Positions 1-64,000 of a stretch of DNA of 64,000 nt are shown in pieces. Under the pieces are notes generated by a model. The model was not told the DNA's origin. It did no database searches and saw only the letters and a list, made by a program, of their open reading frames with translations. Position numbers and translations under genes: made by a program. Numbering within the stretch: position 1 is the first letter of the stretch; the number at the start of each line of letters is the position of its first letter. The DNA is taken from assembly GCF_020217425.1 (NCBI RefSeq), contig NZ_CP084090.1, forward strand, positions 1,736,001-1,800,000, read 5' to 3'. The DNA is from Halomicrobium urmianum. GTDB taxonomy: Archaea > Halobacteriota > Halobacteria > Halobacteriales > Haloarculaceae.

Positions 1-1899
1 GGTGAGGTCGGCGTCGGCGGCGTCGATGACGTCGCCGGCGAGGTGGGAGACGAAGACGGCGGTGGCGTCGCGCTCGGCCAGCGCCTCCAGGATGCCCGCG
101 ATGATGGTCGCCGCGGCGCCGGGCTCGGTGATGCTCTCCAGCTCGTCTACCAGCACCATCACGCCCGCGTCGCTCGCCTCCCCGCCGTCTGCCGCCGCGA
201 CGTCGCCGCCACCCTCGCCGGCGTCGTCCACACCCGTCACCAGGTCGCCGAACTGCCGCAGCGTCGACTCGAAGGCGCCGGCGTCCAGCGTCCCCTGTGT
301 CTTGGCGTGGTAGTGCAGCTCGCGGACGCGCTCGATGCGTGCGTCCTCGGCGGGGACGGGCAGGCCCATGTGCGCGAGCGTGGTCACCAGCCCCACCAGG
401 TCCAGCGTGGAGGTCTTGCCGCCGCTGTTGACGCCCGAGAGCAGCGCGACCCCGTCGACGCGGTAGTCGACGGGCTCGACCTCGTCGAAGGGGACGTCCA
501 GCAGGGGCGAGCGGCCGCCCTCGACGGCGAAGCCCTCGACGGGCTCGGCCGCCGCCTCGTCGTCGCTCACTCCGCTCACCGCCGGCATCGCGCACTCGAA
601 GTCGCGGGCGAACCGCGAGATCGCCAGCTCCACGTCCAGTTCCAGCGCCGCGTCGACCAGCGCCTCGGCGTCCTCGCGCAGCCCGGCGAGGTCGTCGGCC
701 AGGTCGCGTTTGAGCCGGGCCGCGCGTCGGTCGCGGGCCGTCGTCAGTTCCTCGCGGAGCCGCGAGACGACGTCTTCCTCGCGCTCGACGGGGTAGGTCG
801 GTTCGTCGGGGAACGCCCGCCGGGCGATCGACTCCGTGTCCTCGAGTTCGAGCGCGTCGACGAGGTGGTCGCGGGCCTTCCCGACGGCGGCGGCGTACTC
901 GTCGGACAGCTCCCGCGAGAGCAGCGAGTCGACGCCCGCGCCCCGTTCGACCAGCGACAGCAGGTCCGTCCCCTCGATGGTGACGTCCCGCTCCTCGATG
1001 GCCTCCCGGAGGTGGTCGTTGGCGACCGACTCCGCCGTGGAGACGGCCGCGTCGAGGTCGTCGACGGCCGTCGTCAGCCGGTCCAGTTCGTCGTCGTCGC
1101 GGACGCCGCCCTCCTCGTCCAGCCGCTCTAAGGCGCCCTCGAGCGTGTCGAGGTCGCAGGGCGGTTCGAGGTCGGCCGCACGATGCACTCGCGCCGCCGC
1201 CCGCAGGCGGTCACGGTTGCGCGCGAAGAAGGCCAGCGGCCGCTCCGGGACGACGTCGGCGGGGTTCTCGAGGGCGTCGGGCTCGACGCGGACGTCGCCC
1301 TCGACGTCGACCCCGGAGAACGCCTCGTCGAGGACGACCACGGTCGCGTAGCTGCGGGCCAGCTCGCCCACCTGACGCGCGTCGTCGACCACCTCGACGC
1401 TGACCTCCGGGATGGCCTCCTTCGCCTCGGCGTAGCGCTCGGCGTCGCTGGTGGCCAGACACCGGTCGCGCACGCGCACGTCGCCCGGCTCGGTCAGGGG
1501 CTCGACGTCTCCCAGCGCGTCGAGCACCGCCTCGGTGGGCTCGCGGTCCATCGCCTCGCGGGCGAACGCCCGCACCTCGCGGATGCGGCCGGGCTCGCCG
1601 CTGGGGTACAGCGTCTCCAGGCGCTTCGCGGCGTAGTCCGTGACGGTCCGCTCCTCGAGCAGGTCCAGCGCCGACCGGTATATCTCCCGGGCCCGGTCCG
1701 TGGCCGGGAAGCCGCCGGGGTCGTCGTGCTCGGCCCGGATGGCCGCCCGGGCGATGCGCGCCGCTCGCCCCTCGCTGACGCCCGGGGCCTTCGCCAGCGT
1801 CGCCACGTCGCCCTCCCGCAGGGCCCGCTCGGGCTCCTCCAGCTCCCTGAGTGCGGCGGCGGTCTTGGCTCCCACGCCCGGGACCGATTCCAACTCCAT
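1..1899 (-). CDS. MutS-family (MutS5-like) DNA-binding ATPase, 3' end cut by window edge
   Basis: The reading frame is open from an ATG at 1899 to the left edge, giving 633 residues without a stop. The N-terminus carries two helix-hairpin-helix-like segments (residues 1-55, with VPGVGAKTAAAL and APGVSEGRAARIARA). The C-terminal half has a MutS ATPase core: Walker A GVNSGGKTST near residue 487, Walker B VMVLVDELES near 575, and a downstream VSHL switch. A Gly/Ala/Asp-rich insert lies between the Walker motifs. The N-terminal mismatch-recognition domain of classical MutS is not evident, so this resembles the MutS5/MutS2-like archaeal group, whose role (recombination or repair) is inferred. The gene runs divergently from the gene at 2028. 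Confidence 0.88.
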   Translation of the reverse strand, partial: MELESVPGVGAKTAAALRELEEPERALREGDVATLAKAPGVSEGRAARIARAAIRAEHDDPGGFPATDRAREIYRSALDLLEERTVTDYAAKRLETLYPSGEPGRIREVRAFAREAMDREPTEAVLDALGDVEPLTEPGDVRVRDRCLATSDAERYAEAKEAIPEVSVEVVDDARQVGELARSYATVVVLDEAFSGVDVEGDVRVEPDALENPADVVPERPLAFFARNRDRLRAAARVHRAADLEPPCDLDTLEGALERLDEEGGVRDDDELDRLTTAVDDLDAAVSTAESVANDHLREAIEERDVTIEGTDLLSLVERGAGVDSLLSRELSDEYAAAVGKARDHLVDALELEDTESIARRAFPDEPTYPVEREEDVVSRLREELTTARDRRAARLKRDLADDLAGLREDAEALVDAALELDVELAISRFARDFECAMPAVSGVSDDEAAAEPVEGFAVEGGRSPLLDVPFDEVEPVDYRVDGVALLSGVNSGGKTSTLDLVGLVTTLAHMGLPVPAEDARIERVRELHYHAKTQGTLDAGAFESTLRQFGDLVTGVDDAGEGGGDVAAADGGEASDAGVMVLVDELESITEPGAAATIIAGILEALAERDATAVFVSHLAGDVIDAADADLT

Positions 1900-2027
1900 C
1901 GACCCCCCTTTCGTCGTCGTTCAGGAAAAACCCTCCCGCTCGCCTCGCGGCCCGCGGGCATCGCCCGGGTGTGATCCGACGGCAGGGCGACAGATTCTTC
2001 CCCGTTCGCGCCCGCATTCCACGTCTG

Positions 2028-2642
2028 ATGGACGAGAAGACCGAGGAGCTCCGTGACATCTTCGTGGACGTCTCCGGGGAGGAGACCGTCACGGAGTCCC
2101 AGGAGGACGATCGAGGCACGCTGGCGGGCGACGAGGAGGGGGTCGAACAGCGCCTGTCCGACGCGATCGATGGGCTCCGCGAGCGCTTCCCGTTCGAGGT
2201 CGACCTCGGCGAGGAGGCCCTCGTGACGGTCGTTCGACGGTTCTACGACGGCGACGACGACGCGGCCATCGCCGAGGAGGTCGGTGCCGACCCGGCCGAC
2301 GTCTTCGCCGCGCGGATGGACCTGCACCTGTTCCGCGAGGACGAGGCCGACCTGCCGGTGGACTTCGGCGAGCTGCGCGACCTGCTGGACGCGGGCGCGG
2401 ACGACGAGGCAGTCGCCGACGAGTTCGGCGTCTCGACCGACGAGGCGGGCCGCTACCGCCGGGTCGTTCGCGCTCGCGACGAGGCCCGCTCGGTCAGCTA
2501 TCGCTTCCAGAGCGAGTACGAGGACGCGCTCACCGACGCCGGCCTCGCCGCGACGATGACGGAGACCATCCGCGACGACGGCCTCCGCGAAGCGACGGAG
2601 GACATCGGCTCGCTGGAGGAGGACGCCGACGTCGACTTCTGA
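2028..2642 (+). CDS. Conserved haloarchaeal protein, probable 'conditioned medium-induced protein 4' family
   Basis: A 204-residue acidic protein with no membrane segment. The start chosen is the ATG at 2028 (MDEKTEELRD), because the upstream extension of the frame is not protein-like. It contains two similar helix-turn-helix-like modules, near residues 80-110 (AIAEEVGADPADVFAARMD) and 125-155 (AVADEFGVSTDEAGRYRRV), suggesting an internal duplication able to bind nucleic acid. I recall the N-terminal sequence as typical of the haloarchaeal family annotated as conditioned medium-induced protein 4. That name rests on memory, and the biochemical function is unknown. It precedes trm1 in the same direction with a 45-nt gap and could be co-transcribed with it. 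Confidence 0.72.
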   Translation: MDEKTEELRDIFVDVSGEETVTESQEDDRGTLAGDEEGVEQRLSDAIDGLRERFPFEVDLGEEALVTVVRRFYDGDDDAAIAEEVGADPADVFAARMDLHLFREDEADLPVDFGELRDLLDAGADDEAVADEFGVSTDEAGRYRRVVRARDEARSVSYRFQSEYEDALTDAGLAATMTETIRDDGLREATEDIGSLEEDADVDF

Positions 2643-2687
2643 CGGAGCTTCGAATCGCTTACGGCCGCCCGCCCGCTCCCCGCAGGT

Positions 2688-3791
2688 ATGCGCGTCGAGG
2701 AGGGCCAGGTGACCGTCGAGGCGCCCGAGCAGGCCGACGCCGGGAAGGGCGAGAACGTCTTCTTCAACCCGGTGCAGGAGCTGAACCGCGATCTGACCGT
2801 CGCGGCGCTGCGAGCGTACCGCGAGCGCGAGCCGCGCGCCGAGTCCTACCTCGACGCGACGGCCGCCACCGGCGTCCGGGGCGTCCGCGCCGCCGCGGAC
2901 GGCTGGCAGGCGACGCTCTGTGACGTCGACCCGGAGGCGGTCGACCTCTGCGAGCGCAACCTCGAGCGGAACGGGCTGGCCGCCGAGGTCCGCCACGAGG
3001 ACGCCAACGTGACGATGCACCGGGACGCCTTCGACGTGGTCGACGTCGACCCGTTCGGGACGCCAATCCCGTTCGCCGACGCCGCCTTCAGGGGGACCCG
3101 GGACCTCGTCTGCGTCACCGCGACCGACACCGCGCCGCTCTGCGGCGCCCACTTCGAGAGCGGCGTCCGATCCTACAGTGCCGTCCCCCGGAACACGGAG
3201 TACCACGCCGAGATGGGCGTCCGGATCCTGCTGGGTGCGATGGCCCGCACGGCGGCCCGCTACGACCTGGCCGCCCGGCCGCTGCTCACGCACGCGACCA
3301 AGCACTACGTCCGCACCTACCTGGAACTGGACCGCGGTGCCGGCGTCGCCAACGACGCGATCGACGAACTGGGGCACGTCTACCACTGTCAGCACTGCCT
3401 CTGGCGGGACTCCGACCGCGGCCTGCTGGCCGACGCGCCCGAGGCGTGTCCGAACTGCGGGCGGCACCTCCAGACGGCCGGCCCGCTCTGGCTCACCCGG
3501 ACCTGTGAGCCCGACTTCGCCGAGGCGGTCGAGCCCCACCTCTCCGAGGACATGGGCACCGCCGCCGAGGCAGCAAACCTGCTGGGGACGCTCGCCGCCG
3601 AGCTACCGACGCCGACCCACTACGACCAGCACCGGCTCTGCAAGCGGTGGGGTCGGGGCGCCTCATCGATGGACGACTTCCTCGAGAAACTGCGGGCCGC
3701 CGGCTTCGAGGCCTCCCGAACGCACTACGGCGGGACGACGTTCAAGACGGACGCGGACGTGGCGGCGATCCGCGACGCGACCGCCGAGTAA
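2688..3791 (+). CDS. trm1: tRNA (guanine(26)-N2)-dimethyltransferase Trm1
   Basis: A 367-residue cytosolic SAM-dependent enzyme that makes m2,2G at position 26 of tRNAs. It shows an N-terminal segment typical of Trm1 (EGENVFFNP-like, here [17 protein letters not shown]), SAM-binding motif I ([10 protein letters not shown], residues 56-66) and the catalytic motif DPFGTPIPF (121-129). A C-terminal zinc knuckle has CQHC at 234-237 and CPNC at 254-257. Length matches archaeal Trm1. It follows the gene ending at 2642 in the same direction. Another tRNA-modifying methyltransferase is encoded near 50 kb, so tRNA maturation recurs in the window. Confidence 0.95.
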
Positions 3792-3833
3792 GCTCGTCTT
3801 ACGCCGTCCGCGTACGTCGTTCGTGCCCGATAG

Positions 3834-4262
3834 CTACGCCGCACTCGACCCGCGGATCCACGCGACCAGATCGGCGGCCAGTGCGTAGAACGGCCGCAGG
3901 AAGTGATTCGCCATGGCCGCCAGGCCGACCAGGCCGCCGGCCGCCTGGAGTTCGCCGGGCGTCGCGCCCAGCAGCACCAGTGCGGTCACGGCCGCGGCCG
4001 CGGCGCCCGTCCACAGGTCCGCGAGGTACCGGTCGATGTCGTGGCCGACGACGACCCCCACGTCGGGCAGTCGGTCGCGGACCGCGAAGAGGGCGACGCT
4101 CGCGGCGGCGAACGCGACCACCACGGGGAGGTCGGCCCCGGTACCGACCAGGCTCGCTCCGACGAGGAGGGCGCTCGCCACGAGCAGCTGGACAGTCAGG
4201 GCGGCCGTCGTCCGGACCAAGGCGCGTCGTCGCACGTGTCGCCGGTGGGCGCCGCCGCTCAT
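3834..4262 (-). CDS. Small integral membrane protein, unknown function
   Basis: A 142-residue protein starting at the ATG at 4262 (MSGGAHRRHVRRRAL). A basic N-terminal stretch rich in His and Arg is followed by four hydrophobic segments, roughly residues 15-38, 42-60, 85-105 and 108-130, consistent with a small multi-pass membrane protein whose basic N-terminus faces the cytoplasm. The last part ends LAADLVAWIRGSS. I recognise no family. It runs convergently with trm1 (42-nt gap) and divergently from the membrane protein gene at 4404. Confidence 0.62.
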   Translation of the reverse strand: MSGGAHRRHVRRRALVRTTAALTVQLLVASALLVGASLVGTGADLPVVVAFAAASVALFAVRDRLPDVGVVVGHDIDRYLADLWTGAAAAAVTALVLLGATPGELQAAGGLVGLAAMANHFLRPFYALAADLVAWIRGSSAA

Positions 4263-4403
4263 AGACTTTCTCCTCTCGGATCGCCTGTCGGGCCGCTGAC
4301 GCCACGCCGGCGGTTCCGGCATCCGGTTGGGGCGGTGCCTAACGCCGTTCACACCGGAAACGACCGGCACTTACAACAGGCTACCGGTCGCAATAGACAC
4401 ACG

Positions 4404-4856
4404 ATGACAGCCGTGGACGACGGCGACGGCGAGACGCCGCCGCCCGGCACCCAGGCCGAGCCGATCCAGTCGGACGGAACCGAGACCGACGACCGCCGTG
4501 GGGTCTCGGAGATCGACGCCAGCGACGTCGCACAGCTGCGTGCCGACTTCGAGGCGTTCCGCGAGGACGTCGAGGAGCGGACGCTCCCCCGTGACGAGGT
4601 CGAATCCGACCTCCGGAAGTACGTCCGCAAGCGGATGCGACGGGGGCACGCCCGCGGCTGGGGGCCGTACCTCGTGTTGCTGTACGGGACCGCGATGACC
4701 CTCGGCGCTTTCTACTTCCTCGGCGGCGGCTGGGCCATCCTCGCGATGGTCGTGGTCTGGCTGTCGACGCTCGGGCTGTACGCGCTGATGCTCATCGTGG
4801 GCATCGGAATCGAAGTCGTCGGTCTCCCCGGGAAGGTGATGGACCGGGTCAGATGA
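4404..4856 (+). CDS. Conserved haloarchaeal membrane protein with acidic N-terminal domain
   Basis: A 150-residue protein. Residues 1-40 are acidic and probably disordered. Residues 45-85 form a charged helix (RADFEAFREDVEERTLPRDE...) ending in a basic patch KRMRRGHARG. Two hydrophobic segments follow at about 88-108 and 112-136. This is the layout of a small membrane anchor with a cytoplasmic helical arm. The stop codon overlaps the start of the PAP2 phosphatase gene (ATGA at 4853-4856), so the two are translationally coupled and probably act in the same membrane process. The start at 4404 was chosen because the upstream reading frame is not protein-like. Confidence 0.75.
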   Translation: MTAVDDGDGETPPPGTQAEPIQSDGTETDDRRGVSEIDASDVAQLRADFEAFREDVEERTLPRDEVESDLRKYVRKRMRRGHARGWGPYLVLLYGTAMTLGAFYFLGGGWAILAMVVVWLSTLGLYALMLIVGIGIEVVGLPGKVMDRVR

Positions 4857-5758
4857 TCCGCGCGGTCGGCGTCGGCGACCTGCTCGCCGGTCTCGGCGAC
4901 CCGTTCGTCCTGCTGGCGGCGCTGCTCACCCAGCTGGGTGACGCGTGGTTCCTCACGCTCGTCGCCGCCGTGACCTACTGGTACGGCCCGACTACCGGCG
5001 TGCTCGACCGGCGGCGAGCGGCCGTCGTCGTCGCCTGCCTGTTCGGCGGCCTCGCAGCGCTGGTTGTCCTCAAGCCGCTCGTGGGCCTGCCCCGGCCGCC
5101 CGGAGCGGGGGTGCCCCCGGAGACGGCCCTCGTGCCGCCCGCCCTCGACCCGGTGTACGCCTGGATGGCCACCGGCGAGGGCCACGGCGTTCCCAGCGGC
5201 CACGCCCTCGGGACCACCGTCGTCTACGGCGCGCTCGCGTGGGCGCTCGACTGGGGCCGCAGGCGGACGCGAATCGCCGCGGCGGCGACGCTCGTGGTCG
5301 TCGTCTCACTCACCCGCCTCGTCCTCGGCGTCCACTACCTCGTGGACGTGATCGCCGGGACCGCGGCCGGACTGGCCGTCGTCGCCCTCGTCGTGGGCGT
5401 CCTGGGGACGACGGGACGCGCGTTCGCGGCGGCGACCGGCGTCGCCGCCCTCGGACTCGCGCTGGTCGGCCCGCTCCACGACGTCGTCGCCACCGTCGGG
5501 GTCTGTGCCGGCGCGGCGGCGGCGTGGTTCGCCGTCGGCGACCGGCGGCCGGTCCCGACCCGTCGCGGCGCGGCCGCGACGGTCCTGTTCGGCTCGGTCA
5601 CGGCCCTGCCGCTCCTGACCGTCGCGAGCCTGTGGTCCGAGGCCGGGTCGCTCGCCGCGGTGCTCGGGGCGGCCGGCGGGACCCTGCTCGTGGCGGCGCC
5701 GCTGGCCGGCGAGTGGTTGGCGGGCGCGGTCGGCTCCTCGCGGCCGGTCGGCAACTGA
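4853..5758 (+). CDS. PAP2-superfamily membrane phosphatase
   Basis: A 301-residue polytopic membrane protein. All three PAP2 signature motifs are present: K74-x6-R81-P (KPLVGLPRP), P114-S-G-H117 (PSGHA) and T154-R155-x5-H161-x3-D165 (TRLVLGVHYLVD). These residues form the vanadate-haloperoxidase-like active site on the outer membrane face, where the family dephosphorylates lipid phosphates or lipid diphosphates. The C-terminal third is an Ala/Val/Gly-rich set of extra transmembrane helices. The start ATG overlaps the previous stop by four bases, so the gene is read after its small membrane partner. Candidate substrates are isoprenyl diphosphates or archaeal phosphatidate, by inference only. 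Confidence 0.88.
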   Translation: MIRAVGVGDLLAGLGDPFVLLAALLTQLGDAWFLTLVAAVTYWYGPTTGVLDRRRAAVVVACLFGGLAALVVLKPLVGLPRPPGAGVPPETALVPPALDPVYAWMATGEGHGVPSGHALGTTVVYGALAWALDWGRRRTRIAAAATLVVVVSLTRLVLGVHYLVDVIAGTAAGLAVVALVVGVLGTTGRAFAAATGVAALGLALVGPLHDVVATVGVCAGAAAAWFAVGDRRPVPTRRGAAATVLFGSVTALPLLTVASLWSEAGSLAAVLGAAGGTLLVAAPLAGEWLAGAVGSSRPVGN

Positions 5759-5913
5759 TCGAGTGCGGTCGGACGGCCGTCGTATCCGAGTAGCCCCGCC
5801 GCTCGCGACCTGGCGTGGAGCGCGGAGAGAGCCCGAGAAGCGGGCCGCGAGAAGCGAACGGTGAGAGACGAGCGAAAGCCGCAGAACGCACCGACGAGAG
5901 CCGAGACGCGAAT

Positions 5914-7263
5914 CTAGAACTTCTCGAGGTAGCGGTCGATCTCCCAGTCGGAGACCTCGACGATGTACTCCTCGTACTCCTGGGTCTTGGCCTCGACGAA
6001 GTTGTCGTAGACGTGCTCGCCGAGGGCGTCCTGGACGACCTCGTCCTGCTGCAGGGCCTCGACGGCCTCGCCGAGGTTCGACGGCAGCGTGGTGATGCCG
6101 TACTCCTCGCGCTTGGCCTCGTCGAACTCGTAGATGTTCTCGCGGACCGGGTCGTCGCAGTCGAGGTCGCGCTCGATGCCGTCGAGGCCGGCGTGGATGA
6201 GCGCGGCGAAGGCGAGATAGGGGTTACACGACGGGTCCGGGAAGCGGGCCTCGATGCGCGAGGCGGCCGGAGTGCGGGCGGCGGGCTTGCGGATCAGCGC
6301 CGAGCGGTTGCGGTCGGACCAGGCGACGTAGACGGGCGCCTCGTAGCCCGGCACCAGGCGCTTGTAGGAGTTCACGGTCGGGTTCGTGACGGCGGCCAGC
6401 GCCTCGGCGTGGTCGAGGATGCCGGCGGTGAACTGCTTGGCCTCCTCGCTCAGGTTGAACTCGTCGTCCTCGTCGTGGAACGCGTTCTCGCCGTCCTCGA
6501 ACAGCGAGAAGTGCGTGTGCATGCCCGAACCGTTGATGCGGGCGATGGGCTTGGGCATGAACGTCGCGTGCAGGTCGTGCTCGGCCGCGATGGCGCGGAC
6601 GACGGCGCGGAAGGTGGCGACGTTGTCGGCCGTGCTGAGGGCGTCGTCGTAGGTGAAGTTGATCTCGTGTTGCCCCTCGGCGACCTCGTGGTGACTGGCC
6701 TCGATGTCGAAGCCCATGTCCTCCAGGCCGTAGATGATGTCGCGGCGGACGTCCTGCGCGAGGTCCTTGGGCGCGAGGTCGAAGTAGCCGCCGGCGTCGT
6801 TGGTCTTCGTCGTCGCGCGCCCCTCCTCGTCCTCCTCGAACAGGAAGAACTCGGGCTCGGGAGCGGCGTTGACCGTGTAGCCCATGTCCTCGGCGCGCTG
6901 GATGGCGCGCTTGAGGACGCCGCGCGGGTCACCGGCGAAGGGCTGGCCGGTCGAGGTGTCGATCACGTCGCAGATGAGCCGTGCGGCGGCGCTCTCCTCG
7001 TCGTTGCGCCACGGGAGCACGGCGAACGTCGACGGGTCCGGGTCCAGGCGCATGTCGGACTCCTGGATGCGGACGAAGCCGTTGATGGAGGAGCCGTCGA
7101 AGTAGATGCCCTCCGTGAACGCCTTCTCGGCCTGCTCGGCCGGCACGGAGACGTTCTTGACCGTCCCCAGGATGTCCGTGAACTGCAGGCGCAGGAAGTC
7201 TACGTTCTTCTCCTCGATTTCGTCGAGTACCGCTTGTGCCTCGTCGGAGAGTTCGCTTGTCAT
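5914..7263 (-). CDS. glnA: Glutamine synthetase type I
   Basis: A 449-residue cytosolic enzyme that condenses glutamate and ammonia to glutamine with ATP, the main ammonia assimilation step. Seen in sequence: the beta-grasp domain with [14 protein letters not shown], the substrate-loop region [33 protein letters not shown] and [16 protein letters not shown], all canonical GS motifs. The C-terminal linker region lacks the long adenylylation insert of the GSI-beta enzymes, suggesting the alpha type, which is controlled by feedback and transcription. The start is the ATG at 7263, 28-37 nt from a TATA-like box. It is divergent from an Lrp-type regulator at 7390, the arrangement studied in Halobacterium, where Lrp affects glnA expression. 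Confidence 0.97.
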
Positions 7264-7290
7264 CTTTGGACACCGGAGAAGACTGTCGCT

Positions 7291-7300
7291 ATTACTAAAG
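7291..7300 (-). promoter_or_regulatory. TATA-like box of glnA
   Basis: On the minus strand this reads CTTTAGTAAT and ends about 28 nt before the glnA ATG. The spacing fits a leaderless or very short-leader haloarchaeal transcript. Confidence 0.5.
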
Positions 7301-7340
7301 GGCTGCCCTTTTGCGCAAACATTACGCACTCGTCTATCGG

Positions 7341-7365
7341 AATTGGATATTCGTAAAATTCTAAT
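7341..7365 (+). promoter_or_regulatory. AT-rich promoter segment of lrp
   Basis: An AT-rich tract in otherwise GC-rich DNA, 25-49 nt before the lrp ATG. It holds GGATATTCG and AAAATTCTAA, either of which could serve as the TATA element. The 126-bp space between glnA and lrp is the natural binding site for the regulator itself. Confidence 0.4.
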
Positions 7366-7389
7366 CCCCGGGGTACGTTTCGGCGTGTA

Positions 7390-7845
7390 ATGACGTATGA
7401 AAATCTGGATCGGAAGCTAGTGAATGAACTCCTCGGCGACGGCCGCGCCAGCCTGCGGAGCCTCGGCGAGGAGCTGGACGTCTCCGTGACCACGGTCTCG
7501 AACCACCTCTCAGAGCTCGAAGAGGAGGGGATCATCGACGGGTACACCCCGAAGGTCGATTACGACGCGCTGGGGTACGACGTCACCGCGATCGTCCAGC
7601 TCAAGGTCGAGGGCTCCTCGCTGCCGGAGGTCACCGAGACCCTCAGACAGCACAAGCAGATGATCTCCGTCTACGAGGTCACCGGCGACTACGACATCAT
7701 CGCCGTCGGCAAGTTCACCGACACCGACGGGATGAACGCCCAGATCAAGGAGCTCCTGACCGACCCCGAGATCAAGGAGTCCAACACCAGCGTCGTCCTC
7801 AACGCCGCCAGCGAGAACGAGCAGTTCGAACTGGACGTTGAGTAG
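7390..7845 (+). CDS. lrp: Lrp/AsnC family transcriptional regulator
   Basis: A 151-residue DNA-binding regulator. The N-terminal winged helix-turn-helix covers residues 1-50 ([25 protein letters not shown]). The C-terminal RAM (ligand-binding, oligomerisation) domain covers about 60-140, with [16 protein letters not shown]. The size fits the family, whose members form octamers or dimers and sense amino acids such as glutamine. It is divergent from glnA, so glnA and the gene itself are the expected targets. In Halobacterium salinarum an Lrp encoded next to glnA has been linked to glnA control. The direction of regulation here is inference. Confidence 0.93.
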
Positions 7846-7911
7846 CCGGCGGGAAGACCCGTCGTAGCCGCGGTGCGGTCCGACCAGCCTCGGCACCCTT
7901 TCCAAAGGTTC

Positions 7912-7931
7912 TTGACTGACCGGTTAGTCAA
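7912..7931 (+). promoter_or_regulatory. Inverted-repeat operator upstream of the tetR-MATE operon
   Basis: A 20-bp near-perfect palindrome: half-site TTGACTGACC and mirrored half-site GGTTAGTCAA agree at 9 of 10 positions. It ends 9 nt before the tetR start, so a bound repressor would cover the transcription start. Length and symmetry are typical for a TetR dimer. Confidence 0.7.
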
Positions 7932-7940
7932 ATACCGTCA

Positions 7941-8531
7941 ATGAGCGAGCCCTCCGAAGACATCATGCAGGCCGCCTTCCGGGCTCTCTGCGAACACGGC
8001 TACGCCGACCTCACGATGCGCGACATCGCGGCGGAGGCCGACCGGAGCAAGGCGTCGCTGCACTACCACTACGAGAGCAAGCACGGGCTCATGCTGGCGT
8101 TCCTCGACCACCTCTTCGAGCACTTCACGGACCGCGTCGGGACGGTGGACCCCGACGGCGACCCGGACGAGCAGCTGCGCACGTTCGTCGACGAGGTGCT
8201 GCACCCGCCCGGGGACGGCATCCGCGAGTTCCGGACCGCGCTGCTGGAGATCAAGGCCCAAGCCCCCTACGACGAGGCCTTCCGCGAGCGACTGGCCGCG
8301 TTCGACGAGCACATCCGCGAGAACGTGTCCGCGGCCGTCGCCGCCGGCGTCGATCAGGGCGTCTACCGCGAGGACGCCGTTCCCGACGCTGTCGCCCGTT
8401 TCGTCCTGACGCTGGCCGACGGCGCCCAGTCCCGTCACGTCGTCGCGGGCGCCGACCCGGACGACGCGATGGCCGTCTTCGAGTCGTACGTCGAGAGCCG
8501 CCTGCTGGCCGACCGGGAGGTGCACGCGTGA
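7941..8531 (+). CDS. TetR/AcrR family transcriptional repressor
   Basis: A 196-residue regulator. The N-terminal TetR helix-turn-helix spans residues 10-55, with LTMRDIAAEADRSKASLHYHYESKHGLM (the recognition helix is followed by the conserved YHYFxSK-like segment). The rest is an all-helical ligand-binding and dimerisation domain. The stop overlaps the GTG start of the MATE exporter (GTGA at 8528-8531), so the two are co-transcribed and translationally coupled. With the palindrome just upstream, the simplest model is autorepression relieved by a substrate of the exporter. The ligand cannot be read from sequence. Confidence 0.92.
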   Translation: MSEPSEDIMQAAFRALCEHGYADLTMRDIAAEADRSKASLHYHYESKHGLMLAFLDHLFEHFTDRVGTVDPDGDPDEQLRTFVDEVLHPPGDGIREFRTALLEIKAQAPYDEAFRERLAAFDEHIRENVSAAVAAGVDQGVYREDAVPDAVARFVLTLADGAQSRHVVAGADPDDAMAVFESYVESRLLADREVHA

Positions 8532-10096
8532 GCGCGCGACGGGCGCTCCGGCGCGTAGCCGACCGGCTCGACGGCCTGTTCAAGGGCCAGGACGATCTGG
8601 AGCTCACCAGCGGCGACATCGGCCGGCCCCTCTTCTTCCTCTCCCTGCCGATCATCGTCACGAACCTCCTGCAGGTCGCCTACAACCTCGCGGACACCTT
8701 CTGGCTGGGCCAGTACAGCACCGAGGCGCTGGCTGCGATCAGCTTCGGCTTCCCGCTCGTGTTCTTCCTCATCTCGCTGGGGATGGGCGTCTCCGTCGCC
8801 GGCAGCGTCCTCGTCGCCCAGCACACCGGAGCCGACGAGCCCGAGAAGGCCCAGTACGCGGCCTCACAGACCGTCACCTTCGCCGTGATCGTCTCGCTGG
8901 TGCTCGGCGTGGTCGGCTACTTCTTCGTCGAGGAGTTCCTCGCACTGCTGGGGGCGTCCCCGGCGGTCCTCCCGGGAGCGACGGCCTACCTCGAGGTGAT
9001 GTCGCTGGGGCTGTCGGCCATGTTCGGGTTCCTCGTGTTCATCGCGCTGATGCGCGGCGCGGGCGACACCATCACGCCGATGCTCGTGATGTTCGGGACG
9101 GTCGTACTCAACGTCATCCTCGACCCGTTTCTCATCTTCGGGTGGACCGTCGCCGAGGGGCTCCCGCTGGTCGGGACGATCGGCTTCCCCGAACTCGGCG
9201 TCGAGGGCGCGGCCATCGCGACCATCTTCTCGCGTGCGGTGGCGCTCGTCGTCGGCCTGGGGATCATGCTCCGCGGTCACCGCGGCGTGAAGATCCGACC
9301 CAGACACATGGTGCCCGATCCCGAGTACGTCCCCCGGCTCGTGCGCATCGGCGTGCCCGCCTCCATCGAGGGGACCGGTCGATCCATCTCGGTCAACCTC
9401 ATGCTGGTCGTCGTGAGCACCTTCTCCACGCCCGTCGTGGCCGCGTTCGGCGTCGGCACCCGGATCTTCTCGCTGATCTTCATGCCCGCTATCGCCGTCG
9501 ACCGCGGCGTCGAGACGATGACCGGGCAGAACATCGGCGCCGGCGAGCCCGACCGCGCCGAGACGGCCAACCACTTCGCCGCGAAGGCCTCCTTCCTCAT
9601 CCTCGCGGCCGTCGGCGTGGTCGTGTTCTTCGTCGCCCCGGCCGTCGTCCAGCTGTTCAGCGACGACCCCGAAGTGGTCCGGGTCGGCGCCGAGTTCCTC
9701 CGCTGGGTCGCTCCGACCTTCGGCTTCATCGGCGTCGTCCGCGCCTACTCCGGCGGCTTCCGCGGGTCCGGCAAGGTGCTGATCTCCGCCGCGCTGGCCA
9801 TCCTGATGCTCGGGTTCATCCGCCTGCCCGTCGCCTGGGTCGCCTCCCGCGTCGTCGACGTCTCCGTGGTCTCGGTTCCGATTCCGGGCTTCGGCACGTT
9901 CCAGACCGACGTCCTCGCCGGGACGTTCGTGGCCGACGCCTTCGCCCACTCGCTCGGCTCGCGGGGCATCTGGCTCGGCTTCGCCGTCTCGAACGCCCTC
10001 GCCGCCCTGCTCGCCTACGCCTGGTTCAAGCGGGGCACCTGGCGCGAGGCCGACCTCACCGACGACCCGACGGTCGCCGCGGCCGCGGACGACTGA
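8528..10096 (+). CDS. MATE family multidrug/toxin efflux transporter
   Basis: A 522-residue membrane protein with about twelve hydrophobic segments in two MATE halves. Family features include the first helix PLFFLSLPIIVTNLLQVAYNLAD, followed by TFWLGQYSTEALAAISFGFP, and in the second half GVGTRIFSLIFMPAIAVDRGVETMTGQNIGAG. MATE proteins export cationic or neutral compounds in exchange for Na+ or H+. Na+ coupling is plausible in a halophile but not visible in the sequence. The gene begins with GTG overlapping the tetR stop. The polar C-terminal tail (TDDPTVAAAADD) is short. The substrate is unknown. Confidence 0.93.
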   Translation: MSARRALRRVADRLDGLFKGQDDLELTSGDIGRPLFFLSLPIIVTNLLQVAYNLADTFWLGQYSTEALAAISFGFPLVFFLISLGMGVSVAGSVLVAQHTGADEPEKAQYAASQTVTFAVIVSLVLGVVGYFFVEEFLALLGASPAVLPGATAYLEVMSLGLSAMFGFLVFIALMRGAGDTITPMLVMFGTVVLNVILDPFLIFGWTVAEGLPLVGTIGFPELGVEGAAIATIFSRAVALVVGLGIMLRGHRGVKIRPRHMVPDPEYVPRLVRIGVPASIEGTGRSISVNLMLVVVSTFSTPVVAAFGVGTRIFSLIFMPAIAVDRGVETMTGQNIGAGEPDRAETANHFAAKASFLILAAVGVVVFFVAPAVVQLFSDDPEVVRVGAEFLRWVAPTFGFIGVVRAYSGGFRGSGKVLISAALAILMLGFIRLPVAWVASRVVDVSVVSVPIPGFGTFQTDVLAGTFVADAFAHSLGSRGIWLGFAVSNALAALLAYAWFKRGTWREADLTDDPTVAAAADD

Positions 10097-10177
10097 CCGG
10101 TCCCCGCTCGCGCCGGCCCGTCGTCTCTTCCGCCGCGACCTGAACGCACTTTGCCGAGGCGGACGAGCAACCGCGTG

Positions 10178-10492
10178 ATGGCATCCAAAGTCAACTACGA
10201 GGATGTCGACCCGGTCAGTGAGGGACTGCACTTCCTGCGCGACCCGCTGGAGGCGGAGAACCTGGGCGTGTCGGTGCTGGACGTGCCCGCGGACTGGTCC
10301 GGCATGGCCCACGACCACGCCGACGAGGGCCAAGAAGAAATCTACGTCCTCGTCGAGGGGTCGGCCACGGTCACCGTCGAGGGCGAGGCGATCGAGATGG
10401 AGCCGGGCGACGCGCTCCGGCTCGCACCGGACGAGGAGCGGCAGGTCGAGACGGACGAGGACACCGTCTTCGTCCTCGCCGGCGCGCCGTAG
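10178..10492 (+). CDS. Small single-domain cupin protein
   Basis: A 104-residue protein forming one cupin beta-barrel. Cupin motif 1 appears as MAHDHADEGQEEIYVLVEG (His, His, Glu metal ligands) and motif 2 as MEPGDALRLAPDEERQV, in which the usual late histidine is not obvious. Metal binding at the first motif is likely. Such small cupins may be dioxygenases, isomerases or sensors, and the reaction cannot be assigned. It stands alone 81 nt downstream of the MATE gene in the same direction. The ATG at 10178 (MASKVNYEDV) was chosen over an upstream codon that only adds Arg-rich residues. Confidence 0.85.
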   Translation: MASKVNYEDVDPVSEGLHFLRDPLEAENLGVSVLDVPADWSGMAHDHADEGQEEIYVLVEGSATVTVEGEAIEMEPGDALRLAPDEERQVETDEDTVFVLAGAP

Positions 10493-10545
10493 CGACCGCG
10501 GCCCGTCGTCTCTACCGAGACGAGCGACCGGAACGGACCGGCCGC

Positions 10546-10659
10546 TCAGTCCGCGCCGTGGCGCGGCAGGAAGCCACAGCTCGCGCAGCCGTTGTGCTTC
10601 GTAGTCTGGTAGCTCAACTCCCGGCCGCAGTTCAGACAGGTGTAGGTGTTGTGTTCCAT
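10546..10659 (-). CDS. Zinc-ribbon microprotein (37 residues)
   Basis: A very short gene with ATG at 10659 and TGA at 10546, encoding 37 residues. Two knuckles, CLNCG and CASCG, are separated by about 15 residues (RELSYQTTKHNG), giving one rubredoxin-like zinc ribbon. The conserved shape CxxCG...CxxCG matches the small CPxCG-type zinc-finger proteins that are abundant in haloarchaea, several of which are known to affect motility or biofilm in Haloferax. No other domain is present. It runs convergently with the cupin gene (53-nt gap). Confidence 0.78.
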   Translation of the reverse strand: MEHNTYTCLNCGRELSYQTTKHNGCASCGFLPRHGAD

Positions 10660-10718
10660 CGCGTGACTGTCGGCGACGGGCACAAAAGAACATTCCGTGA
10701 GTCTCGTTCACGCGGAGC

Positions 10719-10764
10719 GCGAGCCCTCGCTCCGCGACGCGTCCGGCGAGAAACGAGGGCTCGC
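10719..10764 (-). terminator. Perfect 11-bp inverted repeat downstream of the surface-protein gene
   Basis: The arms GCGAGCCCTCG (10719-10729) and CGAGGGCTCGC (10754-10764) pair perfectly around a 24-nt loop. The repeat lies 9 nt after the stop of the minus-strand gene ending at 10773. No T-run follows, so it could mark a transcript end or a dispersed palindromic repeat. Confidence 0.4.
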
Positions 10765-10772
10765 CCGCGGTC

Positions 10773-11435
10773 CTACGCCCTGCGCTTCGCGATCAGGCTG
10801 CCGGCCACGAGCGCGAAGAGAGCGACGATCTTGGTGAACCCGGGTCCGGAGCCGCTGGTCGTGGTTGACCCGGCCGTCTCGTCCGACGTCTGCACGTCCC
10901 CGACGGTCACGGAGCCGTTCTCGACGGCGGGTTCGACGTCGCCCCCGTCGTCGTTGTCGACGCCGTCGACGGTCGCTTCGATGGCCGTCGAGCCGTCCGC
11001 CTCGCCGCGCACCGTGACCGTCGCGAAGGTCACGTCCGAGGCGTCGGACTGGACGCTCTCCCCGAGGTCGGCGACGAGCAGGACCGCGGTCGATCCGTCC
11101 GAGGTGACCCCGCTGCTGCCGCCGGGCGAATCGAAGGGTTCACCCAGCGAGACGTTCGTCACCGTCGCCACCGACGGGTCGGCGACGCTCACGTTCACGT
11201 CGAACCCGGCGACGCCCTTCGGCGCGCTGTCGAGCGTGACGGCGACGGCGGACGTCTCGCCGGGATCGACCGACGCGTCACCGACGCTGAGAACGGGCCC
11301 GTCGGACTGCGCGCCGACGACCGCCGTCCCGGCGACTGTCGCGCCGAACGCGACTACTGCGACGATCGCGGCCGTCGTGAGCGCGCGCCGTGCGTTCGTT
11401 CCCCCAACCGTTCGTGTCGGTAGTCCCCCAACCAT
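10773..11435 (-). CDS. Secreted cohesin-domain-like protein with PGF-CTERM-type C-terminal anchor
   Basis: A 220-residue exported protein. After a basic N-terminus, residues 18-42 form a Sec-type signal peptide (ALTTAAIVAVVAFGATVAGTAVVGAQ). The mature part, about residues 45-165, is beta-rich with the cohesin-like pattern VLSVGDASVDPGETSAVAVTL and GVAGFDVNVSV. A Ser/Thr/Gly linker leads to PGF followed by a hydrophobic helix and a basic end (AKRRA). This is the tripartite PGF-CTERM sorting signal processed by archaeosortase A, after which the protein is lipid-anchored. It is likely a cell-surface protein on the S-layer side. A strong TATA box lies directly upstream. Confidence 0.82.
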   Translation of the reverse strand: MVGGLPTRTVGGTNARRALTTAAIVAVVAFGATVAGTAVVGAQSDGPVLSVGDASVDPGETSAVAVTLDSAPKGVAGFDVNVSVADPSVATVTNVSLGEPFDSPGGSSGVTSDGSTAVLLVADLGESVQSDASDVTFATVTVRGEADGSTAIEATVDGVDNDDGGDVEPAVENGSVTVGDVQTSDETAGSTTTSGSGPGFTKIVALFALVAGSLIAKRRA

Positions 11436-11457
11436 ATCTGTGCGACTTGATAGACTA

Positions 11458-11466
11458 GTATATAAG
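11458..11466 (-). promoter_or_regulatory. TATA box of the PGF-CTERM protein gene
   Basis: On the minus strand this reads ACTTATATA, 23-31 nt before the ATG at 11435. It is one of the clearest promoters in the window and implies a leaderless transcript. Confidence 0.65.
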
Positions 11467-11671
11467 TCGTCGGTAGTTGAAAGATGACGAACCGGAGAGC
11501 GACGACCGGATAGCGGGCGAGTGACGAGTATTCGGGGCCGGACTTCGAAGGGTCGTCGCGGACAGCGGTCGCTGTGGCAGTCGGCGACGAGAAAAACCGC
11601 AGTCGGTTCGGTCGCGGGCCGATTCGGTCAGGCGGTGTGGCGGACGGTGTCGACGGCCGAGTTCACTGCTC

Positions 11672-11723
11672 GCGGGCCGGAGGCCCGCTCGCCTTTCTGA
11701 GGTCTTCGCGTTGCTCAGACCTC
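11672..11723 (-). terminator. Two tandem hairpins downstream of the thermosome gene
   Basis: Hairpin 1: GCGGGCC (11672-11678), 3-nt loop, GGCCCGC (11682-11688). Hairpin 2: GAGGTCT (11699-11705) paired with AGACCTC (11717-11723). Both lie 40-90 nt beyond the thermosome stop. The rest of the roughly 300-base space 11467-11763 holds nothing else I can identify. Confidence 0.4.
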
Positions 11724-11763
11724 GCTGTTCCTCACGGGTCGCTCCCAGAGGCCGCGACCGCTC

Positions 11764-13455
11764 CTACATCATGCCGCCCATGCCACCGCCCATGCCGCCC
11801 ATGCCGCCGCCCATGCCGCCGGGCGCGCCGCCGGGGCCGCCAGCGCCTTCGTCCTCGTCGTCGTCGCCGGCGCCGCCCTTCAGGTCGCCCGCGGCGATGA
11901 CGTCGTCGATGCGGAGGATCATCACGGCGGCCTCCGTCGCGGACTCGACGGCCTGCGTCTTGACGCGCAGGGGCTCGACGACGCCGTCCTCGTTCATGTC
12001 GACGACCTCGCCGGTGTAGGCGTCGAGGCCGGCGGACGTGTCGCCGCCGTCGTGCTTGCTGCGCAGGTCGACCAGCGAGTCGATGGGGTCGAGACCGGCG
12101 TTCTCGGCGAGCGTGCGCGGGACGACGTCGATGGCGTCCGCGAAGGCCTCGATGGCCAGCTGCTCGCGGCCGCCGACGGAGTCAGCGTGGTCGCGCAGGC
12201 CCAGCGCGAGCTGGGTCTCGGGCGCGCCGCCACCGGGCAGGACCTTGCCGTCCTCCAGCGTGGCGGCCACGACGCCCAGCGAGTCCTCGATGGCGCGCTC
12301 GACCTCGTCGGCGACGTGCTCGGTGCCGCCGCGGAGGATGAGCGTGACGGACTTCGCGTCCTCGATCTCCTCGACGAAGATGCGCTCGTCGCCGCCGACG
12401 TCCTTCTGGGCGACGGAGCCGGCGTAGCCGAGGTCCTCCTCGGTGATGTCGTCGACGTTGGAGACGATGCGAGCGTCCGTGGCCCGCGAGAGCGCCTCGA
12501 TGTCGGACTTCTTGGCCCGGCGCACCGCCAGGATGCCCTCCTGAGCGAGGTAGTGCTGGGCCATGTCGTCGATGCCCTTCTGCGTGATGACGACGTCGGC
12601 GCCGCTCTCGGCTATCTGGTCGACCATCTCCTGGAGCTGCTGCTCCTCCTGGTCGAGGAACTGCTGGAGCTGGTCGGGGTCGGTGACGTTGACCTCGGTG
12701 TCCAGCTCGGTCTCGGGCACCTCGATGGCGGTGTTGAGCAGCGCCACGTCGGCGTCCTCGACGGCGTAGGGCATGTTCTCGTGGACGCGCTCCTTGTCGA
12801 TGATGACGCCCTCGACGAGCTCGGACTCGTCGATGGAGCCGCCGACGACCGTCTCGATCTGGATGTTGTCGGTGTCGACGACGCCGTCGTCGGCGACGGA
12901 CTGGGCGGCGCGGACGACGAGCTCGGCGAGGACGTCCTTCGCGGACTCTGCGCCCTTGCCGGTCATCGCCGTGGCGGCGACCTTCTCGAGTTGCTCGGTG
13001 TCCTCGGGCGTGACCTCGATGGCCTGCTCCTCGAGGATCTCCTTGGCCTTCTCGGCGGCCTGGCGGTACCCCTGCGCAAGGATTGTGGCGTGGATGTCCT
13101 GGTCGAGGAGCTCCTCGGCCTTCGAGAGGAGTTCACCGGCGATGACGACCGCCGTCGTCGTGCCGTCGCCCACCTCGTCCTCCTGGGTCTGGGCGACCTC
13201 GACGATCATGTTGGCGGCCGGGTGCTCGATGTCCATCTCGTCGAGGATGGTGACGCCGTCGTTCGTGACGACGACGGAGCCCATGTCGTCGACGAGCATC
13301 TTGTCCATGCCCTTCGGACCGAGCGTGGTCCGAACGGCCTCGGCGACGGCTTGGGAGGCCGTGATGTTCATCGACTGCGCGTCCTTGCCGGAGGTCCGCT
13401 GGGACTCCTCCGACAGTACAAGCATGGGCTGATTACCCATCTGGCGCTGACTCAT
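11764..13455 (-). CDS. thsA: Thermosome (group II chaperonin) subunit
   Basis: A 563-residue subunit of the archaeal CCT-like chaperonin, an ATP-driven double ring that folds proteins in the cytoplasm. Seen in sequence: [13 protein letters not shown] and [18 protein letters not shown] (equatorial domain), [15 protein letters not shown] (nucleotide loop) and the late [11 protein letters not shown] motif. The C-terminal tail is made of GGMGGMGG repeats, as in other haloarchaeal subunits, and projects into the ring cavity. The start at 13455 ([11 protein letters not shown]) fits relatives. Haloarchaea carry two or three paralogs, so calling this one thsA is a best guess. A strong TATA box precedes it. 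Confidence 0.95.
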
Positions 13456-13481
13456 AGTCACTCGAAGGATTGAATGTGATT

Positions 13482-13492
13482 CTATATAAAAA
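13482..13492 (-). promoter_or_regulatory. TATA box of the thermosome gene
   Basis: The minus strand reads TTTTTATATAG, about 27-37 nt before the ATG at 13455. This strong AT-rich element is expected for a highly expressed, heat-responsive chaperonin gene. Confidence 0.65.
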
Positions 13493-13654
13493 TACCGGTC
13501 CCGGAACGATCATCCACCCACAGGACGTCGGACGCGCCCCCCGCTCGGCGGCCGGTACGAGCTGTTTAAGTGGTATCTCTCCCCGTCTCCCCCACCGCCG
13601 CGCTCACCCCACCGGCCGCGGTGCGGGCGCCGTCCCATGCCACCCGCGACGGTG

Positions 13655-14740
13655 CTATCGCTCCATGCCGAACCGGCCGTGGCGGAGTTCCGGCGTCACG
13701 TTGATCCGCTCGACGTCCCGGCCGGTGCGGTACCAGACGAACGCCGCACGCGTGAACAGCTCCCGGCACTCGAGGCGGACCTCGCGGGGATTGCCCCCGG
13801 TCCGCTCGTGGACGTCGGCGATCGCCGCCGACGTGAACAGGTCCTGCGAGCCGCCGCCGTACTCCTCCCCCCGGAAGTACGCCAGCGACCGGGCGACGTA
13901 CTCGTCGACGTCCTCGAGCCCGAATGGCTCGATCCCCTCGTAGTAGCGCAGCCGCGAGTCCAGCGTCGCCTTCACGTCCGAGAGCCGCTCCTTGCCGGCC
14001 GGCGTCCCGCTGACGAACAGCCTGACGCCGGCGTCACCGGTCACCTGCAGCGCCGACAGCAGGTCCTCCAGCTCGTCGATCAGCACGAGCAGCGTCACGC
14101 CGTCCTCGCGGGCGGCATCGGCCACTTCCCCCACCGCGCGCTTGGCCTCCCCCGTGGCCCACGGGATGCCGTCGCGGACCTGCCAGTAGTCGTCCGGGTC
14201 GATCTCGTAGCCTGCCTCGGCCGCGGTCCGGAGCACCCGTTCGTACAGTGCCCGCGGCGTCGTCTCGAGCGGGTTGGTCACGCTCGCGACGGCGAATTCC
14301 TCCCACTGGCCGAGGTCGCGCTCGAGGATCTCCCGCAGCGCCGTCTTGCCCGTGCCGTAGGGGCTGATCTGGCCGATGTGCTGGTCCTGCAGCAGCCAGC
14401 TCGTGATCTGGTTGAGCAGGGTCCGGTCGTGGCGGACGTACAGCGGCTCGGGCATCCCGTCCCGGCCCGCCTCCTCGGTGAAGGGCAGGTCGCTCGCGTC
14501 GTCGGGATCGCCCCCCAGCGCCCGACCGAACGCGAGCAGCCGCTCCTCGACCTCCGCCATCTGGTCGAGGAGGACGCCCTCCTCGGTGGACCGGCGTCGC
14601 CGCTCGTCGTCGGTCCTGAGCTCCCGGAGCCTGTCGACGACCGCCTCGACGCGCTCGCCGTCCCCACCCCCGGGCTCTCCCTGTAGCTCAGTCGACGCGC
14701 TGTCCCCGCCCCGTCGTCTACCGGCGTCGTCCCCACTCAT
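13655..14740 (-). CDS. Stand-alone AAA-type ATPase with atypical P-loop, unknown function
   Basis: A 361-residue cytosolic protein. Residues 1-50 are charged and probably disordered. An ATPase core follows, with Walker A SPYGTGKT (126-133), in which the usual first Gly/Ala is Ser, and Walker B LLVLIDELEDLL (217-228). A sensor-1-like LFVSGTP comes next, then a lid region containing TGGNPREVRLECRELF. The lid motif and spacing recall Orc1/Cdc6- and TniB/ExeA-type AAA ATPases, but there is no C-terminal winged-helix domain, so it is not a normal replication initiator. The neighbours (thermosome, zinc ribbon) do not suggest a pathway. The role is unknown. Confidence 0.8.
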   Translation of the reverse strand: MSGDDAGRRRGGDSASTELQGEPGGGDGERVEAVVDRLRELRTDDERRRRSTEEGVLLDQMAEVEERLLAFGRALGGDPDDASDLPFTEEAGRDGMPEPLYVRHDRTLLNQITSWLLQDQHIGQISPYGTGKTALREILERDLGQWEEFAVASVTNPLETTPRALYERVLRTAAEAGYEIDPDDYWQVRDGIPWATGEAKRAVGEVADAAREDGVTLLVLIDELEDLLSALQVTGDAGVRLFVSGTPAGKERLSDVKATLDSRLRYYEGIEPFGLEDVDEYVARSLAYFRGEEYGGGSQDLFTSAAIADVHERTGGNPREVRLECRELFTRAAFVWYRTGRDVERINVTPELRHGRFGMER

Positions 14741-14870
14741 TGTGACCCCCGGCGATTGGGTACCATGGACTGATCCCCGTTAATACTTTGCGACCGTTCA
14801 CGGCGGAATCGAAGGCGGGCAGCCGGTCGGCCGACAGGGTATCCGACGCCGACCCGCTTCCGGCGGGCGA

Positions 14871-14876
14871 TTTAAG
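14871..14876 (+). promoter_or_regulatory. TATA-like box of the zinc-ribbon gene at 14901
   Basis: TTTAAG, 25-30 nt before the ATG at 14901, in GC-rich surroundings. The spacing is correct for a leaderless start. Confidence 0.5.
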
Positions 14877-14900
14877 CGCGTCTCGGCCCTCGTATCGAAC

Positions 14901-15065
14901 ATGTCCTCCGCGACCCACTCCTGCACCTGCGGCGCGACCCTCCGGTACCGGCAGGACCTCGTCCGCGAGCAGTCCGGCCGCTACCCGACCTGGAAGTGCA
15001 AGGACTGCCTGACGCCCGTCCCGGGGACCGTCGCGGAGAAGATCAAACACCAGCACCCGTCTTGA
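14901..15065 (+). CDS. Zinc-ribbon microprotein (54 residues)
   Basis: A short gene with ATG at 14901 and TGA ending at 15065. The product has an N-terminal CTCG pair and a second CKDC pair about 30 residues later, with the basic, tyrosine-containing segment LRYRQDLVREQSGRYPTWKC between them. A tail (VAEKIKHQHPS) ends in His-rich residues. Spacing fits a single zinc ribbon of the kind used for nucleic-acid or protein contacts. The composition is more basic than neighbouring proteins, which hints at RNA or DNA binding. It runs convergently with the KH-domain gene (27-nt gap). No specific family is recognised. Confidence 0.75.
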   Translation: MSSATHSCTCGATLRYRQDLVREQSGRYPTWKCKDCLTPVPGTVAEKIKHQHPS

Positions 15066-15092
15066 CGTCGACCGGAAGCGAAAAGCGAGCCG

Positions 15093-15641
15093 CTACCCGG
15101 GGAACTGGTGGTAGTTCAGATCGTTGGCCTTCATCTCGTTGTGGCGGCGCTCGAGGAACGAGTAGACGGAGCCGTGGGGCGCGCCGTCGAGGATCATCTC
15201 GGCGGCCTCGCGGACGGCGTCGACCTGCTCGGGCCCGCCGATGATGCCCAGCGTCGAGCCGTAGATGACGACGTCGGCGCCGGTCAGCTCCTCCATCAGC
15301 TCCCGGGTGCGCCCGCCCTCGCCGATGAGCCGGCCCTTCTGGCGGGTGAAGTCGTTGCGGTTACGGGTGGCGGCGTCGATGTCGACGACGTCGAGCATCA
15401 TCATCTCGTCGTCCAGCAGGCGGAGGGCGTCCTCGGGGTTGAAGCCGCGGCCGATGGCCTTCACGACGTCCGGCCCCTTCAGCCCCTTGACGGGGTCGCC
15501 CACGGACTCGACCTTGACCGACCCGGTCTCCGAATCGATGTCGAGGCGGACCTCAGCGCGCTCCTCGATCTCGCGCATGGTCTCACCCCCCTCACCGATC
15601 AGCGCACCGATGCGGTCCTGCGGAATCTTCACGTGTTGCAT
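15093..15641 (-). CDS. Two-KH-domain RNA-binding protein, Pno1/Dim2-like
   Basis: A 182-residue protein with two KH domains, each showing the GxxG loop inside IGEGG: IGALIGEGGETMREIEE near residues 11-27 and GRLIGEGGRTRELMEEL near 100-116. This is the archaeal homolog of Pno1/Dim2 (partner of Nob1 in maturation of the 3' end of small-subunit rRNA). In many euryarchaea it sits beside rio1 and eif1a. Here it follows the same minus-strand block, but trpS lies between. The product should act on pre-16S rRNA in the cytoplasm. Function is inferred from the family. Confidence 0.9.
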   Translation of the reverse strand: MQHVKIPQDRIGALIGEGGETMREIEERAEVRLDIDSETGSVKVESVGDPVKGLKGPDVVKAIGRGFNPEDALRLLDDEMMMLDVVDIDAATRNRNDFTRQKGRLIGEGGRTRELMEELTGADVVIYGSTLGIIGGPEQVDAVREAAEMILDGAPHGSVYSFLERRHNEMKANDLNYHQFPG

Positions 15642-15747
15642 AATATATTCGTCAGTAACGCGTGTGGGAAGTTAAGCCTTCGTCTGTGGGCTGGCCGGCC
15701 GTCGCGCGGTCCGTGAACGCCCCTCTGCGGGTTCGCGGCGGGCGGGT

Positions 15748-16989
15748 CTAGACCACCGTCGCGCCCAGCCGCGCCCGCTCCTCGTCGGTCAGTCGGTAGG
15801 GTGCCAGCTCCTCGGCCAGCGGCCCGAGCGCCGCGCGCCGCCGCTGGTGGTCCCGGAGGAACTCGCCGAGCCGCTCGGCGGCGATCTCTTTCAGTTCGCC
15901 GCTGAGTAGCTCGCCGTCGCGGTACTCCCTCGCGAGCCGTTCGACGCGCTCGTCGTCGGGCTCCAGGAAGTAATAGAGGAGCTGGTAGGCCACGTCGACT
16001 TCGGGGTCGCCGCCGTGCTCGCGGTGCTCGTCGACGTCGACGCGACCGCCGGAGTAGGTGTACTGCGCGATCTTGTCCCGCGCATCGTCGGGGTCGTCGG
16101 TCAACTCAATGCCCGGCGCGTCGTCCGAGGCACTCATCTTGCCCGGCCCGTCGAGGCTCGGCAGGAACTTGCCCAGGAGGGCACCCGGCTTCTGCACGTC
16201 GAAGGCCTCCTTGCCGGCGACGTCCCGGCACACCCGCACGTGGGGGTCCTGGTCGATGGCCACGGGGACCAGCGTCGGATGGGACCCGTGGAGCAACTGG
16301 GGCAGCAGCAGGTGGGTGGCCTGGACGGCGGGGTAGAACGACAGACCGACGTTCGGCGGCTCCCCGTAGGTCGCGTCGACCGTCGACTGCGTGACGCGCT
16401 TCGCGACGCGCGTCGCCGTCGGGTAGACGGCGTCCGCGTCGGGGCCGTCGATCACGAAGCGCGTCCGCTCCGGGTCGAAGCCCACCGCGAGCAGGTCCTT
16501 CAGGTTGTCCCGCGCGTGCTCGCGGATCTCGTCGCTTGACTGCTCCTTCAGGAGGTACTTCTCGTCGTCCGAGAGCGGGACGAACACGCGCGCGCCCGTC
16601 TCGTCCTGGATCCGCTTCGCGAGGTAGAACGGCATCACGTGGCCCAGGTGCATCGGTCCCGAGGGGCCGCGCCCCGTGACGATCGAGTGGGTCTCGCCCG
16701 CCTCGGCGGCGTCGAGGAACTGATCGACGTCCCGGCCGGCGTAGTAGATCCGCCGCCGGAGCAGCGGGTGGTCCGGGAAGCGCTCGACCTGTTCGTCGGT
16801 GAGGCGGTCCGCCCCGAACCGCTCCAGGAGCCTCCCGTAGTCGACCTCTCCCTCGACCGCGTAGGGCGTGACGGTGAAGTCGTCGTCCGCGGCGCTCGCT
16901 TCCGTGCCGGTCGGTCCGTTCGGGCCCCCGGCGCTGGCGTTCGCGTCGGTCGCGCTGGCTGTGCTGTCTGCGTCGTCGGCGTCTGTCAT
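15748..16989 (-). CDS. trpS: Tryptophanyl-tRNA synthetase
   Basis: A 413-residue class I synthetase that charges tRNA-Trp. Family marks include the HIGH-type motif GPMHLGH inside TGRGPSGPMHLGHVMPF and the KMSKS-type motif KMSAS, with AIDQDPHVRVCRDVA between them, as in archaeal and eukaryotic TrpRS. Residues 1-36 are a Thr/Ala/Ser/Asp-rich low-complexity extension not needed for catalysis. It lies between the KH protein gene and rio1, all on the minus strand but with wide gaps. Haloarchaea often have a second trpS, so this may be one of two. The specificity is well supported by the archaeal TrpRS-like core. Confidence 0.93.
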   Translation of the reverse strand: MTDADDADSTASATDANASAGGPNGPTGTEASAADDDFTVTPYAVEGEVDYGRLLERFGADRLTDEQVERFPDHPLLRRRIYYAGRDVDQFLDAAEAGETHSIVTGRGPSGPMHLGHVMPFYLAKRIQDETGARVFVPLSDDEKYLLKEQSSDEIREHARDNLKDLLAVGFDPERTRFVIDGPDADAVYPTATRVAKRVTQSTVDATYGEPPNVGLSFYPAVQATHLLLPQLLHGSHPTLVPVAIDQDPHVRVCRDVAGKEAFDVQKPGALLGKFLPSLDGPGKMSASDDAPGIELTDDPDDARDKIAQYTYSGGRVDVDEHREHGGDPEVDVAYQLLYYFLEPDDERVERLAREYRDGELLSGELKEIAAERLGEFLRDHQRRRAALGPLAEELAPYRLTDEERARLGATVV

Positions 16990-17289
16990 GCTGTCGTAAC
17001 TGGTGGCTGTCGCTCGTGGATCGATACGCGCGAGGAAGCGAGTGAGCGCCGCGGCCGGCCGGCGCGGTTAGGCCGCGCCACCGCGACCGGCGACACTGTC
17101 CGCTCCCGGTGCCTGCCAGCGCCACGGCCACGCGGGAGCGGACGTCATCGATCCGTAGTAGTCGACCGGTCGACAAAACGCTGTCGCCTCGGCTCCTGCG
17201 GGGTCGACGCGCGCTGTGCTGTCGGAACGGGTCGGAAGCGACGTGCCAGGACAGGGAGCGCGCCCGGCCACAGGAAGATAACGGTTTTC
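16990..17289. other. Gene-free space upstream of trpS
   Basis: Three hundred bases with no convincing gene. There is no strong TATA box for trpS. A 14-bp perfect palindrome, GTCGACCGGTCGAC, lies at 17161-17174, followed by a short A-run. It could be a regulator site for trpS or chance. Confidence 0.4.
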
Positions 17290-17322
17290 CACAACCGCTA
17301 TGGTTGTGTAGAGTTAACAACC
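17290..17322 (+). promoter_or_regulatory. Three mirrored ACAACC half-sites before the small membrane gene
   Basis: CACAACC (17290-17296) and GGTTGTG (17302-17308) form a perfect 7-bp inverted repeat with a 5-nt spacer. A third ACAACC lies at 17317-17322, next to GTTAAC. The last half-site ends 16 nt before the ATG at 17339, so the sites probably bind a dimeric regulator of that gene. Confidence 0.5.
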
Positions 17323-17338
17323 AACAGAGGTGTCATGC

Positions 17339-17629
17339 ATGTCCGTCCCCCGCGACAGCGGAGGGGAGCACCCGCGCGAGCCAGTGCGTTCCGAGACCAC
17401 CTGGACGAATGCGGTCGGGCACTGTTCCTGCTGCCTGATCGGACTCGCCGTCGCAGCGGTCGTCGCCGCTTCGACGTACCCCGCTCTCGTCTCGCTCACC
17501 CGGCCGCTCGGGATGCTGTCGTCGACCGCGCTGCTCGTCGTCCTGATCGCTATCTGGCTCGCGATCTGGTCGTCCACCGAGATAGCGTGGGCGTGGCGAA
17601 CGCAGCGAGCCGAGCGTGCTAACGGCTGA
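17339..17629 (+). CDS. Small two-helix membrane protein, unknown function
   Basis: A 96-residue protein starting at the ATG at 17339 (MSVPRDSGGEHP). After a polar 28-residue N-terminus with a CSCC cluster, two hydrophobic segments cover about residues 35-56 and 63-86 (STALLVVLIAIWLAIWSSTE). It ends with a short basic tail (WRTQRAERANG). No family is recognised. It is on the opposite strand to both neighbours (trpS and rio1) and has its own inverted-repeat control region, which supports it being a real, regulated gene. The Cys cluster could bind metal or sense redox state, by inference only. Confidence 0.58.
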   Translation: MSVPRDSGGEHPREPVRSETTWTNAVGHCSCCLIGLAVAAVVAASTYPALVSLTRPLGMLSSTALLVVLIAIWLAIWSSTEIAWAWRTQRAERANG

Positions 17630-17662
17630 TCCGCGGACGAACGCGGCTGGCCGCGACGGGAT

Positions 17663-18529
17663 TCACTCCTCCCCGTCCTCGTCGGCGCGGGTGACGAAGT
17701 CGTAGAGGTCGTCGGCGGAGACGTCCATCCCCTGGCGGGCGAAGAAGCTCGCCACGTTCTCGCAGTCCCGCTCTAAGAACTCGTCGGCGTTGCCGTGGTG
17801 GACGGTGACGGCCTGGCCGAGGTCGATGACGTACAGCTCGCCGTCCTCGATGACGACGTTGTACTCCGAGAGGTCTCCGTGGACGAGGCCGGCGTCGTAG
17901 AGACGGCGCATGTACTCTCGGACGACCTCGAAGGCGGTCTCTGGATTTTCGATCTGGACCTCGCTGAGCCGGCGGGCGCGGTCGCCGTCGGTCTCGATGT
18001 ACTCCATCACGAGGACGTTCCGCTCGACGGCGATGGGTTCGGGGGCGCGCACGCCGGCCCCGCGGGCGCGCTGGAGGTTGGCGAACTCCTTGCGGACCCA
18101 CGCCGTCACCACTTGCTTCTTGTCGCTCCCGATGCCCTCGAAGCGGGGGTCGCCGTCGAGGTAGCCCCGCATGTCGGTGAAGTCGGAGGCGTTGATGCGG
18201 TAGACCTTGACGGCGACCTCGTGGTCGCCCGAGAGGGCGGTGTAGACGTTAGCCTCCTTGCCCGTCGAGATGGGGCCGCCGAAGGCGTCGATGTATCCGT
18301 CCTGGACTAGTTTGTAGAGGGCGCCGTAGGTGGCGTCGTCGAAGACGCTGGCCTCGACCTTGAACTGGTCGGCGTCCTTGATGCGCTTGCGGAACTCGCT
18401 GAACTCGCGGTCCCGCTTGCGGGCGATGCGGTCGGCCTCCGTGTCGCTGACGTCGATCTCCTCCCACTCGTCGCCGACGCCCTCGGCTTCCTCCTCGTCG
18501 AGGAGGCCGAACTCCGCCTCGTCGGTCAT
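17663..18529 (-). CDS. rio1: RIO1-type serine protein kinase
   Basis: A 288-residue atypical kinase/ATPase that in eukaryotes and archaea acts in late maturation of the small ribosomal subunit. Key motifs: STGKEANVY (P-loop-like, RIO signature), VKVYR (catalytic Lys), VHGDLSEYN (catalytic Asp and metal Asn) and YVIDLGQAV (metal-binding Asp). The N-terminal acidic region (residues 1-35) is typical of haloarchaeal versions. Its gene neighbour is eif1a, 36 nt upstream on the same strand. The order eif1a-rio1 is common in Euryarchaeota, and the two are probably co-transcribed. Confidence 0.95.
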   Translation of the reverse strand: MTDEAEFGLLDEEEAEGVGDEWEEIDVSDTEADRIARKRDREFSEFRKRIKDADQFKVEASVFDDATYGALYKLVQDGYIDAFGGPISTGKEANVYTALSGDHEVAVKVYRINASDFTDMRGYLDGDPRFEGIGSDKKQVVTAWVRKEFANLQRARGAGVRAPEPIAVERNVLVMEYIETDGDRARRLSEVQIENPETAFEVVREYMRRLYDAGLVHGDLSEYNVVIEDGELYVIDLGQAVTVHHGNADEFLERDCENVASFFARQGMDVSADDLYDFVTRADEDGEE

Positions 18530-18565
18530 CGCTGTCCCCGGGCGAACGTGGCGATCATGCGGTGG

Positions 18566-18853
18566 CTACTCCTGGATGTGACCCTCCTCGCGCAACTGAT
18601 CGGCCTCCTGCTTGTCGTAGCGCCAGGTGATGTCGGCCTTCTCGTCCTGCCAGTCCCACGGTTCGACGAGGACGACGTCGTCCTCCCGGATCCAGATGCG
18701 CTTCTGCATCTTGCCCGGGATGCGCGCAGTCCGTTCCGTCCCGTCCATGCACCGGACCTTCACGCGGTTGGCGCCGAGCATGTCCGTTACCACTGCGAAC
18801 ACCTCGTCGTCCTCCGGCATGCGGAGGTTCTTCCGTCCCTCGTTGTCGCTCAT
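18566..18853 (-). CDS. eif1a: Translation initiation factor eIF1A
   Basis: A 95-residue OB-fold protein that binds the small ribosomal subunit A site during initiation. Conserved text includes [41 protein letters not shown] and [19 protein letters not shown]. The start at 18853 ([13 protein letters not shown]) lies 23-30 nt from a TATA-like CTTAAACC. It is the first gene of a minus-strand unit with rio1. Size is exactly that of archaeal aIF1A. Confidence 0.95.
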
Positions 18854-18875
18854 ACCCGTGGGTTCGTCGGGGAGA

Positions 18876-18883
18876 GGTTTAAG
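18876..18883 (-). promoter_or_regulatory. TATA-like box of eif1a-rio1
   Basis: CTTAAACC on the minus strand, 23-30 nt before the eif1a ATG. Confidence 0.5.
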
Positions 18884-18952
18884 GTTTGCAAACTCCGGAA
18901 CCGGTCGGCACACCTCGCCGTCGGTCACCGGTTGCCGGCCGGGGACGTCGAG

Positions 18953-19402
18953 ATGGCAAGTTCCAAGGCCCGGTCGGGCAAACGCCCGGCCGTGCCCCCG
19001 ACGCTGCCCGACGAGGCCGACGCCTGGATCGCCGAGTGGCGCGACCGACTGGCCGACCGCGACACCTTCGCCGACGCCGCCGACGGCTTCACCGCGACGT
19101 TCCGCTTCGAGATCCGTCCCGACGACGCGTACGACGGCGACGTGGTCGTCCTCGCCCTCGACGTCGAGGGCGGGGTCCCCGTCGACGCCGGCGCGGATCT
19201 GTCGGTGGACGCCGACTTCACGCTCGCGGGGCCCTACGGGGCCTGGAAGGAACTGCTCCGCGACGAGCTCGACGTGACGGCGGCCGTCATGGGCGGCCCC
19301 TTCGACGTCGAGGGGCCCACTGCGACGCTCCTGACCCGCCGCGAGGCGGTCGCCGAGCTGGTCCGCGCCGCGCAGGCGACACCGGTCGAGTTTGCCGTCT
19401 AA
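18953..19402 (+). CDS. SCP2 sterol-binding-like domain protein
   Basis: A 149-residue soluble protein starting at the ATG at 18953. After a basic N-terminus the sequence has the pattern of an SCP2-type lipid-binding fold: amphipathic helix [15 protein letters not shown], strands [10 protein letters not shown] and [12 protein letters not shown], then [22 protein letters not shown] and a C-terminal helix ending [14 protein letters not shown]2-like domains bind hydrophobic ligands. The archaeal ligand is unknown. Its last four bases overlap the end of the HTH gene on the other strand (19399-19402), so the two are convergent. Confidence 0.72.
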
Positions 19403-19779
19403 CGCCGCTCCACCGGTTCCGCGCACGTGCGGCCCGCGACCAGTTGCTCGGGGAGCCCGCCGGTCTCCTCGACGAGGCACTCGACGGCTGACCCGACCTC
19501 CGCGAAGGCCGGTCCGCGCCGCACCCGCAGCGGATCGGCCTCCCACTCGACGTAATCGCGCTCGGCCAGCACCGGCAGGTGAATGTGATGGAGCTGGACG
19601 CGAACGCTCTCCTCGCCGGGCACGTCGGCACGCTTCGCGATCGCCTCCGGTAGCTGTACCCATTCCTCCGGCGACGCCTCATTCAGGGCCAGTACTACGT
19701 GCCGTCGCAGCCCGGCGGACAGCGCGTGGAAGACGTCGTCCCACGCGTCGGCGGTCAGGCACAAACTGGTAGTCGACAT
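19399..19779 (-). CDS. Winged-helix regulator, DUF7344/ArsR-like
   Basis: A 126-residue protein. Residues 16-80 form a haloarchaeal winged-helix domain ([23 protein letters not shown]..., then [23 protein letters not shown]). Such single-domain regulators belong to the DUF7344-like group. The C-terminal 40 residues are charged. An inverted repeat CATGTG-N7-CACATG overlaps its own start codon, a likely autoregulatory site, and an upstream TATA-like GATTTAACG has the right spacing. It may control the gene at 19977 or act elsewhere. Confidence 0.75.
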
Positions 19780-19795
19780 GTGTGGTTATCACATG
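19777..19795. promoter_or_regulatory. CATGTG-N7-CACATG inverted repeat over the regulator start
   Basis: A perfect 6-bp inverted repeat with a 7-nt spacer (TGGTTAT). It spans the start codon of the HTH gene (cat at 19777-19779 on the plus strand), consistent with autorepression. Confidence 0.4.
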
Positions 19796-19803
19796 CATCC
19801 TGA

Positions 19804-19812
19804 CGTTAAATC
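19804..19812 (-). promoter_or_regulatory. TATA-like box of the HTH regulator gene
   Basis: GATTTAACG on the minus strand, 25-33 nt from the ATG at 19779. It sits in an AT-rich island (about 19780-19860) that stands out from the GC-rich background. Confidence 0.5.
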
Positions 19813-19976
19813 AGTTAGGCAATTGTTTACCGACATACATACAAAATAAAATACCAGTTTCGCGTCGGTGCCGTAGTCACGGGCGGACGTCGAGCACGGT
19901 CGCTCACCGGCGGCGGCAGCGCGTCGCGCGGTCCGTGACCGCAGTACTTACCTCGGTCCCGCCGCCGTCTCGTAGT

Positions 19977-20180
19977 ATGCTGGACAAACTCGGAATCGCC
20001 GGCATCGCCGGCGTCCTGGTGATGCTCGCCGGTATCGCGCTCGTCGCGTGGCAGAACCTGATCCTGGCCGCGGGCCTGGCCTTCGTCGTGGCCGGCCTGG
20101 GCCTGATCGTCTACGGCATGGTGACCAACCTCCTCTCGGCGTTCGGCCTCGGCGGTGGCGGCATGGGCGGCATGCCCTGA
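19977..20180 (+). CDS. Small membrane protein, DUF7470-like
   Basis: A 67-residue protein made of two hydrophobic helices (about residues 5-27 and 30-52) and a Gly/Met-rich end (GLGGGGMGGMP). The N-terminus MLDKLGIAGIAGVLVMLAGI matches my memory of a haloarchaeal family now labelled DUF7470, but this cannot be verified here. The start ATG is at 19977. There is no partner gene in the same direction. It may modulate membrane properties or a larger complex. The function is unknown. Confidence 0.65.
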   Translation: MLDKLGIAGIAGVLVMLAGIALVAWQNLILAAGLAFVVAGLGLIVYGMVTNLLSAFGLGGGGMGGMP

Positions 20181-20276
20181 CTTCGGCCGACGGAACCGTA
20201 CGGACTGGCGTCGTTCCTACCGAGACGACCGCCCGATTGAGGCCGGCCGACCCGAAAAGAGCTACACCAGTCCGTA

Positions 20277-20939
20277 TCAGTCGCCGTGGGCCTGCTCGAA
20301 CGGCCGCGGCGGCAGCAACAGGTCCTCCAGGTCGGGCAGGTGCTTGACGTTGTACAGCACCCGCAGTTCGTCGGTCGTCGGCTCGCCGTTACAGGAGAGG
20401 CTAAACCCCGCTTCGACCATCTCCTCCGGGAGGACGTGGTCGACTCGCATCGACAGGTCCCCCTCGACGACCAGCACGGCGCAGTTCGCGCAGGCGCCGC
20501 CCCGGCAGGCGAAGGGCCAGGCGTATCCGTGTCGCTCGGCCGCCTCCAGCAGCGACTCGTCGAACTCGGCCTCGAACTCGCCGTAGTCCTCCGCATCGAG
20601 GTCGGTCGCCGCGGCCGTCTCGAAGAGGTCCGGGTCGTCGATGGACCAGCCGTAGTCGTCCAGCACCGCGTAGTTGAGGTACTCCACCGTCGCCGCGTCC
20701 GGCTCGTCCGATTCCGGCTCCGCCGGCTCGGTTCCGTTCCGCCGGACCGCCTCGACTATCTCCTCGCCGCTCCCGTCGCCGTTCACGAGCGCCTCGTAAG
20801 CGCTCCTGACGCGCTGGAACTCCTCGGCAGTGCCGCCGTGGTCCGGGTGGGCCTCCTTGACCTGCTCACGGTAGGCGTCTCTGACCGTCTGCTCGTCGGC
20901 GCCGGGGTCGACGTCGAGAATCTCGTGCGGGGACGCCAC
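20277..20939 (-). CDS. J-domain (DnaJ-like) protein fused to a halophilic [2Fe-2S] ferredoxin
   Basis: A 220-residue fusion. Residues 1-55 are a J domain with the HPD tripeptide at 31-33, which stimulates DnaK ATPase. A 25-residue linker follows. From about residue 84 the protein is a typical haloarchaeal plant-type ferredoxin, including the acidic inserted region (EYLNYAVLDDYGWSIDDPD) and cluster ligands C145, C150, C153 (CRGGACANC) and C183. The start is GTG at 20939, 24-33 nt from a TATA-like sequence. The fusion suggests a link between Fe-S cluster electron transfer or assembly and the Hsp70 system. Which partner is used is unknown. Confidence 0.9.
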   Translation of the reverse strand: MASPHEILDVDPGADEQTVRDAYREQVKEAHPDHGGTAEEFQRVRSAYEALVNGDGSGEEIVEAVRRNGTEPAEPESDEPDAATVEYLNYAVLDDYGWSIDDPDLFETAAATDLDAEDYGEFEAEFDESLLEAAERHGYAWPFACRGGACANCAVLVVEGDLSMRVDHVLPEEMVEAGFSLSCNGEPTTDELRVLYNVKHLPDLEDLLLPPRPFEQAHGD

Positions 20940-20962
20940 GGGTGCGTGTAGTCGAATCGAGC

Positions 20963-20972
20963 GGTTAAGTAT
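20963..20972 (-). promoter_or_regulatory. TATA-like box of the J-domain/ferredoxin gene
   Basis: ATACTTAACC-type sequence on the minus strand, 24-33 nt before the GTG at 20939. The spacing supports the choice of GTG as start. Confidence 0.5.
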
Positions 20973-21019
20973 TCGCTTGGCGATCGCTCAATTGACGCGT
21001 CTCCCGTCAGTCACTCTCC

Positions 21020-21136
21020 CCGCGCTCGCGTGTCGCTCCCTGCGGTCGCTCCCGCTCGCGCGTTCGTGACCTAATGGCTCGCGGTTCACTGCGTTCACCG
21101 CTCGCCCAGTCGGAGGACTCCCTTCGGTCGTCCTCC
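21020..21136. repeat. GC-rich dispersed repeat relic with terminal 7-bp hairpin
   Basis: A low-complexity intergenic stretch built of CTCGCGTGTCGCTCCC and GCGGTCGCTCCCGCTCGC units, nearly identical to a piece inside the coding gene at 23706-23741. It ends in a hairpin GGAGGAC (21112-21118) / GTCCTCC (21130-21136) just past the stop of the gene ending at 21139, so it may also serve as a 3' processing or termination site. Confidence 0.5.
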
Positions 21137-21138
21137 CG

Positions 21139-23127
21139 TCAGTCGCTTTCACCGCGCTCCCCCGCGCGGTGCTCGGAGATGATCTTGTCGACCATCTCGG
21201 CGTTGCGCTCGCGGAGGCGCTCCTCGGCGCGCTCCTCCCAGTCCTCGATCGCCGCCTCGACCTCGCGCTCGCGGGCGACGGCGAGTTCGTCGACCTCCTG
21301 GACGGTCACCATGTCGGCGGAGGCGACGGGGATCTCGTGCTCGAAGAGGATCTCGTCGGCCGCGTCGGAGAGGCCGCCCGTCCGCAACACCAGCCGCGGG
21401 TTCACGTCTGCGAGCCGCTGTGCGGTCGATCGGCCGGCGCCCGAGGCGTCACGGAACATGACGATGTCGTCCTCGATCAGGCCGAACCGCTCGTCGGCGT
21501 CACGGAGGTCGTCCGTGGTGAACTGGTCGACCACCTTCACGGGGACCAGTCCCTCCTTCTTCTCGGAGACGTCGGCGAAGTTGGAGTGGTCGAGCTTCCA
21601 CAGCGCCTTCAGCCGCTCGAGCTTGCCCTCCAGGTCCTCGCGGGCCCCACGCTCGGCCTCGAGCTTCTCCCCGAGCTCCTCCTTTTTCCGCCGGAGCTTC
21701 GTGACCTCGCGGTCCTTGCGGACCTCGCGGCGCTGGTCGCTGCGGGCGCGGGCGAGTTCGGTCTCCTGCTCCTCGATGCGGCGGTCCTTCTCCTCGATGG
21801 TCTCCTCCAGCGTCTCGACGTGGTTCTGGAGCCGCTCGACCTGCGTCCGGAGGCGCTTGATCTCCTTCTCCTCGTCGGTGAGCTCGCGGGGCTCGTGCTC
21901 GCCCGCGTCGTCGGCCTCGTCGTCGTCGCCGTCGTCGGCGAGGTCGGCCAGCACCGCCTCGACGGACTCCTCGCCGGCGACGACGCGGGCGGTCACCTCG
22001 CCGGTGTCGATCCGGGCGGGGACCTTGGCCGCGATCCGGTCGAACTGGTCCTCGTGGTCGTCGTAGGCCGACAGCGCCGCCGCCATGGCGTCGCGCTCGT
22101 GGTCGTTGTCGTAGGCCTCCTCGCGGGTCCGGTGTTGCTTCTCGTCGACCGGCAGATCCGAGGCGGGGACCCAGCCGGCGGCGTCGAACGACCGGCGCAG
22201 CTTCTCGACGGTCTCGGGCATCGGCGTCACGTCCGCGGCGACGACGACGGGGCGGCCGTGCTCGACGATCCACTCCGTCACGCCGGCGGTGTCCACGGTC
22301 CTGGAGGAGTAGACGTCGAGCACGGCGCCGTCCAGGCCCACGAGCGCGACCGCCGTCGTGGTGCCCGGATCGACGCCGACGATGACGTGATCCCGGCGCT
22401 TGGCCAGCGGGCGGAACTCGATGCCGTCCCGGCGCTCGCGCTCGATCTCCACGCGGACGTCGCCGTGGCGCCCGCGCGAGACGGGGATGTCCTCGGGGCG
22501 GGCCTCGACGGCGAAGACGGCGTTCGAGAAGCCGCCGTACTTCTCGGTCACGTCCGTCTCGTACTCCAGGCCGGCGTCGTCGAGTTCCGACTCGACCTCG
22601 CGGGCGCGGCGCTTGACCGCGCCGTGAATCCGGCGGGTGTAGCGGTCCTCGGACCAGCCCCCGCCGCCGCCCGTCGAGCGGCCCCGGGCGACCTTCACCG
22701 TCGTCGTGTCCGTGAAGGCCGAGACGACCTGCCCCACGTTCGCGGCGGCCAGCCGGGCCGACGCCTCGGCCTCTTTCATGGGATCCTTGCCGTAGGGCAC
22801 GCCGTGGCGCGAGGCCACCCGCGAGAGCGGCTCCGGCCGCTCCGCGCCGGTCACCTGCACGAGCCGCGTTCCGTCCGGTAGCCCGCCGAGGAAGTGAATC
22901 AGGGCGTCCTTGTCCTCGGCCAGTTCGTACATGTTGTCCGTCGCGACGAGGCCCGGCCGCTCGTCCTCGATGCGCCGGCGGAGCTTCCGGTGGCTGACCA
23001 CGTCCCGCTCGATCTCGTCCCCCTCGAAGACGACCAGCGCGTAGGACGGAGCCTCACCCCGGACGTCGCCGCTCTGGACGTCCACCCCGAAGACGACGTC
23101 GTCGAGTGCGCCGGTGCGTGCGTTCAC
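21139..23127 (-). CDS. DUF460 protein: RNase H-like domain with long coiled coil
   Basis: A 662-residue acidic protein. The N-terminal part (FGVDVQSGD, residues 13-21) and the central part (VIVGVDPGTTTAVALVG, about 247-263) both show the beginning of an RNase H/RuvC-like fold with its catalytic Asp. A long coiled coil of charged heptads follows at about 430-540 (EKEIKRLRTQVERLQNHVETLEE). The C-terminal domain (540-662) contains VKVVDQFTTDDL and a helical tail. This is the archaeal DUF460 family, predicted to be a nuclease or resolvase-like enzyme. Its biological role is unproven. It stands as a single gene. Confidence 0.88.
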   Translation of the reverse strand: MNARTGALDDVVFGVDVQSGDVRGEAPSYALVVFEGDEIERDVVSHRKLRRRIEDERPGLVATDNMYELAEDKDALIHFLGGLPDGTRLVQVTGAERPEPLSRVASRHGVPYGKDPMKEAEASARLAAANVGQVVSAFTDTTTVKVARGRSTGGGGGWSEDRYTRRIHGAVKRRAREVESELDDAGLEYETDVTEKYGGFSNAVFAVEARPEDIPVSRGRHGDVRVEIERERRDGIEFRPLAKRRDHVIVGVDPGTTTAVALVGLDGAVLDVYSSRTVDTAGVTEWIVEHGRPVVVAADVTPMPETVEKLRRSFDAAGWVPASDLPVDEKQHRTREEAYDNDHERDAMAAALSAYDDHEDQFDRIAAKVPARIDTGEVTARVVAGEESVEAVLADLADDGDDDEADDAGEHEPRELTDEEKEIKRLRTQVERLQNHVETLEETIEEKDRRIEEQETELARARSDQRREVRKDREVTKLRRKKEELGEKLEAERGAREDLEGKLERLKALWKLDHSNFADVSEKKEGLVPVKVVDQFTTDDLRDADERFGLIEDDIVMFRDASGAGRSTAQRLADVNPRLVLRTGGLSDAADEILFEHEIPVASADMVTVQEVDELAVAREREVEAAIEDWEERAEERLRERNAEMVDKIISEHRAGERGESD

Positions 23128-23195
23128 GCGTCCCCCTTGATGGGCAGCGACTATAACCCCAACGCCGCCCGGGATAACCGAGTCACCGCGCGGTT

Positions 23196-24113
23196 TCAGT
23201 CCCCGAACGTCGTGACCGAGATCCCGCGCTCCCGGGCTTCCTCGACGACTGCCGCGACGCGCTCTGGCGGCACGGAGTCCCAGGCGCTGTGCCCAGCGAG
23301 GATCCCGACGCCCGCGAGCCCGGCGACCGCGTCGAGGTACGTCTCTATCTCCGGCATCGTCGCGTGCGTCGTCTGGAGGTAATACCGCCGCAGGTTCGTC
23401 CCCGGTGTCCCCGGCGGGTTCGGGAGCGACCGGACGCCGGCGTTGGGCAGCGCGTCGTAGTGCTCGGCGGCGATCTCCCAGGCCCGCGGGTCGGCGGCGT
23501 CGTAGGGGAACACGAACGTCGTCGGGTCGTAGCCCAGTTCTCGGAACTCCTCGCGCACGCCGACGATCTCGTCCCGCAGGAGCGCCTCGGCCGGCCGGAG
23601 GACGCTCTCGTCCGCGGCGTAGCGTCCGTCGATCAGTTCCTCGACCACGACGACGGGATCGCCGCTCCCGTCATCGACGGTGTCCGCGACGCGGACCTCC
23701 TCGCGGCTCGCGTGTCGCTCCCCGCGGTCGCTCCCGCTCGCCCGGTCCGAGGCGTTCCGCTGGTCGCCCTCGCTCTCGCCGACCAGTTCCATCTCGTCGC
23801 CCGCGACGACGGCGTGGGCCTCGCCGGGGAACACGTGGTCGTCGACGGGAATCTCGGTCTCGCCCGGCGCGACGTCCGCCCGCAGGCGACGGGCCTGCAG
23901 GAACCGGTGCTTCCGACCGTGGGCCGCTACCTCCCAGCCGTCGTCGGCGAGTTCCGCCAGCCGGTTGGCGTCGAGGTGGCCCTCCTCGCCGAGCCAGTCG
24001 GGCACGATGGCGAGGCAGGCCGGGACGCCGGCCTCGTCGAGCACGGGTCTGATCTGCTCGTAGTCGGCCGCGAACCCGTCGTCGAAGACGAGTACCAGCG
24101 CTGGTCCGTCCAT
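23196..24113 (-). CDS. Polysaccharide deacetylase family protein (NodB-like) with a repeat-derived insert
   Basis: A 305-residue protein with a carbohydrate esterase 4-type fold. LVLVFDDGFAADY (residues 6-18) holds the catalytic Asp-Asp pair, and EVAAHGRKH (61-69) gives the metal-binding His residues. Late strands include TFVFPYDAADPRAWEIA and GILAGHSAW. No signal peptide is seen, so it is cytosolic as annotated. Residues about 112-150 form a hydrophilic insert containing RASGSDRGERHASRE, encoded by DNA almost identical to the dispersed repeat at 21031. It may deacetylate glycans or be a related hydrolase. The substrate is unknown. Confidence 0.83.
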   Translation of the reverse strand: MDGPALVLVFDDGFAADYEQIRPVLDEAGVPACLAIVPDWLGEEGHLDANRLAELADDGWEVAAHGRKHRFLQARRLRADVAPGETEIPVDDHVFPGEAHAVVAGDEMELVGESEGDQRNASDRASGSDRGERHASREEVRVADTVDDGSGDPVVVVEELIDGRYAADESVLRPAEALLRDEIVGVREEFRELGYDPTTFVFPYDAADPRAWEIAAEHYDALPNAGVRSLPNPPGTPGTNLRRYYLQTTHATMPEIETYLDAVAGLAGVGILAGHSAWDSVPPERVAAVVEEARERGISVTTFGD

Positions 24114-24164
24114 GGGCGGCCGTCCGACGGGTCCGTCAAAAGCGTTGCTCAGGTCGCGGACGGC

Positions 24165-24533
24165 TCACAGTGGCTCGACGAACTCCACCGTGTACCCCTC
24201 GGGGTCCTCGACGAACGCCACGTAGGCGTCGGCCTCGTCGATGACGGTGGGCTCGGTCACCACCGAGCCGCCGAGGTCGACTGCCCGCTCGACGGTCTCC
24301 TCGACGTCGTCGACGGTCAGCGCGACGTGGTCGACGTCGGCGCGAGAGGGCGCGATGGGCGTCGTCCGGTCGGGGTCGTGCTTGAACTGGAGTTCCCCGT
24401 GCTCGCCGCCGACGTAGACGTTCTCGACGCCGTCCAGCGTGAACTCCCACTGCCGCTCGAGGCCGATGCCGGTGTAGAAGTCGACCGCGCGGTCCACGTC
24501 CGATACCCACAGCGCGACGTGTGCGACGTCCAT
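24165..24533 (-). CDS. Glyoxalase/VOC-family protein
   Basis: A 122-residue vicinal-oxygen-chelate protein. Two beta-alpha-beta modules are visible: MDVAHVALWVSDVDRAVDFYTG (1-22) and DVDHVALTVDDVEETVERAVDLGG (about 66-89). The metal ligands are His in AHVAL, a Glu in GGEHGELQF, His in VDHVAL and Glu in YTVEFVEPL. This is the glyoxalase I (lactoylglutathione lyase-like) pattern, though haloarchaea lack glutathione, so the real substrate may be another thiol adduct or aldehyde. The ATG at 24533 fits the fold. A longer start at 24563 adds only charged residues. Confidence 0.85.
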   Translation of the reverse strand: MDVAHVALWVSDVDRAVDFYTGIGLERQWEFTLDGVENVYVGGEHGELQFKHDPDRTTPIAPSRADVDHVALTVDDVEETVERAVDLGGSVVTEPTVIDEADAYVAFVEDPEGYTVEFVEPL

Positions 24534-24690
24534 GTGACGGCGTTCTCGTTCCCCTCTCATCACGCTACCGGATCGGCGGAGTGCTGTCGGTCCGTCCCGG
24601 TTTGACCGCCCGTAGTCGGGGCGATCGTACCGGAACGCGGCTCCAACCGCCCTCTCTGTTCAGCCGAGTCGTATAAGAAAACTGACGTCG

Positions 24691-24702
24691 GTATTATCTA
24701 AC
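24691..24702 (+). promoter_or_regulatory. TATA-like box of the aldo/keto reductase gene
   Basis: GTATTATCTAAC ending 23 nt before the ATG at 24725. It lies in a short AT-rich patch (from about 24675). Confidence 0.5.
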
Positions 24703-24724
24703 CCTCCCCCGATGGTCTGTGCGC

Positions 24725-25696
24725 ATGGAGTACACCACCCTCGGCTCGACCGGCATCGAGGTCTCGAAGATCTGTCTGGGATGCATGAGCTTCGGCAGCG
24801 GTAACGAGTGGATGCTCGACCGCGACGAGAGCGAGGAGCTGATCGAGCGGGCCCTGGAACTGGGGATCAACTTCTTCGACACGGCGAACGTCTACTCGAC
24901 GGGCGAGAGCGAGGAGATCCTCGGCGAGGTCCTCGCTGAGTACGATCGCGACGAGCAGGTCGTCGCGACCAAGGTCTACGGGGAGATGGGCGACGACCCG
25001 AACAAGCAGGGGCTCTCGCGGAAGGCCATCGAGCAGGAACTGGACCACTCGCTGGATCGCCTCGGCATGGACACGGTCGACCTCTACCAGATCCACCGCT
25101 GGGACTACGACACGCCCATCGAGACGACGCTGCGGGCGCTCGACGACGCCGTCCGCCGCGGCGAGGTCCGCCACGTCGGGGCCTCCTCGATGTACGCCCA
25201 CCAGTTCCAGGAGGCGCTGCACGTCAGCGAGCGCGAGAACCTCGCCTCCTTCGAGACGATGCAGAGCCTCTACCACCTCACCTACCGCGAGGAGGAGCGC
25301 GAGATGTACCCCGTCTGTGAGAAGGAGGACGTGGGGATCATCCCGTGGAGCCCCCTGGGTGCCGGGTACCTCACCCGTCCCCACGAGGAGTTCGAGCGTA
25401 CGACGCGGGGAGAGCACGAGAAGGGGGAGATCGGTCTGCCCTACGACGAAGGTCCCGGGAGCCAGGAGATCAACGAGCGCGTCCAGGAACTCGCTGCCGA
25501 CAAGGGCGTCTCGATGGCCCAGATCGCGCTCGCCTGGCACTTCCACAACGACTACACCGACGCGCCGATCCTCGGCACCTCGAGCGTCGAGCACCTCGAA
25601 GACGCCGTCGAGGCGCTGGAGATCGACCTCTCAGAGTCGGACATGGAGTACCTCGCAGAGCCGTACCATCCCGTGGAGATCTACGGGTTCGAGTAG
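24725..25696 (+). CDS. Aldo/keto reductase
   Basis: A 323-residue NADPH-dependent reductase with a TIM-barrel. Seen: N-terminal MEYTTLGSTGIEVSKICLGC, FDTANVYSTGESEEILGE (Asp and Tyr of the catalytic tetrad), KVYGEMGDD (catalytic Lys), DLYQIHRWD (His) and the late NADP-binding ILGTSSVEHLEDAVEAL. It most resembles the AKR family that acts on aldehydes and sugars (often called YghZ/general stress type). A strong hairpin follows the stop. No operon partner is present, so the substrate stays open. Confidence 0.93.
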   Translation: MEYTTLGSTGIEVSKICLGCMSFGSGNEWMLDRDESEELIERALELGINFFDTANVYSTGESEEILGEVLAEYDRDEQVVATKVYGEMGDDPNKQGLSRKAIEQELDHSLDRLGMDTVDLYQIHRWDYDTPIETTLRALDDAVRRGEVRHVGASSMYAHQFQEALHVSERENLASFETMQSLYHLTYREEEREMYPVCEKEDVGIIPWSPLGAGYLTRPHEEFERTTRGEHEKGEIGLPYDEGPGSQEINERVQELAADKGVSMAQIALAWHFHNDYTDAPILGTSSVEHLEDAVEALEIDLSESDMEYLAEPYHPVEIYGFE

Positions 25697-25725
25697 CGAG
25701 GTTCTGAGCGAAGCGAAGAACCTCG
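25697..25725 (+). terminator. Perfect 9-bp stem-loop after the aldo/keto reductase stop
   Basis: CGAGGTTCT (25697-25705), an 11-nt loop, then AGAACCTCG (25717-25725), starting at the base after the stop codon. It probably marks the transcript 3' end. The loop contains the GCGAAGCGA repeat motif common in haloarchaeal intergenic DNA. Confidence 0.55.
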
Positions 25726-25768
25726 TAATAGCGAGCGGGAGCGACGCGCTAGGAACGAGGGGCGACCG

Positions 25769-26458
25769 TCACCCCGGCCGCGCCTCGATGCCCGTGATGA
25801 TGCCCAGCGCCGCCGACCAGGCGCGCTCCACCTGCAGGTCGGACTCGGCGACGACCGCGAGCGGTTCCTGATTCCACCGGCAGGCGTGTTTCTCGAAGTG
25901 CGCGTCGGCGCGCCAGTCCTGGTAGCGCGCGACGAGGTCGACGTCGCTGCGCCCGTGTTCGAGCAGGAGGACGCGACCGTCGGGGTCGCAGACGCGGTTC
26001 ATCTCGTTCAGGGCGGCGACGGGGCCGGGGAACGTGCACGTCGACAGCGACGAGATCACGGTGTCGAAGCTGTCGTCCGGGAAGTCGAGGTCCTGTGCGT
26101 CCATCTCGCGCACCTCGCCGTCGCGGCCGATCCGGTCGAGTTCGGCCCTCGCCTCGCGCAGCATGTCCGGGCTGACGTCGATCCCGACGTACTCCGCTGT
26201 CGGGGGGACGTAGCGCGCGTTCGTCCCCATCCCGCAGGCGACGTCGAGCACGCGGCCGGTGGCCCGCGCGAACGCCCGGCGGCGGTAGCGGCCGCTGAAC
26301 AGCCGGTTGAGCCAGTCCGTCCGCGCCAGCAGGTCGATCTGGTCGGCGTAGACGTCCCTGATCTCCTCGACCGTCTTCGCTCGGCCGGACGCCCCCGGCC
26401 GCAACGGAGGATCCGGGGACGCGCCGGCGGCGTCGGTTTCGTGGTCGGATCTCGCCAT
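25769..26458 (-). CDS. Class I SAM-dependent methyltransferase (UbiE/COQ5-like)
   Basis: A 229-residue cytosolic methyltransferase. Motif I VLDVACGMGTNARYVPP (about residue 68), a motif II acidic residue after VGIDVSPDMLREAR, and motif IV DDSFDTVISSLSTCTFPGP define the Rossmann-like core. The C-terminal CRWNQEPLAVVAESDLQVERAWSAALG is a substrate-cap region. The start is taken as the ATG at 26458. A GTG at 26461 is directly upstream. It resembles enzymes that methylate small molecules such as quinones or phospholipids. There is no operon partner to specify. Confidence 0.88.
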   Translation of the reverse strand: MARSDHETDAAGASPDPPLRPGASGRAKTVEEIRDVYADQIDLLARTDWLNRLFSGRYRRRAFARATGRVLDVACGMGTNARYVPPTAEYVGIDVSPDMLREARAELDRIGRDGEVREMDAQDLDFPDDSFDTVISSLSTCTFPGPVAALNEMNRVCDPDGRVLLLEHGRSDVDLVARYQDWRADAHFEKHACRWNQEPLAVVAESDLQVERAWSAALGIITGIEARPG

Positions 26459-26703
26459 CACGAGGGAGACGTCGTCCCGGAGGCCCCAATCAGTACCGCC
26501 GGCGATAGTGGGCTCCTTTAAATGGCATCGAGTGGTTGCGACGCGGCTGCTCGCCGTTTCGTCGCCGGAAAAATGCGTGGGAACCCGTCCGCGGCGACGT
26601 CCGCCCGTCGCTTGCCGCTACGCGGGTGACGGCTCGGCTCCGAGCGGGGTCTGTGCGGATCGTTGGACCGGCCCGCTCCGTCAGCGTCGGTCTACCGCTG
26701 CTG

Positions 26704-27525
26704 TCAGTACTGTTGGCTCTGCTGACCGCCCTGTTGACCGAGTTGCTGCTGACCGCTCCGCTGGCGGTACTGCAGGCCGCCGGACTGCTGGCCGCCGCTC
26801 TGCTGGCTGCCAGACTGCTGGCTCTGCTGCTGGCCGCCCTGGGACCCCTCCGGCAGGAATCGGCCGGTCTGGGGGTCGCGCGGGCGCTGCTCGGCGATGT
26901 CGTGCATGCGCTGGCGGAACTGCTGGGAGTGACGCCGGTCCTGCGTGCCCTGGTCGGCACCGCGACCCTGCTGGCCGAACTGCTGCTGCGAGGGCTGCTG
27001 TTGGGTCTGGGGCTGCTGTTGCATCTGCTGGCCGCCCTGTCGACTCTGCTGACCGTACTGCTGGCTCGGCTGCTGGCGACTCTGCGGTCCGCCGCCGAAC
27101 TGCTGCTGGCTCGGCTGCTGGCTCGGCTGCTGGCGACTCTGCGGTCCGCCGCCGAACTGCTGCTGGCTCGGCTGCTGGCTCGGCTGCTGGCGACTCTGCG
27201 GTCCGCCGCCGAACTGCTGTTGGCTCGGCTGCTGGCGGCTCTGCTGCTGTCCGCCCTGCGATCCGCCGATCGGCAGGAACTGGCCGGTCTGGGGGTCGCG
27301 GGGCTGCTGGCGGGCCTGCTGGCTCCGCTGCTGGCGGAACTGCTGGGAATGACGCCGGTCCTGCGTGCCTTGGTCGGCACCGCGGCCCTGCTGGCCGGGG
27401 AAGCCCGCCTGCTGGCCCGCGGGCTGCTGGCTTTCGGGGACATAGCCCTGTTGCTGCTGGGGCTGCTGGTTCTGCTGGCTCTGCTGCTGTCTGCCTCGAC
27501 CGAAGTTCTGGTTGCCGTGGGACAT
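26704..27525 (-). CDS. Gln/Ser/Gly-rich low-complexity repeat protein with duplicated RDPQTGxFLP module
   Basis: A 273-residue protein (ATG at 27525), about 40% Gln and almost free of hydrophobic residues. A module of about 52 residues occurs twice, exactly 140 residues apart (45-96 and 185-236). Each copy has QQGRGADQGTQDRRHSQQFR and RDPQT-G(Q/R)-FLP followed by GSQGGQQQS. Between them, a 19-residue unit with the core QQQFGGGPQSRQQPSQQPS is tandemly repeated about three times (Phe at 105, 124 and 143). The C-terminus is QSGG/QSQQY-rich. It has no signal peptide or membrane helix. The composition resembles prion-like or phase-separating proteins. The function is unknown. A TATA-like box and a leader hairpin lie upstream. 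Confidence 0.82.
   Translation of the reverse strand: MSHGNQNFGRGRQQQSQQNQQPQQQQGYVPESQQPAGQQAGFPGQQGRGADQGTQDRRHSQQFRQQRSQQARQQPRDPQTGQFLPIGGSQGGQQQSRQQPSQQQFGGGPQSRQQPSQQPSQQQFGGGPQSRQQPSQQPSQQQFGGGPQSRQQPSQQYGQQSRQGGQQMQQQPQTQQQPSQQQFGQQGRGADQGTQDRRHSQQFRQRMHDIAEQRPRDPQTGRFLPEGSQGGQQQSQQSGSQQSGGQQSGGLQYRQRSGQQQLGQQGGQQSQQY
27058..27237 (-). repeat. 57-nt tandem repeats within the Gln-rich gene
   Basis: About three near-identical 57-nt units encode the 19-residue repeats and are conserved at the DNA level (one silent change is visible in the unit near 27220). This indicates recent expansion by slippage or unequal exchange rather than old divergence. Confidence 0.8.
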
Positions 27526-27575
27526 GGGTGGGTGATAACGTGCTGTCGGTGTACTCGTCGCCCGGTGCGAACCGG

Positions 27576-27609
27576 AGGTCTCAGCGAGACCTGTTAGTGC
27601 ATAATTAAC
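27576..27609 (-). promoter_or_regulatory. TATA-like box and leader hairpin of the Gln-rich gene
   Basis: GTTAATTAT (27609-27601 on the minus strand) is the probable TATA element. Just downstream, AGGTCTC (27576-27582) and GAGACCT (27586-27592) form a perfect 7-bp hairpin with a 3-nt loop near the expected transcription start, leaving about 50 nt of leader before the ATG. The rest of 27610-27850 shows nothing I can identify. Confidence 0.45.
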
Positions 27610-27850
27610 ATGTGGACGAGTTTCTAGGCCTTGCACACGCAGTACAGTCATACGTCAATCGACCGGGCAGCGGGTAATCGCCAGAGGGGAGCGGTCCGAT
27701 TCCGCCCTGCCAGCCGACCGCTGGCCGTTTGAGTCCCACGCGACTCCCGGTCGCGCGGTCCGTCGGGTCGCCCGACCGTCGCGGCGGGGCCGGGACGACC
27801 GGGTCGAAGGGCGACTGGAACCGGCCGCCGCTGGGCTGCGCGAATCGGGG

Positions 27851-29371
27851 CTATCCGTCAGCGCCGTCGCCGCTGCCCTGACTGGTCTCCGTTTCCTGTC
27901 CCGAACCGCCTCCGCCGTCCGGCCGCGACGGCTTGACGACGATCGGGTTGATCGGCGAGCCGTCCCCGCCGACGATCTTCAGCGGCGCGCCGGCGAACAG
28001 CATCCCGTAGACGCCGTCCTCGTCACAGCTCTCGGCCAGGTCGTCCAGCAGGAAGATCTCGTGGACCGGTATGCCGAGGTTCGTGATCAGCGCCGGGTGG
28101 TTTGGGTTGGTGACGAGGAACGGCTCGTCGAGCGTGACGCCGAGCGCGTCCTCGACGTCCCCGCGGAGCCCGTCGCTCAGGTCTTCCTGGGGGTCGACGT
28201 CCTCCGCGAGCACCTCGACGGCCAGGTTGTCCGCCGCGACGATCGGAATCTCGTTCTCGTGGATCCACTCGATGAGGTCCTCGCTGAAGCTGAGACCGGG
28301 CTCTTCGGTCGTCCACTCGGCCTCCGGGTCCAGCGTCTTCTCGGTGCCGCCCATACGGACGAGCAGGATGTCCCGCTGCTCGACGCTCACGCCCTGCGCC
28401 TCTGCCGTCGCCTGGAGGTGTTCGAGCTCGACGCCGACGCCCTGCGCCAGGCGCGTCCCGTCGACGTCCGACCGCTCGAGGTCGTCGGGCCCGTTCCGGC
28501 CGACGTCGAGCAGGACGGCGCGCCCGACGGCGCCGTGCTCGGCCTGCTTGGCAGCGCCGACCCGTCCCGCTTCCCACGTCCTGATGACGGGATGTTCGAC
28601 CAGATCCGTCGAGAACGGGTCGTAGTCTTCGGGGACGGCCTCGAGGTCGTTCTCCGGATCGTCGGCCGGCCGGAGACCGCTCACGGGCGCGTCGTATTCG
28701 TGGGGCGTCGAGAGCGTGCTCGCCTCGAACCCGTTGTACAGGAGCCCCTGGCGCTCGTCGGCGAGCTCGTCCTGTCCGGGCCGTTTCTTCGTGTCGTACC
28801 AGACGTGCGCGAGAGCGTCGAGCTGTGCCGACCCCTGAAGGAACAGCCGCGTGATGAACGCGTCGTCGGAGAACTTCATCCCGCCCTCGAGGGGTTCGAC
28901 GAACCCCTGCTCGTAGTGGCGGTCGTCCACGATCTGGTCGCGCCGCGCCGGTTCGCGCGTCGGAAAGAGCGGGTCGCCCGTCTCCGTCGGGTCACCCTCG
29001 TCCGGCGTCGGGATGGCCTCGCCCCTGTACGGGGGCTGAAGGGTGAATACCTCGATCTCGCCGGGGGACCCCTGCATCGCGGTCTGCATCCCGCGGAACG
29101 CCTGCTCCCCGTCGAGGTAGTTCAGCGTCCCGATCTCGTCGTCCTCGCCCCAGCGGCCCCAGTTGTCCGGTAGCCGCGAGAGGACCTCCGTCCAGATCTC
29201 GTTGACCGTCACGCCGGAGTCCTTGTACTCCTGGGCGGCGACCTGCTCGGGGAGGGTGACGCCCGCGACGCCGATCGACGCGGCGGCGGCCCACGCCCGG
29301 AGGACGCGCCGGCGGGTGGCGGCGGTGGCTATACTGCTGTCGTCCGAGTCGCTCGGTCGGTGGTCGCTCAT
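27851..29371 (-). CDS. Tat-exported cyclase-family (kynurenine formamidase-like) protein
   Basis: A 506-residue protein with an N-terminal twin-arginine-type signal (TRRRVLRAWAAAASIGVAGVTL, residues 19-40), so it is probably exported folded. The body matches the cyclase family (PF04199-like), with DDEIGTLNYLDGEQAF, LDALAHVWYD (metal-ligand region) and VPVHEIFLLDDLAESCDEDGVYGMLFAGAPLKIVGGDGSPINP near the end. A Gly/Ser/acidic tail follows. The family hydrolyses formyl or cyclic amides with a divalent metal. The substrate is unknown. ATG 29371 is used. An in-frame ATG at 29413 lies 26-37 nt from the TATA-like box and could be the true leaderless start. Confidence 0.85.
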   Translation of the reverse strand: MSDHRPSDSDDSSIATAATRRRVLRAWAAAASIGVAGVTLPEQVAAQEYKDSGVTVNEIWTEVLSRLPDNWGRWGEDDEIGTLNYLDGEQAFRGMQTAMQGSPGEIEVFTLQPPYRGEAIPTPDEGDPTETGDPLFPTREPARRDQIVDDRHYEQGFVEPLEGGMKFSDDAFITRLFLQGSAQLDALAHVWYDTKKRPGQDELADERQGLLYNGFEASTLSTPHEYDAPVSGLRPADDPENDLEAVPEDYDPFSTDLVEHPVIRTWEAGRVGAAKQAEHGAVGRAVLLDVGRNGPDDLERSDVDGTRLAQGVGVELEHLQATAEAQGVSVEQRDILLVRMGGTEKTLDPEAEWTTEEPGLSFSEDLIEWIHENEIPIVAADNLAVEVLAEDVDPQEDLSDGLRGDVEDALGVTLDEPFLVTNPNHPALITNLGIPVHEIFLLDDLAESCDEDGVYGMLFAGAPLKIVGGDGSPINPIVVKPSRPDGGGGSGQETETSQGSGDGADG

Positions 29372-29438
29372 GCTGCCTCGGTGAGTTCCAGTCCCGTTGA
29401 CTGGGAGCCTCATCGTTCACGGCAGCCGACATTATCCC

Positions 29439-29450
29439 TAACTATTAATT
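29439..29450 (-). promoter_or_regulatory. TATA-like box of the cyclase-family gene
   Basis: AATTAATAGTTA on the minus strand within an AT-rich patch. It is 26-37 nt from the in-frame ATG at 29413 and 68-79 nt from the ATG at 29371. Confidence 0.45.
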
Positions 29451-29577
29451 GGGTTGTAATCGCGGCTCGATCGTTGCCAGATGCGTTCCTGTCGAGTGCG
29501 AGAACCGGGCCCGTACGGGGTCTGAGCGGCTGGTCAGTGCACGTGGCGAAGGTCCTGATAGAACGGTGGCACCACGC

Positions 29578-30447
29578 TCACAGCAACTCGCCGCGCGCGA
29601 CGTCGACCACGCTCCCGCCGACCTCGACGTGGACGGGATCGTCCGCCTCGGCACGGAGGTGCAGTAGCGACGGCCGGCCCATCTCGTAGCCCTGCTCGAC
29701 GCGGACGTCGACGGCGTCGCCGTCGCCGTGCCTGGCCAGGTAGGCGGCCAGACAGCCGTTCGAGGAGCCGGTGGCGGGGTCCTCGAGGACGCCGTAGTAG
29801 GGCGCGAACATGCGGTCGGCGACGTCGTTGGCGTCGTCGCGGGGATCGAAGCTGAACGCCAGCACGTTCTTCGCGTCGCGGTCGCCCGTGACCGCGTCGT
29901 AGGCCGCCCGATCGACGTCGATGCGTTCGAGGGCGGTGCGGTCGATCAGCGGGACGACGATCGTCGGCAGCCCCGTCGAGACGACCTGGGCTGGCCACCC
30001 GCGCTCGAGGTCGTCCGGTGACAGCCCCAGCACCTCGGCGAGGTCGTCGTGGTCGAGGCGGTCGCGGAACTCGGGCGGCCGCTGGGTCATCCACAGCGTC
30101 TCGGTCCCGTCTCGTTCCCTGACCTCGACGGGGACCTCGCCGACCTCGAGGTCCAGCACGACCTCGTCTGGTCGGTCGTCGGCGAGGTGCTCCCGGATAA
30201 CGTCGGCCGTGCCCAGCGTCGGGTGGCCGGCGAAGGGGACCTCGGCCTCGGGCGTGAAGATGCGCACCGACCACGCGCCGTCGGTCGGCTCGCCGGTGAC
30301 GAACGTCGTCTCGGAGAAGCCGATCTCGGCGGCGAAGTCCTGCATCTCGTCGTCGTCCAGACCGTCGGCGTCGGTCACGACGGCGAGCTGGTTGCCGGCG
30401 TACCGCTCGCGGGCGAACACGTCGACCAGGTGGAGGGGCGAGGACAT
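29578..30447 (-). CDS. PhzF-family isomerase/epimerase
   Basis: A 289-residue protein starting MSSPLHLVDVFARERYAGNQLAVV, the classical PhzF start. Other marks: SETTFVT, IFTPEAEVPFAGHPTLGTA (the catalytic Glu lies within the EVPFAGHPTLG segment) and EDPATGSSNGCLAAYL (second glycine-rich motif, GSSNG). PhzF proteins fold like diaminopimelate epimerase and catalyse proton shifts on small metabolites. The substrate of this branch is unknown. No phenazine genes are present, so a housekeeping or detoxification role is more likely. It lies on the minus strand 53 nt downstream of the hydrolase gene at 30501, same direction. Confidence 0.92.
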   Translation of the reverse strand: MSSPLHLVDVFARERYAGNQLAVVTDADGLDDDEMQDFAAEIGFSETTFVTGEPTDGAWSVRIFTPEAEVPFAGHPTLGTADVIREHLADDRPDEVVLDLEVGEVPVEVRERDGTETLWMTQRPPEFRDRLDHDDLAEVLGLSPDDLERGWPAQVVSTGLPTIVVPLIDRTALERIDVDRAAYDAVTGDRDAKNVLAFSFDPRDDANDVADRMFAPYYGVLEDPATGSSNGCLAAYLARHGDGDAVDVRVEQGYEMGRPSLLHLRAEADDPVHVEVGGSVVDVARGELL

Positions 30448-30500
30448 GGCCCGCAGTGCGTTCGCGTGGCTGAAAACCGTTACCAAGCCGTGCGGGTGAA

Positions 30501-31460
30501 TCACGCACCCTCGGCGTATCGATCGAGGACGGCGGCGCGGCTCCGCAGCAGCGCAGTCAGGTGGTCGTCGCCCTCCTGGACCGTGAGGTCGGCCTCGGGA
30601 AGGCGGTCACGGAGGTTCCGCGCGCTCGCGACGGGGACGTTCGCGTCGTCCGCGCCGTGGTGCAGGGACACCGGCGTCGAGACGCCGCCGAGCGACACGT
30701 CCCAGTCGGCGCCCATCAGGCGGGACTCCCGGACTGCGCCCGCTCGCTGACGCCCGACCGCCGCGACGAAGTCCCGCGCCACGACGTCGGCCACGGCGTC
30801 CGTGACGGCGTCTCCGGGGTCGCCGGTGGTGTACTGCGAGACGACGATTCCGGGCCGCCCGCGGTCGGCGATCCACGCCTGTGCGGCGAGCGCGCCCGCG
30901 AGCAGACGCGGCGTGGTCCGCGCCGTCGCACCGAGCAGGCGCTCGACGGCCGGCGTCGCCTCGTGTAGCGACGCGGGAGCCGCCCCCGAGACCAGGTCCA
31001 CGCCGGCGACCCGGTCCGGCCGGTCCGCCGCCATCGCCAGCGCGTACGGGGCGCCGCCCGAGAACGCGATGACGCCCGCGGCCGCGACGCCGGCGTCGTC
31101 CAGCACCGGGATCAGGAACGCGGGGGCGTCCGCCGGCGACCGGCCCGGACGCGGGGCGGACTCGCCGTAGCCCGGCCGGTCGGGCGCGAGCACCCGGACC
31201 CCGCGGCGGCGCGCCTCGTCGTCGTAGAGGCGCCCGAGGACCCGCGACCCGGGCGTCCCGTGGAGGAACAGGACCGGAGCGCCGTCCGGGTCCCCGTACT
31301 CGGCGTACGCTATCGGACCGGCGGTAGTGTCGACCGTCAGCGGCCGCCCGCCGGCGGTTTCTGACGCGTCGGCATCCCGGCCGGCCGGCGCGTCGGCACC
31401 GCTCGCTCGCGACCCCGCTGCTCGCTCCCGGTCGGCTCGCCGCTGCGCACCGTCGCTCAT
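30501..31460 (-). CDS. Alpha/beta hydrolase
   Basis: A 319-residue hydrolase of the alpha/beta fold. After a low-complexity 40-residue start, the core shows PVLFLHGTPGSRVLGRLYDD (oxyanion-hole HG), VLAPDRPGYGESAPRPG and the nucleophile elbow VIAFSGGAPYALAMA (G-F/Y-S-G-G type with Ser). The late SLHHGADDANVPV supplies the acid and QEGDDHLTAL the His region. A close relative lies at 57232. It is likely an esterase or peptidase-like enzyme. No partner gene defines the substrate. It is divergent from the HTH gene at 31545 (84-nt gap). Confidence 0.9.
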   Translation of the reverse strand: MSDGAQRRADRERAAGSRASGADAPAGRDADASETAGGRPLTVDTTAGPIAYAEYGDPDGAPVLFLHGTPGSRVLGRLYDDEARRRGVRVLAPDRPGYGESAPRPGRSPADAPAFLIPVLDDAGVAAAGVIAFSGGAPYALAMAADRPDRVAGVDLVSGAAPASLHEATPAVERLLGATARTTPRLLAGALAAQAWIADRGRPGIVVSQYTTGDPGDAVTDAVADVVARDFVAAVGRQRAGAVRESRLMGADWDVSLGGVSTPVSLHHGADDANVPVASARNLRDRLPEADLTVQEGDDHLTALLRSRAAVLDRYAEGA

Positions 31461-31514
31461 GACCGGGGGTTCGACCGCGGCGCCGACGGTCGTTGCTCCG
31501 GATACATCCGGGGG

Positions 31515-31523
31515 TTTAAGTTA
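31515..31523 (+). promoter_or_regulatory. TATA-like box of the HTH regulator at 31545
   Basis: TTTAAGTTA, 22-30 nt before the GTG start at 31545. The spacing supports a leaderless GTG start. Confidence 0.5.
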
Positions 31524-31544
31524 GATCGCTCGCTCCGCAGACGC

Positions 31545-32210
31545 GTGCAGCAGGTCACCTTCGCCGTCGAGTTCACTGGCGAGCGGGCGCAGCCGACCCA
31601 CCGCCGGCTCATGGGCGAGACGCCCGCTTCGCGGGCCGACCTGCTGGTCTGGGGCCCGCTGGGTAGTCCGACGTCCCTGTCTTGGTTCGACGCGGGCGCC
31701 GGCGCGGTCGAGCGGTTGCTCGACGGCGTCGAGTCCGTCCGCGAGACTCGCCTCGTTCCCGGCGACGGCGGGACGTACGCCTTCGCCGAGCGGCGGGACT
31801 ACGAGTTCGACCCGGCGCTGCGGGCACTGGTGGCCGACGCGGGCGTCGCGTTCGTCCCGCCGGTGACGTTCCGCGAGTCGGGACGGATGCAGTTCGAGGC
31901 CGTCGGCGACGGGACCGCGCTGGGGGAACTCCGCGCGGCGGTGCCCGACGACCTGCGTCCGAGCGTCGAGGCGGTCCGGCCGTTCCGGCGCCGCTCGTCG
32001 ACGGCGCCGCTCACCGACCGCCAGCGCGAGGCCGTCGAGGCGGCGGTCGCGGCGGGCTACTACGAGGTGCCCCGGACCGGGAGCGTCGCCGACGTGGCCG
32101 CGGCGCTGGACTGCGCTCACAGCACGGCGGGCGAGCTCCTGCGGCGGGCGGAGTCGCGGCTGGTCGCCGGGTTCGTCGACGGGGACCCGCCGGCTCACTC
32201 GTCGGGGTAG
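31545..32210 (+). CDS. Bacterio-opsin activator-type HTH (HTH_10) transcription factor
   Basis: A 221-residue regulator starting with GTG. The C-terminal domain (about residues 158-212) is an HTH_10: PLTDRQREAVEAAVAAGYYEVPRTGSVADVAAALDCAHSTAGELLRRAESRLVAGF, the diagnostic haloarchaeal motif. The N-terminal half is a sensor-like region without a recognised cofactor motif (GDGGTYAFAERRDYEFDPAL), related to those seen in Bat-like proteins. It may respond to light, redox or metabolites. Its 3' end overlaps that of rnz by 16 nt (convergent), so transcript ends may interfere. Target genes are unknown. Confidence 0.9.
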   Translation: MQQVTFAVEFTGERAQPTHRRLMGETPASRADLLVWGPLGSPTSLSWFDAGAGAVERLLDGVESVRETRLVPGDGGTYAFAERRDYEFDPALRALVADAGVAFVPPVTFRESGRMQFEAVGDGTALGELRAAVPDDLRPSVEAVRPFRRRSSTAPLTDRQREAVEAAVAAGYYEVPRTGSVADVAAALDCAHSTAGELLRRAESRLVAGFVDGDPPAHSSG

Positions 32211-33115
32211 GGAACCTCTATCTGCTGGCCGTCGTCGGGGACGAGGACCTCGCCGTCGAAGGTCTCGCGTGCCTCCTCGGCCAGCGGCGAGGGGTCGCCG
32301 GCGTAGCGCGTGGAGACGTGGACCAGCGCCAGTCGCTCGGCGCCGGCCTGTCGGGCGACGTCGGCGGCCTCCCGCGCGGTGGAGTGGGCGGTCGCCTTCG
32401 CCCGCTCCTTCCGGTCCTCGGCGAAGGTGGCGTCGTGGATCAGCAAATCGGCGTCCTCGCTGGCCTCGACGACGGGCCGTGTCGGCATGGTGTCGCCGGT
32501 GTAGACGAACCGCCGGCCCGGCCGCGGCGGGCCGACGACCTCCTCGGGCTGGATCGTCCGGCCGTCGTGCTCGACGGGCTCCCCGCTGTGGAGCTTCGAG
32601 TACTTCGGGCCGGGCGGAATCCCGAGCTCCTCCTCGGCCTTCCGGCGATCGAAGCGGCCCTTGCGGTCCTCCTCGACCAGCGCGTAGCCGACGGAGCGAC
32701 AGCGGTGTTCGGTCTCGATAGCTCGGACCTCGTACTCGTCGCGTTCCAGCACGACGTCGCCCGGCGACACCTGGTTGATCCGGACCGGGAACGAGGGCTC
32801 GTTGCCGATGCAGGTCACGAGCTCCTCGACGTCGCTCCGCGTCCCGGCCGGCGCGTGGATGGCGACGGGTGCCTCTCGGTCGTTGAAGTCCCACGTCTGA
32901 ACCAGCCCCGGCAGCCCGAGCACGTGGTCGCCGTGCGTGTGAGTGATGAACACGTGGTCGACGGCGAAGCCGGTCCCGAAGCGCATCATCTGGCGCTGGG
33001 TCCCCTCCCCGCAGTCGAACAGCAACTGGTCGCCCTCTCGGTTGACGAACACGGCGCTGGTGTTGCGCTGGGTGGTCGGCACTGCCCCGCTCGTCCCGAG
33101 GAAGGTGACGCGCAT
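32195..33115 (-). CDS. rnz: Ribonuclease Z (tRNA 3'-processing endonuclease)
   Basis: A 306-residue metallo-beta-lactamase-fold enzyme that cleaves the 3' trailer of pre-tRNAs. Typical marks: MRVTFLGTSGAVPTTQRNTSA (start), ITHTHGDHVLGLPGL (HxHxDH zinc site), FVYTGDTMPTRPVVEASEDADLLIHDATFAEDR (further metal ligands and the elbow) and ALVHVSTRY. Length matches archaeal and bacterial RNase Z short form. The 3' end overlaps the HTH gene on the plus strand by 16 nt. The start ATG at 33115 is supported by the strict N-terminal family match. Confidence 0.95.
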   Translation of the reverse strand: MRVTFLGTSGAVPTTQRNTSAVFVNREGDQLLFDCGEGTQRQMMRFGTGFAVDHVFITHTHGDHVLGLPGLVQTWDFNDREAPVAIHAPAGTRSDVEELVTCIGNEPSFPVRINQVSPGDVVLERDEYEVRAIETEHRCRSVGYALVEEDRKGRFDRRKAEEELGIPPGPKYSKLHSGEPVEHDGRTIQPEEVVGPPRPGRRFVYTGDTMPTRPVVEASEDADLLIHDATFAEDRKERAKATAHSTAREAADVARQAGAERLALVHVSTRYAGDPSPLAEEARETFDGEVLVPDDGQQIEVPYPDE

Positions 33116-33241
33116 GCGTCACGGGTCTGCGGGCGACGGGTAAACCCGTGTCGGAAGGCGACGACCGCACCGGTCGTCGTCGACCCGTCCGGCACCGCCG
33201 CCGGGCCTAGTGTTTTGAGTGATGGGACCGTATCGCACGGT

Positions 33242-33898
33242 ATGCGATTCGTCATCGTCGGGTACGGGCGCGTCGGCATCCGGACCGCTCGCATCCTGCA
33301 GAGCGAGGCCCACGAGGTCGTCGTCGTCGACGACGACCGCGAGAAAGTCGAGCGGGCGGAGGAGGAGGGATTCGAGGTCTACCACGGCGACGGGAACGAC
33401 GAGTCCGTCCTCGAGCAGGCGGACCTGGAGACGGCCGACGCGATCGGCGGGCTGACGGGCGACCTGAACACGAACTTCACGGCCTGCATGATCGGCAAGG
33501 AGTACGGCTGCCGGGCCGTCCTCCGCATCGACGAGGACTACCGCGAGGAGATCTACGAGAACTACGCCGAGGACGTCGACGAGATCATCTACCCCGAGCG
33601 CCTCGGTGCGGCCGGGGCCAAGACGGCGCTGCTGGGCGGGAACTTCAACGTCCTCGCCGATCTGACCGAACGGCTCTCCGTCGCCAGCGTCACGGTTCCC
33701 GAGCACTCGCCGGTGATCGGCGAGCGCGTCATCGAGGTCGACCTGCCCGGCGACGCCCGCATCTACGCCCACGGCAAGGCACACGAAGCGATGACTATCC
33801 CGCTGCCGCGCACGACCGTCGAGGCCGGCGACAGCGTCGCCGTGATGGCCAGTCCCGAGACGCTGGACGACGTCCGAGCGGCGCTCAAGGGCGCCTGA
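33242..33898 (+). CDS. TrkA-family potassium-uptake regulatory protein (KTN + TrkA-C)
   Basis: A 218-residue cytosolic protein. The N-terminal Rossmann domain has MRFVIVGYGRVGIRTARIL (GxGxxG NAD(H)/ATP-binding) and VYHGDGNDESVLEQADLETADA (residues 47-68). The C-terminal TrkA-C domain covers about 135-218. Such proteins gate Trk/Ktr or Kef-like ion channels by binding nucleotides. No channel gene is adjacent, so it may serve a partner elsewhere. The antiporter at 54330 carries its own similar domain. It is a single gene with a GC-rich upstream region lacking a strong TATA box. Confidence 0.9.
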   Translation: MRFVIVGYGRVGIRTARILQSEAHEVVVVDDDREKVERAEEEGFEVYHGDGNDESVLEQADLETADAIGGLTGDLNTNFTACMIGKEYGCRAVLRIDEDYREEIYENYAEDVDEIIYPERLGAAGAKTALLGGNFNVLADLTERLSVASVTVPEHSPVIGERVIEVDLPGDARIYAHGKAHEAMTIPLPRTTVEAGDSVAVMASPETLDDVRAALKGA

Positions 33899-34068
33899 CG
33901 GACGAACGCAGAGACGCGGTGTTCGGGCGCGCGGCGAGAGGATGGGATACCGAGTGCAGTGCGCGCGCCCGTCGGAAACCGGCCCCGGGCCACACTTAAA
34001 CACCCGTCAGACGCGCGTTCGACGGCCTCGTCGCCGCGCTTTTGTCCGGCTGTCCCCTCCCATCGACT

Positions 34069-34185
34069 ATGACCTGGGCAGACCTGTTCGAGCGCGCCGA
34101 GGGGTACGAGGCGACCGTCGAGGACGTCCGGTCGGCGCTGGCGGAGCGTCGTGACGGCGATGGAAACGGAGACGCCGATGAGTGA
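34069..34185 (+). CDS. Micro-ORF (38 residues) overlapping a PIN-like gene
   Basis: A short gene from ATG 34069 to TGA ending at 34185. The product has an N-terminal helix-rich part (TWADLFERAEGYEATVEDVRSALAERRD) and an acidic Gly/Asp/Asn tail. Its last 8 bases overlap the start of the next gene (ATG at 34178) in another frame, so translation of the two is probably coupled. No family is recognised. Size and position resemble an antitoxin-like or regulatory partner, by inference only. A TTAAAC at about 33993 is the nearest AT-rich promoter-like element. Confidence 0.55.
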   Translation: MTWADLFERAEGYEATVEDVRSALAERRDGDGNGDADE

Positions 34186-34642
34186 CGCCGCCCGCGTCGT
34201 CGCCGACGCCGACGTCCTCGCCGCCGACCTGCTCGTCGGCGGGGCCGCCCGGGAGGCGCTGGACCGCGTCCGCGAGCACTCCTGGGTGACGCTGATCGCC
34301 AGCGACGCTCTGCTGGACGACGCCGAGGCCACGATCGCGACGCTGGCCGACGACGAACTGGCCGGCGACTGGCGCGAGCGGATCGAGCGCGAGCGCGAGA
34401 CCGTCGAGCACCCGGAGGGCGACCACCCCGGGCTGGCCTCCGCCTATCGCGGCGACGCCGCGCACCTGCTCTCCTACGACGACTCGCTCCGGTCGTCGGC
34501 GGCCGGCCTGTCGATCCAGCCCCACGCCGACCTCAGCGTCCGTCTGCCCGACGCCTTCGCCCGCCTGTTCGACGCCGCGTCGCTGTACGAGGCGACTCAC
34601 GACGGCGACTACCCCGGTCCGGATCGGGACCCGCGGGAGTGA
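34178..34642 (+). CDS. PIN-like domain protein, DUF7384-like
   Basis: A 154-residue protein with an acidic active-site pattern of the PIN fold. VVADADVLAADLLVGGAA (Asp near residues 10-12) opens the sequence. Helical segments follow, with Asp/Glu at about 45-60 (DDAEATIATLADDELAGD), and YRGDAAHLLSYDDSLRSS at about 92-110 resembles the late PIN motif (D-A-x-H...D-D). Such domains are metal-dependent ribonucleases. The haloarchaeal group is annotated as DUF7384 in my memory. The overlapping upstream micro-ORF suggests a coupled pair. The downstream small membrane gene is on the opposite strand. Confidence 0.72.
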   Translation: MSDAARVVADADVLAADLLVGGAAREALDRVREHSWVTLIASDALLDDAEATIATLADDELAGDWRERIERERETVEHPEGDHPGLASAYRGDAAHLLSYDDSLRSSAAGLSIQPHADLSVRLPDAFARLFDAASLYEATHDGDYPGPDRDPRE

Positions 34643-34654
34643 TTCGCGCTCCGA

Positions 34655-34864
34655 TTACGTGCCCGTCGACTCCCGCTCCGCCCGGAACACTCGGTACAGG
34701 ACGACCGGCTGGACGACGGCGCCGACCACGGCGACGCCGATCGCCGCCAGCCTGACGGTGCGGGACTCGAGGAAGGCGAAGGCCACGAAGACGACGACGA
34801 ACGCGCTTCCCACGCCCAGCAGGAGGCTCAGCTGTTTCAGTCTATAGTCGCTTAGCTCGCTCAT
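34655..34864 (-). CDS. Small two-helix membrane protein
   Basis: A 69-residue protein beginning MSELSDYRLKQLSLLLGVGSAF, with two hydrophobic helices (about residues 13-32 and 38-58) and a polar end (RVFRAERESTGT). No family is recognised. It lies 42 nt downstream of the SDR gene on the same strand and may be read as its distal operon partner. It also runs convergently with the PIN-like gene. Positive residues in the N-terminal segment suggest a cytoplasmic N-terminus. Confidence 0.65.
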   Translation of the reverse strand: MSELSDYRLKQLSLLLGVGSAFVVVFVAFAFLESRTVRLAAIGVAVVGAVVQPVVLYRVFRAERESTGT

Positions 34865-34906
34865 AGTCGCCGGTTCGCCGCCGGACCGATACCGGTTTCG
34901 GCCGAC

Positions 34907-35710
34907 TCAGCGGCCGCCGTTGACCAGCCGGCCGCCCCACCGCCGGAGCGAGCGCGGCACGACCCGCAGGAGCGCGCTCAGGGCGCGCATGCCACGCCCG
35001 GGGATCACGACCGTCTCGCCCCGACGGAGGCCGTCGTAGGCGGTCCGGGCCACGAAGTCGGGGTCGTAGGAGAGCCACCGGCCGATCGACGAGTGGTCGA
35101 CGCCGGCGCGGTCGTGGAACTCGGTGTCGACCGGGCCGGGACAGACCACCGTCACGCGTACGTCGTCGTCGTCGCAGTGCTCGGCGGCCAGCGCCTCGGA
35201 GAAGCTGTTCACGTAGGCCTTGCTCGCGTAGTAGCCCGCCATGTACGGGCCGGGCGTGAACCCGGCCACGGAGCCGACGTTGAGCACGGCGCCCCGGTCG
35301 CGCCCGTCGAGGAACCGGCGGGTGAGCTCGACGGGGAGTTCCACGTTGAGCCGTAACTGCGTCCGTTCGCGGTCAAGGTCGCTCTCGGCGAACCGGCCGT
35401 GGGTCCCGACGCCGACGTTGTTGACGAGGGCCCCCGGATCGATCCCTCGCTCGTCGAGGGCGTCCCAGAGCCGCGCGGGCGCGCCGTCGGCGGCGAGGTC
35501 CATCGGGACGGCGGTGGCCTCGACCCCTGGCCGCTCCAGGTCGTCGGCCAGGTCCCGCAGCCGTTCCGCGCGGCGGGCCACGAGGACTACGTCGTAGTGG
35601 TGCCGGGCGAACTCACCGGCCAGCGACCGGCCGATGCCGGCGCTCGCGCCCGTGATCAGCGCCGGCCCCGAGACGGGCGACGCTCCACCGTCGTCCCCCG
35701 AGCCGCTCAT
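34907..35710 (-). CDS. Short-chain dehydrogenase/reductase
   Basis: A 267-residue SDR with the classical features: ALITGASAGIGRSLA (TGxxxGIG cofactor motif, residues 17-31), ALVNNVGVGTHG (NNxG), VLNVGSVAG, and the catalytic Tyr-Lys in YYASKAYVNSFSEALAAE (YxxxK). The C-terminal part is basic (SLRRWGGRLVNGGR). It closely resembles SDRs that reduce ketones in lipid or steroid-like metabolism (SDR family including DltE). The ATG at 35710 overlaps the stop of the upstream ITP/XTP pyrophosphatase gene by four bases, making a tight operon. Confidence 0.92.
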   Translation of the reverse strand: MSGSGDDGGASPVSGPALITGASAGIGRSLAGEFARHHYDVVLVARRAERLRDLADDLERPGVEATAVPMDLAADGAPARLWDALDERGIDPGALVNNVGVGTHGRFAESDLDRERTQLRLNVELPVELTRRFLDGRDRGAVLNVGSVAGFTPGPYMAGYYASKAYVNSFSEALAAEHCDDDDVRVTVVCPGPVDTEFHDRAGVDHSSIGRWLSYDPDFVARTAYDGLRRGETVVIPGRGMRALSALLRVVPRSLRRWGGRLVNGGR

Positions 35711-36357
35711 TCGAGCCGGTCGCTCGTCTCCAGCCACTCGGCCAGTTTCGCCAGCGCCCGGCCGCGGTGGCTGACGGCGTTCTTCTCGTCGGTGTCCATC
35801 TCTGCGAAGGTGGTCCCGTCGTGCTCGAAGATGGGGTCGAACCCGAAGCCCTGGTCGCCCCGCGGTGCGACGATCTCGCCTGGAACGGCCCCCTCGAACA
35901 GCTTCACGGGCAGGTCCTCGCCGGCGACCTGCTCGTCGGTCGTCGCGGCGCCGCGCTCGTCGGCGGCGAGGTCCTGCCCTCGTCGTTCTCGGTCCACGGG
36001 CTCGGGCGTCGCCTCGAAGCCCTCGCCGTCGCAGTAGGCGATCACGGTCTTGAACGCCGCGCCGCGGTCGTCCTCCGGTTCGGTCATCCGCCAGACGCGC
36101 TCGACGCCGACGGTGTCCTCGACGTAGGAGGAGTAGGGACCGGGGAAGCCGTCGAAGGCGTCGACGAACAGGCCGGCGTCGTCGACGATGACCGGGTCAC
36201 CGGTCGCCCGGTAGGCCTGGCGGGCGCCGTGGGCGGCCACCTCGCCGAGCGTGTCTGCCTGCACCTCGGTGTAGTCGAAGTCGAACTGCTCGACCTCGCC
36301 CAGGTACTCCTCGGCCTCGGCGGCCTTCCCGGGGTTGGTCGTGACGAACGTGAGCAT
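35707..36357 (-). CDS. Non-canonical purine NTP pyrophosphatase (ITP/XTP; RdgB/Ham1 family)
   Basis: A 216-residue protein that cleaves dITP/XTP to the monophosphates and so guards against mutagenic bases. Hallmarks: MLTFVTTNPGKAAEAEEYLG (start), VDDAGLFVDAFDGFPGPYSSYVEDTVG (catalytic Asp and the loop), GDQGFGFDPIFEHDGTTFAEM and VSHRGRALAKL. An unusual insert of about 30 residues (about 117-148, GQDLAADERGAATTDEQVAG) interrupts the middle. The family is usually about 185-200 residues. The insert may be a surface loop. It forms an operon with the SDR (4-bp overlap). Confidence 0.92.
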   Translation of the reverse strand: MLTFVTTNPGKAAEAEEYLGEVEQFDFDYTEVQADTLGEVAAHGARQAYRATGDPVIVDDAGLFVDAFDGFPGPYSSYVEDTVGVERVWRMTEPEDDRGAAFKTVIAYCDGEGFEATPEPVDRERRGQDLAADERGAATTDEQVAGEDLPVKLFEGAVPGEIVAPRGDQGFGFDPIFEHDGTTFAEMDTDEKNAVSHRGRALAKLAEWLETSDRLE

Positions 36358-36476
36358 ACCACCGCTCGGGCGAGGGCGGGAAAATAGCCGTCGGTTCTCT
36401 CGAACCAGTCGCCGTTCAGTCCCGGTACGACGGCCTGCAGTCGGGCGGTCGACCAGAAACAGCGACGGCGGTCCTG

Positions 36477-36755
36477 TCAATCGACGACGACTTCGACCGG
36501 TTCGCCGTCGTCGTCGCGGTCGCCCTCGGCACCGCCGCCGCTGCCCTGCTCGAGCCACAGCATGGCGCCGGCCACCGCGAGCACGACCCAGGAGCGCCAG
36601 TTGGCGAGGTTCAGCGTGTAGCCGATGCCGAAGGGCTTCTCGACGAGCATGTTGTCGCCGGGCTGCCAGTAGGAAGAGAGGAGCCGGCGGATGCTCGGTC
36701 GCTCGAAGTTGTACGGCACGCCGAATAGCTCGCCTGACTGCGGTCGATCAGCCAT
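36477..36755 (-). CDS. DUF5808-like small membrane protein
   Basis: A 92-residue protein. Residues 1-55 include GELFGVPYNFERPSIRRLLSSYW and EKPFGIGYTLNLANWRSW, the conserved pattern of DUF5808-type proteins (P-x-FG-x-G-x-T-x-N-x-A-x-W). A hydrophobic helix follows (about 55-72, WVVLAVAGAMLWLE), then an acidic tail (EGDRDDDGEPVEVVVD). It is likely a membrane-peripheral or single-helix protein. The exact role is unknown. A TATA-like GTTAAGT lies at 36778-36784, 23-29 nt upstream of the ATG. Confidence 0.72.
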   Translation of the reverse strand: MADRPQSGELFGVPYNFERPSIRRLLSSYWQPGDNMLVEKPFGIGYTLNLANWRSWVVLAVAGAMLWLEQGSGGGAEGDRDDDGEPVEVVVD

Positions 36756-36777
36756 GCGGGTATATAGGGCAGGGTTC

Positions 36778-36784
36778 GTTAAGT
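36778..36784 (-). promoter_or_regulatory. TATA-like box of the DUF5808 gene
   Basis: ACTTAAC on the minus strand, 23-29 nt before the ATG at 36755. A second AT-rich run (TATATAGGG at about 36761) is too close to be the TATA element. Confidence 0.45.
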
Positions 36785-36895
36785 CGTTTTTCCTCCGGTC
36801 AGCCCCCGTAACGACCGTGACGGCCGTGACGGCCGCGGCGACGCCTCGACGGCGCCGATCACGCGCGACAGCGGGCCGCTTCCCCGTGGATTCGC

Positions 36896-37357
36896 CTACT
36901 CCAGCAGCGACGTGACGGGCCCGTCGAAGTTGAGGACGATCGACTGCGCGCGGTCGCCGAAGACGGCCTTGCCCGTCGGCGAACGCTTGCGCCCGGCGAC
37001 GAACACGTGGTCGACGTTCCGCTCGCCGGCAGTCTCGAGGATGCGGTCGGACTCGTTCTCGGCCTCGCCGACGCGTCCGGGGACGACCTCGTAGTCCAGG
37101 TCCAGGTCCCCGACCGTCTCGCCGATGATCTCCTCCGCGTCCTGGCGGGCCCGGTCGAGGACCACGCTGTCGTCGTAGCTCGTCTGCTCCCCGCGCTCGA
37201 CGGCGTCCAGCGCGTCGCGCTTCTCACCGAACTCCTCCGGCGTCAGCAGCGTCAGCACGTGCAGCTTGGCGTCGACCCCGGATGCGAGTTCGGCCGCCTC
37301 TTCGAGGAGGCGGCGGCCCTGTTCGTCCTGGTCGAGGACGACGAGTGCTCGTTCCAT
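36896..37357 (-). CDS. Universal stress protein (UspA family)
   Basis: A 153-residue nucleotide-binding protein. The ATP-binding type of UspA shows G-2x-G-9x-G(S/T), and here GRKRSPTGKAVFGDRAQSIVLN gives a near match in which the second part is slightly altered. Start MERALVVLDQDEQGRRLLEEAAELA and the late VDHVFVAGRKR are typical. Haloarchaea carry dozens of such small proteins linked to stress or metabolic signalling. It has its own TATA-like box and is followed by an unusual tandem duplication (37391-37442) between it and the Kae1-Bud32 gene. Confidence 0.9.
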   Translation of the reverse strand: MERALVVLDQDEQGRRLLEEAAELASGVDAKLHVLTLLTPEEFGEKRDALDAVERGEQTSYDDSVVLDRARQDAEEIIGETVGDLDLDYEVVPGRVGEAENESDRILETAGERNVDHVFVAGRKRSPTGKAVFGDRAQSIVLNFDGPVTSLLE

Positions 37358-37380
37358 ATCGGATACTCCGCGAGCGCGTA

Positions 37381-37387
37381 CTTAATA
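37381..37387 (-). promoter_or_regulatory. TATA-like box of the uspA-like gene
   Basis: TATTAAG on the minus strand, 24-30 nt before the ATG at 37357. It is directly followed upstream by the first copy of a 26-bp tandem repeat. Confidence 0.5.
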
Positions 37388-37390
37388 GTT

Positions 37391-37442
37391 CACTGGTACG
37401 TCGTCGCTCGGTTACTCACTGGTACGTCGTCGCTCGGTTACT
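37391..37442. repeat. Perfect 26-bp tandem duplication at the kae1-bud32/uspA junction
   Basis: The 26-bp unit starting CACTGGTACGTCGTCGCTCG is repeated exactly twice, at 37391-37416 and 37417-37442. The second copy extends into the last codons and stop (TAA, 37438-37440) of the kae1-bud32 gene. Identity of the copies points to a recent duplication. Confidence 0.85.
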
Positions 37443-39132
37443 GGTAGCGGCCGCGCCCCTCCACCTCGCGGAGGCGGTCGAGCACGGCGTCGGCCCGTTC
37501 GCTCTCGGCGCGATAGGCGTCCTCGGCGGCGTCCCACAGCGGTCCGGGGTCGTCGGCCGTCCCCGTCAGCGACTGGGCGAACACGTGGAGGTCCATCGCG
37601 TGGTCCTCCTCGTCGCGGGTGTAGTAGCCGAGGCCGAAGTCGATGAGGAACGTTCGCGGGTCGTTCGCTGCACGTACTCTGACGTTCCGCGTCGTCGGAT
37701 CGCCGTGGACGAACCCGGCGTCGTGGATGCGGGCGAGGTACCGGCCGACGTCCCGGACGGCGTCCACCGAGAGGCGGTCCCGCAGCTCGGCCTCGCCGAC
37801 GTACTGGAACTCGATGCGGGCCTCGTGCGGGTCCACGTCGTAGACCACCGGCGTCGGGACGCCGTGGCGGCGCGCCTCGCTGGTGAGACGGGCCTCACTG
37901 CGGGTCCGCTCTGTCCGGAGGCGCTCGTCCAGCTCTGGGTGACGGTAGGTCCGCGGTAGTCGCCGCTTGATCACCCGGTCGCCCTCTATTTCCACTGCGG
38001 CCTCGGCCCCCTGAACCGGCTGCCCGTCGGTCGCTTCCACGCGCTCGAACCGGCGCGCCGCACCGACGGCCTCGCCGGTGCGCCACGTGACGTCCACCTC
38101 GTCGGGCCGGAAGTCGGGGTCGACGGCCGACTCCGCGACCGGAGTCGCGTCCCCGGCGGCGTACATCTTCGCGCCGAGAACGGCGATCATGCCGGCGTTG
38201 TCCCGCAGGAACCGGGCCTCCGGCGCGAAGAAGTCGGCCCCGCGCTCCTCGCACATCTCCGCCAGCATCCCCCGGAGGCGGTCGTTCTGGCCGACGCCGC
38301 CGCCGAGGACGAGCTCGTCCGCGCCGGTCAGCGCCAGCGCCCGCTCGGAAACCTCCGTCAGCATGGCGAAGACGGTCTCCTCCAGGCCGCGGCAGACGTC
38401 CTCGACGGGCGTTCCCCGGTCGGAGGCCTGCTTCGCCGCGGACATGATCCCCGAGAACGAGAAGTCCATCCCCTTGACGACGTAGGGCAGCTCGACGTAC
38501 TCGCCCTCTCTGGCGTGCTCCTCGACCTTCGGGCCGCCGGGGTGGGACCAGCCGACGTGTCGGGTGAACTTGTCGATGGCGTTGCCGACGCCGGTGTCCA
38601 TCGTCTCCCCGAGCACGCGGTAGCGCCCGTTGCGATAGCCCAGCAGGTGCGCGTTCGCGCCGGAGGCGTTCAGGCAGACCGGCGCGTCGAACCCGGCGTA
38701 GTGGCGGCCCACCTCCAGGTGAGCGACCATGTGGTTGACGCCCACGAGGGACACGTCGAACCGCTGGGCGACGGCGCGGGCCGCCGTGCCGACGATGCGC
38801 AGGCACGGGCCCAGCCCGGGTCCGCGGGAGAATGCTACCGCGTCGATCGGATTCGCGGGGTCCTCGCCGGCCTCCTCGGCACGCTCCTCGGCGTGCTCGA
38901 TCGCCGTCTCGACGACTTCGGGAATCGCCTCGCCCATGTGCTCGGCGGCCTCGCGCGGGTGGATGCCGCCGCTCTCGGGCTGGTAGGGATCGCTCTCGAT
39001 GAAGACGCGCTCGTCGTCGGTGGCGCTGCTCGTTGGATCGTTCGTCTCGTATACGGCCGCACTCGCAGCCCACGCGGTCCCCTCGATGCCGAGCACGCGC
39101 AGGCGGTCCTCCGACGGCGCCGAGTCGCTCAT
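37438..39132 (-). CDS. Fused Kae1-Bud32 (KEOPS: tRNA t6A threonylcarbamoyltransferase plus kinase)
   Basis: A 564-residue two-domain protein. The N-terminal Kae1 (residues 10-335) has LGIEGTAWAASAAV (ATP/metal core start), FSRGPGLGPCLRI, GVNHMVAHLEV (metal His-x3-His) and EDVCRGLEETVFAMLTEVSERAL. From about 350 to the end is Bud32, with VIKRRLPRTYRHPELDERL, FVHGDPTTRNVRV (catalytic Asp and Asn) and IDFGLGYYT. The fusion is common in Euryarchaeota and makes the universal t6A at position 37 of ANN-decoding tRNAs. The gene lies downstream of rps27ae/rps24e in the same direction. Confidence 0.96.
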   Translation of the reverse strand: MSDSAPSEDRLRVLGIEGTAWAASAAVYETNDPTSSATDDERVFIESDPYQPESGGIHPREAAEHMGEAIPEVVETAIEHAEERAEEAGEDPANPIDAVAFSRGPGLGPCLRIVGTAARAVAQRFDVSLVGVNHMVAHLEVGRHYAGFDAPVCLNASGANAHLLGYRNGRYRVLGETMDTGVGNAIDKFTRHVGWSHPGGPKVEEHAREGEYVELPYVVKGMDFSFSGIMSAAKQASDRGTPVEDVCRGLEETVFAMLTEVSERALALTGADELVLGGGVGQNDRLRGMLAEMCEERGADFFAPEARFLRDNAGMIAVLGAKMYAAGDATPVAESAVDPDFRPDEVDVTWRTGEAVGAARRFERVEATDGQPVQGAEAAVEIEGDRVIKRRLPRTYRHPELDERLRTERTRSEARLTSEARRHGVPTPVVYDVDPHEARIEFQYVGEAELRDRLSVDAVRDVGRYLARIHDAGFVHGDPTTRNVRVRAANDPRTFLIDFGLGYYTRDEEDHAMDLHVFAQSLTGTADDPGPLWDAAEDAYRAESERADAVLDRLREVEGRGRYQ

Positions 39133-39261
39133 CTGGTTGCCACAGGGTCGGGCACCGAACGAAAAGACCACTTCGGTCTCCGCGGCGGCCGACGAGCGGG
39201 TCGTAGCAGCCGCTGTCGAGTCTCGAGCGCGTCGAAAACGAGCGCGACGGATCGCGCTACG

Positions 39262-39396
39262 CTACTTCCACTCGGTATAACCGCACTTGCCGCAGTGCTG
39301 GCGGTCGTCGTGGTCCGCCAGGAAGCTGTCGCCACAGCGGGGACACTGCTCCTTGGTCGCGTCGCCGTCGTCGTCGTAGTACTCGTTGCGGGCCAT
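39262..39396 (-). CDS. rps27ae: Small-subunit ribosomal protein S27ae (eS31)
   Basis: A 44-residue protein with a single zinc ribbon (CPRC ... CGKC, four Cys), from ATG 39396 to TAG ending at 39262. Sequence start [17 protein letters not shown] and end CGYTEWK match archaeal S27ae, the counterpart of the C-terminal part of eukaryotic ubiquitin-S31. It starts one base after rps24e ends (39397), so the two are translated together. Being below 60 codons, the gene is easily missed. Confidence 0.93.
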
Positions 39397-39711
39397 CTAT
39401 GCCTCCTCCGCCTCCTCTTCGGCGTCGCCGTCGGCGACGATCTTGTTGCGCTCGAGCATGTGGTCCTGCTCGACGTCGCGGGCCTGGTCGGCGTCGTCGT
39501 AGACCTTGGCGTGACCGACGGTCTTGCGCATGCCGAACTTCGTGTCGAGTTCCCGGACGACGACTTCGCCGGCGTCCTTGTTCAGCTTGGCGGCGAGCGA
39601 GTCGCGCACGGAGAGACGAGAGGGAGTCGCGTCCTCGTGAGAGACCTCGAACCGGACGTCCGTCCGGTGCAACATGGGATTCTCGTCCTCCGCGATGATG
39701 TCGATTTCCAT
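39397..39711 (-). CDS. rps24e: Small-subunit ribosomal protein S24e
   Basis: A 104-residue protein with conserved text MEIDIIAEDENPMLHRTDVRFEV and VRELDTKFGMRKTVGHAKVYDD, as in archaeal eS24. The acidic end (GDAEEEAEEA) is a halophilic extension. It is first of the rps24e-rps27ae unit that leads into kae1-bud32. In archaea the neighbourhood S24e-S27ae-Kae1/Bud32 is common, tying ribosome and tRNA modification genes together. Confidence 0.96.
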   Translation of the reverse strand: MEIDIIAEDENPMLHRTDVRFEVSHEDATPSRLSVRDSLAAKLNKDAGEVVVRELDTKFGMRKTVGHAKVYDDADQARDVEQDHMLERNKIVADGDAEEEAEEA

Positions 39712-39805
39712 AGTTCGTTGTCCCTATATACCCCGTGAGCGGCGTAAAAGGATTTCGAAGGCCGGAACGCCGGTCCACGGCGTCTCGCTGGCGTCCGCCT
39801 GTGAT

Positions 39806-40828
39806 TCACTCACGGTCTCCTGCGATTTCGCCCAGCTCTGCGAGCAAGTGCGAGACGTGCAAACGGTCGTTCGTCCCCTCCACCAGGTCGGCGTCGATCT
39901 CGCCGGCCAGGCGGTGTATCTCGGCGACGACGTCGCCGGAGTACTTCGAGCGGACGACCGCCAGCACGTCCTCCAGCACGTCGACGCCGCTGTGACCCTC
40001 GTCGACGAGCAGGTTGTCCAGCGTCGAGCGGGCGTCGGTGAACTCGCCGGCCGCGGCGGCCTCGACCATCGTCTCGACCTGGTCGTCGGCCTCGACCTCG
40101 TTGAGCGCCTCGTAGGCGGCGTTCATGGTGATCTCGCCCTGCTGCTCGTAGGTGGTCTGGGCGCCCAGCGTGGCCGTCCGGAGGTCGCCGTCGGCGTAGC
40201 CCGCGACGTACTCCAGGCCCTCCGCCTCGTAGTCGACGCCCTCGCGCTCGACGATGCGCTCCAGTGCACCGACCGTCTCGGCGTGGGTGGGCGCCCGCAT
40301 CACGATCGGGAAGCAGCGCGACCGGATCGGCGCGATCAGCGCCGAGGGCTGGCGCGTGGCGATGACGAACTGCGTCGCCTCGTAGTACTGCTCCATCACG
40401 CGGCGCAGCGCCTGCTGGAAGTCCTCGCGCATCCCCTCGGCGTTGTCCAGCAGGATCGTCTTGTACGACCCCGACATCGGCGTGTAGCTGGCGGACTCCT
40501 TGAGGACGTGGTTGATCAGGTCCGCCTTGGACGACTCCCGCCGGCGCTTGCTGTCGATGAAGGATCGGAAGCGCGGGTCCTGCGAGATCTCCTTCTTCGT
40601 CATGTCGAAGACGTCGGCGACGTTGATCTCGATGAGGTCCGCGTCCGGGTTCTCGTGGGTCGCCTCGGCCAGCGCCCGCACCGCGGCGGTCTTGCCGCTC
40701 CCCTTCGGCCCGTGGACGATCAGGTTCATCGGCTCCTCGACCGCCCGCTGCAGGTGCTCCCGGGCCTGTTCCTGGGGGATATCCGCCAGCGACGGGGCGT
40801 GTTCCTCCGTCCACAGCGGCGGTTCCAT
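39806..40828 (-). CDS. rfcC: Replication factor C small subunit paralog (RfcC-like)
   Basis: A 340-residue AAA+ clamp-loader subunit. Walker A GPKGSGKT (40-47) is intact. The Walker B acidic box reads LLDNAEGM (D128-N-A-E131) instead of the usual DEAD/DECD. SRC (S170-R171-C172) supplies the arginine-finger motif. Haloarchaea have two small RFC paralogs plus a large subunit, and the altered Walker B marks the second, less conserved one, hence rfcC. It loads PCNA on DNA with the others. The gene is alone, followed by a 334-base intergenic region. Confidence 0.9.
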   Translation of the reverse strand: MEPPLWTEEHAPSLADIPQEQAREHLQRAVEEPMNLIVHGPKGSGKTAAVRALAEATHENPDADLIEINVADVFDMTKKEISQDPRFRSFIDSKRRRESSKADLINHVLKESASYTPMSGSYKTILLDNAEGMREDFQQALRRVMEQYYEATQFVIATRQPSALIAPIRSRCFPIVMRAPTHAETVGALERIVEREGVDYEAEGLEYVAGYADGDLRTATLGAQTTYEQQGEITMNAAYEALNEVEADDQVETMVEAAAAGEFTDARSTLDNLLVDEGHSGVDVLEDVLAVVRSKYSGDVVAEIHRLAGEIDADLVEGTNDRLHVSHLLAELGEIAGDRE

Positions 40829-41162
40829 TGGTGCTGTCTTTCGCGCCGGCGGGTATCAATCCCGCGGAAGCGTCTCGGAGTGGCGTCGACATCTGGTTGA
40901 GCTGTTGAGACGGTCGAGAACCAGACAGCCCCAGCGTACTCCGCCACCGGAAGACTCGCTCCGCTCACGAGACTCCCGCGGCCCGCTGCGCGCTTCGTCA
41001 CTCACTGCGTTCGTTCCTGCAGTGCTTACTTCGCCGGGGTTCGCGGAGCGCGCTGCCCCTTTCAGTCCCGCCCAGACTGGATTGACCAGCCGGCATGGGC
41101 GGGGCTTTCCGGTCGTTCTACTCCACGAGGACGTCAGCGAACGCCAGTCGGGATACTGATCC
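40829..41162. repeat. Structured intergenic region with haloarchaeal dispersed-repeat sequence
   Basis: No gene is visible. From about 40950 the minus strand contains GGGCGGGACTGAAAGGGGCAG and a GAACGAACGCAGTGAGTGAC-type stretch, similar to GC-rich relics elsewhere in the window. A two-part hairpin is present: CCCGCCC (41067-41073)/GGGCGGG (41097-41103), with inner CTGG (41077-41080)/CCAG (41086-41089) around an ATTGA loop. It could be a small RNA or a mobile-repeat relic. Confidence 0.45.
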
Positions 41163-42143
41163 CTACTCCGGCCGCGTCTCCAGAATCTCGACGGGATCGC
41201 CCGCTTCGACCTGCGCCCCGGCGGAGCCGTCGGGGACGCGGGTGTTGACCATGAGCCGGTAGTCGTGGTCGAAGCGGTCGCAGTCGGTCCACTCGGGGCG
41301 GGTCTCCCGCCGGCGCTGGACGAAGGTCTCCCGGAAGTCTGGGGTCTCCGCGCCGGTGTCGGGGTCGCGGCCGGGGACGACGCAGCGCTGGCAGGGGTGG
41401 ATCCCCTTGACGACGCCGTCGCCGACGCGGAACGCCACCGCCTCGCCCTCGTCGACGAAAAGCCGGTCCTCCCAGAACGGCGGGACGCCGCCGATCTCCA
41501 GGTTGGCGCGGAAGCGCCGCCGGGCGGAGTCGAGGTCGACGTCGAACCACGCCGCCACCTCGCGGAGCGTCGCGGTGGAGACCACGGTCGGGCCGTGGCG
41601 CTGGCGGTCGTCCTGCTGGCCGGTGCCGTTCCAGCGGACGCTGACGGGGCGGCCGAAGTGGTCCGAGAGCCAGTCGTTCAGTTCCGCGTGGATCGAGCGC
41701 TCGCGCTCGGCGTCGATCGGCCTGCCCGCGTCGCCATCGTCGGTGCCTCCGCCGCTCCCGTCGGCCCACCCGTCGTAGAGCGGGAACCGGCGGGCGGCGT
41801 CCGCCGCTTCGCCGTTGCGGCGGAGCGTTACCGCTGGACCGCCCTCCGACCGCGGGTGGAACGTCGACCGAATGCGATGGACGGCGTCGGTCTTCTTGCC
41901 GTTGACGTAGTCGCCGGTGCCGGTCACGGCGGCGGCGTCCGGATCGTACGGCTCGCCGGCGGGGCGGTCGAGCATCGCCCACTCTCGGTCCCCATCGAGG
42001 GCACCGGCGGTAACCAGCGTCGCCGTCTCGCGGTCCTCGGGATCCAGCGACTTCACGGGGAATCGCTGGACGTGCGCGAGGTGCGGGTCGGCGGCGGCGG
42101 GATCCAGGACGTCGTGGTCGGCGTGCAACGCCTGCTCCTGCAT
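41163..42143 (-). CDS. MOSC-domain protein (molybdenum-cofactor sulfurase-like)
   Basis: A 326-residue protein. The N-terminal MOSC_N beta-barrel is recognisable by VQRFPVKSLDPED and GDREWAMLDRP. The MOSC domain covers about residues 180-320, with FRANLEIGGVPPFWED, VAFRVGDGVVKGIHPCQRCVVPGRDPDTG (the conserved Cys in CQRC, central to MOSC function) and DPVEILETRP. A polar Gly/Asp insert lies around 125-140. MOSC proteins bind or transfer sulfur on molybdenum cofactors and reduce N-hydroxylated compounds. The start ATG at 42143 opens the MOSC_N strand. Confidence 0.9.
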   Translation of the reverse strand: MQEQALHADHDVLDPAAADPHLAHVQRFPVKSLDPEDRETATLVTAGALDGDREWAMLDRPAGEPYDPDAAAVTGTGDYVNGKKTDAVHRIRSTFHPRSEGGPAVTLRRNGEAADAARRFPLYDGWADGSGGGTDDGDAGRPIDAERERSIHAELNDWLSDHFGRPVSVRWNGTGQQDDRQRHGPTVVSTATLREVAAWFDVDLDSARRRFRANLEIGGVPPFWEDRLFVDEGEAVAFRVGDGVVKGIHPCQRCVVPGRDPDTGAETPDFRETFVQRRRETRPEWTDCDRFDHDYRLMVNTRVPDGSAGAQVEAGDPVEILETRPE

Positions 42144-42308
42144 GGTCTCGGGGTCGCGAGCCGGTCGAAAAAGGCTGCCGCTCGCCGAGAGGACCACCCC
42201 CGCGCCGGCGTCGGCCCGGGTGGCCGCAGTCCCCCAGTTCCACGTCGACCGCAGTACACATTTCCGCGACGTGAACGCCTTTCCGGCCCGGTATGCGGTA
42301 GGGAAACG

Positions 42309-43037
42309 ATGACACGCAGTGCGATCCAGCTGTACACGCTCCGGAACGTCGACCGACCGTTTACCGAGGTACTCGAACTCGTTGCCGACGCCGGCTTCGA
42401 CGGCGTCGAGTTCGCGTACCGCGTGCCCGACGCGGATGTCGACGCGGTCGTCGCCACGCTCGAGGAGACCGGCCTCTCGGTCGCCGGCGCCCACGTGGGC
42501 ATCGACGACCTCGAGGACGACTTCGAGGACACCGTCGCGCTATACGAGGCGCTGGGCGTGGAGAACGTCGTGATCCCCTGGCTCGACGCCGAACACTTCG
42601 AGTCGCGGGAGGCCGCCTCGGCGGCCGCGGAGCGCCTCGAAGCGCTCGCCGACCGCCTCGCCGACCGCGGGATGACGCTCCACTACCACAACCACGACCA
42701 CGAGTACGTCGACCTGGACGGCGAGACGGGCTTCGACGCCTTCGTCGACGCGACCGACTTCGGTATCGAACTCGACCTGGGACTCGCGCTACACGCGGGC
42801 GACGACCCCGTGGCGCGCCTCCGGCCGCTGGGCGACCGCTCGGAACTGATTCACCTGAAGGACTTCGACCGCGACGCCGGGGAGTCCGTCCCGGTCGGCG
42901 AGGGCGACCTGGACCTGGACGGCGTCGCCGACGCGGCAGCGACGAACGACAGCGACTGGATCGTCTACGAGTACGAGGGCGAGGACCCGGTCGAGACGCT
43001 CGAGGCGGCCGCTGACACTGTCCGCGACCTCTGCTGA
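42309..43037 (+). CDS. Sugar phosphate isomerase/epimerase (xylose isomerase-like TIM barrel)
   Basis: A 242-residue TIM-barrel protein of the AP-endonuclease-2/IolE-like family. Features include SAIQLYTLRNVDRPFTEVLELVADAGFDGVEF, GVENVVIPWLDAEHFESREA, LHYHNHDHEYVDLDG (metal His/Glu region) and LIHLKDFDRDAG with a late VYEYEGEDP. Metal ligands (His, Glu, Asp) are placed as in inositol or sugar isomerases. The natural sugar is unknown. It runs divergently from the MOSC gene. The next gene follows 66 nt later in the same direction. Confidence 0.88.
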   Translation: MTRSAIQLYTLRNVDRPFTEVLELVADAGFDGVEFAYRVPDADVDAVVATLEETGLSVAGAHVGIDDLEDDFEDTVALYEALGVENVVIPWLDAEHFESREAASAAAERLEALADRLADRGMTLHYHNHDHEYVDLDGETGFDAFVDATDFGIELDLGLALHAGDDPVARLRPLGDRSELIHLKDFDRDAGESVPVGEGDLDLDGVADAAATNDSDWIVYEYEGEDPVETLEAAADTVRDLC

Positions 43038-43103
43038 CGGGGAATCAGTCGTGCGCGCCCCGGACCGCGGCCTTTAGCACGGGCCGGCCCCGAGGGGCCA
43101 CCG

Positions 43104-43928
43104 ATGGAGGTCACCCTGCTGGGCACGGGCGATACGACCGGGACGCCGACGCCGAACTGCGACTGCGACACCTGCGAGCGCGCCCGCGAGGAGGGCGTCG
43201 AGCGGACGCGCTTCTCCGTCCACGTCCGCAACGGGCGCACCGGCGAGGTCCTGCTCGTCGACGCGAGCCCGGACTTCCGCCGCCAGTTCCTCCGCGAGGA
43301 CGTCGCGCTGCCGGACGCCGCGGTGATCACGCACGTCCACTTCGACCACCTCGACGGCCTCGGCAACGCCTACCGGCTGGTCGACGACCTGCCCGTTTAC
43401 GCCGCCGACGAGACCGACCCCGCGCTGGGCCACAGCGTCGCCGAGCACGTGGCCGACCGCTACGACTACCTCGACGAGGTGACCGTCCGCGGCCGCACCC
43501 CGTTCGAGCCCTTCGAGGCCGCCGGTTTCGAGGTGACGCTGGTCCCGTCGGTCCACCCGCCGCTCGTCTGCTACGGCCTCCGCGTGGAGGACCCCGAGAC
43601 CGGCGCGTCGCTTTCCATCTCCGGGGACACGACCTACGGCATCGGTCAGGACTCCCGGGACGTCCTCCGGGACGCGGACCTGGCGCTGGTCGAGGGCATC
43701 GTCCACCCGGGGCTGTGCGAGCACCACCCCGCCGGCGGAGACCACTACGACGAGGGCGGCGTCCCGCGGACTTTCGGTACCAAGCACATGACGCTGACCG
43801 GCGCGCGGGCGCTGGCCGACGACGTCGACGCCGACGCGTACCGCATCGTCCACGCCGCTCACTTCGTCCCGCCGGAGCAGGCCTTCGCCGACGACGTCGC
43901 CGTGGACGGTGAACGCTTCGTATTGTAG
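43104..43928 (+). CDS. Metallo-beta-lactamase-fold hydrolase (PhnP-like)
   Basis: A 274-residue protein with MEVTLLGTGDTTGTPTPNCDCDTCERA, the Cys-rich zinc-binding start typical of PhnP phosphodiesterases. AVITHVHFDHLDGLGN (HxHxDH site), LSISGDTTYGIGQ and the late TFGTKHMTLTGARALA follow. PhnP cleaves cyclic phosphodiesters such as cyclic ribose 1,2-phosphate in phosphonate metabolism. No phn cluster is near, so the substrate may be another cyclic phosphate. The start ATG at 43104 is well defined. Confidence 0.88.
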   Translation: MEVTLLGTGDTTGTPTPNCDCDTCERAREEGVERTRFSVHVRNGRTGEVLLVDASPDFRRQFLREDVALPDAAVITHVHFDHLDGLGNAYRLVDDLPVYAADETDPALGHSVAEHVADRYDYLDEVTVRGRTPFEPFEAAGFEVTLVPSVHPPLVCYGLRVEDPETGASLSISGDTTYGIGQDSRDVLRDADLALVEGIVHPGLCEHHPAGGDHYDEGGVPRTFGTKHMTLTGARALADDVDADAYRIVHAAHFVPPEQAFADDVAVDGERFVL

Positions 43929-43950
43929 GAGGAAAGACATTTCACGAAGC

Positions 43951-43962
43951 GCAGTTAACTGC
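43951..43962 (+). promoter_or_regulatory. Palindrome GCAGTTAACTGC before a membrane gene
   Basis: A perfect 12-bp palindrome ending 7 nt before the ATG at 43970. It could be a regulator site overlapping transcription start. Confidence 0.35.
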
Positions 43963-43969
43963 CCAGTCG

Positions 43970-44419
43970 ATGACAGACGGTCCCACGGTCCCTGCCTTCC
44001 TCCTGATCGTCACGGGCGTCGCCGTGGCGGTCGGCGGGTTCGCCCACTTCGCGCCGGGGCAGGTCGGGTACCACCACGCCGTCGAACCGGTCGACGACGT
44101 GCCGCCCGACGCCCGCGTCATCGCTTACGACGACCTCTCGCCCGAGGCCCAGTCCGTCGTCGAGGCGGCCGTCGAGGGGGACGGCGAGGTGACCGTGGGC
44201 GCCGACGCCAGGCCGTCGGAGTGGTCCTACGGGACCGACGTCGCCGAGTCGCGGATCGTCCGCTACATGGGGGTCCACTACGCCGTCGCGACCACGCGCC
44301 CGCGCCACCCCGGACTGGCGTGGTTCGGCGGCGTCGCCTCGCTCGTGGTCGGTCTGGCCGTCGCCGTCCCCGGGCTCTGGCTGTACCGGACGAGCGGTGC
44401 CAGCGCTGAACTGGTGTGA
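43970..44419 (+). CDS. Membrane protein with extracellular domain between two helices
   Basis: A 149-residue protein. A hydrophobic helix covers about residues 8-26 (PAFLLIVTGVAVAVGGFAHF). A polar 90-residue middle region (about 30-120) includes DDLSPEAQSVVEAAVEGDGEVTV, and a second hydrophobic helix (about 123-143) ends the protein. The topology suggests that the middle part lies outside the membrane. A palindrome stands before the start. No family is recognised with confidence. Confidence 0.65.
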   Translation: MTDGPTVPAFLLIVTGVAVAVGGFAHFAPGQVGYHHAVEPVDDVPPDARVIAYDDLSPEAQSVVEAAVEGDGEVTVGADARPSEWSYGTDVAESRIVRYMGVHYAVATTRPRHPGLAWFGGVASLVVGLAVAVPGLWLYRTSGASAELV

Positions 44420-44477
44420 GCAGTGCGCGCCGCTCGCAGCCACAGCGTATATGCCCGCCGGCGACGACCGCCCGCGC

Positions 44478-44696
44478 ATGGACCGACGCGAGGCGTTGGA
44501 GGCGGGCGGGGCAGCGCTCGCCTGCATGGTCGCCGCTACCGGCACGTTCTACGCCGTCGCCGGGGTCGTCGACTGGGCGCTGGTGCTGGGAATCGGCGTG
44601 TCCGCCGCCATCGCCGCGGCCGCGAACTACCGGGCGCGGGTGGGCCATGCGGAGCAGGTCGCCGACGAGGCGCCGGCGTCTCCGATCGAAGACTGA
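44478..44696 (+). CDS. Small membrane protein, unknown function
   Basis: A 72-residue protein from the ATG at 44478 (MDRREALEAGG). Two hydrophobic segments (about residues 10-29 and 33-51) are followed by a charged tail (ARVGHAEQVADEAPASPIED). It lies 58 nt beyond the previous membrane gene, same direction, and may be its operon partner. A longer start at 44451 (MPAGDDRPRM) is also possible. No family is recognised. Confidence 0.58.
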   Translation: MDRREALEAGGAALACMVAATGTFYAVAGVVDWALVLGIGVSAAIAAAANYRARVGHAEQVADEAPASPIED

Positions 44697-44711
44697 GAAC
44701 GCGCTGACCGC

Positions 44712-45668
44712 TCATCTCCACCGATCCAGTCCGGCCTGCCGCCGCGCGCGCCCGTCGGGATTCGGCTCCCAGGGCGTCCGCTCGGCGCGCAGGCCATCGA
44801 CGTCGACGTCGGCCGGATCGCTCGCCTCGTATCCCTCGCAGTCCGCACCGCACTCGTCGCTCGCCCGCACGGAGCGGCCCTTCCACTCGCAGTGGGGCAG
44901 GCCGTCGCCGTCGGGCGCGCAGCGCGCGCAGGGCGGCTGGTCGAAGGTCCGCCAGCCCTTGCCGTAGGCCCGCTCGGCCAGCCGCCGTCGGGCGCGCGCC
45001 TTCCGCTCGGCCGAGATCACGCGCACGTCAGTCCGGCCGGGGTACTCCTCGATTATCTCGACTCCGGGCTCGTCGACGGCGAGGGATTCGGCCTCGCGAA
45101 GCACCTCGCGCTCGCCGGTCTCGGGGTCGAACCGCCAGACGCCGACCTCGTCGGGGACGCGGTTGCGGTGGGCGCCGGTGACGTGCGAGGCGGTGGCCAG
45201 CACGACGCGGTCGGCCAGGCCCAGCGCGACGTCGGTCCGGAGCTGCCGTTCGAGGTCGCCGGGTCGGCCGAGGTCGGGCTTGTTCTCGACGGCGACGAGG
45301 TCGCCGAACCACTCGTCGGGGTAGCGGGTCGACTGGCGGACGTAGGTGCGCCCGCCGCGGCGCTCGCGCTCGAAGAAGCCGCGCTCGCAGGCGGCCTCCA
45401 TCGCGCGCTCCGCGCGCTCGGGGTGGCAGTCGAAGGCGTCTTTCCAGTAGCGGGCCCGGCCGGGGCCGACGTCTGCCTCGATCGCCGCGGCCGGGATCGG
45501 CTCGGGCGTGATCGCGGCCCGCCCGTCGAAGTCGGGGCCGGGCTCGACCAGCAGGACGTCGACGACGCGGCGGCCGTGGACGGCGGCGCCGAGCTGGCGG
45601 CTCAGGACGGCCTCTCGATCGCCCTCCAGCCGGGCGCACAGCGACAGCTCGAACGCGAACTCGCGCAC
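44712..45668 (-). CDS. DUF5787 protein: predicted PD-(D/E)xK nuclease-like with C-terminal Cys cluster
   Basis: A 318-residue cytosolic protein (GTG start at 45668, [16 protein letters not shown], matching the usual start of this haloarchaeal family; a TTG nine codons upstream is also in frame). Residues 117-130, [15 protein letters not shown]-like, contain P117-D118 ... E128-N129-K130, a literal PD-(D/E)xK signature, followed by ERQLRTD (Q142). A Cys set follows: C257-x2-C260-x9-C270-x12-C283-x3-C287. Together these recall Cas4/AddB-type nucleases with an iron-sulfur site. The function remains unproven. The gene is convergent with the membrane gene at 44478. Confidence 0.82.
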
Positions 45669-45800
45669 GTCGTGGGGGAAGCGGCCAAGGGACAAAAGCG
45701 GCGCGGCGTGCGGTAGAGCGGACGCGCGGCGGCGCTCCGCCCCCTGGGCCGCCCGAGACGGCCCGAGAGCGCCCGACGACGCCGCGAGGCAGGAACAGTA

Positions 45801-45809
45801 GGTTTATCA
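45801..45809 (+). promoter_or_regulatory. TATA-like box of the eIF2-gamma operon
   Basis: GGTTTATCA, about 39-47 nt before the eif2g ATG, implying a short leader of about 15 nt. The region 45669-45800 has no gene. Confidence 0.45.
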
Positions 45810-45847
45810 GGCGCACGGGGCGAAAATCTACCAAGATTACTCTCGAG

Positions 45848-47080
45848 ATGACATCGCACAACCAACCGGAGGTGAACATCGGGCTCGTCGGCCACGTCGA
45901 CCACGGGAAGACCACGCTGGTCCAGGCCCTGTCGGGCGACTGGACGGACCAGCACTCCGAGGAGATGAAACGCGGCATCTCCATCCGTCTCGGCTACGCG
46001 GACGCCACGTTCCGTCGCTGTCCCGAGGCAGAGGAACCGGAGGCGTTCACGGTCGAGGAGACCTGCGGCGAGCACGACGTCGACACCGACGTGCTGCGGA
46101 CGGTGTCGTTCGTCGACGCGCCCGGCCACGAGACGCTGATGGCGACGATGCTGTCCGGCGCCTCGATCATGGACGGCGCCGTCCTCGTGGTCTCGGCCTC
46201 CGAGCCGGTGCCCCAGGCCCAGACCGAAGAGCATCTGATGGCACTGGACATCATCGGCATCGACAACATCGTGATCGCCCAGAACAAGGTCGACCTGGTC
46301 GACCAGGAACGGGCCCGCGAGAACTACCAGCAGATCCAGGAGTTCGTCGAGGGGACCGTCGCCGAGGACGCGCCGATCGTCCCGGTCAGTGCCCAGCAGG
46401 GCGTCAACATGGACCTCCTGATCGACGCCATCGAGCGGGAGATCCCCACGCCCGACCGGGACCCCGAGGCCGACCCCGAGATGCTCGTCGCCCGCAGCTT
46501 CGACATCAACCGTCCGGGCACGACCTGGGAGGACCTCCAGGGCGGCGTGCTGGGCGGATCGCTCACGCAGGGCGTCCTCGAGGCCGACGACGAGATCGAA
46601 CTCCGCCCCGGCCGCGAGGTCGAGGAGGGCGGCCAGAGCGAGTGGCGCCCCGTCACGACCACCGTCAGGTCGCTGCAGGCCGGCGGCGAGTTCGTCGACG
46701 AGGCGACCCCCGGCGGCCTGCTCGGCGTCGGCACCGGCCTCGACCCCTCGATCACGAAGGGCGACGCCCTGGCCGGCCAGGTCGCCGGCCCGCCGGGCAC
46801 GCTCCCGCCGGTCCACCAGCAGTTCGAGATGGACGTCGAACTGCTCGAGCGGATCGTCGGCGAGGACGGCGGCGAGGTCGAGGAGATCTCCACCGGCGAA
46901 CCCCTGATGCTGACGATCGGTACCGCGACGACGGTCGGGTCGGTTACCTCCGCGCGCGGCGGCGAGTGCGAGGTCGCGCTCAAGCGGCCGGTCTGCGCCC
47001 GCGAGGGTGCCAAGATCGCCATCAACCGGCGCGTCGGCGCCCGCTGGCGGCTCATCGGCGTCGGCACGCTGCGGGGATGA
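45848..47080 (+). CDS. eif2g: Translation initiation factor eIF2 gamma subunit
   Basis: A 410-residue GTPase that carries initiator Met-tRNA to the ribosome. GTP-binding motifs: [16 protein letters not shown] (G1), the effector region with [12 protein letters not shown] (G2), [15 protein letters not shown] (G3) and [11 protein letters not shown] (G4, NKVD). The zinc-related insert around [12 protein letters not shown] is present but reduced: the usual Cys pairs are mostly absent, as in many haloarchaea. The C-terminus ends [13 protein letters not shown]-like. It opens a tight operon with the PIN gene (ATGA overlap), rpo7, spt4 and a dephospho-CoA kinase. Confidence 0.96.
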
Positions 47081-47448
47081 TCGTCCTGGACACGAACGCG
47101 CTCATGATGCCCGTCGAATGCGACGTCCGCGTGTTCGAGGAACTCCAGCGGCTGGGGTTCTCGGACTACGTGATTCCATCGGCCGTCGAGGCCGAACTCG
47201 AGAAGCTCGCCGACGGTGCGGGGGAGGAAGCCGTCGCCGCGAGCGTCGGTCTGGATCTCGCGGATCGCTGTGCCGTCCGGGAGACCGCAGCCGACTACGC
47301 GGACGACGCCGTCCTGGAACTGGCGACGGGCACCGACGTCTCCCACGCCGTCACGAACGACCAGCCCCTCAGAGACCGCCTGCTGGATCGTGGCGTTCCA
47401 GTAATTGGTTTAAGGGGCCAGAACAAACTCGCCACCACTCAACCATAG
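47077..47448 (+). CDS. PIN-domain protein, Fcf1/Utp24- or VapC-like
   Basis: A 123-residue ribonuclease-fold protein with start [23 protein letters not shown] (catalytic Asp5 and Asn7), [13 protein letters not shown] (Glu), [14 protein letters not shown] (Asp) and [21 protein letters not shown] (late TND Asp). All four PIN acidic positions are present. In many archaea this gene sits in the eIF2-gamma/Rpo7 operon. It resembles Fcf1/Utp24-type PIN proteins of rRNA processing. An alternative is a VapC-like toxin, but no antitoxin accompanies it. The ATG overlaps the eif2g stop. Confidence 0.9.
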
Positions 47449-47449
47449 C

Positions 47450-48028
47450 ATGTACAAACGGGTACGACTTCGCGACACGGTCGAGGTGCCGCCGGAGCAC
47501 CTCGCTGACGTGACGCCTGATCTCGTCAAGAAGCTACTGCAGGACAAACTCGAGGGCCGCATGGACGAGGACGTCGGCTCCGTCGTGAGCGTCATCGACG
47601 TCCACGACATCGGCGAGGGCGCCGTCCTCCCCGGGGAGGAGGGCGTCTACTTCGACGCCGAGTTCGACGCGCTGACCTTCGACCCCAAGATGCAGGAGGT
47701 CGTCGACGGCGAGGTCGTCGAGGTGGTCAACTTCGGCGCCTTCGTGGGCATCGGCCCCGTCGACGGGCTGTTGCACGTCTCGCAGATCTCCGACGAGTAC
47801 CTCGCCTACGACGAGGAGGGCCAGCAGCTGGCCTCCCGGGAGTCCAACCGGACCCTGGGGGTCGGCGACGCGGTCCGCACGCGCATCGTGACCAAGAGCA
47901 TCGACGAGCGCAACCCCCGCGACTCGAAGATCGGCCTCACGGCCAAGCAGGTCGGCCTCGGCAAGCACGGCTGGCTCCAGGAGGAGCGCGAGCGGCGCCA
48001 GGCCCAGGCGGAAGCCGGTGATACCTGA
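47450..48028 (+). CDS. rpoE: DNA-directed RNA polymerase subunit Rpo7 (RpoE1)
   Basis: A 192-residue polymerase stalk subunit. The N-terminal half is the RNP-like domain (MYKRVRLRDTVEVPPEHLADV...). The C-terminal half is an S1 OB-fold (VVNFGAFVGIGPVDGLLHVSQISDEYL, about residues 88-115). With Rpo4 it forms the stalk that helps open promoters and bind RNA. It starts one base after the PIN gene stop, and its stop overlaps the spt4 ATG by one base, showing a compact transcription-translation operon. Confidence 0.96.
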   Translation: MYKRVRLRDTVEVPPEHLADVTPDLVKKLLQDKLEGRMDEDVGSVVSVIDVHDIGEGAVLPGEEGVYFDAEFDALTFDPKMQEVVDGEVVEVVNFGAFVGIGPVDGLLHVSQISDEYLAYDEEGQQLASRESNRTLGVGDAVRTRIVTKSIDERNPRDSKIGLTAKQVGLGKHGWLQEERERRQAQAEAGDT

Positions 48029-48225
48029 TGGCGAACCGACTGGTCTGTCGCGACTGTCACCGCGTGCAGGACGCTGACGAGGAGGAGGCCTGCGTCGCCT
48101 GCGGGTCGACCTCGCTGACGGAGGACTGGGCCGGCTACGTCGTCATCGCCCATCCCGAGGAGTCGGAGATCGCCAGCGAGATGGAAGTCACCGAACCGGG
48201 CCAGTACGCGCTGAAAGTCCGCTAA
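48028..48225 (+). CDS. spt4: Transcription elongation factor Spt4 (RpoE2)
   Basis: A 65-residue zinc-ribbon protein, MANRLVCRDCHRVQDADEEEACVACGSTSLTEDWAGYVVIAHPEESEIA, with two Cys pairs (CRDC, CVAC). Together with Spt5 it binds RNA polymerase to increase processivity. It overlaps the rpo7 stop (TGATG) and precedes the kinase gene by one base. It is too short for many ORF filters but unmistakable. Confidence 0.96.
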   Translation: MANRLVCRDCHRVQDADEEEACVACGSTSLTEDWAGYVVIAHPEESEIASEMEVTEPGQYALKVR

Positions 48226-48226
48226 C

Positions 48227-48823
48227 GTGTCCGACGTCGTCCTGGAACTGCCGGGGGAGCTCCGCTCCGAGCTGAAGGCGCCCTTCGGTCCGATCTACAC
48301 CGACGCCGACGCGCTGCTCGCTGACGCCGGCGAGCCCCTCGTCGCCGTCGGCGACATCGTCACCTACCACCTGCTGGAGGCGGGCCGCGTCCCGTCGGTC
48401 GCGTTCGTCGACGAGCGGACCAAGCGGGCAGACGTCGATCCGGAGGTCCGCGAGGCCATCGAGGCCCGGCGGAGCGGAACGAGCGCGAGCGCGGGAGACG
48501 ACAGGCAAGAGCCGTTCGGCTTCGAGCGCGAGCGAACCGTCGACAACCCGCCGGCGACGCTGACCGCCGACCTGCTCGCGGCGCTCGCCGACGGACTGGC
48601 CGAGGGCGACAGGACGCTGATCCGCGTCGACGGCGAGGAGGACCTCGCGACGCTGCCGGCGGTGCTCGCCGTCCCCGAGGGCGGCAGCGTCGTCTACGGC
48701 CAGCCCGACGAGGGCATGGTACTCGTCACCGTCGACGCGGAGATCCGCGAGCGCGTCCGGTCGATCGTCGAGCGGATGGACGGGGAGCCGGGCCGCGCGA
48801 CGGCGATTCTCGACGGATCCTGA
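48227..48823 (+). CDS. GTP-dependent dephospho-CoA kinase (DUF359 family)
   Basis: A 198-residue enzyme for the last step of archaeal CoA synthesis, using GTP. Motifs include LRSELKAPFGPIYTD, VAVGDIVTYHLLEAGRVPSVAFVDERTKR (GDxVT...D) and LIRVDGEEDLATLPAVLAVPEGGSVVYGQPDEGMVLV. A low-complexity insert (about residues 81-100, RRSGTSASAGDDRQ) interrupts the fold and resembles repeat-derived DNA. The GTG start is one base after the spt4 stop. It is the last gene of the eIF2-gamma operon and links CoA supply to growth-related genes. Confidence 0.93.
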   Translation: MSDVVLELPGELRSELKAPFGPIYTDADALLADAGEPLVAVGDIVTYHLLEAGRVPSVAFVDERTKRADVDPEVREAIEARRSGTSASAGDDRQEPFGFERERTVDNPPATLTADLLAALADGLAEGDRTLIRVDGEEDLATLPAVLAVPEGGSVVYGQPDEGMVLVTVDAEIRERVRSIVERMDGEPGRATAILDGS

Positions 48824-48837
48824 GTTCCTATCGGGCG

Positions 48838-49290
48838 TCAGACCGGTAGCGGCGTCTCGCGCCGCGGCGGCGCCACCGCCCGGAGACCGGCTCCGAGGAG
48901 GAAGCCGAGCCCGCCGAAGAGGCCCCCGTACAGGAACGCCATCTCGAGGGGAAACGTGGCCGAGTAGTGGAGCTCGATCGGCGCCGTCGCGTGGTTGACC
49001 GCCCAGCCGGCGACCGGGCCGCCGGCCAGGAGCAGCGTCGGTACCAGACCGGCGTCGACGGCCGCGCTCGCGACCGCGAGGCCGACGAGCGCGCCGCCGA
49101 AGAGGTAGAACGCGGCGCCCAGCGACCCGTCGTAGGTCGGGAGCGCCTGCTCGATCTCCAGGTACGCGTTCGTCGCCGCCACCCAGCGAGCACTGGCAAT
49201 TGTCGCCAGCGCGGCGGCGACCACTGCCGGAATCGCCCGCGAGGGGCGGCCGACGAGTAGCGAACGGACGTCTGTTGCGTTCGGTAGCAT
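48838..49290 (-). CDS. Membrane protein, four to five helices, unknown function
   Basis: A 150-residue protein with Ala/Gly/Leu-rich transmembrane segments at about 16-36, 55-78, 80-98 and 115-138, and a polar C-terminus (PPRRETPLPV). The N-terminus MLPNATDVRSLLVGRPSRAIP is short and polar. No family is recognised. It is convergent with the dephospho-CoA kinase gene (14-nt gap) and 89 nt downstream of the methyltransferase gene on the same strand. Confidence 0.7.
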   Translation of the reverse strand: MLPNATDVRSLLVGRPSRAIPAVVAAALATIASARWVAATNAYLEIEQALPTYDGSLGAAFYLFGGALVGLAVASAAVDAGLVPTLLLAGGPVAGWAVNHATAPIELHYSATFPLEMAFLYGGLFGGLGFLLGAGLRAVAPPRRETPLPV

Positions 49291-49379
49291 GCGTGTGACG
49301 CGTAGACAGGATGGGAGAAAAGCCTATAGAACGGTCAAACAGCGGTTTCATCGACCGGTCTGACAGCAGTGCGCCGGAC

Positions 49380-50408
49380 TCACCTGAGCACGTGCACGTG
49401 CCTGACCAGCGACCGGTGGACCCGGCGCTCGAAGCGGGACTCGACCGTCCAGCCCGCCGCTTCGGCGGCCTCGGTCCAGTTGCGGTCGGCCACGAGGACG
49501 CCCCGCGGCGCGACCCTGGCGGCCTCCGCGAGCGCGCCGGCGACGACGTCTGCCAGGTCCCCCTCGATGCGGGACTGGCGACCGTAGGGGGCGTCGAAGA
49601 CGACGGCGTCGGCCGCGCCGTCGCGCAGCGGGAGGGCGGTGGCGTCGGCCCGCGCGACGTGGAAGTCGTCCACGTACGCGTCGAGGTTCTCGCGTGACCC
49701 GCGGACCATCTTCCACTGGGCGTCGGTGCCGACGACGCTGGCGCCGACGAGGCCCGCCTCGACGAGGACGCCGCCGGTGCCGCACATCGGGTCGACGACG
49801 CGGCGGCCCTCGCGCGCGCCGGCCACGTTGACCAGCGCGCGGGCCTCCATCGGGTCCATGCTGCCGGGCTGGAAGAAGGGTCGCTCGGTGGGGGCCGGCG
49901 CGAAGTCCCGGCGGGTCTCGGCGGCGAGCCAGCCCAGGGCGCAGATGCCGTCGGCGTCGTCGGGGACGTCGCTGGCGTCGCGGACGTCGTCGACCGCGTC
50001 CGCTCCGGTGTTCGGGGCGTCGCCCGCGGCGAACAGCGCGCGCAGCTCGTGGTCGGGATCGTCGAGGTCCACGTCGAAGCCGCGGTCGACCAGGACGCTC
50101 CCGAGTTCGCGCTCGACGCGCTGGGTGTCGACACCGGCCGTCGAGCGGACGTCGACGGCTCGCACCGCGACGGTGCCCGCGCGGTCGACGGCGGCGGCGT
50201 CGAGCGCCGCGCGCGCGCTCGCGACGTCGGAGTCGCAGGTGGCGACGAGTTCGCTCGCGCGGTGGACGTACGCGAGCCGCGGGAACCGCTCCGAGAGGCC
50301 GCGTGCCGTCGCCAGACCCGATGCCAGCGCGGTCACGTCGCTGGCGGCGCTCTCGGCTTCCCGGACCGCGAAGGCGTCGTCCTGACCGGCAAGTTCGAGG
50401 ACGTACAC
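49380..50408 (-). CDS. trmG10: tRNA (guanine(10)-N2)-dimethyltransferase (TrmG10-like)
   Basis: A 342-residue enzyme. The N-terminal THUMP-like region (about 45-160) binds tRNA. The C-terminal Rossmann domain has the SAM motif DPMCGTGGVLVEAGLVGASVVGTDAQWKMV (about 205-235) and the catalytic motif FDAPYGRQS, a variant of the (D/N)PP(Y/F) box. The linker RPFFQPGSMDPMEARALVNVAG precedes motif I, as in archaeal Trm-G10. Product: m2,2G at position 10 of tRNAs. It starts with GTG at 50408. Trm1 at 2688 adds the same modification at position 26. Confidence 0.93.
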   Translation of the reverse strand: MYVLELAGQDDAFAVREAESAASDVTALASGLATARGLSERFPRLAYVHRASELVATCDSDVASARAALDAAAVDRAGTVAVRAVDVRSTAGVDTQRVERELGSVLVDRGFDVDLDDPDHELRALFAAGDAPNTGADAVDDVRDASDVPDDADGICALGWLAAETRRDFAPAPTERPFFQPGSMDPMEARALVNVAGAREGRRVVDPMCGTGGVLVEAGLVGASVVGTDAQWKMVRGSRENLDAYVDDFHVARADATALPLRDGAADAVVFDAPYGRQSRIEGDLADVVAGALAEAARVAPRGVLVADRNWTEAAEAAGWTVESRFERRVHRSLVRHVHVLR

Positions 50409-50568
50409 ACCCGTGGTGGGGGTGTCGAGGGGTTTCAGCGTGCCGGTGGCCGACGGCGAGACCCCCGTTCGGCCGGCGGCGACCGCCGGGCGCTCCGGCC
50501 CCCTCGATCGACGGACGCCGGCGGTGCGACGCCACAGTTTGCCGACCTGTCAGCACGTGCCATCAACC

Positions 50569-50597
50569 TTTATAAACCTTAAATACGTGCTTTAAGT
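50569..50597 (+). promoter_or_regulatory. AT-rich promoter of tbp
   Basis: Three AT-rich boxes in a row: TTTATAAA (50569-50576), CTTAAATA (50578-50585) and CTTTAAGT (50590-50597), then the ATG at 50604. The second is placed best for a leaderless start. TBP binding to its own promoter could autoregulate. Confidence 0.6.
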
Positions 50598-50603
50598 CGA
50601 GAC

Positions 50604-51164
50604 ATGGTTGACCCCAAGGAGACAATTAATATCGAAAACGTCGTCGCCTCGACCGGCATCGGCCAGGAACTCGATCTGCAGAGCGTGGCCATGGACCTGG
50701 AGGGGGCCGACTACGATCCCGAGCAGTTCCCCGGACTCGTCTACCGCACGCAGGACCCGAAGTCTGCCGCTCTCATCTTCCGCTCCGGCAAGATCGTCTG
50801 CACGGGTGCCAAGAGCACCGACGACGTCCACGAGAGCCTGCGGATCGTCTTCGACAAGCTCCGCGATCTGAACATCCAGGTCGACGAGGATCCTGAAATC
50901 GTCGTCCAGAACATCGTCACCTCCGCCGACCTGGGGCGGACGCTCAACCTCAACGCCATCGCCATCGGGCTGGGGCTGGAGAACATCGAGTACGAACCCG
51001 AGCAGTTCCCCGGACTCGTCTACCGGCTCGACGAGCCGGACGTCGTCGCGCTGCTGTTCGGCTCGGGCAAGCTGGTCATCACGGGCGGGAAGAAGCCCGA
51101 GGACGCCGAGGAGGCCGTCGACAAGATCGTCTCCCGGCTCGAGGACCTGGGCCTGCTGGAGTAG
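50604..51164 (+). CDS. tbp: TATA-box-binding protein
   Basis: A 186-residue general transcription factor made of two direct repeats, INIENVVASTGIGQELDLQSVAMDLEGADYDPEQFPGLVYR and IVVQNIVTSADLGRTLNLNAIAIGLGLENIEYEPEQFPGLVYR. Each is followed by GxxKxxxTGxK-type text (ALIFRSGKIVCTGAKS, ALLFGSGKLVITGGKK). It forms the saddle that bends TATA DNA and recruits TFB. Haloarchaea often carry several TBPs, and this housekeeping-like copy has a canonical length. A strong AT-rich promoter precedes it. Confidence 0.97.
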   Translation: MVDPKETINIENVVASTGIGQELDLQSVAMDLEGADYDPEQFPGLVYRTQDPKSAALIFRSGKIVCTGAKSTDDVHESLRIVFDKLRDLNIQVDEDPEIVVQNIVTSADLGRTLNLNAIAIGLGLENIEYEPEQFPGLVYRLDEPDVVALLFGSGKLVITGGKKPEDAEEAVDKIVSRLEDLGLLE

Positions 51165-51228
51165 TTCCCGGGCGTCCACGCCTCGTCTCTGTTCGACCGT
51201 ACAGCGCCGCTGCGGGCTCCCCGGCCGT

Positions 51229-51369
51229 CTAGAGGTCCCGCGAGTCCGTCAGGTTCCTGACTTCCCCGCCGCAGTCCGGGCACACCCGATCGCTCGGCGA
51301 GGTGACGCGGGTGCCGCAGCCGACACATTCGAACTCCTCTGACGCCGGACCGTCGACGTTCGATCGCAT
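51229..51369 (-). CDS. Zinc-ribbon microprotein, rubrerythrin-like (46 residues)
   Basis: ATG at 51369, stop ending at 51229, encoding 46 residues. Two zinc knuckles, CVGCG and CPDCG, are 15 residues apart (TRVTSPSDRV between), followed by GEVRNLTDSRDL. This is the small rubrerythrin-like/CPxCG zinc-ribbon type widespread in haloarchaea. Such microproteins are thought to be regulators or adaptors. It is convergent with tbp (64-nt gap). No clear TATA box is seen in 51370-51595. Confidence 0.75.
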   Translation of the reverse strand: MRSNVDGPASEEFECVGCGTRVTSPSDRVCPDCGGEVRNLTDSRDL

Positions 51370-51562
51370 ATCCGATCCGCCGTTCACTGTTCTTCCTGTC
51401 AACTTCGGTCCTTGTACACGAAGTACTGTATTATCGAACGATCGTCCACACGACTGCCCTCGTGCGATTCCGGCCTGCGACGCTTTTGAGGGCCGCCGGA
51501 GCCGTTCCCGACGCGACTGACGATTTCTGAAATACGGGTGGGAATCTGGACGAACGTGGGAG

Positions 51563-51570
51563 TTAGATAC
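51563..51570 (+). promoter_or_regulatory. TATA-like box of the zinc-ribbon gene at 51596
   Basis: TTAGATAC, 26-33 nt before the ATG. The spacing suggests a leaderless transcript. Confidence 0.45.
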
Positions 51571-51595
51571 AGGTAACCCGCCCTCGTATTGGGTG

Positions 51596-51718
51596 ATGAC
51601 GATGATCGAGTACGAATGCCGGAACTGCGGTGGCGTGACCGAGCGGGGACCGCTGTCGGTGACCTGTCCCAGGTGCGGCGGCCCGCTGCGGCGGCGCGCC
51701 GGCGGTGCAGAAGGATAA
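51596..51718 (+). CDS. Zinc-ribbon microprotein (40 residues)
   Basis: ATG at 51596, TAA ending at 51718. MTMIEYECRNCGGVTERGPLS leads into TCPRCGGPLRRRAGG, giving knuckles CRNCG and CPRCG separated by about 13 residues, then a basic end. It is the same class as the genes at 10546 and 51229 but not obviously a copy. It begins the run into the membrane gene at 51751 and could be co-transcribed with it (32-nt gap). The basic C-terminus suggests nucleic-acid contact, by inference. Confidence 0.75.
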   Translation: MTMIEYECRNCGGVTERGPLSVTCPRCGGPLRRRAGGAEG

Positions 51719-51750
51719 CGGACAAATCGGGGGCCGTCGAAGGCCCGGCC

Positions 51751-52122
51751 ATGGTCGCGCCCCTGCAGGCCGGGCTTCCGGGCCCCGGACTCGTCGCCCT
51801 CGTCGTCACGGCGCTGGTCACCTGGCTGTTCTACGCCGTCACGCTCCACCTGGCGGCCACATTCTTCATCGGCGACGTACCGACTCAGCCGGCCGCCGCC
51901 GCCGCGGTAGCCCCGGCCGTCGTCTCCCTGCTGCTCCAGCAGTACGCCGGCAGCGGGCTCCTGATCCTCGTGTCCGTCGTGGCGACGGTAGCGGTGGACT
52001 TCGCCGCCGTGAGCTACGCGTACCGGCTCGAGTGGCGCTCGACGGCCCCGCTGGTTGCGCTGCATGTCGCGTTCGCGACGATTCTGGGGTACGCGCTGAA
52101 CAACATCTTCGGGTTCGTCTAG
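51751..52122 (+). CDS. Conserved haloarchaeal membrane protein
   Basis: A 123-residue protein with four hydrophobic segments (about 12-35, 45-64, 69-88 and 97-118). The conserved-looking pieces LVTWLFYAVTLHLAATFFIGDVPTQPA and FATILGYALNNIFGFV are reminiscent of a haloarchaeal family of unknown function. No catalytic motif is visible. It follows the zinc-ribbon gene in the same direction and is convergent with the next gene. Start: ATG at 51751, MVAPLQAGLPGPG. Confidence 0.72.
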   Translation: MVAPLQAGLPGPGLVALVVTALVTWLFYAVTLHLAATFFIGDVPTQPAAAAAVAPAVVSLLLQQYAGSGLLILVSVVATVAVDFAAVSYAYRLEWRSTAPLVALHVAFATILGYALNNIFGFV

Positions 52123-52157
52123 GGCCGGGGGACTGGACGGCGTCGAGCGCGACTCTG

Positions 52158-52616
52158 TCACCGACGCGCCAGCGCGAGACCGGCGAACGCGACGACCGCC
52201 AGCCGTACGCCGACGGCGACGCCGGAGCCGGCCGTCACCGCGACGCCGACGAGCGGGTTCTGGCGGGCGCCGAGGGCGAACACCGCGGCGGCGCTCCCGG
52301 CGACGAAGGCGGTCGCGGCCGTCGCGCCGGCCACTGCGGCCGCCCGCACGTCGCCGTCCGGATCGCCGCTGTGCTTCCCCGCCCGGTAGGCGACGCCGAA
52401 CAGTACTCCGTAGGTGAGGGCGAAGGCGGCGAACCGGCCGCCCAGAGTAGCCTGCGTGAGAACCTGTGGCGACGCCGCGTCCGGGGCGATCTCCAGCACG
52501 AGGGGAGAGACGCGCCGCGTGACGCTCGTCGCGAGCGCCACGAGGCCGGCGACGGCCGCGAGACCCGGTATCGGGGCGGTGGTTCCGGCCGACGCACCGT
52601 CGGACGGGGCCGTCAC
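52158..52616 (-). CDS. Ala/Gly-rich multi-pass membrane protein
   Basis: A 152-residue protein starting with GTG at 52616. A polar start (MTAPSDGASAGTTAP) is followed by hydrophobic segments at about 18-33, 58-78, 89-112 and 120-148. It has no recognisable family. The composition (Ala, Gly, Val) is extreme but in line with other small membrane proteins here. It is 129 nt beyond the AAA gene end and on the same strand. Confidence 0.65.
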   Translation of the reverse strand: MTAPSDGASAGTTAPIPGLAAVAGLVALATSVTRRVSPLVLEIAPDAASPQVLTQATLGGRFAAFALTYGVLFGVAYRAGKHSGDPDGDVRAAAVAGATAATAFVAGSAAAVFALGARQNPLVGVAVTAGSGVAVGVRLAVVAFAGLALARR

Positions 52617-52745
52617 ACGTATCGCCTCCCGGCGGCGCTGAGAGCGACGCGTCTGGCAGCTATCTGGACGAGGACCATGTGCACCCGCTCAGGTGGGCGC
52701 GAAATGAACGTTCCGGCCGGAGAGCTGACGGCCCCGCCGGCCTGG

Positions 52746-54152
52746 TCAGTGGTCGTGGTCGTGTCCACCGTCGGGCGTCCCGCCCGACGAGGGTCGGCTC
52801 GCGCCGCTCGCCTCACCACCGTCGGAGGCGGCCTCCGAGTCGCCCGCGCCGGAGATGTCGCCGCCGGCGACCAGCGCGTCGTGGTCGCCCTCGATCATGT
52901 CCATGTTCTTGAGGTTGTCCCGCTCCTCGAAGTCGGCGACGGCGTCCCGGAGGTCCTGCTGGGTGAGCGTGGTCCGCTCCTCGGTCAGGGCGTCGAGCAC
53001 GGCCTCCCGGAGCACCAGCCGGAGGTCGGAGCCGGTCAGCCCCTCAGTGATCTCGGCCAGTTCCTGGGGCTCGAAGTCGACGATGTCCATCTCCTGGGTG
53101 ACGACGCGGAGGATGTCCGCGCGCATGTTCCGGTCGGGCTTGGGGAAGTTGACGATCTCGTCGAAGCGGCGCCAGACGGCGGCGTCCAGCTGATCGGGGT
53201 GGTTGGTGGCGCCGATCAGGAGCACGTCGTCCTGAATCAGGCTGACCTCGTCGATGGACTTCAGCAGGGTGTTGACGGCGCGCTTGATCGCGGCGTGCTC
53301 GTCGGACGAGCGGGTCTTCGCGACGAAGTCGAACTCGTCCATGAAGAGGATGCAGGGCGAGAGCCGCTTGGCCACCTCGAAGGTCTTCTCGACGTTCTTG
53401 GCCGTCTCGCCGAGGTACTGCGAGGTGATCATCGACAGCTTCACCTCGACGAACGGGAGGTCGAGGTCGTGGGCCAGCGCGCGGGCGACGCTGGTCTTGC
53501 CAGTGCCCGGCGGGCCGACGAACAGGAGCTTGCCGATCTCCCGCAGGCCGATGTCGGCGAGGTAGTCGCGGTGCTCGATGGCCTTGACGATCTTGTGGAT
53601 CTCGGCCTCCTGGTCGGCCGTGAGGACGAGGTGGTCCATCGTCATCTCGACCTCCTCGGGGGCGCGCACGTCGACGAGGTCGAGCATGCCCTCCTCCTCT
53701 TCCTCCTCGTCGAAGGCCTCGTTCAGCAGCGAGTCGATCAGCGCGCGGTCGGCCCGCGCCGGCCGGTTGCGCTCGCGGGCGAGTTCGTAGTCGACGTCCT
53801 CGAACTCGTCCCCGTACTCGGCGGCCAGCGCAGGGTTGTCCATCAGGCGATCGGCGTCGGTCCGCTTGAGATACCACTCCTCGGCCATGTCCCGATCGGT
53901 GAACTGCAGCGTGCCGGAGAAGTCGTCGCGGTCCGTGAACATCAGCCCCGAGATGGCCTCCCAGGGGCGTTCGAGGCCCGTCGCCTCGGTCGCCGCCGAC
54001 GCGGTCGGCGACAGCGGCCGCTCGATCTCTCCGTCGCTCCAGAACGCCGCCCGGTAGGCCGGCGGCAGGTCGTCGGGGTCGAGCTCGCGACGCTCGGAGT
54101 ACACCTGCGTCGTGAGCAGAAACTCGACGACTGCTAGCTCCGGATCACTCAT
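52746..54152 (-). CDS. AAA-family ATPase with N-terminal helical domain
   Basis: A 468-residue protein. Residues 1-150 are a unique charged helical region (MSDPELAVVEFLLTTQVYSE...). The AAA core shows Walker A GPPGTGKT (213-220), Walker B CILFMDEFDFV (267-277), the second region of homology NHPDQLDAAVWRRFDEIV and a sensor-2 GSDLRLVLREAVLDAL. A polar tail (GGHDHDH) ends it. The core resembles proteasome-activating/katanin-type AAA proteins, probably a substrate-remodelling ATPase, but the partner is unknown. The start at 54152 is 27-33 nt from a TATA-like CTTATCC. Confidence 0.88.
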   Translation of the reverse strand: MSDPELAVVEFLLTTQVYSERRELDPDDLPPAYRAAFWSDGEIERPLSPTASAATEATGLERPWEAISGLMFTDRDDFSGTLQFTDRDMAEEWYLKRTDADRLMDNPALAAEYGDEFEDVDYELARERNRPARADRALIDSLLNEAFDEEEEEEGMLDLVDVRAPEEVEMTMDHLVLTADQEAEIHKIVKAIEHRDYLADIGLREIGKLLFVGPPGTGKTSVARALAHDLDLPFVEVKLSMITSQYLGETAKNVEKTFEVAKRLSPCILFMDEFDFVAKTRSSDEHAAIKRAVNTLLKSIDEVSLIQDDVLLIGATNHPDQLDAAVWRRFDEIVNFPKPDRNMRADILRVVTQEMDIVDFEPQELAEITEGLTGSDLRLVLREAVLDALTEERTTLTQQDLRDAVADFEERDNLKNMDMIEGDHDALVAGGDISGAGDSEAASDGGEASGASRPSSGGTPDGGHDHDH

Positions 54153-54155
54153 CCC

Positions 54156-54185
54156 CACATGTGTACTCCCGCAAACGGGATAAGT
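54156..54185 (-). promoter_or_regulatory. Promoter of the AAA ATPase gene with CACATGTG palindrome
   Basis: TATA-like CTTATCC at 54185-54179 on the minus strand. A perfect 8-bp palindrome CACATGTG (54156-54163) lies between it and the start codon and may be a regulator site. Confidence 0.4.
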
Positions 54186-54329
54186 GACTCGAAGCGTTTC
54201 CCGGGACGGAGGCTGCGTGGATTTCCGTCTGCGACCCCGTCCGCAGCCGCCGGTCCCGGTCGACGAGGCCACTCCGTTCCGCGCCGCGGTCGCTCCTCCG
54301 AAGGGCGACGCGGCTCCGGCCCGCCGCAG

Positions 54330-56213
54330 TCAGTCGTTCTCCGGGTTGATCATGGCCATCCCGTCGCGGACGGACTGGCGGCGTCCCAGCAGCGTCACCG
54401 TGTCGCCGAGTTCGAGCATCATGTCGGCGGTGGGGACCTCCGTCTGGCCGTCACGGGTGACCAGCGCGACGATGCACGCGTCGGGCAGCTGCGGCCCGAG
54501 TTCGCTGATCGGGACGCCGGCCACTTCCGCGTTGGTGACCTCGATCTCCTGGACGTCGCCGGTCCGCCCGACGTCCGTCATCCAGTTGGCGATGGCGGGG
54601 CGCTCGATCTGGTTGTCGATGGCCCAGGCCGTCGCCATCGCCGAGGAGATGGTGCTGACGCCGAGGTCCTCGAACGCCTCGACGTTGTCGGGGTTATTCG
54701 CCCGGGCGATGATGCGCTCGATGTCGAACTTGGAGTTCGCGAGCTGGGCGACCAGGAGGTTCGCGTCGTCGTCGCCGGTCGCGGCGGCGACGACCTTGGC
54801 GTTCTCGGCACCGGCCGACTGCAACACCTCGGTGTCGGTGCCGTCCCCGTGGTGAACGGTGAAGCCCGCGTTGCGGGCGCTCTCTACCACGTCCTCACGC
54901 TCTTCGACGATGACGACGTTCTCTCCGCGGTCCTCGAGGCGTTCGGCGAGCGCGCGGCCCACCTTCCCGCCTCCAACGATTATCGTTCGCATTGGTATCA
55001 CGTCCAGTCGTTCGGCAACGTATCGCGCCAGGCCGCCCTGGAAGACGGCTGTCAGCAGGATCGCGAGGAAGACAGTCCCGAGCAGGATGTTCGCGTGCTC
55101 GACCAGTATCGGTTCGTTCAGCTCCTCGGCGGCGGCCTGCAGTTCGACCGCGAACAGCGTCGCGACCGACGCCGGGATGATCCCGCGCGGGCCCATGAAG
55201 CTCATGAACGCCCGCTCCTGACGGGTGAACCGGTCACCGACGGTCGAGAGGAAGACGAGAATCGGCCGGAGCACCAGTGCCATCACGGCGACGACGACCA
55301 GTCCCGGGATGCCGACCTCGCGGAGAGCCGCGACGTCGAGCAGCGCCGCCAGCGCGATGAAGACGAACGAGAGGACGATCAGGGTGATGTCTCCCTTGAA
55401 GTCCTCGATGTCGTCCTCGTAGGGGATGTCGGCGTTCCCGAGCAGGAACCCGGCGACCGCGGCGGCGGCGACGCCGGCCTCGGTGGCCTGTGAGTTCGCC
55501 ACCGCGTAGGCGACCAGCGCGCCGGCGAACGCCAGTAGCCGGGCGTTGCGCGGGGCGTCGCCCGGCGAGAGGTCGACGTAGCGAAGTAGGTAGTAGACGA
55601 TAGCCGCCACCATGACGCCGACGAGCAGTCCGACGCCCATCCGCCTGAGGAAGGCGGACACGAACCCCTCGGCGACGGCCTCCGGGTTGACGGTCTTGAA
55701 GAAGACGATGGCCATGACCGCCGCGGTGACGTCGTTGACGATGCCTTCCGTCTCCAGCGCGGCGGCGACCCGGTCGCGGACCGGGACGACCGCGAGGATC
55801 GGCGTGACCACGGTCGGGCCCGTCGCGACCAGCAGCGCACCGATCGTAAACGAGAGGTTCCACGTGACGTCGAACGCGAACCGGACAGTGACCGCCGTCC
55901 CGACGAGCGCGATGACGGCCCCCAGGGTCACCAGGCGGATCGCCGCGGCCGGCGCCTCGCGGATGCGCTCGACCCGCAGGTGGAAGGCCCCCTCGAAGAC
56001 GATGATCGCGACCGCGAGACCGACGATGGTCTGGAGGCCGACGATCCCGAAGGTGTCGACGGTCACTATCTCCAGTCCGGGTTCTCCCAGAACCAGGCCG
56101 GCGGCGATGTAGAAGATGATGCTCGGCGTCCGCAGTCGGGTGGCGACGATCTGCGCCAGAACGCCGATGGCAATGATCCCGGCCACGAGCAACAACAGAC
56201 TGGTCTCCGCCAT
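54330..56213 (-). CDS. Cation:proton antiporter (Kef/NhaP type) with C-terminal TrkA-N domain
   Basis: A 627-residue membrane protein. About eleven transmembrane segments occupy residues 1-395, with the CPA-type motifs LVATGPTVVTPILAVVPVRDRV and EGIVNDVTAAVMAIVFF (the ND pair involved in ion transport) and GPRGIIPASVATLFAVEL. From about 398, a Rossmann KTN domain (TIIVGGGKVGRALAERLEDRG, VHHGDGTDTEVLQSAGAENAKVVAAATGDDDANLLVAQLANS) and a TrkA-C-like end follow. It exchanges Na+ or K+ for H+ and is gated by nucleotide. This suits life in high salt. Confidence 0.92.
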   Translation of the reverse strand: MAETSLLLLVAGIIAIGVLAQIVATRLRTPSIIFYIAAGLVLGEPGLEIVTVDTFGIVGLQTIVGLAVAIIVFEGAFHLRVERIREAPAAAIRLVTLGAVIALVGTAVTVRFAFDVTWNLSFTIGALLVATGPTVVTPILAVVPVRDRVAAALETEGIVNDVTAAVMAIVFFKTVNPEAVAEGFVSAFLRRMGVGLLVGVMVAAIVYYLLRYVDLSPGDAPRNARLLAFAGALVAYAVANSQATEAGVAAAAVAGFLLGNADIPYEDDIEDFKGDITLIVLSFVFIALAALLDVAALREVGIPGLVVVAVMALVLRPILVFLSTVGDRFTRQERAFMSFMGPRGIIPASVATLFAVELQAAAEELNEPILVEHANILLGTVFLAILLTAVFQGGLARYVAERLDVIPMRTIIVGGGKVGRALAERLEDRGENVVIVEEREDVVESARNAGFTVHHGDGTDTEVLQSAGAENAKVVAAATGDDDANLLVAQLANSKFDIERIIARANNPDNVEAFEDLGVSTISSAMATAWAIDNQIERPAIANWMTDVGRTGDVQEIEVTNAEVAGVPISELGPQLPDACIVALVTRDGQTEVPTADMMLELGDTVTLLGRRQSVRDGMAMINPEND

Positions 56214-56295
56214 CGCGTAGTCCGTAGACCCCCTCCCCAAAAAAGGGCCCCCTCTGCGATCCGTCCGAGCGACACACCGCCCGGTCGCCGCCCGC

Positions 56296-57198
56296 TCACC
56301 CCTCGTCGAGGTAGCGCAGGACTCCGCGGACGTTCAGGGCAACCTCAGCGCGGCCCTTGCGCTCGCCCCAGGCGTCGGGCGTCTCGACCGTCTCCTCGAA
56401 GTGCTCGAAGACGTCCTCGTCGTCGTCGAACTCGGTGTGCTTGGCGGTGACGGCTTCGACCCACTCCGTCAGGACGGACTCGTACTCGTCCAGGCGGTCG
56501 TCGGTCCGCGCGGGCCCGAAGTGGCCGTACAGCAGCCACTCCGGGTCCATCTCCCGGAGGTCGTGGACGTCGGCCAGCGCCCGGTCGAGGTCGAAGTCCG
56601 GCGGCGGGCTCGTCGGGTGCAGCTCGTCGACCGAGGGCGCGTAGATGCCGGCCGCGTCGGCCGTGAAGACGGCGTCCATCCAGGGGGCCTCGAAGACGAC
56701 CTGGTGGGGCGCGTGGCCCGGCGCGCGGTGGACCACCAGCTCGCGGTCGCCCAGATCGATCCGGTCGCCGTCCTCGAGTTCGACGATGCGGTCCTCGGGG
56801 ACGGGTCGGGGTTCGGTGTAGAACTCGATCTGGTCGCCCACGGCGGCCTCCGTGCCCTCCCAGAGCCGCGACGGGTCCGCGAGGTGCGGGGCACCGATCC
56901 CGTGGACGTACACCGTGGCGTTCGGGCACGCGTCGACGAGAAAGCCCGCGCCGCCGGCGTGGTCGAGGTGGACATGGGTCACCGCCAGCACCTCGATATC
57001 GGCCGGATCGAGGCCGACCTCGTCCAGCGCCGCCAGCACGCGCTCGTGGTCGGTCCCGATACCGGTGTCCACGAGCGCCGGCCGCTCGGCGTCGATCACG
57101 TACACCGATCCGTACTCCGGGACGTCGTACATTCCGGTGTCGACGTAGTGGAGGTCCGGATCGACTTCCTCGGCCTGGTACACGTCGCCGATTCCCAT
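56296..57198 (-). CDS. Metallo-beta-lactamase-fold hydrolase
   Basis: A 300-residue protein with the zinc site AVTHVHLDHAGGAGF (HxHxDH), ALVDTGIGTDHERVLAALDEVG, HRAPGHAPHQVVFEAPWMDAVFTADAAG (the His after the TADAAG region) and LLYGHFGPARTD. These match glyoxalase II-like or SoxH-type hydrolases, but the loop differs from known substrates. The C-terminal 60 residues are charged. It is in the same direction as the antiporter gene (82-nt gap) and 33 nt downstream of the alpha/beta hydrolase gene. Confidence 0.9.
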   Translation of the reverse strand: MGIGDVYQAEEVDPDLHYVDTGMYDVPEYGSVYVIDAERPALVDTGIGTDHERVLAALDEVGLDPADIEVLAVTHVHLDHAGGAGFLVDACPNATVYVHGIGAPHLADPSRLWEGTEAAVGDQIEFYTEPRPVPEDRIVELEDGDRIDLGDRELVVHRAPGHAPHQVVFEAPWMDAVFTADAAGIYAPSVDELHPTSPPPDFDLDRALADVHDLREMDPEWLLYGHFGPARTDDRLDEYESVLTEWVEAVTAKHTEFDDDEDVFEHFEETVETPDAWGERKGRAEVALNVRGVLRYLDEG

Positions 57199-57231
57199 GT
57201 CCCCGGAGAGGGCGGGCGCGGAGAAAAAAGG

Positions 57232-58074
57232 TCAGGGCGCGACCGCCGTCAGGATCGACTCCGCCTCCTCGACCAGCGTCGAGTAGTGGCCGGCGTCGAC
57301 GACCGTCAGGTCGGGCTCCGGTAGCTCGCGGACGAACGCTTCCGCGGCGGCGAGGTCGACCGAGGAATCCCGGCGGCCGTGCCACAGGACGGGATCGGCG
57401 TCGCCGGGGTCGAACGGCCACTCCTGGGCCAGCAGCGGGTACTCGTGGGCCGGCCCCTTGCCGCCCTGCCGGAACGCCTCCGCGGCGTCCGTGAGGAGCA
57501 CGTCCCCGGTCAGCGACTCCAGCAGTTCGCGGTCGGGCTCGGAGGCGCCGCGCTCGATGGCGGCCCGGAACCGCGAGCGCCAGTTGCGCGCGAGCCACCC
57601 CGTCGCGCCGAACAGTCCGCGCGAGACGCCCGGATACCGCGTCGCGGCCGCCATGCGCCGGTGGCCGTCCGTTGAGTGTTCCAGCGTCGGCGGCGGCCCC
57701 GGGCTGCTGACCAGCGCCGTCTCGGCCATCCGGTCGGGTAGCTCCGCGCCGCAGACCGCGGCGTGGGGGCCGCCCGCCGAGAAGCCGACGACGCCGAACC
57801 GGTCGATCCCCAGTTCCCGGGCCAGTTCGCAGACGTCGTCGGCCCAGTCGAGCAGATCCCTGTCGGGGTGAAAGTCCGAGCGGCCGAAGCCCGGCCGATC
57901 GGGCGCGACGAGCCGCAGGTCCCGCCCCTGTGCGACGTCGTCGAACAGCGACCACAGCAGCCGCGAGCCGGGGTTACCGTGGAAGCAGAACACCGGCCGG
58001 CCGTCGGTCCGCCCGTACTCCTCGTAGGCGAGTCGACGGCCGTCCGGGAGCGTCACCGTCCGTGGCTCTGTCAC
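57232..58074 (-). CDS. Alpha/beta hydrolase
   Basis: A 280-residue hydrolase from a GTG start at 58074 (upstream residues are low-complexity). VFCFHGNPGSRLLWSLFDDV gives the HG oxyanion hole, VAPDRPGFGRSDFHPD follows, and the nucleophile elbow is VVGFSAGGPHAAVCGAELP (G-F-S-A-G). The acid lies in VLWHGRRDSSVDL and the His in DLTVVDAGHYSTLVEEA. It closely resembles the hydrolase at 30501 in layout, so the two may be paralogs. Probable esterase or lipase-like activity, substrate unknown. It is divergent from serS. Confidence 0.9.
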   Translation of the reverse strand: MTEPRTVTLPDGRRLAYEEYGRTDGRPVFCFHGNPGSRLLWSLFDDVAQGRDLRLVAPDRPGFGRSDFHPDRDLLDWADDVCELARELGIDRFGVVGFSAGGPHAAVCGAELPDRMAETALVSSPGPPPTLEHSTDGHRRMAAATRYPGVSRGLFGATGWLARNWRSRFRAAIERGASEPDRELLESLTGDVLLTDAAEAFRQGGKGPAHEYPLLAQEWPFDPGDADPVLWHGRRDSSVDLAAAEAFVRELPEPDLTVVDAGHYSTLVEEAESILTAVAP

Positions 58075-58225
58075 TGGTGTGCGTTCACCTGCCGTCGGCA
58101 AATGGGTGTTGGCTCTATCGTGCGGGGACGCTCCCCGCGATCGCCGGTGCCACGGTACGCCGCCGTGTGCGAGACGGCCACGGGGTATCGACACGTTAAC
58201 CTCGCGCCGTCGAGAACGCTCGCCC

Positions 58226-59608
58226 ATGCTAAGTAGGCAGTTCGTCCGGGAGAACCCCGAGACGGTCCGCGACGCCATCGAGGCCAAGGGCGTCACGGGC
58301 GTGGACCTCGACGGGATCCTCGAGATCGACGAGGAGTGGCGCGAGCTGAAGGCGGAGGGCGACGACCTGCGCCACCAGCGCAACGAGGTCTCCAGCCAGA
58401 TCGGCGAGTACAAGCGCGAGGGCGAGGAGGAGAAGGCCCAGGAGGCCATCGAGCGTTCCCAGGAACTCAAGGAGGAACTCCAGCGGGTCGAGGACCGCGC
58501 GGACGAACTGGAGGCCGAACTGGAGGAGCGCCTGCTGGAGATCCCCAACGTTCCCCACGAGTCGGTCCCCTACGGCGAGGGCGAGGCGGACAACGTCGAG
58601 CGCTACCGCGAGGGGTTCGACGACCTGCGGGTCGACCCCGACGACGTGATCCCCCACTACGACCTCGGGGAGGAACTGGACGTGCTGGACTTCGAGCGCG
58701 GCGCCAAGGTCACCGGCGGCGGCTTCCAGTTCGTCAAGGGCGAGGGCGCGCGCCTGGAGCACGCCCTGATCCAGTTCATGCTGGACGTCCACCGCGAGCA
58801 GGACTACGTCGACGTGTTCCCGCCGATCCCCGTCAACAGCGAGTCCATGCGCGGCACCGGCCAGCTCCCGAAGTTCGCCGAGGACGCCTACCGCGTCGGC
58901 GACCGGCAGGAGGACGACTACGACGACGACGACCTGTGGCTCTTGCCGACGGCGGAGGTGCCCGTCACCAACATGTACCGCGACGAGATCCTGCTGGACG
59001 ACGACCTCCCGATCAAACACCAGGCGTTCAGCCCCAACTTCCGCCGGGAGGCCGGCGAGCACGGCACGGAGACCCGCGGCTACGTCCGCGTCCACCAGTT
59101 CAACAAGGTCGAACTGGTCAACTTCGTCCGCCCGGAGGAGAGCTACGACCGACTGGAGGGCCTGCTCGACGAGGCGACCGAAGTCCTCGACCGCCTCGAA
59201 CTGCCCTACCGCGTGCTGGACATGTGCACCGGCGACATGGGTTTCACGCAGGCCAAGAAGTACGACGTCGAGGTGTGGGCCCCCGCCGACGACATGGAGG
59301 ACGGCCCCGACGTCGGCGGCCGCTGGCTGGAGGTCTCCAGCGTCTCCAACTTCGAGGACTTCCAGGCCCGCCGCGCCGGCATCCACTACCGGCCCGAACA
59401 GCACGAGTCGGCCGAGTACCTCCACACGCTCAACGGCTCCGGACTGGCCGTCCCGCGCGTGCTGGTGGCCATCATGGAGTACTACCAGAACGACGACGGC
59501 ACGATCACCGTCCCCGAGGCGCTGCGCCCGTACATGGGCGGCCAGGAGATCATCGAGGGCCACGAGCCCGTCGGGGAGAGCGCTCTGGGGGAAGGCGACA
59601 GCGAGTAG
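58226..59608 (+). CDS. serS: Seryl-tRNA synthetase
   Basis: A 460-residue class II synthetase. The N-terminal long antiparallel coiled coil (about 25-110, ELKAEGDDLRHQRNEVSSQIGEYKREGEEEKAQEAI) binds the tRNA-Ser variable arm. The catalytic core has motif 2 FRREAGEHGTETRGYVRVHQFNKVE and motif 3 GSGLAVPRVLVAIMEYYQ. It is the bacterial/canonical type (not the methanogen form). ATG at 58226 is the start that matches the family N-terminus MLSRQFVRENPETVRDAI. It precedes the PRC-barrel gene convergently. Confidence 0.95.
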   Translation: MLSRQFVRENPETVRDAIEAKGVTGVDLDGILEIDEEWRELKAEGDDLRHQRNEVSSQIGEYKREGEEEKAQEAIERSQELKEELQRVEDRADELEAELEERLLEIPNVPHESVPYGEGEADNVERYREGFDDLRVDPDDVIPHYDLGEELDVLDFERGAKVTGGGFQFVKGEGARLEHALIQFMLDVHREQDYVDVFPPIPVNSESMRGTGQLPKFAEDAYRVGDRQEDDYDDDDLWLLPTAEVPVTNMYRDEILLDDDLPIKHQAFSPNFRREAGEHGTETRGYVRVHQFNKVELVNFVRPEESYDRLEGLLDEATEVLDRLELPYRVLDMCTGDMGFTQAKKYDVEVWAPADDMEDGPDVGGRWLEVSSVSNFEDFQARRAGIHYRPEQHESAEYLHTLNGSGLAVPRVLVAIMEYYQNDDGTITVPEALRPYMGGQEIIEGHEPVGESALGEGDSE

Positions 59609-59611
59609 CGC

Positions 59612-59905
59612 TCACTCGCCCCCGTCGCCGCCGTCGGCGGCCGCCTCGTCGTCGGAACTGGACGGTGCGCGCGTCCGGTCGACCACGAGATAGTCGTCCA
59701 CGCTCTCGATGCACTCGGCCGGGAGGCGGACGCGCCCGTCGTCGTCGGTCTCGACGGCCTCGAGGGCGTCGTCCGGGTCGACCGTCAGCGTCTCGAGGTC
59801 GCCGGTCCGGAGGTTCACGGTCACGTTGTGGACGGTACCGATCGTCTCGCCGTCGGCGGCGAGCACCGGTCTGTCGGAGAGCTTCGTCGCGAGGACCTCT
59901 CGCAT
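59612..59905 (-). CDS. PRC-barrel domain protein
   Basis: A 97-residue protein. Residues 1-75 form a PRC-barrel (MREVLATKLSDRPVLAADGETIGTVHNVTVNLRTGDLETLTVDPDDA...), followed by an acidic, Gly-rich tail. PRC-barrel proteins occur in ribosome maturation (RimM-like) and in archaeal cell division (CdpB-type proteins that bind SepF/FtsZ). The short single-domain form here resembles the latter. The ATG at 59905 has a TATA-like TTTTAATTAC 22-31 nt upstream. It is convergent with serS (3-nt gap). Confidence 0.86.
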   Translation of the reverse strand: MREVLATKLSDRPVLAADGETIGTVHNVTVNLRTGDLETLTVDPDDALEAVETDDDGRVRLPAECIESVDDYLVVDRTRAPSSSDDEAAADGGDGGE

Positions 59906-59926
59906 GTACTCGCCTGCGACCAGAGT

Positions 59927-59936
59927 GTAATTAAAA
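59927..59936 (-). promoter_or_regulatory. TATA-like box of the PRC-barrel gene
   Basis: TTTTAATTAC on the minus strand, 22-31 nt before the ATG. It is a strong AT-rich element in GC-rich DNA. Confidence 0.55.
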
Positions 59937-59983
59937 CATAGGGTTGGATCTAGTGACACTCGGGCGGCAGCGGACTGCTCGGA

Positions 59984-60310
59984 TCACCGCGTGTACGTCC
60001 GGATCTCTGCGATTCGCTCGCCGTCGAAGGCGAGAACGTCGACGAACCGCGTAATCTCGTCGCCGTCGGCCGAGAGCAGCCGCCCCTCGACGGCCACGCC
60101 GTCCGCGTCCCCGTAGATTCGGTCGATCGGGTGGCTGGTGTCCGTCTGCGGGCGCTCCTCGCGCATGAACCGGACGAACCGCTCGCGGCCTTCGAAGGTA
60201 CGGTCGGGCCTGACCTGGCGGAAGTCGGGGGCCAGCAGATCCGCGAGCAGGTCGTAGTCGTCCTCGTCGAGCGCCCGGTAGTAGGTGCGGGCCGTCGCCT
60301 CGGCGTCCAT
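59984..60310 (-). CDS. SnoaL/NTF2-like small protein
   Basis: A 108-residue protein with the cone-shaped alpha+beta fold of the SnoaL/NTF2 family: MDAEATARTYYRALDEDDYDLLADLLAPDF (first helix pair), RQVRPDRTFEGRERFVRFMR, IYGDADGVAVEGRLLSADGD and a last strand AEIRTYTR. Such proteins are isomerases, hydrolases or non-enzymatic ligand carriers. No catalytic Asp/His pair can be confirmed here. The ATG at 60310 was chosen because it opens the fold. It follows the peroxiredoxin gene by 37 nt on the same strand. Confidence 0.85.
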   Translation of the reverse strand: MDAEATARTYYRALDEDDYDLLADLLAPDFRQVRPDRTFEGRERFVRFMREERPQTDTSHPIDRIYGDADGVAVEGRLLSADGDEITRFVDVLAFDGERIAEIRTYTR

Positions 60311-60347
60311 ACCGGTACCAGCGCCGCCGGCCACGAGAAAGCGGCGG

Positions 60348-62183
60348 TCAGCGGTCGCCCGGCATCCCCCAGCCGTCCGAGCCATCGTCGTCCGCTGATT
60401 CGGGTTCGTCGAGGTCGTTCTCGCCCTCGGTGTCGGCCCCGTCCTGATCGCCGCTTCCCTCGTCCCCGTCGAGTTCCTCCGCCGTCGGGATGTCCGCCAG
60501 GTCCTCGTCGCTGGCCCCCTTCGGCTCGTCGTCCAGTTCGGGTTCGTCGTCGGCCGGGCCGACCTCCAGCGATCCGGACGCGGCCGGCGGGACGCCGGCG
60601 TCGTCCGAGAGGTCGGCGTCCGGGTCCGCGGGGGCGTCGCCCTCCGGCGCGAGGGGATCGGACGCGGCCGCATCGCCGCCGTCGAGTCCGTCGCCGCCGC
60701 CCGTCGATCCGCGGTCGGCGGCGGGGTCGTCGACGGCGTCCTCGCCGGCCGCTCCGTCGCCGGCCGCTCCGTCGCCGGCCGTCTCGGGGTCGCCGACTTC
60801 GCCTGCGGGCTCGTCTCCCGCGTCGCCGTTCTCGCCGCGCCAGTCGACCGCCTCGGCGGCCGCCTGGCTCTCGGCCAGCTCTTCCGCCAGCGCCTCGAGT
60901 TCCTCCTCGTCGACCTCGCCGTCGATGTCGCCGCTGCCCGTCGATTCGGCGTCGTCGCTCTCGTCGTTCCGGTCGTCGTCGCTCGCTGCGCCGCCTTCGC
61001 CGGCGGCGCTGTTCGCGCCGTCCGCCTCGACCGCGTCGCCGTCCTCGCCGTTGGGCGGCGCGTCGACCATGCTCGTCGACTCGTCCGCCAGTTCGCCGGG
61101 ATCGTCGTCACTGGCGGCCAGTTCTGCCTGGATCGCCGCCAGCTCCTCGTCGTCGATCCCGCCGTCTCTGTCCTCGCTGCCGTCGCCGTCCGCGTCGCCG
61201 TCGTCGGCCTCGGCCGCCGCGGCGACCGCCTCGTCGATGTCGGCGGCCAGGTCGTCGCCGCCCTCGTCCGGGAGGACGGACTCGTGTTCCCGGTCGGGCT
61301 CCCCGTCGGGCGGCCACTCGTCGGGGCCGATCGGATCGCCGATGTCGCGGGCCGTCGCGAGGGGGCGCTCCGCGTCCTGCCGCAGGCTCTGGGCCTCCGC
61401 GCCGGCGCCGCTGCCGTACTTGCTCGCGGACTTGGACAGCCAGTCGGCGGCCTGCCACAGCGCGGTCGCCTTCCGCTCGGCCAGGTCGTAGTGGGGCTCG
61501 TGGGCGGGGTCGTCGACGAACCGGACGGCGCTGTCGAAGTGGTCTGCGGCCTCCTCGAACTCCTCGCGGGCCCGCCGGAAGTCCGACTCGGCGAGCATCC
61601 ACTCCGAGTCCGAGAACGAACCCATCGCGCTGGTGAAGGCCCGCCGCCCCTCGGTGTAGTGGGCGTGACCGATCCGGTAGCGGGCGAACGCGGTGTCGTC
61701 GCCGCCCGCGTCGGCGATGGCCGCCTTGATCTCCTCGACGGACGGGGTCTCGCCCGGGTCGCTCGTCCGCCAGGCGTAAGCGACGACGCCCTCGGGGTCG
61801 ACGACGAACACGGCCCGGTCGACGAGCGCCTGGCCGAGGTCGCCCTCCGCGGCGACGCCGTACCGCTCCGCGACCTCGCGGCGCGTGTCGGCGAGCAGCG
61901 GCAGGCGCAGGTCGTACTCGTCGGCGAAGGCGGCGTGGCTGTACAGCGTGTCGGGCCCGACGGCCAGCACCGACACGTCCTTCTGCATCGTGAAGAGGTC
62001 CAGTTCGTCGAGGTCCGACTCCGCCCCGCAGGCGGGGTTGAAGTCGCCCGGGTAGAAGGCCACGACTACGACGTCGTCGCCGACGTACTCCGAGAGCGCT
62101 ACACGACGGTGGTCGCCGTCGACCAGCGCTGGCAGCTCGAACCCGGGCGCCTCGTCGCCGTCCTCGATCACTGTCCCGTGCAT
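60348..62183 (-). CDS. Peroxiredoxin with helical middle and very long acidic disordered tail
   Basis: A 611-residue protein. Residues 1-155 are an AhpC/TSA-type peroxiredoxin with peroxidatic Cys at 52 (PGDFNPAC, where P45 and C52 are conserved and N49 replaces the usual Thr). Residues about 165-275 are a helix-rich module ([17 protein letters not shown]..., [18 protein letters not shown]). From about 280 to 611 the chain is an Asp/Glu/Ala/Ser-rich disordered tail with repeats such as [13 protein letters not shown]. It probably destroys H2O2 or organic peroxides in the cytoplasm. The role of the tail is unknown. Confidence 0.85.
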
Positions 62184-62352
62184 CGACGTTGTATCACTTA
62201 ACAGTGTTTGCGTTTCTCAGGCGCGATACCGGCCTCCTGAGCCTTCGCTGCCGACGGTAAGTCCCCGACGAACTTCGCCGCTGTTCAGTGGCGAATATCC
62301 CGCTACAGTTACAGTCGGCAGTGTTTTCCGGGGGGACCGACTACGCCGGAGC

Positions 62353-62862
62353 GTGGAACTGCACGTCCGCTACGAGGGCGACGACGACCCGGAGAAGTGC
62401 AGTGCGCGCCGACTCTCGCAGTTCGACCTGGCGGCGCTGCACGAATCGACGCGGTCGACGCCGTCCGGCATCGTCCTCAATCCCTTCGCCGAGCAGGCGC
62501 TCTCGCCCGCCGACCGGCGGGGCAGCGGGGCGCGTCACGACCGGCTGGTGGCGCTGGACTGCTCCTGGGAGACCGCCGAACGGGAGGCGTTCGACCTGGA
62601 GGGGATCCACCGATCGCTACCCTTCCTCGTGGCCGGCAACCCTGTCAACTTCGGCAACGCCTTCCAGCTGAACACGGCCGAGGCCTTCGCCGGGGCGCTG
62701 GCCATCCTCGGCGAGCGCGAGCAGGCCGAGGCGGTTCTGGAGCCGTTCAGCTGGGGCCACACGTTCCTGGAGCTCAACGAGGAGCCCCTCTCTCGGTACG
62801 CCGACTGCGCGGACTCGTCTGAGGTCGTCGCGGTGCAGGACGAGTATCTAGCGGAGGAGTGA
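62353..62862 (+). CDS. tsr3: Tsr3-type 16S rRNA aminocarboxypropyltransferase (DUF367)
   Basis: A 169-residue enzyme that transfers the 3-amino-3-carboxypropyl group of SAM to a uridine of small-subunit rRNA during late maturation. Diagnostic text: [51 protein letters not shown] and [22 protein letters not shown]. Start is GTG at 62353. Length fits archaeal Tsr3. It stands alone between the peroxiredoxin (divergent) and a small membrane gene. With RIO1 and the KH protein it adds to the small-subunit theme of the window. Confidence 0.93.
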
Positions 62863-62976
62863 TACGATACCGTCGGCGACACGCGACGCTCTTTTATGAG
62901 CGTCGTACACCGGAGCCGGGGATACGGACGGCCCGCCACGCGCCGCTGTTTTCCGGGTTCGGTCCGAACGACCGGT

Positions 62977-63183
62977 ATGGTCGACACAGAGACGCTCCGA
63001 CAGGTCCTGCCCCACTACGTCGCGATGTTCCTGCTGGTGTTCCTCGTGCTGACGCTGGTCCGGGCGCTCGTGGGCGAGATCGGGTTCTGGGCGGAACTCG
63101 TCGTCATCGTCGCCGTCGTCTTCGCCTACCGACCGGTGGTGCAGCGGCTCGACGTCGCACCCGAGGCCTGGGAGCGCCAGTGA
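62977..63183 (+). CDS. Small two-helix membrane protein
   Basis: A 68-residue protein starting at the ATG at 62977. Hydrophobic segments lie at about 13-32 (YVAMFLLVFLVLTLVRALVG) and 36-55 (GFWAELVVIVAVVFAYRPVV), followed by a polar end (LDVAPEAWERQ). No family is recognised. It is 114 nt downstream of tsr3 in the same direction, and its stop is followed by a long stem-loop. It is convergent with the response regulator gene. Confidence 0.65.
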   Translation: MVDTETLRQVLPHYVAMFLLVFLVLTLVRALVGEIGFWAELVVIVAVVFAYRPVVQRLDVAPEAWERQ

Positions 63184-63204
63184 GTCTCCGCGCGGCCGTC
63201 GATC

Positions 63205-63290
63205 CTGTAGTAGAAATCGAGCGCACTGACACACTCGAAGGGAACCCGGGACGCCCTTCGACGTGTAACTCGCTTCAGGTTCTACTACAG
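63205..63290. other. 86-nt long stem-loop between convergent genes
   Basis: Base pairing from outside in: CTGTAGTAGAA (63205-63215) with TTCTACTACAG (63280-63290), 11 bp perfect. Then AGCG (63220-63223) with CGCT (63271-63274). Then ACAC (63231-63234) with GTGT (63263-63266). Then TCGAAGGG (63235-63242) with CCCTTCGA (63254-63261) around an 11-nt loop. This gives 27 pairs in total. The right arm encodes the last residues and stop (63275-63277) of the response regulator. It could be a bidirectional terminator or a structured RNA. Confidence 0.6.
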
Positions 63291-63739
63291 CCGCCGTCCG
63301 CGTCGGGCGCGGGCGGGAGCGACGCGGTCGACAGCCAGAAGTCCGTGAACGCCTCGATCACGTCGGCGAACGCGTCCGGGTCGACGGGTTTGATCAGGCA
63401 GGCGTTGGCCTGCTTCCGGTAGGCGTCGATCAGGTCGTCCTCGGACTGGGAACTGGTGAGGACTACCACCGGGATCCGTCGCAGGTCGGGGTCCGCTTTG
63501 ATCGCCTCGAGGACGGCGTATCCGCTCGTCGCGGGCAGGTTCAGGTCCAGCAGGACGATTCTGGGACGGGGCGCGTCGTCGTACTCGCCGCGCCGGGCCA
63601 GCCAGTCCAGCGCCTCGTCGCCGGTCTGGACGACGTGGAGCCGGCCGGGGAGGCCCCGCGTCTCGAAGGCCCGCTCGATCAGGCGGACGTCGCCGTGGTT
63701 GTCCTCGACCAGCAGGATGTCCGCGTCCGTCCCCGTCAT
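63275..63739 (-). CDS. Single-domain response regulator (receiver)
   Basis: A 154-residue protein consisting of one receiver domain. The acidic pair is E12-D13 (LLVEDNHGDVRL), the phosphoacceptor Asp is 65 (IVLLDLNLPATSGY), Thr95 lies in VVVLTSSQS and Lys117 in LIKPVD, all canonical. There is no output domain, so it acts as a phosphorelay partner, as with haloarchaeal Rcp1-like regulators that pair with bacteriophytochrome-type or PAS histidine kinases. A kinase may lie beyond the right edge. The C-terminal CSRT is encoded by the stem of the large hairpin. Confidence 0.92.
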   Translation of the reverse strand: MTGTDADILLVEDNHGDVRLIERAFETRGLPGRLHVVQTGDEALDWLARRGEYDDAPRPRIVLLDLNLPATSGYAVLEAIKADPDLRRIPVVVLTSSQSEDDLIDAYRKQANACLIKPVDPDAFADVIEAFTDFWLSTASLPPAPDADGGCSRT

Positions 63740-63944
63740 CGCACTCGACCGTCCTGTGTGGGGTGGGAGCGGAACCCGTTGCTCGCTCGCCCGCTGCGGG
63801 GAGGCGACGACCGGCGGACCGCAGTGCGTCCGGGCAGCGTCCTCATGACGCCCTCGTTTGGGCCGTCCCTCACAGGTGACTTTCGGTCACTCGCCCGCCG
63901 TCGAGGTGACGGGGCCCGACGGCCGCACCCCCGCCTGCGTCGAG
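63740..63944. other. Short gene-free stretch upstream of the response regulator
   Basis: No convincing gene or TATA box. The sequence is GC-rich and of low complexity. Confidence 0.35.
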
Positions 63945-64000
63945 TCACCAGCCGAACCCGGCGCTCTCCGCGGGCGGGTCGAGCGGGCTGGACGGGAGGC
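63945..64000 (-). CDS. Possible 3' end of a gene cut by the right window edge
   Basis: Reading the minus strand from the right edge, one frame is open for 17 codons and ends at a TGA (63945-63947), with the plausible protein end PPAESAGFGW. The piece is too short to name. It might belong to a gene transcribed with the response regulator, such as a histidine kinase, but this is a guess. Other frames are also open briefly, so confidence is low. Confidence 0.25.
   Translation of the reverse strand, partial: LPSSPLDPPAESAGFGW

Follow-up and report, generated by a model that had tools for sequence, protein, structure and literature searches.

A glutamine-rich gene with a duplicated module

The window analysed here, a 64,000-nucleotide stretch of Halomicrobium urmianum DNA, carries on its minus strand a Gln-rich coding sequence for a protein of 273 amino acids (26704-27525; ATG at 27525, TGA stop ending at 26704). 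The ATG at 27525 is favoured as the start over the ATG at 27651 because homologs begin with an MSxxNQ-like sequence. Gln accounts for 105 of the 273 residues (38.5%), and the protein further contains 16% Gly, 10% Ser, 8% Pro and 24 Arg (9%), no Lys, few aromatic residues and almost no Asn; no signal peptide was seen. Among the 68 predicted genes of the window, which come from a simple codon-usage script and have approximate starts, the median Gln content is 1.9% and the second highest 4.9%, and the median pI is 4.5 as against 11.8 for the Gln-rich protein. Haloarchaeal proteins are typically acidic.

Based on residue positions and on comparison with homologs, a first copy of a module occupies residues 44-85 (GQQGRGADQGTQDRRHSQQFRQ...RDPQTGQFLP; 27271-27396, minus strand), and a second copy, ending in DRRHSQQFRQRMHDIAEQRPRDPQTGRFLP and delimited by residue positions and the AlphaFold model, occupies residues 184-225 (26851-26976, minus strand). 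GQQGRGADQGTQDRRHSQQFRQ begins at residue 44 in copy 1 and at residue 184 in copy 2, and RDPQTG at residues 76 and 216, giving a spacing of exactly 140 residues. In the segment that separates DRRHSQQFRQ from RDPQTG, the two copies are not alike. The motifs that close the modules, RDPQTGQFLP in copy 1 (27271-27300) and RDPQTGRFLP in copy 2 (26851-26880), both on the minus strand, are of a type enriched over shuffled sequences, as detailed below. The modules flank a tandem array of 3.1 copies of a 57-bp unit (27058-27236, minus strand; Tandem Repeats Finder, 99% match), which appears in the protein as a QQQFGGGPQSRQQPSQQPS-like unit of 19 residues recurring at residues 102, 121 and 140. Toward the C-terminus lies the motif GGLQYRQR (residues 249-256; 26758-26781, minus strand), which is common to Gln-rich proteins of the stress islands described below. 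The earlier note on this DNA had described a product of about 40% Gln in which a duplicated 52-residue module flanks about three tandem units of nearly identical DNA and in which two conserved islands, DRRHSQQFR and RDPQTG-R-FLP, lie within disorder; this description is borne out except for the length of the module, which is about 42 residues. Elsewhere in the window, a perfect two-copy tandem repeat with a 26-bp unit (37390-37442) lies near the start of the minus-strand gene at 37438-39132.

The protein is predicted to be nearly all disordered, as the same note had supposed: the AlphaFold model has a mean pLDDT of 48 and contains only one helix, at residues 193-212 in copy 2 (26890-26949, minus strand), together with short bridges where the two RDPQTG turns lie. 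AlphaFold modelling of the module alone gave a single helix spanning residues 7-30 of that fragment, after which the chain turns at RDPQTGRF. A PDB search with the module profile returned designed proteins only, which we take as chance matches. The search of Pfam gave the window protein only two weak unrelated matches, both under the cut-off, and that of NCBIfam gave none; identity with a known family was therefore rejected.

The open reading frame is a conserved coding gene

Synonymous and nonsynonymous changes were compared over a 31-residue core of the module across 13 copies drawn from ten genomes. For the frame of the Gln-rich protein, the pooled pS was 0.51 and pN 0.28, and copy 2 compared with its same-genus homolog in genome G005 gave a pS of 0.45 and a pN of 0.06. 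Four of the other five frames have the opposite sign, and the remaining one, which reads the opposite strand, shows a smaller excess (0.42 versus 0.29). Because the synonymous excess is clearest in the frame of the Gln-rich protein, we regard the long open reading frames that this DNA has in its other frames as by-products of the CAG/CTG-rich repeats. The frame-specific excess also rules out a non-coding repeat locus shaped by codon drift, which had been raised as an alternative. Based on the mostly synonymous changes between homologs and on the presence of module homologs in 10 other genomes, these sequence comparisons indicate that the open reading frame is a real, conserved coding gene under purifying selection.

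Relatives share short motifs on variable linkers

In a sample of 392 Halobacteriales genomes, drawn from a larger order, the module profile matched 11 genomes including that of H. urmianum, so that the absence of homologs from other haloarchaea, which would have spoken against the gene, does not apply. A search with a single module matched 5 of 59 genomes, again including its own; one of these matches (G047) was rejected as spurious, there being no Gln-rich open reading frame at that place. In GTDB contigs, the named matches belong to Halosimplex aquaticum, H. carlsbadense, H. pelagicum, HArc-gm2, H-GB1-1 and Haloarchaeobius iranensis. Collections of plasmid, phage and viral contigs gave no match to the module, and a viral or plasmid-record origin was rejected on this basis. 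The module-bearing homologs are Gln-rich, 230-382 amino acids long and mostly basic, and they carry different repeat arrays, in agreement with the proposal that the array evolves quickly.

Besides the window protein, the genome of H. urmianum encodes at least four others that are Gln-rich, and two of these have the RDxxGxF motif in common. A module-bearing paralog lies on contig C2, a relative at C1:1376246 has five RGGxHS...RDQQGQF-type motifs, and further Gln-rich proteins are encoded at C1:704692 and C1:1859846. By eye, the paralogs with repeated RGGxHS...RDxxGxF units resemble KGG repeat proteins, which are GsiB-like bacterial stress proteins. Three RGGxHS...RDxxGxF members had no Pfam match at an E value of 0.5 and one had no NCBIfam match, and the window protein matched a KGG profile in neither Pfam nor NCBIfam.

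The 30 Gln-rich proteins gathered in this analysis contain 36 occurrences of RDxxGxF (0.27 after shuffling), and 11 of them have a GGxxYxQR-type C-terminal motif (0.21 after shuffling); because both patterns were drawn up after viewing the sequences, these ratios are descriptive and not a test. Both the family and its anatomy are well supported; the latter consists of short conserved motifs (an MSxxNQ-like start, HSxQ...RDxxGxF modules and a C-terminal GGxxYxQR) set on fast-evolving Gln/Gly/Ser linkers. The window protein belongs to this family, as defined here, by its Gln-rich chain with two modules and by its C-terminal motif, and its gene lies outside the stress islands, in which only some relatives are found. 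We also considered that the repeat locus might be selfish or neutral and, whether or not it is translated, serve no purpose in the cell. The 99%-identical array and the sparse distribution point in this direction; the synonymous excess, the conservation of the modules across families and the conserved N- and C-terminal motifs argue against it, and we regard it as extremely improbable.

Counts of CAG patterns in relatives were dropped as a proxy for the family, many of the matches being one recurring QQQMQQMMQQ-type sequence that, by eye, is probably prefoldin. Distant module homologs in three genomes of one genus (G203, G165 and G124; L039-L041) hold the same place, not far from a gene that by eye resembles archaeal release factor aRF1. 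The sequence GGQPRDPETGQF is found in an acidic island protein that is not Gln-rich, as well as C-terminally in a Gln-rich protein (L043:5558-6076, L092:8050-8727), and this motif can thus exist outside a Gln context.

Stress islands and Gln-tailed proteins in relatives

The neighbours of the window gene, a methyltransferase and a cyclase-like gene, are ordinary; some relatives have close homologs of the methyltransferase, and none has a homolog of the cyclase-like gene. In G005, G398 and G275, the homolog lies at most ~1.1 kb from the gene for a small Cys-rich protein, which has Gln-rich ends in G005 and G398 and is Csp-like in G275; the closest solved relatives of the Cys-rich proteins of G398 and of H. 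urmianum are Csp3 copper storage proteins. Most module-bearing family members are not beside a Csp.

Tracing the Cys-rich protein over the 392 genomes and reading its surroundings revealed a recurring island in several genera (for instance at L091, L164, L084-L089, L168 and L170), often on contigs of 110-270 kb that are probably plasmids. In varying sets, the island contains OtsA and OtsB for trehalose synthesis, an MscS-like channel, a BrkB-type membrane protein, SPW, PRC-barrel, DUF5789 and CBS proteins, a FAD-Rieske protein and at least one Gln-rich protein. Of the 30 Csp-like loci examined, 10 have a separate Gln-rich open reading frame no more than 1.5 kb away; these come from seven genera (loci of the same genus cannot be counted as independent), and G014, found separately from this set, adds an eighth genus. 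None of the seven tail-less, mostly high-Cys Csp loci of the set has such a neighbour. A ubiquitous control gene has a Gln-rich open reading frame nearby in 3 of 30 cases, two of which are the same stress islands and the third of which is in the genome of H. urmianum. A small protein that adjoins several Gln-rich genes (L129:7310-7669) was rejected as an island marker since it is present in 311 of the 392 genomes and rarely near Gln-rich genes.

In several unrelated folded proteins of the islands, the folded part is accompanied by blocks with about 30-60% Gln: Dps (G005, G022), many Csp-like proteins, CBS-pair proteins (G022, G398) and phasin-like proteins (G005, G398, G026, G022, G014), the last being a by-eye label for a protein with no match in Pfam or NCBIfam. 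By comparison, the ordinary Dps proteins of H. urmianum contain 3-4% Gln, and most ordinary phasin-like homologs have no Gln tail and end in acidic coils. Across the genomes with such islands, genes for Gln-rich proteins repeatedly lie together with genes for Gln-tailed stress proteins. In H. urmianum, the window gene, its paralogs and one Gln-tailed Csp gene occupy separate, dispersed places.

The partners found in the islands bear on where the window protein might act. A role in the envelope, one of the functions suggested previously, loses ground because these partners are cytosolic-type proteins and the window protein has no visible signal peptide. Alternatively, the protein could work together with the Gln-tailed phasin-like protein on the surface of polyester or other storage granules and form no body of its own. 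The phasin-like genes in five islands would fit such a role, but their assignment is by eye and a PHA synthase gene was not identified in the islands in an unsystematic look; we consider this very unlikely. It is also conceivable that DNA or RNA is the target of the basic, Arg-containing modules and that the Gln linkers bridge several sites, for instance together with Dps on stressed nucleoids. This would agree with the high pI of the window protein, the basic nature of most family members and the presence of Dps in two islands; however, the protein matches no nucleic-acid-binding family in Pfam or NCBIfam, its charge density is low overall (net 0.05 per residue), and neither the Csp nor the phasin-like partners are known to be connected with DNA; we consider this explanation quite unlikely.

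A possible scaffold of a stress kit

Our working hypothesis, to which we give somewhat less than an even chance, is that the window protein is the disordered scaffold of a haloarchaeal stress kit and co-assembles with Gln-tailed clients. The recurrence of its relatives beside Gln-tailed stress and metal-storage proteins suggests assembly together in the cell, and the evidence for co-assembly is circumstantial, consisting of the similar Gln-rich tails of the stress proteins adjoining family members. In this scheme, the family protein would act as a multivalent scaffold in which modules and Gln-rich linkers hold similarly tailed stress proteins by like-with-like contacts, with the helix and the RDPxTGxF turn serving as sticky sites. 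The resulting assembly, which could be a condensate, a gel or a granule coat, would concentrate metal-storage and protective functions in conditions of low water activity, metal or oxidative stress. Against a scaffold speak the position of the window gene outside the islands and the lack of a Csp beside most module-bearing members; likeness in composition also need not imply interaction, and the tails possibly stem from a local mutational or codon habit.

The main rival explanation is a freely soluble protectant resembling LEA proteins and hydrophilins, whose disordered, hydrophilic chain would protect other proteins or hold water when the cell dries out or meets an osmotic shift, with no specific partners. 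Hydrophilins are defined by a Gly content above 6%, a GRAVY below -1 and a mean hydrophilicity above 1, and high Asn plus Gln has been noted for them (PMC4190154). The window protein resembles them in its Gly content (16%), its GRAVY (-1.99), its predicted disorder and the osmotic-stress context of its relatives, whose islands encode trehalose synthesis and osmotic channels. It differs from them in a mean Hopp-Woods hydrophilicity of 0.27 and in its multi-copy conserved motif. The low hydrophilicity weakens membership of the hydrophilins but not the idea of a hydrophilin-like way of working; moreover, a generic protectant leaves unexplained the conserved RDPxTGxF modules and the Gln tails on neighbouring folded proteins. 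We regard a non-specific protectant as a serious but unlikely explanation.

Gln-rich low-complexity domains have a uniquely high occupancy in eukaryotes compared with archaea and bacteria (PMC11132505). The window protein shares with Q/N-rich prion-like and condensate-forming proteins its high Gln content, its predicted disorder and a low-complexity composition with up to 38 Q/N per 80 residues, and to this extent the description of it as prion-like in the earlier note stands. It departs from them in being almost devoid of Asn, poor in aromatic residues and basic with no Lys, and in its predicted conserved helix-plus-turn modules embedded in the chain. Our literature search, which most subscription journals lay outside, found nothing relevant on haloarchaeal Gln-rich or polyglutamine proteins.

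An extension of the scaffold hypothesis is that the Gln tails are a shared assembly tag by which the scaffold gathers tailed Dps, Csp3-like, CBS and phasin-like proteins into a shell-less, stress-induced body; we offer this as speculation that is probably incorrect in this form. If true, such a body would be a composite protective compartment of a kind not described in archaea. A basic, Gln-rich, multi-motif stress-island family, together with like tails on unrelated folded proteins, would make it possible to test composition-based protein co-assembly at very high salt and would open a new way to study haloarchaeal survival of drying and metal stress.

The island neighbours proposed as clients of the scaffold, as distinct from the window protein, match solved Csp3 four-helix bundles and Dps ferritins but are Gln-tailed, and the Gln-tailed Csp-like proteins (L053-L074) have ~9 Cys compared with 13-15 in the tail-less, ordinary haloarchaeal Csp examined. 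Because this number is lower than in classical Csp3, copper storage by the island Csp is putative, and these proteins may hold less copper or handle it differently. Genus g46 of family f17 has a second group, with no Gln-rich neighbour nearby. In H. urmianum, the Gln/His-rich protein at C1:1859846-1860688 (L131:4847-5689) is encoded on the same strand as a nearby ferritin-like gene and contains three copies of a (L/V/I)T(E/D)(R/Q)V(E/Q)(D/G)A(V/I)PG(L/M)G-type motif.
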